Virus record (IMG/VR): IMGVR_UViG_3300030329_004250
Span: 1 to 56,363 of that record
Direction: 5' to 3' (one strand)
Length of the DNA stretch: 56,363 nt
Source: a virus
Part shown: positions 1 through 56,363 of the stretch, piece by piece
How the letters are laid out: each line of letters starts with the position of its first letter
Numbering within the stretch: the stretch's first letter is position 1
Notes under the pieces: model-generated
The model's database searches: none
What the model was told of the DNA's origin: nothing
What the model saw: the letters and a program-made list of their open reading frames with translations, nothing else
Made by a program: the position numbers and the translations under genes

Positions 1-531
1 CCTGCCAACAATCCGCCTATAGCTGGTCTTGGTGTTGAAGTTTTGAATTTCAGCGCACCTGTCAATAACCCACCCATCGGCGCCTTGGGTATCGAGATTA
101 TAGGCAATACCACCAGTAGTGGGGGCGGTGGAGGTCGTGGGTTAAGAAATCATGTCGTAATCGGCACAGAAAGCGGAACAGAAAGAACAGTTTCGGGGTC
201 TGCCCCTAATTATGTAGTTTCATATGAACCTACTGGTCCTCCGTCAAGTTTAATTATTGGAGACTATGTTTATGTAGAAAAAAGGACTGCGGGTGCTGGC
301 ACTGGCAGCACGGTGCTTTCTACATATGTTTATGTAATTACAGCGGTATCATATGCTGGCGACGAGGGGTCGTCTGATGATATTACAATGAAGTACCTCT
401 ACGATACAGCCGAAACTGGTGACGATTCACCACTTGATTTACCTTCTGGCGGGGGTACTTCAGGCGATCCAGAACAGGCACCACACAAATTTGTGAAAAT
501 TCTAGGACCGGCATTCTCGATGTTTATGTAA
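1..531 (+). CDS. C-terminal part of a repeat-containing structural protein (partial)
   Basis: The frame is open to the left edge, so only the C-terminal 176 residues are visible. The visible part starts with two copies of a 19-residue repeat (PANNPPI... then PVNNPPI..., each followed by a GLG/ALG-V/I-E-V/I stretch). A short poly-glycine linker and a beta-rich domain of short hydrophobic strands follow. The TTG at base 43 is an in-frame alternative codon, but the repeat continues upstream of it, so I do not take it as the start. Position before neck and tail genes suggests a virion protein, for example a decoration or fibre protein. No specific family was recognised. Confidence 0.6.
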   Translation, partial: PANNPPIAGLGVEVLNFSAPVNNPPIGALGIEIIGNTTSSGGGGGRGLRNHVVIGTESGTERTVSGSAPNYVVSYEPTGPPSSLIIGDYVYVEKRTAGAGTGSTVLSTYVYVITAVSYAGDEGSSDDITMKYLYDTAETGDDSPLDLPSGGGTSGDPEQAPHKFVKILGPAFSMFM

Positions 532-540
532 GGATGACAG

Positions 541-693
541 ATGGAAGATATATATGAGTGCCAATGTCCTCAAGCGGGATATTGTGAGTTTTTTAAGCAG
601 GAAATGACTTATGATCCACCAAACTGGCAGTGGTGTCAAGGGGCTAGTAAGTCTGAACGAGATAAATATAACAACTACAGAAAATTGGTGTAA
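541..693 (+). CDS. Small cysteine-motif protein (50 aa)
   Basis: A 50-residue frame starts at ATG 541 behind an AAGGAT ribosome-binding site and fills the gap between two larger genes. It begins MEDIYECQCPQAGYCEFF and has a second WCQGAS segment. The C-x-C-P-x-A-G-Y-C signature recurs at the N-terminus of the protein at 27634-28140, which argues that this short frame is real. The four cysteines could bind zinc. Function is unknown. It lies in the structural operon, so it may be a minor virion or assembly factor. Confidence 0.6.
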   Translation: MEDIYECQCPQAGYCEFFKQEMTYDPPNWQWCQGASKSERDKYNNYRKLV

Positions 694-729
694 ATACTAA
701 TGTAGACATACCTTTTAAAGGGTGAAGAT

Positions 730-1041
730 ATGGCGGCTAATGAAATACATTTAAACGATGTGGGAACACAGTTCAAGCTTACAATATCAGATGCTGGTAC
801 TGCGGTTGATGTGTCATCTGCCACAAAAACAATAAATTTTAGAAGACCTGACGGCACTTGTTACGCAAAAACCGCCACAAATTTTACTGATGGTACAGAC
901 GGTATAATATCATATATCACACAATCTGGTGATCTCGATACAACTGGCACATGGAAATTACAGGCTTTTGTGGACTTTGGGGCGACAGAATTTTATTCAG
1001 ATATCCACTCATTCCGAGTCCACAAGAATATATGCACTTAG
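730..1041 (+). CDS. BppU-like Ig-fold phage structural protein
   Basis: A 103-residue protein with a strong upstream site (AAGGGTGAAGAT then ATG). Its pattern LND-x-GT-x-F near the start, AVDVSSAT-x-x-I-x-F-RRPDG in the middle, then a DG-x-DG turn and GDLDTTGTW, is that of the N-terminal BppU-type beta-sandwich found in baseplate and neck proteins of many phages. It probably acts as a small adaptor or decoration module. The family call rests on recalled motif similarity. The exact place in the virion is inferred only from the neighbouring connector-like genes. Confidence 0.55.
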   Translation: MAANEIHLNDVGTQFKLTISDAGTAVDVSSATKTINFRRPDGTCYAKTATNFTDGTDGIISYITQSGDLDTTGTWKLQAFVDFGATEFYSDIHSFRVHKNICT

Positions 1042-1050
1042 GAGATAAGT

Positions 1051-1554
1051 ATGGCTTGGCAAGATCAAATGTCAACAATAGTAAGATATGTCGTAAATGA
1101 TGTCGATAACTCAAATTATACATTTTCTGACGAAAGGGTAGAAACATCTATTTTAGTAGCTGCTCAATTAGTCAGTAACGAAATAGACTTTGTACAAACA
1201 TACACAATTGATGTAGAGGGTGGTACAATATCACCTGATCCAACCGTTACTGCTACCAAAGATAATGATTTCACGAATATCATCTCTTTAAGAGCGGGAT
1301 GTATAATACTGGGTAGTGAGTTAAAAACTCAAGGATTAAGTGCTGTGCGTGTCAGTGACGGTCCTTCCAGTATTGATATGAGTCGCACAATGGACGGTAT
1401 CAAAATCCTGTACGATGACGTGTGCAGACGATACGAAGAGGCTAAATTACAATACAAAGCTGACGGTGTTGTTGGCGAAGCAATTCTTTCACCATATGCA
1501 CCTGGGGCGGATGTGGTAAACCGGACTTATGATCACAGAGGATATTACTTATGA
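1051..1554 (+). CDS. Head-tail adaptor-like structural protein
   Basis: A 167-residue protein starting 10 bases after the previous stop, with GGAGATAAGT before ATG. The N-terminal half (DQMSTIVRYVVNDVD...FSDERVETSILVAAQLV) looks helical and the C-terminal half has a second long helix rich in Arg and Glu. This is the sort of layout seen in gp6-type head-tail connectors and neck proteins. Its place upstream of tail completion and tube genes agrees with a neck role. No catalytic motif is present. The call is by position and general character, not by a diagnostic motif. Confidence 0.4.
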   Translation: MAWQDQMSTIVRYVVNDVDNSNYTFSDERVETSILVAAQLVSNEIDFVQTYTIDVEGGTISPDPTVTATKDNDFTNIISLRAGCIILGSELKTQGLSAVRVSDGPSSIDMSRTMDGIKILYDDVCRRYEEAKLQYKADGVVGEAILSPYAPGADVVNRTYDHRGYYL

Positions 1555-1826
1555 GTTTTAAGACACAGACTGAACTTATTGCAGCTTCAACTGGATTATT
1601 TTACGATAATACAGTTGGTGCTATTACACCATCTGGTTTTCGTCAGATGCATGAAAATATTGCGGATTCTATGGTGCCCTACGATACATCTGGGGTATTT
1701 CAAGTAAAAGCAATTCCAACTGGTAGTGTTCCAACACCAACTCCAACTGGAGCTATGGTGTTTAATAGTGCGGCACTATTTGTTTTTGATGGAACTAACT
1801 GGCAAACTTTTTCTGCTGATACATAA
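1551..1826 (+). CDS. Hypothetical virion-operon protein (91 aa)
   Basis: It overlaps the previous gene by four bases (ATGA), indicating translational coupling. The first 45 residues look helical. After a short threonine-proline linker (TPTPTG) comes AMVFNSAALFVFDGTNWQTF, a small beta motif common at the ends of phage fibre and structural proteins. I do not recognise a family with confidence. A minor structural or fibre-associated protein is likely. Confidence 0.45.
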   Translation: MSFKTQTELIAASTGLFYDNTVGAITPSGFRQMHENIADSMVPYDTSGVFQVKAIPTGSVPTPTPTGAMVFNSAALFVFDGTNWQTFSADT

Positions 1827-1837
1827 AGGGTAATAAA

Positions 1838-2044
1838 ATGGCTGACGTATTACAAAAAATAATAGAGGCTAGTGGGTATATTAATGGGGCGGCGATTGTT
1901 ACTGTCACACCATTACCAAATAGAGATAAAACCAGATTGCCACAAATTATTAATGATAATACTGGTATTGGTTCAATCAGTGGTGTTCTGGATACGAGAT
2001 TTGACGATCCTAGATATTACACAGGCGATAGCGGAGTTGGCTAA
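1838..2044 (+). CDS. Hypothetical small virion-operon protein (68 aa)
   Basis: A 68-residue frame with ATG 1838 preceded by AAAGGGTAATAAA. It ends in TAATG shared with the next gene, so it is embedded in the structural operon. The sequence has a short hydrophobic N-terminal half (INGAAIVTVTPL) and a polar C-terminus with no known motif. An overlapping frame at 1872-2066 is shorter in context and has no ribosome-binding site, so I prefer this one. Confidence 0.4.
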   Translation: MADVLQKIIEASGYINGAAIVTVTPLPNRDKTRLPQIINDNTGIGSISGVLDTRFDDPRYYTGDSGVG

Positions 2045-2523
2045 TGGCTATTACTATACCATCTGATGTATTTGCAAAATACAAAGAATTTGCTGATGGC
2101 ATGATATCAAATTTTGGTATCACCTGTCAGCTTATATACACTGAGAAAATCGAAGAAATCTCAGAAAGTGTACCTAGACCAAAACAACGACGTTCCCTAA
2201 ATGTTAGAGATAGGGGCGATTCTGCTGGATTTGCTAGAGGTACTAAAAAGTATAAGACGGTAGAAAATACTGAAGACATTACTCTACGAGTATATTGGAA
2301 TAGAAAAGAATGGATCAAAATTGGTGAAATGGAAGTTCCTGATGGTTCAATCCAAACCATTGGTTATTTATCAGATTTACCTAAACTCAATAAGGCTAAG
2401 ACTTTACTAGTAAATAAAGACGCTCAGGGTTATGAGGAATACCGTTTCGTAAAAGCTGCGGAGCCATTTCCTTATGGTTTAAAGCAGGATAGATATGTTG
2501 TCTGTTTCTGGAGTAGATCATAA
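2044..2523 (+). CDS. Head completion/neck-like protein
   Basis: A 159-residue protein coupled to both neighbours by TAATG overlaps. The N-terminal helix (VFAKYKEFADGMISNFG) precedes a run of short strands (CQLIYTEKIEE, ITLRVYWNRKEWIKIGEM), then a basic C-terminal part ending DRYVVCFWSRS. That mix of one helix and a small beta barrel resembles head-completion or stopper proteins. The position between adaptor-like and tail-completion-like genes fits. No diagnostic motif was found, so the function is inferred from gene order. Confidence 0.4.
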   Translation: MAITIPSDVFAKYKEFADGMISNFGITCQLIYTEKIEEISESVPRPKQRRSLNVRDRGDSAGFARGTKKYKTVENTEDITLRVYWNRKEWIKIGEMEVPDGSIQTIGYLSDLPKLNKAKTLLVNKDAQGYEEYRFVKAAEPFPYGLKQDRYVVCFWSRS

Positions 2524-3176
2524 TGGCAGGTACTAGGTTAAGATTAGTTACTACACCTTCGCAGTTCGCTGCTACGGTACAGTTTCTAGTCGCACCTAAA
2601 GCTGATAAGATTCTGACGAAAGCAAAGCCCGCCATACAAAATCGTATATCTAATCTATTAAGGACCGCTATAGAAGGCAGTCCAACTATTCAGTCCTTAA
2701 AAGGTGGTGAATTACAAGTAGATTTTGGACTTACTGACGGAGCAGCAGATGCTGCGACTAGAGATATTGTAAATGCTGTAGTATCTGCCGTAAATGTATT
2801 TTTCCAAAAATCCAGACAGGGAAAAACTTTAGGAAATTTAGTTATCCAAATTGACCCCGCGATAGTTTCAACAGCCGTACAAACTTCTACAACTAATGGT
2901 ATATATAATAGTAACGGCAATCAAATTACTTGGTTAGACTGGCTAATGAACAAAGGTACTCAAGTAGTTATTGAGGGGTTTGAGGTTGTTTCAACTGCTA
3001 ATTACGACGAGAGATCAAGAAGTGGCGGCGGATTTATGTTGCCCACTGGTGGTGTTTTCCGTGTTGCTCCAGAATTTGCTGGTACTGCTGGTGATAATTT
3101 CATCACTAGAGCTATTATAGCCAACGGACCAAACATTAGAAAAATCATACAAGAAGAATTTAAGAGGTTATTCTAA
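2523..3176 (+). CDS. Tail completion-like protein
   Basis: A 217-residue protein with TAATG overlaps on both sides. The N-terminal region has a long amphipathic helix (ADKILTKAKPAIQNRISNLLRTAI) followed by strands, then a glycine-rich loop (SRSGGGFMLPTGG) and a basic C-terminal helix (NIRKIIQEEFKRLF). Size, helix-plus-sheet pattern and position just before tail proteins resemble gp10-type neck or tail-terminator proteins. This is inference from context; no sequence family was established. Confidence 0.35.
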   Translation: MAGTRLRLVTTPSQFAATVQFLVAPKADKILTKAKPAIQNRISNLLRTAIEGSPTIQSLKGGELQVDFGLTDGAADAATRDIVNAVVSAVNVFFQKSRQGKTLGNLVIQIDPAIVSTAVQTSTTNGIYNSNGNQITWLDWLMNKGTQVVIEGFEVVSTANYDERSRSGGGFMLPTGGVFRVAPEFAGTAGDNFITRAIIANGPNIRKIIQEEFKRLF

Positions 3177-4150
3177 TGCCGGATATAGATCTTAAAGGTT
3201 TTACAAAACTTGGTGATTCTACACTAGTAAACGACATCAAAGAAAATGTTATTTCTTTTTTTGATTGGGGTCTTCTAAAGAAGGACAACTATATCAATGT
3301 CAGTATCCCCTCTAGTGGTATTTACGGCGGGAACGAGCACCAATTACGCTTAGTAGACGACCCAAGATATACCGCAGGTCAAGTCTGGGAAGGCTTTAGA
3401 TCAAACTGGGTTTGGGAAAGTGGAATAACCGGCACTGATGGTGCGCCTCTCGTTGGTTCATCTGATGCAAACCCAGGTGTGTCAGGGGTTTACGTCGATA
3501 GCACTTTCTATCCGGTTACTACTACCGGTACTTACGCTCACCATGTGAACCACCCACAAGGTCGAGTTGTATTCGACACCGCAATTCCCACAACAAGCAC
3601 TGTAACTTGTGAGTATAGCTACAAATACGTCAATGTAACAGAATCAAATGGTTTACCGTGGTTTAAAGAATTACACAAAAGATCAGAGAGAGTGGATAAT
3701 TCCCAATTTACCACCACATCTGGTGACTGGTCGCAGCTTTCACAGAATAGATACCAATTACCTGCGATTGGGATAGAAGTCGCAAATACAAGGTCTGTAA
3801 GGGGTTATCAACTTGGCGGCGGTTCATCCTATGTTTACACGGATGTCCTATTCCACTGTGTAAGTGAAGACTCTTATATGCGTGATAGTTTGATGGATGC
3901 GGTCAGTTTACAAAACGATAAAGTGTTTACTATGTTTGATTTAAACGCAATTGCGGATGCAGATGCCTTCCCCCTTGACCATAGGGGTGTGCCAGCGTCA
4001 GGGGCGTTGCGTTTTCCAGATCTCACAACTGATTACAAATTTAAGGCTTTACGATTTTTAGACATGAAATTTGATTCGATCTACACCCTCAATCCTAATT
4101 TATTCGTTGGCACAGTAAAATGCACCACAGAATTAATTTTTGGTGTATAA
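3176..4150 (+). CDS. Tail structural protein upstream of tube gene (324 aa)
   Basis: It starts in a TAATG overlap. The protein is beta-rich, with many aromatic residues and turns such as YGGNEHQLRLVDDPRYTAGQVWEGFRS written across about residues 50-75, and a C-terminal TVKCTTELIFGV strand. Neighbours are a tail-completion-like gene and the tube gene, so a neck or tail-terminator role is plausible. It is too short for, and does not resemble, a contractile sheath. No known family recognised. Confidence 0.4.
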   Translation: MPDIDLKGFTKLGDSTLVNDIKENVISFFDWGLLKKDNYINVSIPSSGIYGGNEHQLRLVDDPRYTAGQVWEGFRSNWVWESGITGTDGAPLVGSSDANPGVSGVYVDSTFYPVTTTGTYAHHVNHPQGRVVFDTAIPTTSTVTCEYSYKYVNVTESNGLPWFKELHKRSERVDNSQFTTTSGDWSQLSQNRYQLPAIGIEVANTRSVRGYQLGGGSSYVYTDVLFHCVSEDSYMRDSLMDAVSLQNDKVFTMFDLNAIADADAFPLDHRGVPASGALRFPDLTTDYKFKALRFLDMKFDSIYTLNPNLFVGTVKCTTELIFGV

Positions 4151-4168
4151 TACAATAGAACATGTTCT
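4146..4168 (+). promoter_or_regulatory. TATAAT box plus 12-bp palindrome before the tube gene
   Basis: TATAAT lies at 4146-4151, overlapping the stop codon of the upstream gene, and a perfect 12-base palindrome AGAACATGTTCT lies at 4157-4168, followed by TTCTTTT. This is the only non-coding gap of note before the abundantly needed tail tube protein. A late promoter with an operator-like palindrome is one reading and a weak hairpin terminator another. No convincing -35 box is visible at the usual spacing. Confidence 0.3.
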
Positions 4169-4189
4169 TCTTTTAGCTGGAGATAAAAA

Positions 4190-5437
4190 ATGGCGGTAGT
4201 ACCAAATAGTAACACAAGAGTCTTTTATGCGACTCAAGCTGTAACGATTGGTGGTAGAGGCAACGTAGCCTCTCCACAAGATTCGTGGATCAGTGGCAAC
4301 TGTGATCAGACAGGTGCTGCTACAATTGTTCATGGTCTACAAAGTGTTGGTGTAGATACCAACTTTAACCTTGAACAGGCTTTCGAGCTTGGTCAGTTGT
4401 CACTCTATGAAAACATTGAAGATATTCCAGATATTTCTGTTAGTATGCAGAAATTTCTTGATGGGTATTCTTTACTTTACCATCTAGGTGCCAGTTTCAC
4501 TGAAGATGTTCATGCTTCAGACAATACTCAACTAGGAGTAACAAAAACAACACTTTCTGGTCGTGCCGATACTCGTGCAGATGTCCGCATGCTTGTAAAC
4601 GCCACAACAGAGGATGCTGTTACAAGTGGTGATTCTGGCGTTTCTGAACTTTATTGTTCTGGTATGTATCTGTCTTCTATATCATACACAATTCCAACTG
4701 ATGGCACCTGTACTGAAGATGTAACATTTGTTGGCAATAACAAAAAATGGATTGTTGATCCTGTGCTTGGTAGTGACAATGTGCTACTAGCTAATAATTC
4801 TGGTGTTGCTAGTGGTTTTGCTGCCATCTTTGGTAGTGACGAACCAAATGCACCTGGCAATCACGTTCTTCGTCGTGAAGATGTTGTAACCACAGCCAGT
4901 GGCGTTAAAGGTGGTGCTGGAATATATAGCACGGTTGTTCCAAGTATTATTGCTGGTGTTAGCGAAGGAGCTACAATTGGTACTAGAGAGACAGCAATGG
5001 CTGGTTTAGTTGATACTGATAATGTTCACCTTAACTCCTTTACTTGTTCAACAGATTTAGGTCGTGAACAGATTAACCAGTTGGGTACACGTACACCTTA
5101 CAACCGATATGTCACATTCCCAACTGAAGTTACATCAACAATTGAAGTTACAGCAACTGCTGGTGACAATGTTGATGCCGTCGAAACCGCTAGAACAAAT
5201 CTTAGTAATCACGAGATTTGTATGGTATTAAAAGATTCAACGATCCTTCACTTAGGTAAGAAGAACAAACTTGCTTCTATTACTTATGGTGGAGGTGACG
5301 CTGGTGGAGGAAATGCCACAATTACTTATAACTTCTCAAACTTTAATGATTTGGTTGTTCTACATAGTGGCGACCCAATCCGTGGAAGCAACACAGGAAC
5401 CACTGCGAGTGACTATTGGGGCGATAGATTCGTTTAA
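4190..5437 (+). CDS. Major tail tube protein
   Basis: A 415-residue protein with an AGCTGGAGATAAAAA leader. The N-terminal region carries VHGLQSVGVDTNFNLEQAF, then GQLSLYENIEDIPDISVSM and DGYSLLYHLGA, the kind of strand-helix order seen in phage tube proteins where an early loop and helix stack between hexamer rings. The C-terminal half carries another beta domain with ITYGGGDAGGGNATITYNFSN. It sits directly upstream of the chaperone-like genes and the tape measure gene, the conserved place of the major tail protein. It would form the hexameric tube. Confidence 0.65.
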   Translation: MAVVPNSNTRVFYATQAVTIGGRGNVASPQDSWISGNCDQTGAATIVHGLQSVGVDTNFNLEQAFELGQLSLYENIEDIPDISVSMQKFLDGYSLLYHLGASFTEDVHASDNTQLGVTKTTLSGRADTRADVRMLVNATTEDAVTSGDSGVSELYCSGMYLSSISYTIPTDGTCTEDVTFVGNNKKWIVDPVLGSDNVLLANNSGVASGFAAIFGSDEPNAPGNHVLRREDVVTTASGVKGGAGIYSTVVPSIIAGVSEGATIGTRETAMAGLVDTDNVHLNSFTCSTDLGREQINQLGTRTPYNRYVTFPTEVTSTIEVTATAGDNVDAVETARTNLSNHEICMVLKDSTILHLGKKNKLASITYGGGDAGGGNATITYNFSNFNDLVVLHSGDPIRGSNTGTTASDYWGDRFV

Positions 5438-5454
5438 TGAGTAGTTAGGATCTT

Positions 5455-6459
5455 ATGAAGGACTTAAATAAGATTTTATCCGGAAATATTCTCATTCAGA
5501 TGAGAGATAACTTACTTATTGTACGTCAGCCAAGTACCGAAGTCCGGTACTTGGCTGATTTTTTTAGTGAACAGGTTTATGAAGATGCGTTTAAGACTAA
5601 TATATACTTGCAGGAAGAACTAGAGGAATTAATAATTGAGAATGGTTGGTGGACTCAAGACGAAGAGGATGAACTAAAACAAATACCAAAAGATATTGAA
5701 CAAATGAAAGTAGATTATTTTAATAGTTTTTTGCGGGATAATGTCAAAGATCTAATAAAGAAAGGAATTAGGAAGAAGGAAGACGAGTTTGAAGATCTCA
5801 CAAAAGAAAAATACCGGTTCTTTAATTACACCTGTGAAAGCCTGAAAAGTCAGGCGTACACAATGTATATATTGGAACACTGCACTTTTTATGAAAACGG
5901 GGATAAAATATCTCTAGAGGATATTAGTATTCACGCACTTTATGGAAAATATAATGCGGAAATACTGGATGATAAAGATATACGGGAAGTTAGCAAAAGT
6001 CCAAACTGGCGGATGATATGGAATGCGGGCAAAGATTCGCGGGAAATATTTCCTTTACCCGCTTGTGACTTAACTGATATGCAAAAGAGTCTAGTCAGTT
6101 GGACACGTATGTATGATAGTGTTTACGAATCAATGGAAACACCATCCGATGGTATCATAGAAGATGATTACGCTATTGATGGATGGTTTACAGTACAAAG
6201 GAGGAAAAGAGATGATGACAGAAAAGAATCTCAAGGTGATAAGCTACCGGACTCTGCGGAAGTTTTTGTCCCAGTGTCAAACCAAAAAGAAGCACAGCGT
6301 GTGCATGATATGAATACACAACAAGGAAAACAAGTTATTAAATCCCGCATGAAGGATTTAGAAGAACAAGGTTCCTTGGAAGAAGGACAATTTAGTCATG
6401 TAAAACAGGATCTAGCCATGAAGGCGAACAAGCAAATGTTCGATAGGTACAAAAAATGA
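5455..6459 (+). CDS. Tail assembly chaperone-position protein A
   Basis: A 334-residue, highly charged protein between the tube and tape measure genes, the slot of tail assembly chaperones. The N-terminal part (about residues 15-100) contains RYLADFFSEQVYEDAF and a helical ENGWWTQDEEDELKQ stretch. A similar W-T-acidic helix recurs in the protein at 6779-7657. The first 40 codons include a perfect intrinsic terminator (5526-5565). The stop is part of AAAAAATGA, with the next gene starting in the -1 frame at ATG 6456. The start is ATG 5455 after TTAGGATCTT. The chaperone role is inferred from position and from the frame arrangement. Confidence 0.5.
   Translation: MKDLNKILSGNILIQMRDNLLIVRQPSTEVRYLADFFSEQVYEDAFKTNIYLQEELEELIIENGWWTQDEEDELKQIPKDIEQMKVDYFNSFLRDNVKDLIKKGIRKKEDEFEDLTKEKYRFFNYTCESLKSQAYTMYILEHCTFYENGDKISLEDISIHALYGKYNAEILDDKDIREVSKSPNWRMIWNAGKDSREIFPLPACDLTDMQKSLVSWTRMYDSVYESMETPSDGIIEDDYAIDGWFTVQRRKRDDDRKESQGDKLPDSAEVFVPVSNQKEAQRVHDMNTQQGKQVIKSRMKDLEEQGSLEEGQFSHVKQDLAMKANKQMFDRYKK
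5526..5565 (+). terminator. Intrinsic terminator inside the coding sequence
   Basis: A perfect 14-bp stem, TCAGCCAAGTACCG (5526-5539) and CGGTACTTGGCTGA (5545-5558), encloses a five-base loop and is followed by seven T (5559-5565). It lies about 90 bases downstream of the tube gene stop but within codons 25-37 of the following gene, encoding part of RQPSTEVRYLADFF. It would end most tube transcripts and let a fraction continue into the chaperone and tape measure genes. Confidence 0.8.
6451..6459 (+). other. Candidate -1 frameshift site / ATGA coupling
   Basis: The upstream gene ends TAC-AAA-AAA-TGA, and the downstream gene starts at ATG 6456 in the -1 frame. Two tandem Lys codons on six A residues are a classic slippery sequence, and the genes sit where lambda-type chaperones use -1 frameshifting. 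The same bases are also an ordinary ATGA stop-start overlap. No clear downstream stimulatory hairpin is visible. Confidence 0.35.
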
Positions 6460-6767
6460 ATTCAAAGGACGATCTTTATAAGGAAAAATCTAAGGACAGA
6501 TTGGCTAAAAATTGTAAGAAAAAAGTACAGACCACCATGATTGGCGCACTAAGTAGTATCGAAGATCACTTAGGTTTTTTATGGGGTCACAAATCTGATG
6601 AGGCACTCTCAGAAGAACAAGAGAAGATGAGGCAGCTTTATGAGGAATTAAGATCGGAGATACTGGACAAAGGTAATACGCAAATGCGTAATATAGACGC
6701 TGAACTTACTCAATACGATATTAACTGGAATCGCTATCAGTACCAGATTCCAATTAAACCCCTCTGA
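6456..6767 (+). CDS. Tail assembly chaperone-position protein B
   Basis: A 103-residue protein overlapping the previous gene by ATGA in the -1 frame. It is helical, with a lysine-rich N-terminus, a central MIGALSSIEDHLGFLWG segment, then SEEQEKMRQLYEELRSEIL and a C-terminal NWNRYQYQIP. No enzyme motif is present. Its place between tube and tape measure genes, and the slippery A-run at its start, suggest it is expressed either by reinitiation or as a C-terminal extension of protein A. It could be the second component of a tail assembly chaperone pair. Confidence 0.5.
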   Translation: MNSKDDLYKEKSKDRLAKNCKKKVQTTMIGALSSIEDHLGFLWGHKSDEALSEEQEKMRQLYEELRSEILDKGNTQMRNIDAELTQYDINWNRYQYQIPIKPL

Positions 6768-6778
6768 GGAGAATTACG

Positions 6779-7657
6779 ATGGAAGAAAAAAGAATCACTG
6801 TAAAAAAAGAAACCGGCGAAGGTAAAGACAAAGTTGTAACAGAAACTGATTTGATTATTACTAAGCCCACCAACAAGCAAATGCTGGAAGCTGAACGTGT
6901 CTATAAAGGCGCATTCAGAAAAGCCCTTGAACAAGGTGCAATGCTTCGCAAAAAACTTGGTAATTATATGACGGATCAGGGCATTTGGACTGATAAGCAG
7001 GAAGAAGAATATAACAAAGTTGTCAAAGAGATCAACCTACTAGACTACCAGCTAAACAAAGGTAGGGACGTAGATGGCAACAAGCTCAAGCTAAGTCAAG
7101 CCAAGGAAATGGCCTTTGAGTTGCAAGATAAAAGAATTGAATTCCGGGATTTGATTGCTGAAAGACAGGAGCTTGACCACATGACCGCAGAAGGTCAGGC
7201 AGATACTGAAAGATTCAGTTATCTCGTCTATCTTTGCACAAAAGATTTCCTGACGCAAAAACCTTATTACTCTTCTTATGAGGACTACCAAAATAGGGGC
7301 AATGAGCAGGAAGCTGTAGAAGCCGCCAAGACTGTAGGTGAAATTGTTTACGAAATAGATGAGGATTATGAAGGAACTTTGACGGAAAACAAGTTCCTCA
7401 AACGATTTAAGTTTGCTAATGACAAAAATCAATTAATTGATAAAGATGGAAACCGTATCGATAGAGAGGGTAATAAAGTTGATGAAGAAGGTTATATTCT
7501 AAACAAAGACGGTAAACGTGTTAATGTTAATGACCTTCCTGCTTTAGAAGATGATGAAAAAGTTGACAATGCTGACTTTGAGGACGATTTAGGTGTAGTA
7601 ATAACTGAGGAGAAAAAAGCGACTACCCGGAAGCGGACAGTTAAAAAGAAAGAGTGA
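6779..7657 (+). CDS. Charged helical protein before the tape measure gene
   Basis: A 292-residue protein starting behind TGAGGAGAATTACG. The centre carries YMTDQGIWTDKQEEEYNKV, resembling ENGWWTQDEEDELKQ in the protein at 5455-6459, and both continue with a long coil and then an aromatic and cysteine-containing helix, so the two may be paralogues. Residues about 220-250 hold a short imperfect repeat of the form D-K/R-D/E-G-N/Y (DKDGNRIDREGNKVDEEG). The tail is very acidic and then basic (TTRKRTVKKKE). A scaffold or chaperone for tape measure packing is likely. The gene is closed by a strong terminator. Confidence 0.45.
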   Translation: MEEKRITVKKETGEGKDKVVTETDLIITKPTNKQMLEAERVYKGAFRKALEQGAMLRKKLGNYMTDQGIWTDKQEEEYNKVVKEINLLDYQLNKGRDVDGNKLKLSQAKEMAFELQDKRIEFRDLIAERQELDHMTAEGQADTERFSYLVYLCTKDFLTQKPYYSSYEDYQNRGNEQEAVEAAKTVGEIVYEIDEDYEGTLTENKFLKRFKFANDKNQLIDKDGNRIDREGNKVDEEGYILNKDGKRVNVNDLPALEDDEKVDNADFEDDLGVVITEEKKATTRKRTVKKKE

Positions 7658-7663
7658 AACGGT

Positions 7664-7717
7664 GGGCGTGAATTCTTATGATGTTTTAACATCGTGGGTT
7701 TTCCACGCCCTTTTTTT
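7664..7717 (+). terminator. Intrinsic terminator upstream of the tape measure gene
   Basis: GGGCGTG (7664-7670) pairs with CACGCCC (7704-7710), followed by seven T (7711-7717). The intervening bases contain a second nested palindrome around GATGTTTTAACATC. It lies between the stop of the preceding gene and the tape measure start, and would lower transcription into the long downstream genes unless antitermination or a local promoter acts. Confidence 0.75.
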
Positions 7718-7731
7718 ATTGGGAGTGAGAT

Positions 7732-10700
7732 ATGGCTAACGATAGTATTCTGATCCAAGTACAGCTAGGTAGTCCCACTAAGGCCAATATTAATGCTGTA
7801 ACTAAGCAAATACAGAGTGCTCTTAGTAATGTTAGCGCAAATGTCCAGATTCAGAATGGCCGTCAAGCTGTACAGACTCTTCAGAATCTTAAAAGAGGAG
7901 CAGATAACGCTTCACGCTCTATGAATTCTTTTGGTGAAGCTATTGGTTTATCTGGTAGACGGTTTTTAGCTTTTACTTCCGCTGTTGCTGTAGTTGGTAG
8001 ATTGACATCTGCACTTTCTCAAGCAACTAGAGAAGCGATAAAGTTTGAAAGAGAATTTGTAAAATTAGCGCAGGTTTTTGATACAGATGTTAAATCGCTT
8101 GGTAGGCTGCAAAACTCCATGTCTGATTTAGCTCAAGAATTTGGGCTTTCAGCAACTGTTATTGCTAGGACTAGTGTTGTTCTTGCTCAATCAGGTTTGA
8201 CTGCTAGGCAAACTGAACAAGCTATGGCGGCACTTGCTAAAACCACATTAGCTTCTACATTTGATAATATAGCATCTACTACTGAAGGTGCTGTTGCTAT
8301 TATGGCGCAGTTTGGTACTCAAGCCAATCTATTAGAGTCTCAACTTGGTGCTATTAACGCCGTTTCTAAGAAATTCGCTGTTGAATCTGGAGACATCATC
8401 GAGGCGGTGAGACGGGCTGGTGGTGCCTTTAGAGCCGCAGGTGGTAACTTTGAAGATTTCATATCACTCTTCACTGCTGTTCGTAGTACGACTCGTGAAA
8501 GTGCTGAAACTATTGCCACTGGTTTTAGAACAATCTTTGCTAGAATTCAGCGTCCTAGAACTATTGAGTTTTTCCGGGAGTTGAATATTGAGCTTACTGA
8601 TGGCAAGGGCAACTTTATTGGAGCGTTTGAGGCTGTCAGAAGATTAAGTCAGGGTTTGCAACGTGCCGGTATTGAAGCTGGTAGTTTAAAATTTGCATCA
8701 GTTGTTGAACAGCTTGGTGGTATTCGTCAGGTCTCTCGTGTAATTCCATTATTGGGTGAATTTACAAAAGCTGAAAAAGCTAGACAAGTTGCTCAACGGG
8801 GTGCTGCATCATTAGATGCTGATGTCGCCAAGGCACAAGAAACATTAGCACAATCATTTGCTAGAACCACAGAAAACTTTAGGGCGTTGATCCGTGAGAT
8901 ATCACAGACTGCAAGTTTTCAAGCAATCGTTAGAATTGCTCTGGATCTTGCTAATGCATTTATTGAAGTTGCTAGATCGCTTAAGCCTTTAATACCTTTA
9001 ATTGCAACTTTTGCTGGATTTAAATTAAGTGGTCTGATTGGCGGCGCATTAAGGAAAGGTTTTGGTGGTGCTGGTGGTACTGGTGGACTTGGGCAGGGAT
9101 TTAATAGGGGTGGTTTTGTTCCAGGTACTGGCAATAGTGATACAGTGCCAGCGATGTTAACTCCGGGTGAGTTTGTTATTCGTAAGAGTGCCGTTCAGGC
9201 ATTTGGTGCGGAAAATTTGGCGGGGATTAATAAGTATGGTAATGGCGGTAAGACCGGCAAACAACGTACACGACGTAAACGGCGTACAAAACCTACAGAT
9301 CTTGGATCTGTTGGAATGATTGTTCCAAGACTTGGAAAAGATGGTAGGGATGCTACAGAAACCATTACTTTTAATAACAAAAAATTTGTAGCAGATGTTA
9401 AAGTTTCATCTGTCACTAAAAATTCTAGAAAATTTACATCAGAAGAACAAAAACTAGAGAATGCACTTAGTGATTCTGTTGATTCTTTTGGTCTTGACGA
9501 AGGCGCAAAAAGAAGTGTGATTGGAAAATCTAAAGCTGCATTAGGTCAGCTTTTTGAAGAAATAGTTGTTCAAACTGCCGGATTGAACAAACCTGGCTCT
9601 AATTTATTGGATATTCCGCGAGTTGCACGCAGTGGAATAAATAAAATCATACGTGATCCTTTAAGTAACGTCACTTCAGCAGATATTAAAAGAGCAAATA
9701 ATCAAAAAAATAGAAAAGATGTTGTAAGGAAAATAGCACAAGCTAGATCACCTAAAAAGAAAGCCGCAGGGGGATCAATTTCTGGAACAGATACAGTCCC
9801 CGCTCTGCTAACCCCCGGCGAATTTGTAGTCAATAAGCAATCAGCTAAATCTTTTGGTTATGGAAATCTAAGGAAAATCAATAAGTACAATAAAGGCGGG
9901 GTTGTACAAAAATTTCAAAATGGAGGTACTGTTGCTGAAGGCGATGGTGGTTTTTTTCAATTTCCAAAAGTTGATGATAAACCATTTAAAGTTGTTGGAA
10001 AGACAATGCAACAGCAAAATGAGGAACTAAAAAAGAATATAAAAACACAGAAAGCCCAAACACAAACAATTGAGAATAAGACAAAGAAACAAAAACAATC
10101 TTCAAAAGAAATAGGTGATAGTTCGGGCAAGTTGATTGCTTTATCTCTTGGTATAGAAACTCTATCAACGGCATTTGCGGATCAAGAAAGTGCAACAGGG
10201 AGAATTATATCTACATTAAGTACTATGGTTTCTACACTGATAGCTGTTGAAGCTGCACTAGGAGTATTTGGTCTTAGTTTAAAAACACAGGCTGTTTCTA
10301 ACTTTATAGGCTCAATTCCTGGAGCGGGTGTATTTAAGAGCCTTGGTAAGAATTTAAAAGGTTTTGGTGCAACCCTAAAAAGCGGTCTTTCTAGAGGTTT
10401 CAAATTTGGTGGCAAGGGCTTTATCGCTGAAGGCGCAAAACAAGCTACTGTTAAAGCTGGTGGTAGACTTGGTGGTGCTGCATTTAGAGTTGGCGCAATT
10501 GGTAAACAATTGGCTCCATTTGCAAAAGGATTAGCGGTAGCAACTTTAGTGACGAAAGCATTTACAAGTGTCGTTGATGCCGGAAGAGGAATTGAAAAAA
10601 ATAAACAAGATGCTATTAAAGCGGGAAATGTTGAACAAGCAAAAGCCGCTGCTACCACCTCTGAAGCTGCTCGTGGAGCAAACAACCTTGCAGTGGCGGC

Positions 10701-13700
10701 GGTTAGTATTGGTTCGGTTCTTGGTGGTCCTTTCGGTGCAGCCCTTGGTGGTGTTGTTGGTGGTTTGGGAAAGGTGGCAGAGACATTTGGGCTTGTTGAT
10801 GAGTCGTTTTTTATAGACGTTCAAAATGGTTTAAGCACTCTTTCATTAGGGCTGATAGGCAGTGCGGATGAGGCTATTGAGCAAGCTAGGGTTGCGGCAC
10901 AAGCCAATAAAGCATTGGCTGGACTGGCTGAAGTTTCTACTACAACTCAAAATGCTCTCGAAGACTATGAAGCTGGGTTGATAGGTTCTAATCAAGTGTT
11001 GGCACAAGGTCAGGGACTACAAATAGGTAAAGCAGCTAAAGCACTTGAAGATGCCGGTAAAGAACTAGAACCAAGTAAGGTTAGAACTTTCTTTGCCAGT
11101 TTCGGCCTTGCCGATACTAGTGCTGGAACTGTTGGTTCAAAAGAAAATATTGAAAAATTAACGCAAGGGCTAGAGGAATCAATGGCCAGTTTGCGCCCAG
11201 CATTTGATATTATACAAAAGGAGGTTATTGAATCAGGCGGTAGCTTTGGAGATTTTCAAGATGCAGTGAAAAAACAATTTATTGAGGGGGCTATTGCCAA
11301 AGGCGGTAAAGAACGAGACGGAATAAAATCATTTAACGAGTTTATGAAAACCGAGACAAGAGAAAGATCGCAGAGTTTTAAGAGGGCGCAGGAGATTGCG
11401 CGGACTGAGTTAGCCGCAAAGAAGAAAGCATTTTTACTAGTAGAAAAAGAAAATCAGGAAAAACGAAGACAGATAGCTATTTTCGCAAAACAAAATGCAT
11501 TATTGAACAGTTTAAATGCCACGGTTAATTCACTTACTTTATCAGCACAAAAATCTGCCGATGCACTGGCTAATGTGAAAGCTGCGGCTGATTTAACAGC
11601 GACTTCTACTTTTGGAGCTTCTGGTGCTGAACAGTTGGGTGATATTACAAATATTGTTGATCCGCAGAAATTTAGTCAAGCTTTAGGTAAAGCTGTATCA
11701 TTAGGTTTTGATCCAAGTTCTGCAAGACAAGTTGCTGCTGGAGCGCGTGCATCGGAGGCTATAAAACGTCCTGGTGGAATCGCATTTCAGAGTAGACGGA
11801 ATATTCAAGGTTTTGTTCAAAGAACAACTCAAGATCCGGCAATTCAAGCTAGTATTAATGAACAATTGGATAAGCTACAGAAGGATGTAGATGAAAGAAA
11901 TAAACAGGCTAGAGAAGCTGGCCTAGCTGAAACAGCCGTAGTTGATCCAAGAGATGTTCAGAAAATATTGGAAGATAATCTTGTAAAACCATCACAAGAA
12001 GCAGCAAATAAAATGGCCGAAGGATTAAAGGCCAATGCGGAAAGGTTGAACAATTTTGCTGCCTCATTAGATGTTTATGCTGATTCTATCAATAAAGTTA
12101 GAGCATCTCAAAGAGAACAGCTAGAATCTCAAATCGATTTTGCCAGAAGATTAAAAGAAGCTACTGGAGGAAAAAGATCCAAGAGCGATCTTGTAAGAGA
12201 AGCTAGAGCTAGACAGACTCAAACATTAGGAGGTCAAACTACTTTTCAAGGGCAAAGCTTAATTAATAATCCAAAATTAGTTGGGCAAGCTATAAGGAAA
12301 TTGCAGAAAGAAATTAATGAGCGGGGTAAAGCCATACGTGCTGGTGTTGGAGATGAACAACTTGCGACATTGCAGAAAAGTCAACAAGAAAGATTAAAAG
12401 ATCTTAATAAGGCACTAGATGAACAAGTTGATGCGTTAAAAGATTTCAAAGATGTTCTACTTGAAGACGTAAAATTAGCAAAACAAAAACAAGACCAAGC
12501 AAAAGAAGAATTGAAAAATCTTCTTCAAAAGAATGTGGCACAAAGGAAAGAAGGTGTTAATGTTGAAGTAGCTACCACTGGTTTTCTGAAAGGTGTTTTT
12601 GATAAACGATTACTTACAACGGGTGGATTAGCTGGTGCAGCACAGGCAAGAGGTCTGTCTGGTGAACAGGCTGAAACTTTAGAAAAACAGCGGCAGTTAG
12701 TTGTTGCAAATCTTGAAAAGTTAGCCGCTGCTGACGACAAACGCGCACAAGCACTATTAAAAGGTCTGAAGAGTGAAGAACTATTTCAAGACATAAGGGC
12801 AAAATTGATAGGAGAAGAACTTTTACAAGCAAAAGACAAACGCTTAACGGTAGCTAAATTAAAAGAAATTGATAAAGACGCTAGAAAACAAGCAAAAGAG
12901 CAACTTGATATAGCTCAAGGTAAAGGTGTGCAAAAGGCGGCAGACAGGGCTAAGGTAGGTCAAGAATTCTTGGGCCAAGCTCAAGGGGTAAAAACGGACA
13001 CTAAACGGGGACAGTCAGACATAGTATTACGGGAAACTCAAACACGGGATGTACAACAAAAGCAAGCTAGGACCGCTGAAGAAGCTGCTAAGGCTGGTAA
13101 GGCTAATGCAGCCACCATGAAGCGGACTGAAAAAACCAATAGAAGAGGATTTTCAAATAGCGTAAAAACCACAGAACGAGCCAATAGGGAAGCGAGTCAA
13201 AGGGTGGCGGGAGGTGTGTTTACTGTTGGTGCAAGACAAGTCGAAGGAGATGACCGTCGTGAAGATCTTCTTGAAGATATTAGTGCGAAGGATCTTCTTA
13301 CAGATATTAGAGATAGAGCTATAGAGATTAGAGACAATGTACAAATAGGATTTGTTACTTTAGCTCAACTTTTTCAAACAGATGGGAAAATGCTTGTTAC
13401 AGATAAAGGAACACATGTTTTAATCACAGCCCTGGGCCGCGCACAAGGAAATAATCCCGCTCAGTTTCAAAACTTACAGAATGCGATTCGAAGTCTTCAA
13501 CAGGCCGGTCCTGGAGCGGCTGGTATTCAACAAGGTCTTCTAACATACAACAGAGGTGGTGTTGTCTATGCTAACGAAGGCACATTAGTAAATTACCAAC
13601 CAAAAGGTACTGACACTGTACCAGCAATGTTAACCCCCGGCGAATTTGTTATAAGAAAATCATCTGTTGATAAATATGGCACAGGAATGATGAAAGCTAT

Positions 13701-14103
13701 CAATAGTGGTAGCTTTGCAAACGGTGGTAAGGTCAATTATTTACAGGGTGGTGGTAATGCATTGTTTAGACCGGGACTAGTTACTGCTACTACTCAATTA
13801 TTATCAGAAAGTGTCAGAAACTTTGGTTCATTTTTAAGTGGCGGCAGTTTAGACAACTTTGCATCATCTGTCAATACACTAGTTAGTTCAGAAGGTTTTG
13901 GTGCATTTTCTCAAGCAGTAAATAAATTCGAGGAAATACCAAAAGACTTTACTATGACTGTAGCTCCAACACAAGTTACTGTTAGTATAAATGGCGCAGA
14001 AATACTAGCACAAATTATGCCCGAAATTCAAAGTGAAATTTTAAGTCAAACTAGTTTTAAAATTGAAGAGTTTAGGCAGCAACTTAAGAGCGGGGATGTA
14101 TAA
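7732..14103 (+). CDS. Tape measure protein, TP901 type (2123 aa)
   Basis: Residues about 65-300 match the TP901-type core, including FEREFVKLAQVFDTD, DLAQEFGLSATVIA, AGGAFRAAGGNFEDF and SAETIATGFRTIFARIQ. The remainder is mostly coiled coil rich in Gln, Lys and Ala. A glycine-rich hydrophobic stretch around residues 985-1020 (ALGGVVGGLG) could insert in membranes. Three copies of a DTVPA-M/L-LTPGEFV motif are present. At the usual rise per residue in extended helices (about 0.15 nm), 2123 residues would set a tail of roughly 300 nm, which is inference. The protein fixes tail length and is probably released or inserted at DNA injection. The start ATG follows GGGAGTGAGAT. Confidence 0.93.
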   Translation: MANDSILIQVQLGSPTKANINAVTKQIQSALSNVSANVQIQNGRQAVQTLQNLKRGADNASRSMNSFGEAIGLSGRRFLAFTSAVAVVGRLTSALSQATREAIKFEREFVKLAQVFDTDVKSLGRLQNSMSDLAQEFGLSATVIARTSVVLAQSGLTARQTEQAMAALAKTTLASTFDNIASTTEGAVAIMAQFGTQANLLESQLGAINAVSKKFAVESGDIIEAVRRAGGAFRAAGGNFEDFISLFTAVRSTTRESAETIATGFRTIFARIQRPRTIEFFRELNIELTDGKGNFIGAFEAVRRLSQGLQRAGIEAGSLKFASVVEQLGGIRQVSRVIPLLGEFTKAEKARQVAQRGAASLDADVAKAQETLAQSFARTTENFRALIREISQTASFQAIVRIALDLANAFIEVARSLKPLIPLIATFAGFKLSGLIGGALRKGFGGAGGTGGLGQGFNRGGFVPGTGNSDTVPAMLTPGEFVIRKSAVQAFGAENLAGINKYGNGGKTGKQRTRRKRRTKPTDLGSVGMIVPRLGKDGRDATETITFNNKKFVADVKVSSVTKNSRKFTSEEQKLENALSDSVDSFGLDEGAKRSVIGKSKAALGQLFEEIVVQTAGLNKPGSNLLDIPRVARSGINKIIRDPLSNVTSADIKRANNQKNRKDVVRKIAQARSPKKKAAGGSISGTDTVPALLTPGEFVVNKQSAKSFGYGNLRKINKYNKGGVVQKFQNGGTVAEGDGGFFQFPKVDDKPFKVVGKTMQQQNEELKKNIKTQKAQTQTIENKTKKQKQSSKEIGDSSGKLIALSLGIETLSTAFADQESATGRIISTLSTMVSTLIAVEAALGVFGLSLKTQAVSNFIGSIPGAGVFKSLGKNLKGFGATLKSGLSRGFKFGGKGFIAEGAKQATVKAGGRLGGAAFRVGAIGKQLAPFAKGLAVATLVTKAFTSVVDAGRGIEKNKQDAIKAGNVEQAKAAATTSEAARGANNLAVAAVSIGSVLGGPFGAALGGVVGGLGKVAETFGLVDESFFIDVQNGLSTLSLGLIGSADEAIEQARVAAQANKALAGLAEVSTTTQNALEDYEAGLIGSNQVLAQGQGLQIGKAAKALEDAGKELEPSKVRTFFASFGLADTSAGTVGSKENIEKLTQGLEESMASLRPAFDIIQKEVIESGGSFGDFQDAVKKQFIEGAIAKGGKERDGIKSFNEFMKTETRERSQSFKRAQEIARTELAAKKKAFLLVEKENQEKRRQIAIFAKQNALLNSLNATVNSLTLSAQKSADALANVKAAADLTATSTFGASGAEQLGDITNIVDPQKFSQALGKAVSLGFDPSSARQVAAGARASEAIKRPGGIAFQSRRNIQGFVQRTTQDPAIQASINEQLDKLQKDVDERNKQAREAGLAETAVVDPRDVQKILEDNLVKPSQEAANKMAEGLKANAERLNNFAASLDVYADSINKVRASQREQLESQIDFARRLKEATGGKRSKSDLVREARARQTQTLGGQTTFQGQSLINNPKLVGQAIRKLQKEINERGKAIRAGVGDEQLATLQKSQQERLKDLNKALDEQVDALKDFKDVLLEDVKLAKQKQDQAKEELKNLLQKNVAQRKEGVNVEVATTGFLKGVFDKRLLTTGGLAGAAQARGLSGEQAETLEKQRQLVVANLEKLAAADDKRAQALLKGLKSEELFQDIRAKLIGEELLQAKDKRLTVAKLKEIDKDARKQAKEQLDIAQGKGVQKAADRAKVGQEFLGQAQGVKTDTKRGQSDIVLRETQTRDVQQKQARTAEEAAKAGKANAATMKRTEKTNRRGFSNSVKTTERANREASQRVAGGVFTVGARQVEGDDRREDLLEDISAKDLLTDIRDRAIEIRDNVQIGFVTLAQLFQTDGKMLVTDKGTHVLITALGRAQGNNPAQFQNLQNAIRSLQQAGPGAAGIQQGLLTYNRGGVVYANEGTLVNYQPKGTDTVPAMLTPGEFVIRKSSVDKYGTGMMKAINSGSFANGGKVNYLQGGGNALFRPGLVTATTQLLSESVRNFGSFLSGGSLDNFASSVNTLVSSEGFGAFSQAVNKFEEIPKDFTMTVAPTQVTVSINGAEILAQIMPEIQSEILSQTSFKIEEFRQQLKSGDV
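9109..9249 (+). repeat. TPGEFV protein repeat, copy 1
   Basis: Codes about residues 460-506 of the tape measure protein: a GG-F-V-P-G-x-G entry, SDTVPAMLTPGEFVIRKSA, then AFG-x-x-x-L-x-x-IN-K-Y-G-NGG. It lies after the TP901 core. Confidence 0.85.
9769..9900 (+). repeat. TPGEFV protein repeat, copy 2
   Basis: Codes about residues 680-723 of the tape measure protein: GTDTVPALLTPGEFVVNKQS, then SFGYGNLRKINKYNKGG. The same order of GG entry, LTPGEFV core and IN-x-x-x-x-GG exit is kept as in copy 1. Confidence 0.85.
13600..13730 (+). repeat. TPGEFV protein repeat, copy 3
   Basis: Codes about residues 1957-2000 of the tape measure protein: GTDTVPAMLTPGEFVIRKSS, then KYGTGMMKAIN and an NGG exit. 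It lies near the C-terminus, more than 1200 residues from copies 1 and 2. Confidence 0.85.
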
Positions 14104-15647
14104 TGCCGGTATCAATATCAAAAGATGATGGGGTCACAAAAAATTTATTAGTACCCGCTCCTACTGTTACTTTCTCCAAAGCCTATTTAAAAACAGGTGA
14201 TGGTGGGGTCATTGGGGCGGATTATACTATAAATCTTACAGGACAGTTGCTGGATAATAAAGGCACCCCCGTATCAACCGGTAGTTCTCCAAGTGTAGCA
14301 CATGCAACCGGTGGTGTTTATTCCACGCAATCTCCAGATGATGATCCAGTAAATAGCGATATTGATACAAGTAATCAATTAACATCTATCATGAAGAAGC
14401 AAGAACTTCTTCGTAGCGCATTTGCCACTGGCAATTGTATCTTAATTGAAATAACCGGCTACAATGAGTCGAAAGGTATTAAAGCTTATTGTGATGTAGA
14501 AAATATCGATTTTGATGATCAAAGTCGTTGGACCAATCGATGTGGTTACACTATTACTTTAAAAGTAGTAAGGTTTACTGAATCCTCGGCCAGCGCATTT
14601 TCTGCAAACTCCACGGAAGATAACTTTACATGGTACGTTAATTCCGCTGATGAGTCATGGTCAATACAGGAAAATGATCAATTTCATGCAACATTTACTG
14701 GTAGCTCAATTGGCGATATTAAACGTCTTTATACACTAACGCATAATGCGAGTGCTGTTGGACAAAGAGTGTGTGCAAGTGGTGGTTTTGCGGATGGCTA
14801 CTCACCTTGGCAGCAAGCTAGTGGCTATGTCCATAATATAATCGGTATTGGTACAACGAATGCTCCTAGTGGATACCTAGACCCATTAAATACTATGGGT
14901 TATTTGCCATACAATCATAAATTTACAGAAAATATTGATAACAATGCTGGAAGTTATTCAGTATCTGAAGAATGGACTTTATTTGAATCTGGCGCAATTC
15001 CTGCTGTAGAAGATGTATCATTTAATGTTGATACTGATTTAGGTGGTATTTCAAGACTCAGTATTAATGGAACAATTCAAGGTTTAGCGGAAAGTGGTTC
15101 GACATTTGAAAATACCGATAAATACTCTAATGCGCTCAATTACTATAGCACAAACTGTAATGACACTCAAGTGCTTTTGAGGGCAAGTGGTGTGTCAGGA
15201 CTTAGCTGTTTAAATTCCGCATCAGCATCTAAAGCGATTGGTTATAATCCAAATGCCGGAACTGTTACATATGCTTTAACTTTTGATGAAAGAATAGGAG
15301 CAACTATAGGCAATGCATTGACAGAAGATATACAAGTTAGTGATATTTACCCCGGACAATTGATAAGTATTACGCCGGTTATCGGTAGAAGTCAACCTAT
15401 TATACAGTATGTTAATTCAAGAAGTGAATTTAAGAAGACATTACAAATTAGTGCGCAAATGAAAAGAAGTAGCTGTAGTGCTTTTCATCAGCCACTTACT
15501 GCGGATATACAATCAATATACAATAGCTATGTTCCAACAAGTGTTGCAGTAGCTGGAAAAGTTTTTTATGGACCGCCAAATGAAAGCTGGAATCCATCAA
15601 CTGGACAGTACAGTTATTCTGTCGAATGGACTTATGAGAGAGCATAA
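14103..15647 (+). CDS. Distal tail/baseplate structural protein (514 aa)
   Basis: It starts in a TAATG overlap with the tape measure gene, so it occupies the slot of the distal tail or baseplate hub protein. The sequence is beta-rich, with repeated short strands such as YTINLTGQLLDNKGTP near the start and TLKVVRFTESSASAF around residue 155. The C-terminus ends STGQYSYSVEWTYERA, a strand-rich domain typical of tail-tip proteins. No catalytic residues were seen. I assign it to the tail tip by position and fold character only. Confidence 0.5.
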   Translation: MPVSISKDDGVTKNLLVPAPTVTFSKAYLKTGDGGVIGADYTINLTGQLLDNKGTPVSTGSSPSVAHATGGVYSTQSPDDDPVNSDIDTSNQLTSIMKKQELLRSAFATGNCILIEITGYNESKGIKAYCDVENIDFDDQSRWTNRCGYTITLKVVRFTESSASAFSANSTEDNFTWYVNSADESWSIQENDQFHATFTGSSIGDIKRLYTLTHNASAVGQRVCASGGFADGYSPWQQASGYVHNIIGIGTTNAPSGYLDPLNTMGYLPYNHKFTENIDNNAGSYSVSEEWTLFESGAIPAVEDVSFNVDTDLGGISRLSINGTIQGLAESGSTFENTDKYSNALNYYSTNCNDTQVLLRASGVSGLSCLNSASASKAIGYNPNAGTVTYALTFDERIGATIGNALTEDIQVSDIYPGQLISITPVIGRSQPIIQYVNSRSEFKKTLQISAQMKRSSCSAFHQPLTADIQSIYNSYVPTSVAVAGKVFYGPPNESWNPSTGQYSYSVEWTYERA

Positions 15648-15649
15648 AT

Positions 15650-18600
15650 ATGACAAGTAGAACAGTCATAGGTACAGATACTGCTGTAGCCAATCCAAAT
15701 ATTGGTACTCAAACTTTTATGGGGGGAACAGTTGTTGATTTTAGTTGTAATTCCAGTTGGGATTCTCAAGGGGCAACTTTGACAGTTAACTTAATAGAAG
15801 ATAGTAGCGAAGGACAGAGAATTGATAAAGACGCAGTTGTTGGTCAACCGAGATATTTTGAAATATTTGACGGTAGTAATAATTTAGTTTTTTCATTTTA
15901 TGGTATTTTAAAAAGCATAAATAGATCAGTAAGTGCAAATGGAGAAAGAAGATATTCCGCGACACTACAATCACCAAGTATTCTTTTAGAAGCTGCCTCA
16001 ATTATTACAGATCATTATGCTGGTCCTGGTGATGCCACAGAAGCCGTTGCACCAAATACTGCTACTAGTTTAGAATTTGGTCATATAAATAGTAGTATAA
16101 ATCCAGCCAATATTTACAATTTATTAAACCCGTTTGGTGTTTTTGAAAATGATGACTTTGGATTATCCACACCTAAAGGGTTTGGTGCGGCCCAGGTAAA
16201 TGACGAAGGTATTAGAATTGATAGATTCGTTGCCGCCATCGATGCGTTAATTAATGGTAGTAGTGTAGCAAACCCTCAGCTTGGTAGGCCAATACAGTAT
16301 GGTGCAAGTGCATGGGGTGGTTCAGTGTCACCTTATTATTATACATTTGACATTTATGGTTTTGTAAATAGCATATCATCGTATATACCAAATGACTATC
16401 GGGTTAAATCTACTACTTTAATGGATTTTGTTGCAGAGTTGTGTGATGAAATTAATTTTGTTTATATGGTTGATTTGAAAAAACCATCGGGAAAAGGTAA
16501 TGCTGCTATAGTTGGCCCATTTGGTTCGGCTAATCCCTACTCATCAGCATCAGAAGGAGTTGGTATTTTTGGTGGTGAGATATTTATTATCACACAGAAT
16601 AGAAACGTGTATGGGGCTACTAAGTTTCCATTATCATATCAAATAATCCGTAGAGAAGTTTCAGATAAGGCTGGTGCTGGTGGCGCTTCAACTTCATTCT
16701 CAACAGCCTTTACTGTAGGTTTTGGTGGTAATGATTTACCGTTAGACTTTTCATGGGCTGGTGCAGATAGTCATCCAGATGGACCTCCTAACGCAACATC
16801 GCCATTTGGTGGGGAATATCCTTACGAAGATATTGATCAAGATAATCTAGAAAGATACACAAGCACTAGTTTAGATGTTTCATTAAATGAAAGCGCTGTT
16901 GGCGGCAAAGTTGTTGTTGGTGGATTTCAATCTAGAATTGGTTTTGTTCCGTATGGTGCTGTAGATAACGAGAATGTTTACCAATACTGGGGCGAAATAA
17001 AAAGATTAAACGAATTTGGTTCTAACGCAAGTGCGACAGATACTGCATCAAGATCTGTGCCGGTAGTAACAAAACATCTTGCTGGTAATGACTTAAGAGA
17101 TCTAATAATGCTTGATTGCCAGGATCTTCTTGGTAATACAAATGTGGCCCACGCATTTAGGAAGGGTATCTATGTCGCAAGTATGTTAGAAGTAAGATAC
17201 GCAATGACAAGCTATGAAGCTTGGATGTTTTTTATGACAACAACTAAGCCTCAAAAACTAGATGGAATCTTTGCGGCATTTAATCAAACATATAATGAAA
17301 TAAAAGCAAGAATTTTTAATGGGGATGGTTCCCTAACGTATGCCGGAAAAGCATATACAGCAGGAGCTTTAACAACTTTAGCTTCTTTCAATACTTCATC
17401 GTTTAATATATCTTCCGACTACATTGATTGTTCTGCCGGAATAAATGCAACGGCTTCTATGCTTAACATAGAACATGAAATGTTTTTACAAAAATTACAC
17501 GCAAAAATTAAAGCTATGGGTGATGAACATTATGGGAGAAGCTGGTTGGTGAAACAACCGGCATTTACTACTAAGCTGGATCAAAATGAAGAATCAGTCA
17601 TAGGCGACTTTGTAAAATCTTGGGAGCTATCGGATGATGCATACTTGGAACCAGTTAATTTTTCAGCCTATGAAGCGCCCCAAAGTCCATATTTTGTTAG
17701 TAATGGTAGAATAAAAGCATATGTAAACTACGATGCGCATTTCTCAAACTCACTAGTTCACGGTGGTAATACTGTAAACTATAACTTTAAAGAATACTTC
17801 GGAGAAAAATTTGGACAAACCCAAATTGGTAGTGATTACATATTTCATTTCTTTACAGATGTAAAAAAAGAGTATATATTTTTACCAACAAATTATTTTA
17901 CCAACTATGATGAAGGTCTTGTTTCATCAATTGTAAACTCAGCCGGTAAGGTTACAAATCTAGCTAATATGGTTGGTATAGATAGTTCGACAACAGAAGA
18001 TATGGTAGATTATCTTATGGGGGCTGGAGATCCTTTCTGGGTAAAAACCAACTATGACTCACTTGGTAACGCTGTTAGTACTACTAATATGTATTCAATA
18101 AGTGATCAGGGTATCAGTATGGCTCCATACGCCTTGTGTAAAACAAAATTTGTTGGAGAGCCATTATTAACTGGTTCTGTTAGTAGTTCAATTGATCCTA
18201 ATTATGAAAATTATTCTATTGATAATTTGTTATCAGCGGCACAAATGTCGTGTAGTGCAAATAAAGCTCGTCAAGCAAATGTTGGTGGATCTTCGAGTTT
18301 CTCTACTAAACCACATCCTATATCTGTGGCTCCGAGATCATTTGGTATACCGCAACAATCAAATAGATTTGTATACGGTCCTTGGATTACAAACAGTATC
18401 AAACTTGATTATGCCACTAGAGTTGAGTATGAACAGGATGATAATTTAGTACCGGAAAATTATATCATACCTTCAACAGTAACTATTGGTGGAACGGCAA
18501 CTACTTTAACTTCCGGTTTGGGTGGTTTAAATACTGTTGGTCAAGCAAAAGCAAATACTATAGATAATTTTGATTATTTATTTACTGAACAAGGTAGTGT

Positions 18601-18823
18601 AACTCAGCCCGGATTGCCAGCAGTTACTAATTTGGCGGTTTCTTTGCTTTCTAATGGACCATTAGTATCTGATATATCAGTAAACATTTCTGCTACAGAT
18701 ATAACCACAAATTACTCTATGAAAACATTTGCACCTAAACTTGGACGAACTAATAAGAGAATAATTGATCAACTAGGAAAACTGGGTAAAAGAATTAATT
18801 CTATCGCTAATCTGGTGAAATAA
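15650..18823 (+). CDS. Tail hub/tip-like structural protein (1057 aa)
   Basis: A large protein starting three bases after the previous stop. Residues 20-120 read as a hub-type domain: GGTVVDFSCNSSWDSQGATLTVNL, then RYFEIFDGSNNLVFSFYGIL and YSATLQSPSILLEAAS, similar in layout to gpD or gp27-like hub modules that wrap the end of the tube. The rest is a long mixed region without recognised motifs and a basic C-terminal helix (NKRIIDQLGKLGKRINSIANLV). It would form the tail tip together with the neighbours on either side. Confidence 0.5.
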   Translation: MTSRTVIGTDTAVANPNIGTQTFMGGTVVDFSCNSSWDSQGATLTVNLIEDSSEGQRIDKDAVVGQPRYFEIFDGSNNLVFSFYGILKSINRSVSANGERRYSATLQSPSILLEAASIITDHYAGPGDATEAVAPNTATSLEFGHINSSINPANIYNLLNPFGVFENDDFGLSTPKGFGAAQVNDEGIRIDRFVAAIDALINGSSVANPQLGRPIQYGASAWGGSVSPYYYTFDIYGFVNSISSYIPNDYRVKSTTLMDFVAELCDEINFVYMVDLKKPSGKGNAAIVGPFGSANPYSSASEGVGIFGGEIFIITQNRNVYGATKFPLSYQIIRREVSDKAGAGGASTSFSTAFTVGFGGNDLPLDFSWAGADSHPDGPPNATSPFGGEYPYEDIDQDNLERYTSTSLDVSLNESAVGGKVVVGGFQSRIGFVPYGAVDNENVYQYWGEIKRLNEFGSNASATDTASRSVPVVTKHLAGNDLRDLIMLDCQDLLGNTNVAHAFRKGIYVASMLEVRYAMTSYEAWMFFMTTTKPQKLDGIFAAFNQTYNEIKARIFNGDGSLTYAGKAYTAGALTTLASFNTSSFNISSDYIDCSAGINATASMLNIEHEMFLQKLHAKIKAMGDEHYGRSWLVKQPAFTTKLDQNEESVIGDFVKSWELSDDAYLEPVNFSAYEAPQSPYFVSNGRIKAYVNYDAHFSNSLVHGGNTVNYNFKEYFGEKFGQTQIGSDYIFHFFTDVKKEYIFLPTNYFTNYDEGLVSSIVNSAGKVTNLANMVGIDSSTTEDMVDYLMGAGDPFWVKTNYDSLGNAVSTTNMYSISDQGISMAPYALCKTKFVGEPLLTGSVSSSIDPNYENYSIDNLLSAAQMSCSANKARQANVGGSSSFSTKPHPISVAPRSFGIPQQSNRFVYGPWITNSIKLDYATRVEYEQDDNLVPENYIIPSTVTIGGTATTLTSGLGGLNTVGQAKANTIDNFDYLFTEQGSVTQPGLPAVTNLAVSLLSNGPLVSDISVNISATDITTNYSMKTFAPKLGRTNKRIIDQLGKLGKRINSIANLVK

Positions 18824-18824
18824 T

Positions 18825-20444
18825 ATGGCTAGGGATCATCAAGAAAATACGGGCTTTTCAGATTCATTAGGTGAGCACGACTATTCTACAAAATTTGCAT
18901 TTATAGGTAGGTCGCAACCAAAATATGTAGAAGTATCAGGTATTTCAAGCGGTAATTTTCAAGCAATCGAAGTTGCCGCTATGTCTATCCCTGGAGCGGT
19001 TGCTGACTTATCGACAGATGCCGCAAATAAAGCACTCGCCGGTTTTGATACTATATTTTCGCCTTACACGAATGCGTCTGGTCATTCCGAACTTCCGCAT
19101 TTCGGAATTCCAACAAATCTTTCTGAGCCAAACGCTTTTACTTTAGATCCATTTAATCCCAATAACATTTTCAGTACCGGAAATTCTCAAGCTGCTAATA
19201 ATCAGATTTATCAAAATAGCGGTCATAATATACAGTTGGCAAACACTTGGACAACTGGTGATATCGGTGGAGCAACGAAAGGTGATGTATTTTTTGCTAA
19301 AGATATATACAATTATGGGGAATTTACATATGACGGAGTAAAATCGATTGGTCTTCGCGCCCCAATGGTTTTGACAGGTTGGGGTTTTGATATAGATGGT
19401 CAACCTGTTCCAGCAGATACTGGTGACTCAACTATATTTGCTCCTGATGCTTTTAGAAATCCTAATAATTGGAAAAGTGGTCCGCTGGATGTGAGATGGG
19501 ACGATGAAAGAAAGGTTTGGGCGGCTGGGACAAGCACCAAGATTTTTTTAACAAAAACTACAAATGTATACAATCCCCCATACTTCTCTTATGAGGTTGA
19601 TAGAAGCGATAGTAGATCACAATTTACAAGATTTGGTCCACCAACTTTAAAATCATTTAGTGCCACTGGAGACATTCATGATCCAGAATATCTTGCTTAT
19701 ACGGCAAATCCTGATAATGTTGGCGGTTATGAGCAATTAAATTATGCTGGCATAGAATATCCGCATTATGAAGCATTCATCATACGTGAGACTAAAGATG
19801 ATACAAGTAGTAGCTCATACTACAATATTTGGACAGACGATTGTAATGACTGTGGGCATATAACAAACAGTGGCTGTGGAACACAGCATGGTAGTCCTTC
19901 TAAAGATAAGAAGATAATAATTGAAAACCCGTTGCGGCAGAGCTTAGAAGTTGGCGATTTGGCTTTTACTGTAAAAACCGGAAAAAAACAAAAGGTCAAT
20001 ACCGGAACTTTCACTGGTGGAAGTGGCACTGGTGCATCAGGCAATATAGAAGTTGATGTAAGTGGCAATGCCACAACAAATATTACAGCGACTGGGACTG
20101 GTTACGGTTTGGGCGGCATAGGTCTAGCGAGTGGAATTTGTGTGAATATTAGTTTAGTTTTTGCAACCGCAGAAACTGGATTAAGTGTAATAAATGTATC
20201 ACCTTCCGGAGGACTTCGCCCCGGAACTTACAATTTGGATATAATACCTAATGACGCTATCGCAGATACAGAAGAGTTAGATATTCATTGGATTTTACAA
20301 GCAGAGTTTAAAAGTCAACAAATAGTTACTCATGTGGAGTGTGAGGGTGGATTGCTCCAAAGTTGCTCTATGAAGATACAAACCCAGGGTTTCAAAACTT
20401 GTGAATGGTGTGGTGAAGATACTACATTCATCAACGCATTCTAA
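18825..20444 (+). CDS. Tail tip protein with a GTGASG module (539 aa)
   Basis: It begins two bases after the previous stop (TAATATGG). Residues 1-350 are a beta-rich, aromatic region of unknown type. Cysteines cluster at about 345-360 (DDCNDCGHITNSGCG). Residues about 385-460 form a module with GSGTGASGNIEVDVSGN, then TGTGYGLGG and PSGGLRPGTYNL, which recurs in the downstream giant protein. The tail end carries C-x-x-C pairs (ECEGG, KTCEWCGE). It is probably part of the same adhesin or tip complex as the 2370-residue neighbour. Confidence 0.5.
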   Translation: MARDHQENTGFSDSLGEHDYSTKFAFIGRSQPKYVEVSGISSGNFQAIEVAAMSIPGAVADLSTDAANKALAGFDTIFSPYTNASGHSELPHFGIPTNLSEPNAFTLDPFNPNNIFSTGNSQAANNQIYQNSGHNIQLANTWTTGDIGGATKGDVFFAKDIYNYGEFTYDGVKSIGLRAPMVLTGWGFDIDGQPVPADTGDSTIFAPDAFRNPNNWKSGPLDVRWDDERKVWAAGTSTKIFLTKTTNVYNPPYFSYEVDRSDSRSQFTRFGPPTLKSFSATGDIHDPEYLAYTANPDNVGGYEQLNYAGIEYPHYEAFIIRETKDDTSSSSYYNIWTDDCNDCGHITNSGCGTQHGSPSKDKKIIIENPLRQSLEVGDLAFTVKTGKKQKVNTGTFTGGSGTGASGNIEVDVSGNATTNITATGTGYGLGGIGLASGICVNISLVFATAETGLSVINVSPSGGLRPGTYNLDIIPNDAIADTEELDIHWILQAEFKSQQIVTHVECEGGLLQSCSMKIQTQGFKTCEWCGEDTTFINAF

Positions 20445-20457
20445 ATAGGATCTAAGG

Positions 20458-23400
20458 ATGGCTGTTTTTCAAGAAAAATGCTGGCCTTGTGGCAAACAAT
20501 GTATTAATGCAGAATTTTGCGGTATTGATGAAACATATCAATTACCAAGAAATATTAAAGTTAAAGTTATAGCTAATAGTGAATTTTGGGGTTCTAGCAT
20601 TAGTGGAACTGTTATTGAAGGTTATGCACACTTTGATAATAGTCATTATGATTTTTTTGATGGTTTTGATCAGCACCACAAAGCACTTGATTGTGGTAAG
20701 ACTACATCATCCAGAGATGAAAGTAGACCTGATATAAACTATAGATCAGTATATGATCCAGATAGTGTAACAGTTGTTCATTATGGTGCTGGTGGTTCAC
20801 AAGATGATATAGATCGAGGCGGCGCAGAAGTCTATCTGGTAGATAGAGTATCACAAAATGCAACTGATAGTCCGGCCTGTCCTACTACCGACCCAACAAA
20901 AGTCTTTAAATGGTTTCCTGAAAAATTTGGATTTGGGACTAAAATACATTTTCATAATAATATTTATAAAAATATTACAGGTGGTTGGAGATTAATCGAC
21001 CCAACAGGATGTTATACTGAATCTTTTACGACACCTCCTGGATCTGGTGGGTATCTACATCAGTGTACCGGAGTTGACAAGCAGAATATAAGAATTAGGG
21101 AGCATTCCGAAGGTACATATTTACAATATCATGAACCATCAAGAATAAGACCTATACAGTCCGGTATGACTTTTCATGACTGTTTTGCTGATGGTCAAGT
21201 TGCCCCAGAATATTCTGGTGAATTAACTCAGCTACTTAGGCATACTGGAGTTGCTGAATCTGGATTTATAATCGCCACATTAAATTATGACGGCGCAGCC
21301 GCTAGTGGTTTAAGAAACGCGATGGAGATTCTTGTTACAAATGATGTTGATACAACATATAATAAGGCATACAGAATATTTGATGTAACACATAGTGGCT
21401 CCAGTACAGATGTTAGCCTTGTCGGTACTTATGACACCGGAAACGCAGTAGATGTCAATACCACCGGTAGCGGAAATTGGATAGCATTTGGAACTCACGA
21501 TCCATTAAGATGTTGTGGTGGTTCTGCTTATGGAATTGATAATCTTTTAAAGCAGTCTGCCAACAAAACTAACTACCACACTGACTTTAGAAGGGTATTT
21601 AATGACGCCAAGAATCTGAGACAGTCAAATAGGATTTTAGAAAACAGAAAAAATCATGACATAAATGTTGTTTTCAGGGCAGATGAAACAGGTGTTAGAC
21701 CCGATAAAACGTACCCATCAACAAATGCAGACGGTAATCCAACCTTGGTATTTGATAGAGGACTACCATATTATGGACCATTTCATCAGGTAGATCAATA
21801 CGATGGTGCTACCAGATTTGACCAAGTTAAAAATGCTATTAAAGCAAGAAATGCAACTTGTTATAGCAAAAAGGCAACTCTTGAAGTTTTCCCCGACTGT
21901 CTTACGCAGTATGAAGAGTTCCTAAACTGTGAGGTTCAAACAGAATATAAAATAAACCGCTTACCAAGACTAGCTTTTGTTTACCGGGGATGTAACTATG
22001 ATGAATTTTGTTCATTCGATGAATCTGGTAGACCTTTAGGTGATTCAGGTATTTACGGTGGGTGGACAACTAGTGGTCCCGCAACATTAGAAGATATAAA
22101 AAGAGGTCTTCCCGGTCAAGAAATTACAATGTTTATCAATGTTGCTGACGCATGGGGCGGTGAATATAAAAGATGTCCCTGTGCTTGCGATGGGTCCGTC
22201 CCAGGAAACTTTCCTCCACAACATACACTTATTGAGTCGCCTATTACATTTCCCTGCTTCCCGGATTTTGATAAATACCCAGTTGCCAATGGGTGTAGAG
22301 AAAAAAGATTCCAATTTAACCAGTACGCTAGATATATTGAACAAGTCGCTGGATCAACTCTATCTAATGCAGCATGTGATGAATTACCAGGTGTAGATGC
22401 TGCTTGTAATGTAAGACAGCCATATACAACCTATGGTCACATTTCTCATTTATGTGGTTGGGAGTTTGGAAACGCAAAAACAACTTTAACAAATGCTTTT
22501 GCTAAAGAAAGACAAGACGGCACATATACACAAAGATCACCAGAATCTGGCAATGTTAATGAGCCGATGTACTGGGCTTTTGAGTGCCCAACACCCACAG
22601 AAAGTGGAATACCAGTTAATAGTGGGGTTTGGGCAAGTGGAACAGATGGTGATAATAAGATAACAAATGTAAGTGGAGAATTTTACCCCTATTGGGGACT
22701 AACAGACGGTGAAGGTAGACTAACGACACCGTATTATAATGTAACAACAGCCCCTAATTTAGGATGCTGTGATTCACCAATAACTTTCCTAGACTATGAC
22801 GATGTATATACTTTCTTTAATGGTTGGCCTACATCTGGTGTACCGTTCCTAATAGAATTAGAGACTGTTGACAATTGCGTAGGTTGTGCCACCACTGTGA
22901 TGGAAACTGGTAGCTTACATTTAAGTTTTCAAGGATTAAGTACTGCATATTTACACGATGTTCCTACTAATAATAATACTAACGCCTATGGGTTCAATCA
23001 TTGTAAATATGAACCTTTGGATATAGTTCTCAAAGATAGAACTAAATTAGAACCTAATTTTAATTGTACAAGTGGTTTTCCAGTTACTTATTGTGAATCC
23101 GTTGAGCCTGGTTCAGAGATTAAAAATGATAGGTACTGGATAAAGTATGGTCAACCTTATACAGGAAGTACTTGTGAGTGCATAGATGCTTTCGACACTT
23201 TAACGCTTAGTCCAGTTATCATTGATGGCAGCACTGATATTATTATAGGCTGGAGAACGGTTGGAAGCGGAAATGGATTTGTCCAATTAACAAGCTGTAA
23301 CAGCACAGATTCTAATTTTCTTGAAAGTGATACTGAAAATCTACCAGGTGCTGGATATACAACTTATGGTAAGTTTACTGTAGCCTGTGAAGAAAACATA

Positions 23401-26400
23401 GAATTTGTTGATCCGCCAACTTTTCCAAACGCATATTATGAGACATCTGCTGTTCATAACTTATATAGTTGTGGAGGATGCACTCACAAAGAACCAGCAC
23501 AAATAGCTGGTCAAGGAAACTTAACACTTAAATCTCAATTCTTTGTAATCTCTAATCTCCATAAGCATGTTTTTGAGGCTCTGCCTCAAGATTATTTTAA
23601 CCGTTTTTATGGAGATGTTGAGTTGGCTACACGAAATATTGATGATTTTATACCTTGGCCAGAATATAGTGGGGTACTGAAGAATTTGACTTTATGTTCT
23701 GGTGATAAAATACTGGAATATGGTTGCCTTTTAGGCAGTGAATTTTATGGCTGTGGCAGTGCTCATACTGCTTGTGCTGGAAATACACTGTGTAACACAT
23801 GTGATGAGTTTGGGGTATCCTGTCAGTGCGATTCGGGAATTTTTAATGATTATACTGATCCAGACACAAATTTTGTAACTAGAAGATATCCACCACAATT
23901 TGATTGGGCACAGGATCATGGACTGAATTCCTGTTTTTGTGATTGTAAAGATCCAACATTAATGAGAATATCGGCTGTTTCTGGTAATCATCCATCTGAA
24001 GTTCTTATTGAAGAATGGAGACATGCTGGGGCTTGTGACAATTCAGTAAATAAGTTTACACCTTGGTTTGCTATTAGTGGTGTGGGCGGCACTGTAAGCG
24101 AACCAATATGGAAAGGGCAAGCACCACCAGCACCGTTTCTTGGTAAAGGCTTTAATCCGACTTATTCTGAAGACTGGTTTAGTTTCTCTCACGGAGCGAA
24201 TAGGAGTGCAACGGGTATAGCCTACAGATTGGATGAGCCAGTTGCAGATAATTGTGGTAATTTAGATCCAGATAGTTGCGCTAGTGGAGATTGTATCGAT
24301 CAAAGAGCAAGAACTTCAACATGTTTAGATCCAATACAAAGTGTTACTGGTGTACCACAAGAATGGGCGTATGGTAATGCAAATGTCACGGTTAATAAAA
24401 GATACTGCTCCCCAGAAATAATGGTCGTTTCTAAAATTGAGTGCTTACCTGGAAATAGTGGTTATAATTTAACAGTTTCTAGAGAATATCATGAACATGA
24501 TAGAACATGGAGACAAGCGGGGTCAACGGACTGTGCCTGTGTAGAAAAATATGCTGGTGCATATAAATGTCCAAAATTAGTCCCAGTATCAAGTGGAACT
24601 GGAGCATCCGGTCAGTTTACAGTTGATGTTGGAGGAACGGGCCACTTTACAGTAACGAGTGCTGGTTCAGGTTATGTGTTCGGTGGTACGGCGGTAATTC
24701 CAACCTGTGTAAGTGGAACCACAACTTACCCATGTTGTACAGGTACACCAACTCCAGCTTTTTCTGCAACTTTTGGTGGGGCGAACAATTCATTAACCGG
24801 AGCGTCTATATCACCACCAACCGGATACTCACCAACTGGTCTAGTTTGCAATGTGTCTATTATTGCAGGTACTGGACCATCAGTTCTTGGTACAGGATGT
24901 ACTGTAATACCATATGCAGTTCCTACAGATTCTGTAACACCTGCCTATCAAGGTCCATGTAGTATACATCCGTCTTCTGGAACTTTTGTTAATCAAGATT
25001 TTAGAATACAATCAACCTGCGAAAGTGGTGATCCCGTATGGAATTATTACAACTTATTCTATAGTGGTGACTCAGTTGGAGTGCCACCAGTTGTGGGTGC
25101 CGCAAATACTTATGAATCTGGTTATTACTATGGGGGTATATTCATACAAACTGATCCAGACGCTCCCGGTGGTTGTGGGCCAAATTGCGATATAATAATA
25201 GATGCACCAGATTTAGATCCAGGCTACCCAAATACTATATTTGATCAAGCTTTATTTAACAGCCCACCTGGAAGATTTGGTATTGATGCAACAAATAGAA
25301 AACATAGTTGCATACAAGATATCACCCAATGTGGTGGTGAGCTATGGTGTAACAAATTATTTTTCCCAAGAAGATCTTATAAGAATGAAACAAAAGTCGC
25401 GCCATTTGGATCAAGCCAAATATGCACGCAAAATGCAGAATTTTTAAATAGAACAACGCTTGGTTATGGAAATATTACTGACGCCGACATTTTACAAGAA
25501 AGTACATTTTATAGATATATAGACCTTTGTGATCCAGATATTATAGCGACTACACAATCAGGGGTGGGAATTGATGATGTTGTTATTACAGTTGATGATT
25601 ATCTAAGGTTAATGGGTGTTGTTCATCCAGGTTGGAGATACAATCTTGATATGAAAAGTTGTACAATTGTTGAAAGTGGAGATTGTGGTGGAACATTGCC
25701 GCCAACACACTCTGATATGACAATTCACGCCGCCGTACATGAGCCAAAGACATGGACAACTGACGGATGGGAGTCTTTTGGTTATTACCTAGATAAAAAT
25801 GGCGTTTCTGATTCTAGTGGTAGTGGTATTGGAGCTTCTGGCTCTGATAATTGCTTGTTCGATCCGTTTAAAATTATGGTTGATGTAGAATGTTCTACAA
25901 ATCATATAAAAAGAAGGGGTATTGAGACCGACGATCCAACACTGCTAGATGCCATTATTGACATGCCTGCGGCAGCGTGTAAAGGTACTGTGCATCCCCC
26001 GCCATGTTCTTGTGTTGATAGTGAATGTAAATTTTGGAATCAACATCCTAATCAGCATTGTTTCAAATATTTTGCTATTAATGACATCTTTACAAAGATA
26101 GACGATGCTCTTATTTGTCCATGTGATCCAAATAGTTTAGCCAATGATAGGCTTACTCATGAATGTGAGGGTGAGCATTGTAATACTGGAGTTCACATTT
26201 GCAGTTCAGCAGCAGCAGGAAGTAGTCCTGCTATTTTCCCTGCCTTTTCTCAGTGGCTACAGAACAAATATGTTCTAGGAAACGCCAACGAATTCATCGA
26301 TAATATACCTCTTAATATTAATCCATTTACACCAATATTAGAATTTACAGGAATCGCCGCTAATGTTTCTGGGGTCAATTATACATATACTGGGTTATAT

Positions 26401-27570
26401 GACGCAGGACTATTAAGGAAAGCATGTGGCTGGGAAGATGAGATAACTTGTGAGGGTGGTGGTGACAGTGTCGGTGGTGGTGATGGTGGTGATTCAACCA
26501 CACATAGTGGTCACTACTCGTGTGCAGGTACTGATAATTGGGCAAATGTATATGTATGGTGTGATGACCCAGATATTATTGTGACTAGAACCGCCCCCAC
26601 TTCCGACGACACCGATGAATCTCAAGTCACAGGTTTTCAACTGCCAACTTGGGAATGCAGCGGAGATTTCGGAATCCGTTGGTTGACAGACTCTAGACGA
26701 ATTCCTGCGGTTAGTGGATGTTGTGATATTATAACTGATAACGATGGACTATGTGAAACGGATGTTTATGTATTAGGATACGATGGGGCCGATAATCCAC
26801 TGATGGATTGCAACTCAGACTTAGCAGATGATAATCCAGGTGGGATGGTTGTTCTTAGCAATTGGTCAGGTATACCTGAATTTAGTACTATGTGGGCAAG
26901 TGGTTGTGGCTGTGACAAGCCTATAGACGAAGCAGAGGACGAGTGTGGAACAGATTCAAAAGTCAGAATAACAATAACGCAAGACCCAATTTATGGTGAA
27001 GTAGTAAAACCTGACCCACCATTATCTCCATCAGATGTCTTGGCCATAGTCTTTATAGACGAATCTACAGATTACTCAGTTGATGTCGCAGGTGAAACGG
27101 AGTTCATAACAGATATTATAGCTTGGGAAAATCATATGACTGCCCAAGGTTTGGACTCATCCATATTGTTATTACAACCGGTGGCTCCGGGATTATACGA
27201 CTACAAAGATTTAATTCCTCCTAGTAGGCAAGCCCTATCTCCAAATACAGGCCGTGCATTCCCCGATTTCGTGCAGTATGGAGAGATTGGTCGAGGTACT
27301 GCATGTGAACTGGAGGATATCAGATCGCACTTCTTGGCTGCTGCACACACTACTGTGCCGAGAGCTTTAGGTATTTTCATTGATAGATCAGGTTCAATGA
27401 CCAGATCAACTGTGACACCATGTGTAGATGATTTTATAGCTTGGTATAAGCAATGGTCGCTAGAGCAAATAGGAACGGAAGGATGTGTAACAGAAGTACT
27501 GACAGATGATGAACGATGGATAAGTGAGGCTTTACGCGCACTTATACTGGCAGATGCTCAATGTCCGTAA
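20458..27570 (+). CDS. Giant cysteine-rich tail adhesin with C-terminal MIDAS motif (2370 aa)
   Basis: Among the largest proteins here and strikingly rich in cysteine, with many C-x-C, C-C and C-x-x-C pairs along its length (it starts ECWPCGKQC-like: KCWPCGKQCINAEFCG). Around residues 1380-1480 it repeats the SGTGASG...GSGY-x-x-GG module of its upstream neighbour. A Gly/Asp/Ser linker (GGGDSVGGGDGGDS) at about 2000 precedes the C-terminal region. There LGIFIDRSGSM (about residues 2304-2314) provides the D-x-S-x-S metal-site signature of VWA domains, though only about 60 residues follow. The position after tip genes suggests a receptor-binding or adhesion protein stabilised by disulfides or metals. 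Start ATG 20458 follows TAGGATCTAAGG. Confidence 0.6.
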   Translation: MAVFQEKCWPCGKQCINAEFCGIDETYQLPRNIKVKVIANSEFWGSSISGTVIEGYAHFDNSHYDFFDGFDQHHKALDCGKTTSSRDESRPDINYRSVYDPDSVTVVHYGAGGSQDDIDRGGAEVYLVDRVSQNATDSPACPTTDPTKVFKWFPEKFGFGTKIHFHNNIYKNITGGWRLIDPTGCYTESFTTPPGSGGYLHQCTGVDKQNIRIREHSEGTYLQYHEPSRIRPIQSGMTFHDCFADGQVAPEYSGELTQLLRHTGVAESGFIIATLNYDGAAASGLRNAMEILVTNDVDTTYNKAYRIFDVTHSGSSTDVSLVGTYDTGNAVDVNTTGSGNWIAFGTHDPLRCCGGSAYGIDNLLKQSANKTNYHTDFRRVFNDAKNLRQSNRILENRKNHDINVVFRADETGVRPDKTYPSTNADGNPTLVFDRGLPYYGPFHQVDQYDGATRFDQVKNAIKARNATCYSKKATLEVFPDCLTQYEEFLNCEVQTEYKINRLPRLAFVYRGCNYDEFCSFDESGRPLGDSGIYGGWTTSGPATLEDIKRGLPGQEITMFINVADAWGGEYKRCPCACDGSVPGNFPPQHTLIESPITFPCFPDFDKYPVANGCREKRFQFNQYARYIEQVAGSTLSNAACDELPGVDAACNVRQPYTTYGHISHLCGWEFGNAKTTLTNAFAKERQDGTYTQRSPESGNVNEPMYWAFECPTPTESGIPVNSGVWASGTDGDNKITNVSGEFYPYWGLTDGEGRLTTPYYNVTTAPNLGCCDSPITFLDYDDVYTFFNGWPTSGVPFLIELETVDNCVGCATTVMETGSLHLSFQGLSTAYLHDVPTNNNTNAYGFNHCKYEPLDIVLKDRTKLEPNFNCTSGFPVTYCESVEPGSEIKNDRYWIKYGQPYTGSTCECIDAFDTLTLSPVIIDGSTDIIIGWRTVGSGNGFVQLTSCNSTDSNFLESDTENLPGAGYTTYGKFTVACEENIEFVDPPTFPNAYYETSAVHNLYSCGGCTHKEPAQIAGQGNLTLKSQFFVISNLHKHVFEALPQDYFNRFYGDVELATRNIDDFIPWPEYSGVLKNLTLCSGDKILEYGCLLGSEFYGCGSAHTACAGNTLCNTCDEFGVSCQCDSGIFNDYTDPDTNFVTRRYPPQFDWAQDHGLNSCFCDCKDPTLMRISAVSGNHPSEVLIEEWRHAGACDNSVNKFTPWFAISGVGGTVSEPIWKGQAPPAPFLGKGFNPTYSEDWFSFSHGANRSATGIAYRLDEPVADNCGNLDPDSCASGDCIDQRARTSTCLDPIQSVTGVPQEWAYGNANVTVNKRYCSPEIMVVSKIECLPGNSGYNLTVSREYHEHDRTWRQAGSTDCACVEKYAGAYKCPKLVPVSSGTGASGQFTVDVGGTGHFTVTSAGSGYVFGGTAVIPTCVSGTTTYPCCTGTPTPAFSATFGGANNSLTGASISPPTGYSPTGLVCNVSIIAGTGPSVLGTGCTVIPYAVPTDSVTPAYQGPCSIHPSSGTFVNQDFRIQSTCESGDPVWNYYNLFYSGDSVGVPPVVGAANTYESGYYYGGIFIQTDPDAPGGCGPNCDIIIDAPDLDPGYPNTIFDQALFNSPPGRFGIDATNRKHSCIQDITQCGGELWCNKLFFPRRSYKNETKVAPFGSSQICTQNAEFLNRTTLGYGNITDADILQESTFYRYIDLCDPDIIATTQSGVGIDDVVITVDDYLRLMGVVHPGWRYNLDMKSCTIVESGDCGGTLPPTHSDMTIHAAVHEPKTWTTDGWESFGYYLDKNGVSDSSGSGIGASGSDNCLFDPFKIMVDVECSTNHIKRRGIETDDPTLLDAIIDMPAAACKGTVHPPPCSCVDSECKFWNQHPNQHCFKYFAINDIFTKIDDALICPCDPNSLANDRLTHECEGEHCNTGVHICSSAAAGSSPAIFPAFSQWLQNKYVLGNANEFIDNIPLNINPFTPILEFTGIAANVSGVNYTYTGLYDAGLLRKACGWEDEITCEGGGDSVGGGDGGDSTTHSGHYSCAGTDNWANVYVWCDDPDIIVTRTAPTSDDTDESQVTGFQLPTWECSGDFGIRWLTDSRRIPAVSGCCDIITDNDGLCETDVYVLGYDGADNPLMDCNSDLADDNPGGMVVLSNWSGIPEFSTMWASGCGCDKPIDEAEDECGTDSKVRITITQDPIYGEVVKPDPPLSPSDVLAIVFIDESTDYSVDVAGETEFITDIIAWENHMTAQGLDSSILLLQPVAPGLYDYKDLIPPSRQALSPNTGRAFPDFVQYGEIGRGTACELEDIRSHFLAAAHTTVPRALGIFIDRSGSMTRSTVTPCVDDFIAWYKQWSLEQIGTEGCVTEVLTDDERWISEALRALILADAQCP

Positions 27571-27633
27571 TAGCCTGACTGTTAGCGATAAGAATATAAA
27601 GGACTGAAATTTAAATAATTTAGGATCTAATTA

Positions 27634-28140
27634 ATGCAAGATAATAAAAATAAAACGCGATGTGAGTGCCCATTGGCGGGATACTGTGAAAGGCACGGGG
27701 TAGACAAAAATTCTCACCTTCACACCATGTGCCAAAATCATATTGGTTATTTTAACATGTGGGAAAATTGTAGAGGTCCAGGACAAAACCCTCTATCATG
27801 CAAAAAGCCCACAGAAAGTGGGCAAGAAGCTACAAAAAGCGGGCAGGAAGAAGAATCTAGGTGTCAGTTCTGTGGCGACAGAAACTGTTCAGGTGAATGT
27901 AGAAATTCTCAACAGTTACCATCAAAAATACAGATGGCTAAAAATCTAGCAAGTGCGACTAAGGATCATGCTAAAGCAGGTTTTGCACAAGCCCAAGACG
28001 AATTACAAGCTGAACGCCTAGAGATATGTAAGGGGTGTGAATTTTATATTCCGGATCAGGATAGATGTGGAAAATGCGGATGCTTCCTAAAAAGCAAATC
28101 CGCATGGAAAAGTAGCAAATGCCCTATTGGGAAATGGTAA
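27634..28140 (+). CDS. Double zinc-ribbon small protein (168 aa)
   Basis: Last plus-strand gene. Residues 10-60 hold CECPLAGYCERH, then H-x-x-x-C and CRGPGQNPLSC. A linker follows and then CQFCGDRNCSGEC. After a helical spacer, the C-terminal 40 residues carry ICKGCEFYIPDQDRCGKCGC and end CPIGKW, a C-terminal module seen in many phage proteins. Three likely metal-binding clusters argue for a zinc protein. The first cluster matches the tiny protein at 541-693. Function is unknown. Its stop abuts the stop of the converging minus-strand operon. Confidence 0.6.
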   Translation: MQDNKNKTRCECPLAGYCERHGVDKNSHLHTMCQNHIGYFNMWENCRGPGQNPLSCKKPTESGQEATKSGQEEESRCQFCGDRNCSGECRNSQQLPSKIQMAKNLASATKDHAKAGFAQAQDELQAERLEICKGCEFYIPDQDRCGKCGCFLKSKSAWKSSKCPIGKW

Positions 28141-28401
28141 TCACTCCTTGCAACACTTTTCCTTTTTACAAGTTTCTTCTTTTGGTATAAGTTCTTGATA
28201 CGTACCAATACCCAATAACATAGCTTCAAGGTAATCTCTATCCAGTGCTATGTAGTGAACATGGCCACCAACCTCATGTCTAATGATTGGTTTATCCCAG
28301 ATCATATTCTCGAACTGATCTTCTTCGACCTCTTGTTCAATAAGGTCAGAGAACATGACTTGGTTATCTTCGACTTTGAAAATTAATCTAAAGTATTTCA
28401 T
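28141..28401 (-). CDS. Hypothetical small protein, end of the minus-strand operon (86 aa)
   Basis: It starts at 28401 behind TAGGAGATAAA. The first half is a strand-rich MKYFRLIFKVEDNQVMFSD segment with many acidic residues. The C-terminus is short and cysteine-lysine rich (ETCKKEKCCKE). No family recognised. It is notable for its leader: between it and the upstream gene lie an intrinsic terminator and one copy of the structured element, so its transcription probably depends on read-through or a local signal. Confidence 0.5.
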   Translation of the reverse strand: MKYFRLIFKVEDNQVMFSDLIEQEVEEDQFENMIWDKPIIRHEVGGHVHYIALDRDYLEAMLLGIGTYQELIPKEETCKKEKCCKE

Positions 28402-28414
28402 TTTATCTCCTATT

Positions 28415-28443
28415 AAAAAAAGGGGCCGGGAATTCCCGACCCC
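28415..28443 (-). terminator. Intrinsic terminator, minus strand
   Basis: On the minus strand, GGGGTCGGG and CCCGGCCCC form a 9-bp stem (one G-T pair) around an AATT loop, followed by seven T. It begins two bases after structured element A and ends 14 bases before the start of the 86-residue gene, so it acts either as an operon end or as an attenuator for that gene. Confidence 0.8.
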
Positions 28444-28445
28444 CT

Positions 28446-28516
28446 AATCTACTACTAAGTGAAGATTTGAACCTGGATTGAACCAGATGATGCATTGAAC
28501 TTAGATGATGTAGACT
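28446..28516 (-). ncRNA. Structured element A (one of three copies)
   Basis: Read on the minus strand, the outer helix pairs AGTCTAC with GTAGATT. A second helix CTAAGT/ACTTAG follows, then a 10 x 10 internal loop that begins TCAA on both strands, then helix ATCTGG/CCAGGT closed by a six-base TTCAAT loop. The same plan occurs at 39526-39598 and 43784-43854 with compensatory changes. The element starts inside the TAG stop of the upstream gene and is followed two bases later by an intrinsic terminator. No known family recognised. A cis-regulatory RNA, a processing site or a small 3' RNA are all possible. Confidence 0.65.
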
Positions 28517-28844
28517 ATTCTTCTTTTTGAGTTTCCGGGTTCCACTTAACCCATCCACGGTCAGGTAGCCAATTGCCATCGGCATCTTTCCGCTTTGGAA
28601 ATAGCCCGCCACCCTTCTTGTGACAACCAAATGCTAGTTTAGCACCACAGTCTAGACAACGTACTTCATAGTATTCGTTATCCTCAACCTGACGCACCAC
28701 AAACTTGACATTTGTTGATCCACATTTTCCACAGGTTGTTTCGTCAAAAACTTCCTGAAAGGCCGCGAGTTGCCCAAATAGATCTCTCTGGGTTTCCCCT
28801 TCAAGTTCTACTGACATTTTACCTGTGTTGTAAGTAACTTTCAT
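28515..28844 (-). CDS. Zinc-ribbon phage protein (109 aa)
   Basis: The N-terminal half reads YNTGKMSVELEGETQRDLF and FQEVFDETTCGKCGS. A second pair is CLDCGAK, and the C-terminal half has KKGGGLFPKRKD and NWLPDRGWVKWN. This is a familiar small phage zinc-ribbon family found near recombination or ssDNA-handling genes, of unknown biochemical function. Start ATG directly follows the stop of the putative annealing protein (TAAATG). That coupling supports a shared role in DNA metabolism. Confidence 0.65.
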   Translation of the reverse strand: MKVTYNTGKMSVELEGETQRDLFGQLAAFQEVFDETTCGKCGSTNVKFVVRQVEDNEYYEVRCLDCGAKLAFGCHKKGGGLFPKRKDADGNWLPDRGWVKWNPETQKEE

Positions 28845-29552
28845 TTAGCTTCTCCAGTTTTCTTGATAACCTAAGACTTCTTGTGGAATTTGTGATTCTT
28901 GGCGAGATGCACTATTTAACATTTCTATTATTGTGGACGCCTGCTTTTTTGTTAATCTCTCTATTCGATCATGTCTCTCCCCGTTGGAATTCACTAATCT
29001 CATAACATCTACATTTAGTTGCTTACATTTGGCATTCATGAACTTAATTTGGTTCTCAGTTATTGAATCATCAACTGAGATATTGCCTGTTGCTTTTACC
29101 TTTACTTTTAGTTTATCAGAAATTTCTTCCGCAGTGCATACTTTGAGTTTCAAGGCTTTTCGTAGGGCACGACCTTCTGCCCGTGTAGATGCAGTAGCTA
29201 AAGCAAACACGATAAAATTATCGTCAATATTGCCAGATTGCCCGTCGTTGAAAACATCAGCGACATCTGCATAAGTACGTTCTGAACCATCCCACCACCT
29301 AAACGTGATAGAATAAGATACGGTAGCTCGCCCAATACCATTGCCCATTACCGGAAAAACTTCAGTAGGTTTACTATCTATTATATCCCCTAAAAGCAAT
29401 TCACCAACTCGCCTTAATCCATCAGCTTTGGGATATCCTTCATTTAGTTCCGTCTCATCTAGTAAAGACATGACAAATGGATGCCAATGAAGAGAAAGAT
29501 AGAATGCGCGTTTTTGTTCGTTATCAAGTTCAGCAAATTCTTCAAACGTCAT
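28845..29552 (-). CDS. Putative single-strand annealing protein (Rad52/Sak-like)
   Basis: A 235-residue protein. The middle contains a strand-rich SYSITFRWWDGSERTYADVADV followed by a helix with ALATASTRAEGRALRKAL, the small-residue and arginine pattern typical of phage Rad52-like annealing cores. The C-terminal 60 residues (ITENQIKFMNAKCKQLN... LTKKQASTIIEML) resemble a small helical tail domain often attached to phage recombination proteins. Its downstream neighbour is a zinc-ribbon protein commonly found with recombinases. It would anneal complementary strands during recombination-dependent replication. The assignment comes from motif recall, not a computed match. Confidence 0.5.
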   Translation of the reverse strand: MTFEEFAELDNEQKRAFYLSLHWHPFVMSLLDETELNEGYPKADGLRRVGELLLGDIIDSKPTEVFPVMGNGIGRATVSYSITFRWWDGSERTYADVADVFNDGQSGNIDDNFIVFALATASTRAEGRALRKALKLKVCTAEEISDKLKVKVKATGNISVDDSITENQIKFMNAKCKQLNVDVMRLVNSNGERHDRIERLTKKQASTIIEMLNSASRQESQIPQEVLGYQENWRS

Positions 29553-29554
29553 AA

Positions 29555-30337
29555 TTAAACCTCGATTTCTATTAGCCTGTTTTCTTCATCTGGAAACGAG
29601 TCAGCAATTTTGTCTAATTGTTCTACGATACTATCAAGCACAGTTCTCATCTTTTTTTGAGATAGACTTTTAGTCATTTGCTTGACACGAATTAAAACAT
29701 AGCCTTCATTGATTAGCAAGCCTGTTTTTACGGCATCGGACTTCTGATGTTTTTGAAGACTTTCTACTCCCCAAATAGGCAAGAAATGTGACGGACCATC
29801 AATCTCAATAGCCGTTTTAATATCGGAAATATAGAGATCAACCTCCAACTTATTATCTGGAATTAGGTTTCTCTCGTGAAATCTAACAGTCCAGCCTTGT
29901 TCTGTCAAGTTCTTTCTGAGGAATCTTTCCGTTTTTGATCCCTCTGTAGCAGCCTCTCTGACCGCCTGTGCCGCGAGACTTCTAAGGTTCTGCTTCTCCT
30001 CCTCAGACATCGCCAACCAGTTGTCTTTGCTGATCTGAGACAGCCTCTCGCGTTCCTCGTCAGACGTTTCAGACCATGCCTTAGCCCGTCCCTCACTTAC
30101 TTTGAATTTGTGGTCCTCTGTAAGTTTAGAACCTTTCTCAATTGGTGGTTTACTCCTACCTCTTTTAAGAGCTAACTTTTGAGCTTCTGAATAGTCTCTT
30201 TTTTCCGCCCCTAGAAACTTTAGTGCTCTCAAAATCTTAGTTGAGTAAGTACCAAGGTTTTCCGCTATTTCGTAACTGCTACAACCCTCTTCATGCATTC
30301 TCAAGATCTGCTCTTTATTTTCTCTGGCAAATCTCAT
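29555..30337 (-). CDS. Vsr-fold (EDxHD-type) homing endonuclease candidate
   Basis: The N-terminal 45 residues contain a helix-turn-helix (SSYEIAENLGTYSTKILRAL). Residues about 60-130 are repeat-like NUMOD-type DNA-binding helices (SETSDEERERLSQISKDNW). The C-terminal half has LEVDLYI, AIEIDGPSHF and KSDAVKTGLLINEGYVLIRV, matching the acidic, His and Asp layout of Vsr/DUF559-like nucleases, as in the EDxHD phage homing enzymes. It sits between the glycosylation island and the annealing gene, interrupting neither, so it looks free-standing. Start follows TGGAGAAGATTT. Confidence 0.6.
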   Translation of the reverse strand: MRFARENKEQILRMHEEGCSSYEIAENLGTYSTKILRALKFLGAEKRDYSEAQKLALKRGRSKPPIEKGSKLTEDHKFKVSEGRAKAWSETSDEERERLSQISKDNWLAMSEEEKQNLRSLAAQAVREAATEGSKTERFLRKNLTEQGWTVRFHERNLIPDNKLEVDLYISDIKTAIEIDGPSHFLPIWGVESLQKHQKSDAVKTGLLINEGYVLIRVKQMTKSLSQKKMRTVLDSIVEQLDKIADSFPDEENRLIEIEV

Positions 30338-30779
30338 AAATCTTCTCCAGGTTAAAATCCTCGTCTATACCATCTACTTCTACATTGAAGTTATTCTTTA
30401 TTATATCTGCTTGTAGCTGACTACGAACAATTTTTTTAATCTTTGGGTTCGACAATATGTTGTACACACCATAGAAACTAAATGGATGACTCATCCAGTC
30501 CATTTGCCAAATGTAGAAACATTTATCTGAATTTACAGATGTCTTATTCATAACATCTGCCCCATCCAAAGATGTTGCAACAACAAGTCCATTATTGAAA
30601 TGCGCTATATCGCTAATATTGGAATACGCAAAGAAAGTATCTATAACCTTATGGCTTATATTTGTTAAAAATCCACAGATTTCATCATTGTGAGTATTTA
30701 CAAAACTATTTATTTTATCCATCAAAGTATAATTTTTATCGCTCTTGATAAAATCGTCGAATATTACGCCTATTTTCAT
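30315..30779 (-). CDS. Glycosyltransferase-like hypothetical protein (154 aa)
   Basis: I place the start at ATG 30779 in an ATGA overlap with the upstream gene. The sequence begins MKIGVIFDDF, a Rossmann-like strand. It has a LVVATSLDGADVMN segment and CFYIWQMDWM, then a KIKKIVRSQLQADIIKNNFN motif like the acceptor region of GT-B enzymes. At 154 residues it is too short for a full glycosyltransferase and may be one domain or a degenerate copy. The surrounding genes are sugar-related. Confidence 0.4.
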   Translation of the reverse strand: MKIGVIFDDFIKSDKNYTLMDKINSFVNTHNDEICGFLTNISHKVIDTFFAYSNISDIAHFNNGLVVATSLDGADVMNKTSVNSDKCFYIWQMDWMSHPFSFYGVYNILSNPKIKKIVRSQLQADIIKNNFNVEVDGIDEDFNLEKIYEICQRK

Positions 30780-31216
30780 TCTACCCATCCTGAAATAAAG
30801 TCACTACATATTCCCATGTAATCACCGTTTGTGATTATGGTATTTTCTTCCGGCAGCATTATAATAGATTTTGGAAAAATTGATCCAGCATATGAAAGTA
30901 CAAAATTACGATTGGTCATAATTAAGTTATCCGATTCACGCCAGAAACAGTGGTATCCCTCTTTTAAAAGACGTAAGAGTGCTGTGGGGTTTCTAGCTTG
31001 AATTAGTAACTTCTCTTTATCGAATACATTTAAGTTAATCCCAGTAGAAGGGTGGTCTGTGCCTGTAACGGTTTTGTCCTTTATGACCCAAATATCAGTC
31101 TTAACACATACTCCAGCTTCTAAAGCTTTTTCGAGATAATCTGGCTTGTTCTCTTCATCGGGATCTTTGCCGCCAAGATTACCTCTATTAGAAATATAAA
31201 TCTTTTGTTCTTGCAT
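30776..31216 (-). CDS. GDPD-like family protein of the glycan island (146 aa)
   Basis: The N-terminus reads ISNRGNLGG...DEENKPDYLEKAL, then VCVKTDIWVIKDK, TDHPSTGINL and NPTALLRLL. This follows the order of short proteins in polysaccharide loci that resemble a trimmed glycerophosphodiester phosphodiesterase barrel (HRGN, EN-x-P, EID-W, GHD). The first histidine of the usual HRG is replaced (SNRGN), so catalysis is uncertain. Context with glycosyltransferases and a nucleotidyltransferase supports a role in making or modifying a glycan. Confidence 0.45.
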   Translation of the reverse strand: MQEQKIYISNRGNLGGKDPDEENKPDYLEKALEAGVCVKTDIWVIKDKTVTGTDHPSTGINLNVFDKEKLLIQARNPTALLRLLKEGYHCFWRESDNLIMTNRNFVLSYAGSIFPKSIIMLPEENTIITNGDYMGICSDFISGWVE

Positions 31217-31964
31217 TTATTGTACTCTTGCATTTTTGTGCGGATTTCTTTAAACCTAATTTATTGAAAATATTCGCCCACTCTACAAAAGGATTGTACT
31301 TTTTAATTGTATCGTTTCTTATCTCGCTAATATCTTTAGCTTCATTGTTTATTAGATATTCTGCTTTTTGTTCAAAATCTTCTTGAGAATCAAAAACCAT
31401 TTCTTCTGGAAGATTTGAGTCTTTAATATTTGTTAGAGGTGTGCCGCCAGATTCTAATATGCGATATAGTGAATATTTGTCTAATGCAATGTTTACTTTT
31501 GAAGAGGCGTATAAATCGCCAGCATTATTTTCCGGGATTGTGCCACAATAATTAAATGTATTTATAGGCTGTTTTGAGAAAATCTTAAATCTATTTTTCA
31601 ACCTAATAAATTTAGTTACTAATTGCAACAAGTTTGGATCTGGATTGTTCACTGACATGTCGCATTTTAATTCGTCTCTGACTTGACCTTTACCAATTAG
31701 TATACAACATTCATTTATTTTATATGAAACATTGTTATTTACAAATGAAATACTAAAATCTTCTTCTACTTCCTGATTTGGGTTATTATAGTTTTCAATC
31801 TTAATACCATCTATTTTTGGTATATCCTTTTTAAATTCAAAATCATAAACTAAAATATCACATGGTTCAATTGTATTGACAGCCTGTACATCATAGCCCG
31901 CATGAACCAAAGTAGAGACAAAACCTATTAGATCTTGATTTTTTGATATGACATTTATCTTCAT
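31188..31964 (-). CDS. CgeB-like glycosyltransferase candidate (258 aa)
   Basis: The protein starts with a Rossmann-like strand (MKINVISKNQDLIGFVSTLV). Around residues 140-180 it has NYCGTIPENNAGDLYASSKVN, then LYRILESGGTPLTNI. In CgeB/GT4-like enzymes this position holds the sugar-nucleotide site with a conserved R-x-x-E-x-x-x-x-G-x-P. The gene overlaps both neighbours. No membrane segment is seen, so the enzyme is likely cytoplasmic. Donor and acceptor cannot be told. Confidence 0.5.
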   Translation of the reverse strand: MKINVISKNQDLIGFVSTLVHAGYDVQAVNTIEPCDILVYDFEFKKDIPKIDGIKIENYNNPNQEVEEDFSISFVNNNVSYKINECCILIGKGQVRDELKCDMSVNNPDPNLLQLVTKFIRLKNRFKIFSKQPINTFNYCGTIPENNAGDLYASSKVNIALDKYSLYRILESGGTPLTNIKDSNLPEEMVFDSQEDFEQKAEYLINNEAKDISEIRNDTIKKYNPFVEWANIFNKLGLKKSAQKCKSTINARTKDLYF

Positions 31965-32653
31965 ATAACATCCTTCATTGAATGTACTTCTTTTATTTTG
32001 CCTTTTGGCGACTCATAATAGGCTATCTTATGTCTGCCTTTTATTAACTCATTCATGAATTCAAATGATGACATGTTATTATCGGCAGTATTTAACTTAG
32101 TTTTTATGTAGTTAAAAATAAATTTTGGGAAAAACGCTATTTGCGACCACTTATCTGGTAAACCATACGAAAAATTTTGTACATGTTCGGTATCAGTTAT
32201 AACGCCAACAGCAGTTTTATCAAGTCTGCAATTCTTATCAATAGGTACACAAATATTATCTTGAGACGGTGGTTTTATAAAACTCTGCGAAAAGATCAAA
32301 TCACCATGAATAAAAAATACATTGCTTTCTAGACAAGCATTTATACCCTTTTTCATGCTCTCGACTATGTGCGTAGAATCAAAAAATGGGTTTTCTACTA
32401 ATCGCAAGCCTTGTACATCTCTTATTACTTTATCAGACATGTACCCTGTAACAAGAACTATATCTGTATTTGCGCCATATGCTAATTTAATAGTTTCAAC
32501 TTGATGGTCTATAATTCTTTTATTGCCATAAGGTATTAGAGATTTATTGCCATAATTTTTTGTTCTACGTCCAGTACCAGCACTTAATATAATAAATGTA
32601 TTATTATCTGATGTTCGCCTAGTGCCTGTTATATATCTAGTTTGTCGTGACAT
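31961..32653 (-). CDS. Sugar/phosphocholine-type nucleotidyltransferase (230 aa)
   Basis: Residues 18-45 read TFIILSAGTGRRTKNYGNKS followed by LIPYGNKRIIDHQVETI, the glycine- and arginine-rich NTP loop and catalytic Lys of the NTP_transferase fold. NTDIVLVTGYMSDKVI and FFIHGDLIFSQSF supply the later core strands and a metal-binding Asp in HGD. Such enzymes activate a sugar or choline phosphate with CTP or another NTP. Adjacent transferases would use the product. The start at ATG 32653 lacks a strong ribosome-binding site but overlaps the upstream gene. Confidence 0.65.
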   Translation of the reverse strand: MSRQTRYITGTRRTSDNNTFIILSAGTGRRTKNYGNKSLIPYGNKRIIDHQVETIKLAYGANTDIVLVTGYMSDKVIRDVQGLRLVENPFFDSTHIVESMKKGINACLESNVFFIHGDLIFSQSFIKPPSQDNICVPIDKNCRLDKTAVGVITDTEHVQNFSYGLPDKWSQIAFFPKFIFNYIKTKLNTADNNMSSFEFMNELIKGRHKIAYYESPKGKIKEVHSMKDVI

Positions 32654-33128
32654 GATATAAATCTAGTGGTATATACTTGACTATCCCTTGGCACTTTGAT
32701 AAATCAAATAAATCATCTGTATTCTCAAGTCTTCTGCAAGCCACGATTGGATTATTTTGGATCATTAGTACGTCGTCAATTGTATAATCGCAAACTGTTG
32801 CAAAGATATTTCCATCTTCCATTGGGGAAAATAGTTTGTCTACTACATCTTTTTTTGGAAAAGATTGTTTATTAAAAAATAAGATAGCGTTACACTGTTT
32901 TTCAACAGCGGTTCTAATAGCTATGTTTAACCCCTCATTTCTCTCTTCGAAATCCAACCCAATAAAGGAAAAGTCATCCTCGCTGTAAGATCCTTCGGCA
33001 TTATGTAATCCGTTGTCGAAGAACAAAGTAACTTTATCAAAAGCCGTTTTAGTGGCATCCATGAATTCTTCGATAGTATCATTTGATGGTTTATCAGAAC
33101 CAAAGTCTTTAGAGACTAGTATCTTCAT
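32637..33128 (-). CDS. GT-A-like glycosyltransferase-related protein (163 aa)
   Basis: A short protein with the beginning of a GT2-like fold: MKILVSKDFG, then RNEGLNIAIRTAVEKQCNAI and LFFNKQSFPKKDVVDKLF. The pattern N-x-G-x-N-x-A followed by a strand and N-x-Q-x-F-P is reminiscent of GT2 proteins where the D-x-D strand lies, but the acidic motif itself is not intact. It may be a subunit or a degenerate enzyme. It overlaps the neighbours by 17-20 bases within the glycan operon. Confidence 0.4.
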   Translation of the reverse strand: MKILVSKDFGSDKPSNDTIEEFMDATKTAFDKVTLFFDNGLHNAEGSYSEDDFSFIGLDFEERNEGLNIAIRTAVEKQCNAILFFNKQSFPKKDVVDKLFSPMEDGNIFATVCDYTIDDVLMIQNNPIVACRRLENTDDLFDLSKCQGIVKYIPLDLYHVTTN

Positions 33129-33813
33129 TTATATCTTCCCATGTAAAGATCATGCTATCTATCTCTTGTTCCTGCTGTGATTCCACAAGCTTATCTTTAA
33201 AAGATACATCTTTGTTGCCTTTTAGCATTTTAAAGATTACGTTATTGACTACAAACGGCGAATTTTCAATAAGGGCCAACCTGTTCATTTTTATGTTGAT
33301 AAACTCATTTACTTTATCTAAATCTTCTTTCGAAATTTTATCATCTTCATGTAGTACTATAGTGTATCCATTTTTTATCTTATTAAACGTGTCGTCCATG
33401 TATTCAAATACTGTCTTTTTTTCCTTGAAAGAATTTGTTATAAAATAGTTGGGCTTATTGCCGATTTTTAAACTCAATGCTTTAAAGTTTTCTTTAGTTG
33501 CTAGGCACACGCGATTGTCTTCTGTAACAAGATTCTCTATAGAATCAAGTATAGAGAATGTTTTATCTATGTCTGTGTCAACAATTATAAAGTGAAATCT
33601 GATATATTTTTCTTTTAGTATTTCTGCTTTTGTTTTATCTTCCGTGGTTCTAAAATTACAAATTCTATCAAATTGATAATCACCGTCTACTATTTCACAC
33701 TTTGAAGACTTTGTTTTTATTGTTTCTAATATACCAAGTTGACATGAGGTTTGTTCTTCATTTTCTTTTACATTGAATGTGCAGTCTTTGCAAGACATGC
33801 CTATTTTTGACAT
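33109..33813 (-). CDS. Cys-cluster plus GT-A-like protein (234 aa)
   Basis: I choose ATG 33813 because GGAGAG lies just upstream and it gives a 13-base overlap with the preceding gene. A longer frame to 33864 would start inside that gene. The first 50 residues hold C-K-D-C, C-Q-L-G and two further cysteines, ending in RICNFR, a metal-binding-like lead also seen in some environmental phage glycosyltransferases. The remainder is GT-A-like, with FHFIIVDTDIDKTF and YTIVLHEDDKIS, whose acidic pair could bind a metal-sugar nucleotide. Likely a glycan enzyme of unknown specificity. Confidence 0.45.
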   Translation of the reverse strand: MSKIGMSCKDCTFNVKENEEQTSCQLGILETIKTKSSKCEIVDGDYQFDRICNFRTTEDKTKAEILKEKYIRFHFIIVDTDIDKTFSILDSIENLVTEDNRVCLATKENFKALSLKIGNKPNYFITNSFKEKKTVFEYMDDTFNKIKNGYTIVLHEDDKISKEDLDKVNEFINIKMNRLALIENSPFVVNNVIFKMLKGNKDVSFKDKLVESQQEQEIDSMIFTWEDINEDTSL

Positions 33814-35450
33814 AACCAACTCTCCTCTGGAAACTGTATATTTCCAATTCTCGCATTTTCCCAAAAGTTTTTATTCTTAGCTTTTTCTCTAAACATGTTT
33901 ATTATATCGTCACGAGTAAGCGGTCTATAATTTTCTCTGTTAAAGATGGACATCTCCCCATAGAAGAAGCCACCGGGATTATTCTTAAACTGTTGAAAAT
34001 TGAAATCTCTTAATATTTTATTAATGCTGTAACTGTTGAGCATCTTTGGTTCATTGACAACATGCATAACTAAAAAGTTAATTAAATCTTTATTGTTCTC
34101 AGTCTGTGGGATGTCGGCATCTGGTCTTCCAAACTCTGTAGCCATATCCCATGTGCCGTAATCTAGTTCATCAATACACTGTTCCCAGATTTTAGCTGTT
34201 TTATCCCATCCATAATTTTTCTCAAATGCGGCTCTTGTTTTCTTCCTATCTTTAACTCTAAGAGCTTCTGGTTTAGGTAGTAACTTTTCCCATAACTCTA
34301 TGATATGTTCATGATCTGGTAAAGCGCGGTAACAACCAGTTTCCATTTCTAAATGTTTTGATCTTAGCTTAATTGGATAACCCTGAAGCTTTCTTACTTC
34401 ACTCTCCATAGCTGAGTAATCAGTTGCCATAACTGGAACACCACAAGCCGCCGCTTCTACAATGGGCAGACCAAATCCTTCGCTATTGGCCGGTTGGATA
34501 TAAACATCAAAAAGATTGTAAATATAAGATAAAGTCTTTGTGTCTACACCATCGCCAACATTTGTTAGTTTTGAACCAAACTGGCCACATTTTTTACATG
34601 GGATAACTGTATCGGAAAATCTTTGACATGATGCTGCACCACACGCAGCGCATAAATATGTAAATATCACTCTAGAACTTATTTCATTTTCAAATAAATA
34701 CTTGGGCAAGTCCCATCCATTATCTGGGTATGAAGTATGACAATACAGGTACGTATTAGTATCGCCAGTCTTTTTAAGATACTTACCAAATGCCTCGAAA
34801 AGTTCTGGAAATAACTTTCGACGCTGATTTCTCATGACTGTGCCGATAATCTTCCATTCGGGATTTATCCCCATTTTTTCTTTATGAGCAGTTTTATTTG
34901 GAACTTCTGCAAAATCTTCCGATGCAGATGGTGGTGCAGCACATTTCACATTCATTCTATCAGACTGGGATTTTAGAACATCCACAGCCCAATCAGAGTA
35001 TGTGAGCACAATGTCAGCATCTGAAAAAGAGTCGATCCACTCTTCATTCTGTGGTGAAGCATCCACAGTTGGCATCCATACCCATTTAAAGCATTTTCTT
35101 AATGGGGAATGCTGAATAAAAGCGTCCATCCACCAGTCACGGATGGTAAGTACAACATCTGGTTTAAAGTCTAAACAGGCTCTGTCAAATCGCCACTTAC
35201 CAAACTGATTAAGACCGTCTTTACCATAAATTTCGTTTTGTTCTTGATTTCCCGCTTGCGGCATATTTGGATAATTTTTCCAAGGGATGGTGCCGCGATC
35301 TTTATGGTCCTCTGTGCCATAAGTTGAGAATTCTGCTAGTTCGTACTTCCCAGTAGCATGAAGTCTTTTTAGTACTTCTCTGCTATATGTCGCATATCCA
35401 GTATTTAAATAACTAGCTTCAGAAACGAAAAGTACTTTTTTTTTATTCAT
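33801..35450 (-). CDS. GT4 glycosyltransferase with inserted zinc knuckle (549 aa)
   Basis: A GT-B enzyme. The N-terminal domain starts KKKVLFVSEASYLNTGYATY, and the C-terminal domain has GTVMRNQRRKLFPELFEAF and SEGFGLPIVEAAACGVPVMA, the E-x7-E sugar-nucleotide signature of GT4. Between them a four-cysteine knuckle (CAACGAASC...CKKCG, about residues 267-290) is inserted, an unusual feature. A C-terminal extension of about 120 residues after the GT core has no known motif. It heads the glycan island directly after the sigma factor gene. Confidence 0.8.
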   Translation of the reverse strand: MNKKKVLFVSEASYLNTGYATYSREVLKRLHATGKYELAEFSTYGTEDHKDRGTIPWKNYPNMPQAGNQEQNEIYGKDGLNQFGKWRFDRACLDFKPDVVLTIRDWWMDAFIQHSPLRKCFKWVWMPTVDASPQNEEWIDSFSDADIVLTYSDWAVDVLKSQSDRMNVKCAAPPSASEDFAEVPNKTAHKEKMGINPEWKIIGTVMRNQRRKLFPELFEAFGKYLKKTGDTNTYLYCHTSYPDNGWDLPKYLFENEISSRVIFTYLCAACGAASCQRFSDTVIPCKKCGQFGSKLTNVGDGVDTKTLSYIYNLFDVYIQPANSEGFGLPIVEAAACGVPVMATDYSAMESEVRKLQGYPIKLRSKHLEMETGCYRALPDHEHIIELWEKLLPKPEALRVKDRKKTRAAFEKNYGWDKTAKIWEQCIDELDYGTWDMATEFGRPDADIPQTENNKDLINFLVMHVVNEPKMLNSYSINKILRDFNFQQFKNNPGGFFYGEMSIFNRENYRPLTRDDIINMFREKAKNKNFWENARIGNIQFPEESWLCQK

Positions 35451-35907
35451 TTACTGCTCTTAACTTATTATAAAATGACCTGACTTTAGCTTTATAGTCC
35501 TTTTTTGACATATCCAAAATATCCCTAATTTCCATATCTTTGTAATTTGATCTTTTGTAGTAAAAGATAGCTTGTTCTTCAATATCTAAATCATCTGGCA
35601 AAACTTCATCTATAGCTGTTTTATCATAAGTTGTAAAACTGCCTAGAAAGTCGCTTAATGCTATATCTCTGTTTTTGTTCTGTTTTTTAATAAACTTAAT
35701 TAGATCATTTCTAATACAGAAAGTAGCAAATGTAGAAAAGACACTTCGGCTAGGGTCGTGCTTCCTATATGCTTTAAGCATTGACATTAAAGCCACTTGT
35801 ATTATATCCTCAAAATCATAATTATGACCGTGAGAATAAAACTTACGGGCTAACGAAATCGCTAACCCGTAGTTTTCATTTATAAAATCATTTTCAGTAT
35901 TCTTCAT
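35443..35907 (-). CDS. Sigma-70-like transcription factor (154 aa)
   Basis: Residues 10-75 form sigma region 2: ENYGLAISLARKFY, DFEDIIQVALMSMLKAYRKH and FSTFATFCIRNDLIKFI, including the core-binding and -10-melting helices. Residues about 108-150 (IEEQAIFYYKRSNYKDMEI... KKDYKAKVRSFYNKL) look like a region 4 helix-turn-helix. It would redirect host RNA polymerase to phage promoters, probably the late structural block on the opposite strand. ATG 35907 is preferred over an upstream GTG. It overlaps the SSB gene by 14 bases. Confidence 0.8.
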   Translation of the reverse strand: MKNTENDFINENYGLAISLARKFYSHGHNYDFEDIIQVALMSMLKAYRKHDPSRSVFSTFATFCIRNDLIKFIKKQNKNRDIALSDFLGSFTTYDKTAIDEVLPDDLDIEEQAIFYYKRSNYKDMEIRDILDMSKKDYKAKVRSFYNKLRAVNE

Positions 35908-36211
35908 CTGCACTCGTCTGTAAGTTATTGACTATCTTAAATTCATTGACTCTAAAAGTTACTTTACCGTTACCGCTACGTGCTGTACAGTTTACCACCA
36001 AAGAGTCTCCTACTTCACAATGGTCATAAATAGTTTGCGCGCCACTGTCCCATGCTTCAAAGAATAGGAAGTTCCTATCTCTAATTTTCTGACCGCTTTT
36101 ATTTTTGCGGTACTTATCAATTGACATTTTAAATCTAAGAACTTTCGTGTTGAATTCTTCTGAGATATTCATGTCTTCAGCAATACGTCCAAGAAAAACA
36201 CAATTATTCAC
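35894..36211 (-). CDS. ssb: Single-stranded DNA-binding protein (OB fold)
   Basis: A 105-residue OB-fold protein: NNCVFLGRIAEDMNI at the start, then VLRFKMSIDKYRK, NFLFFEAWDSGAQTI, CEVGDSLVVNCTARS and a final VTFRVNEFKIV strand. This is the strand order of bacterial SSB, with a shortened acidic tail (TSADEEY) that usually docks partner proteins. Its neighbours are the polymerase C-terminal fragment and a sigma factor. It coats ssDNA at the replication fork. Confidence 0.75.
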   Translation of the reverse strand: MNNCVFLGRIAEDMNISEEFNTKVLRFKMSIDKYRKNKSGQKIRDRNFLFFEAWDSGAQTIYDHCEVGDSLVVNCTARSGNGKVTFRVNEFKIVNNLQTSADEEY

Positions 36212-36215
36212 AACG

Positions 36216-36485
36216 CTACCTCTTTTTAGTTAAGGAGTTAAAACGCGAAAAAGCTTCGTTATAGTTATGATACTGTTCAATAACCTCTTTTGATCCTTTA
36301 TTTGATTTGTAGATCTGTATTCGAGGTTTTTCTATATCATATCGACTACGAGAACGAGAGCGAAAAAAGAAACGTAGATCACACATTTCTACGTCATATT
36401 TTTTTATAATACAACCATCAAGCAAGACTTTCTTATAGTAGTCCACTTGGTTTAAGAGATTGGTTTCCCAGTTTTGATCAGTCAT
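36216..36485 (-). CDS. Hypothetical arginine-rich small protein (89 aa)
   Basis: It starts in an ATGA overlap with the polymerase C-terminal fragment. The centre is very basic (RFFFRSRSRSRYDIEKPRI), followed by a tyrosine-rich helix. No family is recognised. Position between polymerase and SSB suggests a replication-linked nucleic-acid-binding protein, but nothing in the sequence proves it. Confidence 0.45.
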   Translation of the reverse strand: MTDQNWETNLLNQVDYYKKVLLDGCIIKKYDVEMCDLRFFFRSRSRSRYDIEKPRIQIYKSNKGSKEVIEQYHNYNEAFSRFNSLTKKR

Positions 36486-38014
36486 ATCTGATTTATTTCG
36501 TTTACGATGAACGAGTTTCGGTCCCTAGCACGCTGACCAAACATTAAGACTGTAGCGGTCTCATATATTATATCCTGATACTGATGATATATGTCAGGAA
36601 AAACGACAACATTTTCAATTTCTACAGAATCGTCTCTAACTGATAGAAATGCCATCTTGTCTTTGTTCTTGGTCGTGTGCTCTTTTACTTGAGTGATTTC
36701 AACAGCTAGTATACTTTTATTCTTCTTACCGTCAAGCACTTCTTTGCAGGTCGTGTTGGCGAAACTAGCGTCAGCACAGCCATCTACTTTTGAGTAAGAG
36801 ATAGGGACACCAAGCAGGTTTTCTTCACTAATTGAAATCGACATGGGATTGTCTTTTAATGATCTGCCGGGATTTTCTAATCTATTAATTATATCTGAAA
36901 ATGCTTCTAGTCTTTTGGTCGTTGCAACAGCACCGCCGTCTTTTTTTAATCTATTCAGGTTTATGAGATTATCTTTTAAAGATAGGGAGGAATCTACTCT
37001 GTCTTGCAGGGTCTCCAATTCTTTCTTACTCAGATCTTTTATGCAAGAGAATTCGTGGGTCATTTCTGATCTTGACTTTTTCAGTCCCGCGAAGAATCCA
37101 ACTGCAATAAGATTGTTTACCGCCCTTTTATTTACATTGGGTAAAATGTTCACTACATATTCTACCCAGGTTTTTGGTTTTAGTTCGTTAAGAAAATCCT
37201 TGAGTTTGATGAATTCATTTACTCCAACATTTTTGACATTGGTTATGCCGAAGTAAATGTCCCTATCCTGTATAGAGAAGTTTGATTCTGGATATTCATG
37301 TAGGGGTGTTTTTACGTTGATATGGTCTAACTTGGCACTCTCTACAAGTTCATAAATTTCCTGATTGGGATCGATTTTTTCTTTTGCATTTGACAGCCAG
37401 TGAAGATAAAACTCCAACTTTTTATTAGCTTTTAAATAGGCAGACCAGTACGCCATCAGTGCATACGATACTGCGTGTGATTTGTTGAAAGAATACCGGT
37501 TAGACTTTTCGATAATATCAAAGATTCTATCAGCATCTTCTTGTGTATGTCCTTCTTTTAGGCATCCTTCAATGAACTCACCTTTGACCTGACGCATGAG
37601 GTCAGCTTTTTTCTTACCAATCGCTTTTCGCAAAGTATCAGCTTGTGACTCTGTGAAGCCAGCCATGACCTGTGCAATTTGCATAGCTTGTTCTTGGTAA
37701 ATGATAATATTATAGGTTCTGGAGATTACCTTGTCAATAGGTTCGTACAGACTTTTAGTTTCTTCTATATTATGTTTTCTGTCCACGTACCTTTGGGTCA
37801 TGGACTTCCCGTCTTCGATAGCTTTTAGTGTACCGGGACGGATGATAGAAATAACGTCAGCCAGTTCCTCGATATTGCGGGGTTTAGCCTCTTTGCACCA
37901 ATGTTTACCAAGATGAGTTTCTAACTGGAACACGCCTTTGGTATGACCGGAACAAATCAAGTCCCAAGTTTTTTTGTCTTTAAGATTGCATTTTGTGATA
38001 TCAATAGTGTCCAT
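36482..38014 (-). CDS. dnaE: DNA polymerase III alpha, C-terminal fragment
   Basis: 510 residues from ATG 38014, which has GGAGG nine bases upstream. An in-frame TTG and ATG lie slightly earlier but lack such a site. The sequence opens at the middle of DnaE: DITKCNLKDKKTWDLI then TKGVFQLET, followed by ISIIRPGTLKAI, IIYQEQAMQIAQVMAGF, DTLRKAIGKKK and NKSHAVSYALMAYWSAYLK, the fingers and nucleotide-binding core. The C-terminal part contains the helix-hairpin-helix and OB-like regions (ILAVEITQVKEHT... ENVVVFPD). The catalytic aspartates are not here but in the separate fragment at 39587-40429. It must assemble with the other two pieces to act as the replicase. Confidence 0.88.
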   Translation of the reverse strand: MDTIDITKCNLKDKKTWDLICSGHTKGVFQLETHLGKHWCKEAKPRNIEELADVISIIRPGTLKAIEDGKSMTQRYVDRKHNIEETKSLYEPIDKVISRTYNIIIYQEQAMQIAQVMAGFTESQADTLRKAIGKKKADLMRQVKGEFIEGCLKEGHTQEDADRIFDIIEKSNRYSFNKSHAVSYALMAYWSAYLKANKKLEFYLHWLSNAKEKIDPNQEIYELVESAKLDHINVKTPLHEYPESNFSIQDRDIYFGITNVKNVGVNEFIKLKDFLNELKPKTWVEYVVNILPNVNKRAVNNLIAVGFFAGLKKSRSEMTHEFSCIKDLSKKELETLQDRVDSSLSLKDNLINLNRLKKDGGAVATTKRLEAFSDIINRLENPGRSLKDNPMSISISEENLLGVPISYSKVDGCADASFANTTCKEVLDGKKNKSILAVEITQVKEHTTKNKDKMAFLSVRDDSVEIENVVVFPDIYHQYQDIIYETATVLMFGQRARDRNSFIVNEINQI

Positions 38015-38186
38015 ACAAGCAAACCTCCGCATCAACTTTTTGAATTACCCATTTTTTAATTGTACGGGTCGTCCCGTATTTTTCAAGACTGATTCCACGA
38101 ATGAAATCTCTCCAATACTGTGTCTCTATATCTTCTGGACTTTTTTCTTTAGTTTTTCTATTGTTGGACCACTTAACCTGTTCCAT
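38001..38186 (-). CDS. Small hypothetical protein in the second polymerase gap (61 aa)
   Basis: A 61-residue basic frame overlapping the nuclease gene by 61 bases and the polymerase fragment by 14. It fills the only space between them, and GGAG lies upstream of its ATG at a long spacing. The centre reads TQYWRDFIRGISLEKYGTTRTIKKW, a plausible helical DNA-binding protein. No family recognised. It could be an artefact of overlap, but its position makes translation likely. Confidence 0.4.
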   Translation of the reverse strand: MEQVKWSNNRKTKEKSPEDIETQYWRDFIRGISLEKYGTTRTIKKWVIQKVDAEVCLYGHY

Positions 38187-38824
38187 AATTGTAAGCCGCT
38201 CCTGAATTCTATATAGTTCACCGATACAGCGAAGTCATTATACTTTGCATCTATTTCTTCGTTAGGTATAATAAAAGAGTAGATTTTGATCTTGCCCTTT
38301 GAATCTTCAACCAGCATACTTTTAAAAAACTCATGTGGCACAACCACATCTTCACCAATTTTAGAAAATGGTTTGGTGATATCGAACACGGGTCCGCTGA
38401 TAGAATAAACCTCTACCACATTTTCTTTAAGAGCCATTGTCCTAGCTTCTTCTTCTAACATCCTCCAAACTTTACGATTTAAATCTGGATGTTGCGGAGC
38501 CATGTTAGACATTAGAAATGTTTCACTATTTTCCAATCTGCTCGAATTCCGATCCGCAGAAGGCACCAGATGCCCCCTATCGTAGCCTGAACCGCGATAA
38601 TCCGCTAGACTGCACCGGAAGGTTTCTGGGATTCTCAAGTCCGGTCTGAAGCAATCCTCGCGGTCTACAGAGACATCCTCTGCCTGACCGTCAATAATGT
38701 GCATGGACCATCTTGGTTGCCGGAATAAGTAGGAATAGCCGATCAAATAATTCCGGTTTGGAAGGATCTGATCGGCAGTTGGCATACCGTATCGTGTTTG
38801 TGGGAATAAGCTTGGTATTTCCAT
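38126..38824 (-). CDS. DNA/RNA non-specific (NUC-type) endonuclease
   Basis: Residues 82-92 are DRGHLVPSADR, the catalytic loop of His-Me finger endonucleases of the NUC/NucA family, with His85 as general base. About 20-35 residues later come SNMAPQHPDLNRKVWRMLEEE, whose asparagine and glutamate complete the metal site. No signal peptide is visible, unlike secreted family members, so it acts in the cell, for example on host DNA. It overlaps the exonuclease gene by one base and lies in the second break of the polymerase gene. Confidence 0.8.
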   Translation of the reverse strand: MEIPSLFPQTRYGMPTADQILPNRNYLIGYSYLFRQPRWSMHIIDGQAEDVSVDREDCFRPDLRIPETFRCSLADYRGSGYDRGHLVPSADRNSSRLENSETFLMSNMAPQHPDLNRKVWRMLEEEARTMALKENVVEVYSISGPVFDITKPFSKIGEDVVVPHEFFKSMLVEDSKGKIKIYSFIIPNEEIDAKYNDFAVSVNYIEFRSGLQLWNRLSGPTIEKLKKKVQKI

Positions 38825-39504
38825 TAGGCAAAAGCTCCTTTAAACTTTTTGTTATATACAAATCTTCTAAACATCTTCATGGTTCTACAGAATAACTCAG
38901 CAGTCATGAGAACATCACTAAGTGCATCATGGGCCTCGCCTTGTGAGTATCCCATGTAACCACGCACTAGGTTATCATTAGATAGTGAATTAACCTCTTT
39001 GTTATTTTCAAAACAGCAGAACATCAAATCTAATGTGTCCACTATATTAATTGGATTGAATAAAGACTGCCGCCTACCATCTTTATCTTTTGGTCCGTAA
39101 CCCCAAGGTTTTTCACAACAAATCCTGTGAACAATCGGCATGTCAAACCCGCGAATATTATGACCAACCGCAATTGGTGCATACCAAGGGGTCTTTTTAA
39201 AATTGTATTCATTCACATAATCAGTGAAGTTTGACCAGACTGATTTTAGTGATGGAGCCTTCTTGAGCATGGCTTCGGTTTTACCATGAACAGCGACAGC
39301 ACCATCTTCAAGAACATCGACTCCAGCTTTAGCACATTCTTTCTCGTCGAAGATAGGCTGGATTAAAGATTGGAATTCTGAGTTAGGTATGACCTCCAGC
39401 TTCCTGCCGTGAATCGCCACAGCAGCAATTTGCACTGGCTGAGTGGTATCTGGATATTTGCTCGTAGTTTCAAAGTCGAAAACAATGTAGTCTTTGTAAT
39501 TCAT
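38824..39504 (-). CDS. DnaQ-like 3'-5' exonuclease
   Basis: A DEDDh exonuclease: FDFETTSKYP (Asp10, Glu12), GHNIRGFDMPIVH in the middle, and GEAHDALSDVLMTAEL with the catalytic His and Asp. A 226-residue single-domain enzyme, probably the proofreading subunit for the fragmented alpha polymerase around it. Start ATG 39504 follows AAAGGATTATT, about 20 bases after structured element B. Confidence 0.85.
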   Translation of the reverse strand: MNYKDYIVFDFETTSKYPDTTQPVQIAAVAIHGRKLEVIPNSEFQSLIQPIFDEKECAKAGVDVLEDGAVAVHGKTEAMLKKAPSLKSVWSNFTDYVNEYNFKKTPWYAPIAVGHNIRGFDMPIVHRICCEKPWGYGPKDKDGRRQSLFNPINIVDTLDLMFCCFENNKEVNSLSNDNLVRGYMGYSQGEAHDALSDVLMTAELFCRTMKMFRRFVYNKKFKGAFA

Positions 39505-39525
39505 AATAATCCTTTGTAAGAAAAT

Positions 39526-39598
39526 GGGGCGTCTAAGTGAAAGCGTGAATCTGGATCGGCATTACCGCCCAGATAATTACCTAAACTTAGATCACCCC
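39526..39598 (-). ncRNA. Structured element B (one of three copies)
   Basis: On the minus strand the outer helix pairs GGGGTG with CGCCCC, a bulged A follows, then TCTAAGT pairs with ACTTAGA. A 10 x 10 internal loop (TTAGGTAATT against TCACGCTTTC) and the helix ATCTGG/CCAGAT come next. The terminal loop is longer than in the other copies and holds its own CGG/CCG stem. The TAA stop of the catalytic polymerase fragment lies in the 5' strand of the inner helix, so the fragment's last residues (GVI) are encoded by the element. It precedes the exonuclease gene. Confidence 0.65.
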
Positions 39599-40429
39599 AC
39601 ATGTTTCATGTATTTTCTTTAATAAATTAACACCAAGGATGTCGAACTTGACAGCACCAATAGCCTCAAGATCACCCATTTCCATCCCCGCGATTTTTTC
39701 ATTACCGCGAGTTTCTTTGACCATAGGGCATAGATTATTCAGATCTATAGATGATACTACCACACCAGCGGCGTGTTTTCCTTGAGTTTTGAATGTTCCT
39801 TCAATTCTAAGAGCTTGGGCAAAATCTCTAGCAAAGTCGCCGTGTAATTCACCATCTTCTTCCCAACAGTATTCTCTTAGTGTATCCGGGTCATTTTCCA
39901 AGGCCCATCGAATAACTGATGGCTCATCCATTTCTTCTAATTTATCAGAGATTGCAGCTTCTTGCGGAATCTTATTTGTGATATCGTTCATCTGGTCGAA
40001 TGAGCAACTCTCATTAACTCTTAGAACTTCTTTTAATGCGGATCTACCTTGGAGTCTACCAAACGTCAGCATCTGGCAAACCCTATCTTCTCCGTATTTT
40101 TCTTTTAGATAGATGATGACATTCTCTCGTTGGTCTGGCGGGAAGTCAACATCAATATCTGGTAATGACGCTTTTGCTTCCACAAAAATTGTTGGAGCGT
40201 TTTCGTCCACGCTCTTGACTTTATCATAAATCCACATGATGTAACTGTTTTTAGGATTATCTGATGATAAATCAATATTGTTTATTATATGTTTATAATA
40301 TTCCTTTCCTTTTTTCATTTTCAGAACTACGTTCATTTCTTCCTGAAAATGATTGTTTTCGGAAACTCGATTAAACCGTTTTTCATTTGGAAGTTTACCA
40401 AAAAATGTTTCAAGTTCTGTAATATTCAT
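39587..40429 (-). CDS. dnaE: DNA polymerase III alpha, catalytic middle fragment
   Basis: 280 residues. Residues 88-97 are SLPDIDVDFP, the first two catalytic aspartates of C-family polymerases (Asp91, Asp93). KEKYGEDRVCQMLTFGRLQG and SALKEVLRV follow, then TQGKHAAGVV and VKFDILGV, whose Asp263 is the third catalytic residue. The N-terminal 85 residues (MNITELETFFGKLPNEKRF onward) have no counterpart in ordinary DnaE at this point, and the protein stops at HETCGVI, short of the fingers. It starts inside the end of the LAGLIDADG gene. It is a separately translated palm fragment. Confidence 0.88.
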   Translation of the reverse strand: MNITELETFFGKLPNEKRFNRVSENNHFQEEMNVVLKMKKGKEYYKHIINNIDLSSDNPKNSYIMWIYDKVKSVDENAPTIFVEAKASLPDIDVDFPPDQRENVIIYLKEKYGEDRVCQMLTFGRLQGRSALKEVLRVNESCSFDQMNDITNKIPQEAAISDKLEEMDEPSVIRWALENDPDTLREYCWEEDGELHGDFARDFAQALRIEGTFKTQGKHAAGVVVSSIDLNNLCPMVKETRGNEKIAGMEMGDLEAIGAVKFDILGVNLLKKIHETCGVI

Positions 40430-41342
40430 TAACCTTGTCCCATTTACGATTTAGTTTTATAGTGTTTTCGTCAAAGGTGTTAAGTTTGGTTAAAATCTCC
40501 AAAACGTCATTTTTTGCTGACCATCGTACATCGTACAGTTCTTGATTTTTTTTCTTGTATATTCTTTTACTCTTAAAACCAAGAGTGTCACACACTTCTG
40601 TTAGTGTGTCTTTTAAGTAGGAGCAAGCGCCTATATTTGGGTAACGATATTCTTTTCTGTATCTTTTATTATATGTAGTTTTAATTCCGACCCATCCATC
40701 AGCATCTATAAAACCACGAATAAAATCGTATTGATGTGTTTTTGGCACTGGTATGATCTGATCATAAGTTTTTCTGTTGATGATTCCATTATTTTTTAAG
40801 TTATCAACTAAATATGGATTCGTTACTCTTAATAAGCTCTTGGTTTTATATTTATAAACCCTATCCACCCCATAGATATAGTTAGACAGTTTTATCAGAT
40901 GACCTTCATCCTTCTTTGACAAACATACTTGCAAATTCGTATAATTTTTATCAACTGACCCGTCACCAAAAATAAATCCCAACCAATACGAGGATTCTGG
41001 AGTTATCTCAGAAAAGTTATTAATGACATCAAACCTTTTATGCTCTATAAAACACTGGTGTGAGCAGTACTTAGCTTTTCTACTTGGGGATCTTTTAACT
41101 ATTTCTTTACAATTTAGACATCTGATCTCTTCTTTTATAGAAACCATTTGTTTTCTAATTGGGCACCATTGACTACAAGATTTTATTTTTAGTTTTTTCA
41201 ACTGCTGTATTTGAATAGTTCTCTTTTTTCCACAATCACAGATACAATCAACCACCTGTCTTCTATGACTGCCGCAGCCGTATTCTTCCAAGTAGTAAGG
41301 GGTAGATATTACTGTTAGTAAATCATATTTAGTGTTCTTCAT
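40410..41342 (-). CDS. LAGLIDADG homing endonuclease
   Basis: A 310-residue protein with both family helices: YWLGFIFGDGS (about residues 119-129) and FIRGFIDADGWVG (about 207-219), each with its catalytic acidic residue. The N-terminal 100 residues carry cysteine pairs (CICDCGKK, CLNCKE, CSHQC) that probably bind zinc and DNA. It lies exactly between polymerase fragments, just before the PDIDVDF coding region, the kind of conserved site these enzymes target. Its 3' end overlaps the start of the catalytic fragment by 20 bases. Ribosome-binding site AAAGG lies seven bases from ATG. Confidence 0.88.
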   Translation of the reverse strand: MKNTKYDLLTVISTPYYLEEYGCGSHRRQVVDCICDCGKKRTIQIQQLKKLKIKSCSQWCPIRKQMVSIKEEIRCLNCKEIVKRSPSRKAKYCSHQCFIEHKRFDVINNFSEITPESSYWLGFIFGDGSVDKNYTNLQVCLSKKDEGHLIKLSNYIYGVDRVYKYKTKSLLRVTNPYLVDNLKNNGIINRKTYDQIIPVPKTHQYDFIRGFIDADGWVGIKTTYNKRYRKEYRYPNIGACSYLKDTLTEVCDTLGFKSKRIYKKKNQELYDVRWSAKNDVLEILTKLNTFDENTIKLNRKWDKVNEYYRT

Positions 41343-41359
41343 TTTTAAACCTTTAGTAG

Positions 41360-41402
41360 TGGGTATAAAACTCTCCGTAATAGTTATACACCCAAACTGG
41401 GT
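41360..41402 (-). promoter_or_regulatory. Two mutually exclusive hairpins in the homing endonuclease leader
   Basis: In the 60-base gap after the N-terminal polymerase fragment, the minus strand has ACCCAGTTTGGGT (short hairpin, 41390-41402). An imperfect larger stem pairs TGGGTGTATAACT (41382-41394) with AGTTTTATACCCA (41360-41372). Both use the same TGGGT, so only one can form at a time. This could regulate endonuclease expression. Confidence 0.4.
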
Positions 41403-42716
41403 CTATTTGAAGTTTTCCAGATAATTTAATTCGTCAAATGACACATGTTTTTCGTATGATCTACTATTATTATAGAAACGACTGAATACCAACCCGTACT
41501 CAATGGGATCAATTAAGGTAATACCTATTAAATAGGAAATGAGACATCCTGCGGCACTGCCACGACCTGGCCCAACCAGAACACCCCTGCGGCGGAACTC
41601 GTTTACATAATCCGCAACAATGAGGAAGTAGCCTGAAAGATCCGCATCTTCGATGACTTCTAACTCTTGAAGAATTCGATCTTTGTAAATTTCTATATCT
41701 TCTTTTTCGTCAACCTTGCCGGTGGGCATGAGAACATTCCTCCACCCATCACGACAAAGCTGTTTTAGTTCCTCGATCTGAGATTTATTTTTGGTTTCAA
41801 CTTGCGGCAGTCTTGGTTTAGCCAAGATCGTATAAGCTGAACATTTCTTATTTATCTCACCAACGGTTTTAATCTGGTCTTTTGAATATGTTTGCACTTC
41901 TTCTTTACTAGGAATATAGTAAGAGTTAGACTTGAAATATCTAACATACCTATAATTGTCTTCTTTTAGAAGGTCTTTATTAACCTTATTTAAAGTTGTT
42001 CTCATCTTGGAACATAGCAAAACTCTATGATCTTTTGAGTCTGCCATTTCTCCGTAATAAATATTTGCTCCAGCAAGAAGGTTTTTAAAACCAATACTGT
42101 CAGCAACTTCATCGACACAGTTAGAGATCAATTTAGTGGCGGCAAAAGTCTCAGAATCTAACTTATTTATTTCAAGGTAGTAATCATCACCAAACTTTTC
42201 TGTGAACTTACTAATGTGTACAACAGCGTCTTCTTTGTATTCTCTCTTTAGGCACTCACCAGCCTCGTCGTATTCTGAACAACTATAGATACATTTGTTA
42301 TCTTCTATAAACTCGTTGAATAATGCACTGCCAACGTAACCATCTATGCAGATGAAGTTTTCATCAACAAGTTCAAACAGTTGATCTATAGGAATAGCCG
42401 GATGTTTCTTGAAATTATCGGCATCATTACATGCTGATACTATTTCAAGAAGTTTAGCCCAGCCCTTTTCGTTTTTACAGATCAGCGTGACTGTGGTATT
42501 GTTGGATGTTTTGAGAGGTATTTCACAACCAAGAATTGGCTTGATGTCATTATCTTCGCACTCCTGCACAAACTTGACAGCACCCGATACAGAAGCAAAG
42601 TCAGTCAGTGCCGCAGTCTCATAACCAAGTTCTTTACATATTTTTACAATTCTTTTAGGCTTGAGGGTTGACTGTAGTAGAGAATAGTGCGAATGTATTC
42701 TGGTTGGGAACCACAT
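41403..42716 (-). CDS. dnaE: DNA polymerase III alpha, N-terminal fragment (PHP domain)
   Basis: 437 residues. The PHP domain opens with IHSHYSLLQS, then LTDFASVSGAVKF and PILGCEIPL. Thumb and palm follow, ending with RRGVLVGPGRGSAAGCLISY, then DPIEYGLVFSRFYNNSR. In uninterrupted C-family polymerases the PDxDxDF motif would follow within a few residues. Here SYEKHVS is followed by about ten unrelated residues and a stop. The start ATG directly follows the stop of the Cas4/RecB-like gene. It needs the fragment at 39587-40429 for catalysis. Confidence 0.88.
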   Translation of the reverse strand: MWFPTRIHSHYSLLQSTLKPKRIVKICKELGYETAALTDFASVSGAVKFVQECEDNDIKPILGCEIPLKTSNNTTVTLICKNEKGWAKLLEIVSACNDADNFKKHPAIPIDQLFELVDENFICIDGYVGSALFNEFIEDNKCIYSCSEYDEAGECLKREYKEDAVVHISKFTEKFGDDYYLEINKLDSETFAATKLISNCVDEVADSIGFKNLLAGANIYYGEMADSKDHRVLLCSKMRTTLNKVNKDLLKEDNYRYVRYFKSNSYYIPSKEEVQTYSKDQIKTVGEINKKCSAYTILAKPRLPQVETKNKSQIEELKQLCRDGWRNVLMPTGKVDEKEDIEIYKDRILQELEVIEDADLSGYFLIVADYVNEFRRRGVLVGPGRGSAAGCLISYLIGITLIDPIEYGLVFSRFYNNSRSYEKHVSFDELNYLENFK

Positions 42717-43766
42717 CTACTTATCCTTTTCAACTCTGTCTTCTGCTAATCGACCACCACCGTCACCATACTTTGAAATCTTTGAGATATCGCCGTATTG
42801 CTCGATGGTCTTTACAATTCCTTGAGATTTTACCATATCTCGGAAGAAATGGCAAGTGGACTTTCCAGAATTTTCCCATTCTTCCGAAAATTTGCACAGA
42901 TATTTACATTTCCAGTGTGTGTTTTCTGATGATAAAAGTCTGGGCTGTTCAACGGACCTAATATACTCAAACTTTTGTCTCAGTATGTCTTCTGCCTTTT
43001 GGTAATCTTCTTCATCGAAGACCATGCTAAACAAACCACCCGGAACATCCACCCCATCTATCTTTGAGTCATTAATATAATAAATGCTAACAAAGAATTC
43101 CCAATCCGGATACATATTCTTAAGGGCGTAGTAGTACAGAAGAAGCTGAGTGTCTTTCTGTAGTTTTTCTGGGGTTTTGATTTCTCCAGTCGCCCAATCA
43201 ATCCGTTTGCCGGTTTTATAATCTAATACCTGAAAGTACTTATCGTCTTCTTGGGTGATTAAATCTATAGTTCCTTTAATAGATAAATACCCTTCGATTT
43301 TTTCCCCGCCTACATCATAACTATATTTTGCCCACGGTTTCTTGATTTCAATATCAAAGAATAATTCCGTAGCATGGACATTTTGATTTCTTGGATCTAG
43401 CTCACCGTCATTGTATGCTACCGCTTTCTGGACCCATCTTATGCAGGTTCTCAGGTCTGCTTTGGTTAGTTCGACCTCTGGCTCATGTTCTGCATAGTAG
43501 TCAAAACATAATTCAGTTATGTGCGGTAGGTCATCACATTTTTTGTAAGATAGGTTGGGGATATCATCATTGATAACCTTACCGACCTTGTTCTTCTGCG
43601 CCAGATTCTTGTCTGCCAATAGCTGCAATGCGCGATGAACAACCGTACCAAGAAGTGCCTTCCTGTTGGTTTTATCGCGTAATGACAGATTGTATTGGAG
43701 AAAGAATTTCTGTTCACAAAATTCTAACTGACCAAGTGAACTAGATCTGTGGTAGCATACTAACAT
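42717..43766 (-). CDS. Cas4/RecB-like PD-(D/E)XK nuclease with likely Fe-S cluster
   Basis: A 349-residue protein. SSLGQLEFCEQKFFLQYNL at the start and LGTVVHRALQLL form the first helical and His motif. KGTIDLITQEDDKYFQVLDYKTGK is the PD-(D/E)XK core with the catalytic Asp and the D-x-K pair. Cysteine in EFCEQ plus CKYLC and STCHF near residues 288-310 have the four-Cys spacing of Cas4/AddB-type Fe-S nucleases. Likely an exonuclease for end processing in recombination or host DNA breakdown. It starts about 20 bases after structured element C. Confidence 0.75.
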   Translation of the reverse strand: MLVCYHRSSSLGQLEFCEQKFFLQYNLSLRDKTNRKALLGTVVHRALQLLADKNLAQKNKVGKVINDDIPNLSYKKCDDLPHITELCFDYYAEHEPEVELTKADLRTCIRWVQKAVAYNDGELDPRNQNVHATELFFDIEIKKPWAKYSYDVGGEKIEGYLSIKGTIDLITQEDDKYFQVLDYKTGKRIDWATGEIKTPEKLQKDTQLLLYYYALKNMYPDWEFFVSIYYINDSKIDGVDVPGGLFSMVFDEEDYQKAEDILRQKFEYIRSVEQPRLLSSENTHWKCKYLCKFSEEWENSGKSTCHFFRDMVKSQGIVKTIEQYGDISKISKYGDGGGRLAEDRVEKDK

Positions 43767-43783
43767 AATTGCTCTTATAAATT

Positions 43784-56363: not shown

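Follow-up and report, generated by a model that had tools for sequence, protein, structure and literature searches.

A DNA polymerase III alpha gene divided at the palm/fingers boundary, with a proofreading exonuclease gene between its halves, in a clade of uncultured viruses

We have found a viral locus in which the encoded DNA polymerase III alpha subunit is very probably constitutively split, resulting from an ancient single division and acting as an obligate heteromeric replicase of an N-terminal half (alpha-N), a C-terminal half (alpha-C) and an exonuclease. The locus lies in the window, a 56,363-nt stretch of viral DNA (IMG/VR record IMGVR_UViG_3300030329_004250). The alpha gene is hypothesized to have been divided once, in the common ancestor of the clade, at the palm/fingers boundary a short way downstream of the third catalytic aspartate. 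Since that division, alpha-N (PHP, palm and thumb, with all three catalytic aspartates) and alpha-C (fingers, HhH and OB) would have been separate genes, with the gene for a DnaQ-like proofreading exonuclease (EXO) kept between them. One operon with coupled translation would yield all three proteins, and a non-covalent three-protein core, alpha-N : exonuclease : alpha-C, would serve as the replicase of the virus. A nuclease gene (NUC) and a small ORF would have entered the pre-existing exonuclease/alpha-C junction, and a recent LAGLIDADG cut of alpha-N would account for the three polymerase parts seen in the window.

Results

The polymerase pieces and everything between them lie on the minus strand (Table 1), in a gene cluster that also encodes DnaB, DnaG, UvsX/RecA, RNR and dNMP kinase. 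The second part of alpha-N carries two catalytic Asp in PDIDVDF and the third in VKFDILG, and terminates just past the latter with ...VKFDILGVNLLKKIHETCGVI and a stop codon. About 1.57 kb separate this stop from the start of alpha-C, an ATG at 38014 (MDTIDITKCNLKDKKTW...) with GGAGG approximately 10 nt upstream; a listed alternative TTG start at 38035 is less likely. The OB domain of alpha-C is matched weakly by Pfam, and structure models match the fingers and OB of alpha. NUC contains YDRGH and belongs by profile and motif to the DRGH DNA/RNA non-specific endonucleases. The 61-aa ORF (dN/dS 0.32-0.49) is weakly supported as a coding sequence. In one relative (L173), a small ORF between alpha-N and EXO resembles, by eye only, the 89-aa ORF that follows alpha-C in the window. 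A preliminary description of this DNA, made from the sequence alone, had recognized a separate polymerase piece with its own GGAGG after a gap of ~1.5 kb, an insert holding a DnaQ-like exonuclease, a DRGH nuclease and a structured element B, and a polymerase whose parts are translated separately and flank the proofreading exonuclease. The ORFs observed, the RNase_T and Endonuclease_NS matches and a hairpin at 39603-39520 bear this out.

Table 1. Features of the split polymerase locus and copies of the R1 hairpin in the window, in order of transcription
Feature	Position	Strand	Evidence
R1 copy 3, with the dNMP kinase stop codon inside it	43781..43856	-	model R1, 84.5 bits
alpha-N first part, 437 aa: PHP domain and palm start (GPGRGSAAG motif)	41403..42716	-	Pfam PHP 9e-28, DNA_pol3_alpha 2e-28
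LAGLIDADG homing endonuclease ORF	40410..41342	-	Pfam LAGLIDADG_3 3e-6, LAGLIDADG_1 9e-5
alpha-N second part, 280 aa: palm/thumb	39587..40429	-	Pfam DNA_pol3_alpha 1.6e-33
Element B (R1 copy 2), intercistronic hairpin with the alpha-N stop codon	39520..39603	-	model R1, 62.7 bits
EXO, DnaQ-like 3'-5' exonuclease, epsilon-like, 226 aa	38824..39504	-	Pfam RNase_T 2.2e-16; PHROG 192 DNA polymerase exonuclease subunit
NUC, DRGH (DNA/RNA non-specific) nuclease, 232 aa	38126..38824	-	Pfam Endonuclease_NS 2.3e-45
Small ORF, 61 aa, overlaps NUC and alpha-C	38001..38186	-	no family match
alpha-C, 510 aa: fingers, HhH and OB domains	36482..38014	-	Pfam DNA_pol3_finger 4e-46, HHH_6 9e-6
Conserved small ORF of 89 aa that overlaps alpha-C by 4 nt	36216..36485	-	comparison of relatives
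SSB-like protein, after alpha-C in most of the clade	35894..36211	-	position and similarity
R1 copy 1, directly after the stop of a gene, toward the end of the same cluster	28443..28518	-	model R1, 64.1 bits

Together, the two halves have the features of a DnaE-type DNA polymerase III alpha (family C): a PHP domain, a palm with three catalytic Asp, the GRGS motif, and fingers, HhH and OB domains. They depart from that class in not being a single continuous polypeptide, since they occupy separate ORFs in 160 loci. The catalytic residues of the palm (D423, D425, D600 and R379-S381; alignment A3) and the DEDDh residues of the exonuclease (D11, E13, D131, H196 and D201; alignment A4) are invariant. 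In a sequence alignment to E. coli alpha, alpha-N ends at about residue 573 and alpha-C resumes at 584, with the window's alpha-C covering 584-848. Structure models were made from the halves of one relative; its alpha-N matches E. coli alpha 3-576 (Z 38.8, 564 aligned) and its alpha-C 579-910 (Z 20.2), or to 580-1071 in 5fkv, and the halves tile E. coli alpha exactly as 3-576 and 579-1071. By these alignments and models, almost nothing of the polymerase is missing at the break, in agreement with the earlier impression that little or no polymerase sequence was missing. The observation is not due to chance: the Pol III motifs are retained in both halves, which are under strong purifying selection (dN/dS 0.04-0.08).

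The same split, with a DnaQ-like exonuclease gene between the halves and the genes in fixed order, is present in every one of 160 relatives (110 distinct loci), which are all the classifiable members of the clade. These were compared with 75 unsplit bacterial and phage loci. In both the alpha-C and the alpha-N tree, a branch with support of 100 sets all the split rows apart from the others, with one change of state versus a shuffled mean of 21. The branch that bears the split clade is long. The three genes alpha-N, EXO and alpha-C show correlated distances (r = 0.93-0.94, p 0.001) and, judged from their sequences, are co-inherited. Most EXO and alpha-C genes overlap or abut (median spacing of -4 nt over the 110 distinct loci), and a 4-nt overlap between alpha-N and EXO is seen in L065 and L174. 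Two loci that seemed to be split in the absence of an exonuclease gene were set aside: L192 has a group II intron-type RT inserted in a bacterial dnaE, and L231, with overlapping frames on a short contig, is most likely a frameshift.

No cultured representative of the clade was found among 50,697 phage records, in which the best matches were ~30-34% identical and the exonuclease query returned only matches of 24-30%; the polymerase is unsplit in the three annotated regions that were checked among the best matches. The clade is a large one of so far uncultured viruses of microbes, in which the split is an old feature inherited group-wide. The split may have originated through insertion of the exonuclease gene, or through fission followed by gene shuffling; no intact alpha gene was found in a virus near the base of the clade.

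It is unlikely that the two halves are used in some way other than as one polymerase, for example with alpha-C as a free regulator or paired with the alpha of the host. They are separate polypeptides, and alpha-C starts without the clade's N-terminal CxC motif in 10 of the 110 loci, some of these reflecting start estimates misplaced by inteins; yet the halves are fixed neighbors with coupled translation and correlated evolution, and the fragments are exactly complementary.

Even less probable is a split polymerase that is decaying or non-replicative in a virus using another enzyme, a reading for which the gene being in pieces is the sole point. The dN/dS values of both halves and the full retention of catalytic residues oppose it, as does a survey of 20 virus records (45-224 kb). 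Each of the 20 has a single fingers domain and a single palm region, the latter divided between two adjacent pieces in the case of G000 and G011, and none has a family A or family B polymerase, although records may be incomplete and this absence is strong only in aggregate. As part of the best explanation, the split family C polymerase should be the replicase of the virus. We infer that its chains assemble non-covalently and co-translationally and that the assembly is catalytically active.

Rejoining of the halves by RNA or protein splicing, through an intron around the exonuclease gene or a split intein, is highly improbable. Introns and inteins are frequent in phage polymerase genes, and separate inteins are apparent in alpha-C of five relatives (L003, L056, L067, L069 and L071). 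Against this, a search for a group I or group II intron core flanking the insert returned no Rfam match, only unrelated weak matches at gathering score or E<=10, and in relatives the close packing of EXO against alpha-C in most loci, and of alpha-N against EXO in L065 and L174, leaves no room for an intron core. Neither an IntN nor an IntC of the cyanobacterial DnaE type was found at the break, where both ends run directly in polymerase sequence, alpha-N ending at E. coli residue 576 and the window's alpha-C starting at ~584. Since genes overlap by ~4 nt in many relatives and the junction holds no intron or intein, splicing is excluded in practice.

The preliminary description had treated the second break as an insertion event like the first, with NUC as its possible mobile agent. 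NUC does lie inside the gap, and in L001 it has diverged further (69% aa) than its neighbors (89-93%), which suggests exchange at that spot; but more than 100 distinct relatives without NUC share the split, no relative, close or distant, is intact at the site, and the sister lineage L174 has an unrelated endonuclease VII-type gene at the same exonuclease/alpha-C position, so that a mobile NUC-bearing element, recently inserted, is most improbable as the cause of the break. Because NUC is confined to the window's closest relatives, it joined a junction that already existed. The proposed search for related phages with an unbroken junction thus yielded none, and relatives instead keep the gene order with independent ancestral subunits and one change of state, the outcome that had been named as speaking against the insertion model. 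The pattern of homing-endonuclease genes in pieces, with near relatives intact and the endonuclease as the sole difference, does not hold at this break.

The first break does fit such genes, with near relatives intact at the site and an endonuclease at the junction. Alpha-N is unbroken in L001-L003, as one 614-aa ORF, and the LAGLIDADG ORF stands at the junction in the window only among its close relatives. A homologue occurs at the same site in a distant lineage (L035-L041), and residues 1-85 of the second part of alpha-N are an extra segment whose homologue heads the corresponding protein in L035. Of the two breaks, this first one (40430-41402) alone is a recent insertion of a homing endonuclease.

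For element B, base pairs and covariation were counted; no other 90-nt window of the whole contig is as stable. No Rfam match at gathering score or E<=10 overlaps 39520-39603, and a terminator scan did not call it as an intrinsic terminator, although the scan's loop limit of 3-8 may miss such an element. Matches to the R1 model are confined to the window's close relatives and occur at several places per genome; on this distribution element B was rejected as a trace of the split.

Discussion

To our knowledge, all bacteria replicate their DNA with family C polymerases, which have been described as a single alpha chain. In cyanobacteria, the halves of a split dnaE are ligated by a split intein, at a site other than the one found here, and archaeal MthPolB is a family B polymerase in two polypeptides. 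We know of no exonuclease gene between the halves in either case. A literature search, largely without subscription papers, found no description of the present arrangement, and a full-length, adjacent split Pol III alpha as sole replicase appears to be undescribed.

The nearest published case comes from group 2.2 jumbo phages, whose minimal split DNA polymerase III alpha likewise has its catalytic module in two stand-alone proteins thought to reconstitute the enzyme (PMC7824862). The jumbo-phage version lacks the other Pol III domains, its genes are far apart, and a family B polymerase is also present (PMC7824862). The window's clade, in contrast, has full-length halves with PHP and OB in adjacent genes with the exonuclease gene between them, and no family A or B polymerase in the 20 records. 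Essential enzymes made as two polypeptides are also known from T4-like genes in pieces, such as Aeh1 nrdA, T4 gene 60 and gp43A/43B of phages 25 and 44RR, whose products reassemble; split gp43 co-purifies and polymerises (PMC2988022). Those cases come from single phages, involve family B polymerases or other enzymes, and are tied to homing endonucleases or an IC-UTS (PMC2988022), whereas here the split affects a family C polymerase, is clade-wide and inherited, and has an exonuclease gene lying between the halves; only the first break of the window fits that class. OM43 phages MEP401/402 resemble the present clade in that two ORFs encode the polymerase in most of the group, but it is a family A enzyme with a small ORF between, for which the authors suspected an intron (PMC10580990).

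Conclusions

It is likely that a widespread uncultured viral clade builds the active center of a family C polymerase from two obligately separate chains, that a single palm/fingers division produced them, and that the proofreading gene between them couples synthesis and assembly of the core. The half that performs the chemistry (palm) and the half that positions the substrate (fingers) would thereby have been separated and kept apart across the clade as its only replicase. Such a natural two-part Pol III would allow for the study of communication between palm and fingers and of how amounts of exonuclease and polymerase are matched. Automatic annotation reads split polymerases of this kind as broken genes. 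A gene that seems to have been broken by a nuclease can instead hold an old subunit boundary, which later became a safe landing place for mobile genes.

The polymerase is divided between palm and fingers

The window is the full length of its IMG/VR virus record, and its gene cluster is laid out in the table. The sequences, distances and GGAGG site that the preliminary description gave for the second break, the gap between the two separately encoded halves of DNA polymerase III alpha (alpha-N and alpha-C), were all correct, as was its view that little or no polymerase sequence is missing there. By sequence alignment, the intact alpha-N of a close relative, L003, corresponds to residues 9-564 of E. 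coli alpha, and alpha-C to residues 584-848 in the window and 589-899 in the related locus L004. Both L004 halves were modelled as structures (mean pLDDT 87.6 and 87.8); against 2hnh, the alpha-N model matched residues 3-576 (Z 38.8, 564 residues, 4.0 A) and the alpha-C model residues 579-910 (Z 20.2, 325 residues, 3.3 A). Against 5fkv, the alpha-C match reached residue 1071 with a poor rmsd of 13.5 A, presumably due to a different placement of the OB domain. Since the models cover 3-576 and 579-1071, the halves together tile alpha, with a few residues missing at most.

Measured from the last of the three catalytic Asp (D555 in E. coli), the cut comes approximately 20 residues later, at the boundary that separates palm from fingers in the E. 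coli enzyme. Alpha-N has the full set of three catalytic Asp, and alpha-C has the fingers, HhH and OB domains; the palm and exonuclease catalytic residues are invariant in all aligned lineages. A CxC motif (F.CGC.F) is conserved at the alpha-C N-terminus in 100 of 110 loci (L004:7899-7990 and others); the window's group, L173 and L174 lack it or have lost it. This motif may form a new interface or bind metal at the point of the cut.

Features of the gene cluster, in reading order, and copies of the intercistronic hairpin
Feature	Coordinates	Strand	Remark
RNR, UvsX/RecA-like, DnaB helicase, DnaG primase, dNMP kinase		-	cluster start, in this order
ORF "RecB_up" (script label)	43766-42717	-	between dNMP kinase and alpha-N part 1
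alpha-N part 1	42716-41403	-	
LAGLIDADG ORF	41342-40410	-	between alpha-N parts 1 and 2
alpha-N part 2	40429-39587	-	
DnaQ-like exonuclease (EXO)	39504-38824	-	
DRGH nuclease (NUC)	38824-38126	-	
61-aa ORF	38186-38001	-	
alpha-C	38014-36482	-	
89-aa ORF, SSB-like ORF, more genes		-	after alpha-C, in this order
76-nt hairpin	28443-28518	-	
76-nt hairpin	39520-39603	-	element B
76-nt hairpin	43781-43856	-	

The split is old and widespread

A scan with the window's alpha-C matched 74 IMG/VR loci. At nearly all of those 35-45% identical, one uninterrupted ORF of ~620 aa encodes alpha-N; behind it come, in most cases, a ~60-aa ORF, then the exonuclease and, as a separate ORF, alpha-C. A profile search yielded 577 or more related stretches from viruses; with bacteria and archaea represented by a single genome per species, it added seven split loci on MAG contigs along with unsplit bacterial dnaE. 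HMM classification gave 160 loci split with the exonuclease between, 75 unsplit, four without the upstream part and two special cases, rejected as true splits (one an insertion of group II intron type, the other probably a frameshift). Dropping near-duplicates left 110 distinct split loci, with a median EXO/alpha-C overlap of 4 nt. In both the alpha-C and the alpha-N tree (36 split and 28 unsplit rows), a branch supported at 100 sets all split rows apart, and one state change is required; alpha-N, EXO and alpha-C also have correlated evolutionary distances (r = 0.93-0.94). Judged from these sequence comparisons, the split is ancestral; its presence at 160 loci and the single state change speak against the insertion into one polymerase gene that had been proposed. 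In a Clostridiales MAG dnaE (L192:4092-6884), a group II intron-type RT/HNH ORF lies at the third catalytic Asp codon, near the viral split point.

NUC, suggested earlier as the mobile agent, is confined to the window's closest relatives. The sister lineage L174 has an endonuclease VII-type gene at the EXO/alpha-C junction, and L001 also has a SET-domain gene there (L001:6756-7169), between exonuclease and NUC; the L001 NUC is 69% identical, neighboring genes about 90%. This makes the junction a landing site for genes; it existed before NUC, which is a tenant there and not its builder.

The first break differs in kind

The first break, within alpha-N, is unlike the second. Alpha-N is a single ORF in the close relatives L001-L003, and in L080 and L082 the two parts match contiguous stretches by tblastn. 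The window carries a LAGLIDADG ORF here (40410-41402 region), and the distant L035 group (L035-L041) has a homologous one at the same site (32% identity). An 85-aa extra head on alpha-N part 2 is likewise homologous to that group's (34% over 83 aa). The first break does have the look of a splitting cassette that homed from one lineage to another. The upstream tail (FYNNSRSYEKHVSF) is nearer in look to the distant lineage's flank than to that of L003, which suggests co-conversion.

An intercistronic hairpin

The hairpin follows the pattern CTARGTTCA-N6-TCATCYGGTTYARTCCRGRTTCA-N6-TCACYTAG, the core of which is expected to match zero times by chance, and in two copies the stem includes the upstream gene's stop codon. 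Paired cells amount to 87.5% versus at most 53% when slid, and the covariation score is 0.226 versus at most 0.148; a 6-sequence set was also used for covariation counts. Five pairs changed on both sides, and slid versions give similar two-sided counts, so the paired fraction and covariation score carry the argument for pairing. Ten of 15 records tested contain the hairpin, all being close relatives or contigs found by the element's own pattern; it was not found in other split lineages among these 15, and Rfam holds no family like it. Its location at 3' ends of genes, ahead of the next ribosome-binding site, suggests a role in mRNA processing or stability. In its position, element B is similar to the intercistronic untranslated sequence found where gp43 of 44RR is split (PMC2988022).

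A predicted split replicase

All 20 clade virus records (45-224 kb, window included) encode a single fingers domain and a single palm region each, and none of the 20 encodes a family A or B polymerase, matches to which were obtained in control genomes. Between the window and close relatives, with dS unsaturated, alpha-N shows a dN/dS of 0.05-0.08, EXO 0.03-0.13 and alpha-C 0.04. The split polymerase is the predicted replicase of the clade viruses. Splicing is ruled out in practice, because the genes overlap by 4 nt and no intron or intein sequence was found at the alpha-N/alpha-C junction. Apparent inteins do occur in the alpha-C fingers of L003 (L003:6996-9347, starting past IRPG and ending HN ahead of Cys), L056, L067, L069 and L071, the last with a LAGLIDADG ORF.

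Through coupled translation of the adjacent genes, alpha-N, exonuclease and alpha-C would be made in matching quantities, and they may assemble non-covalently into an active, proofreading polymerase. Such assembly has precedents in T4-like phages, where the pieces of split gp43 and of split NrdA come back together as active enzymes (PMC2988022). A conserved small ORF 3' of alpha-C (36216-36485) is a possible accessory subunit; in MAG contig L173, a small ORF of similar look lies between alpha-N and exonuclease.

No cultured phage of the clade was found in a collection of 50,697 records. Jumbo phages encode a minimal split Pol III alpha from genes far apart, with Pol B alongside (PMC7824862), whereas that of the window's clade is full-length, split throughout the clade, the predicted sole replicase, and has EXO between its halves, an arrangement we did not find described in the literature searched.
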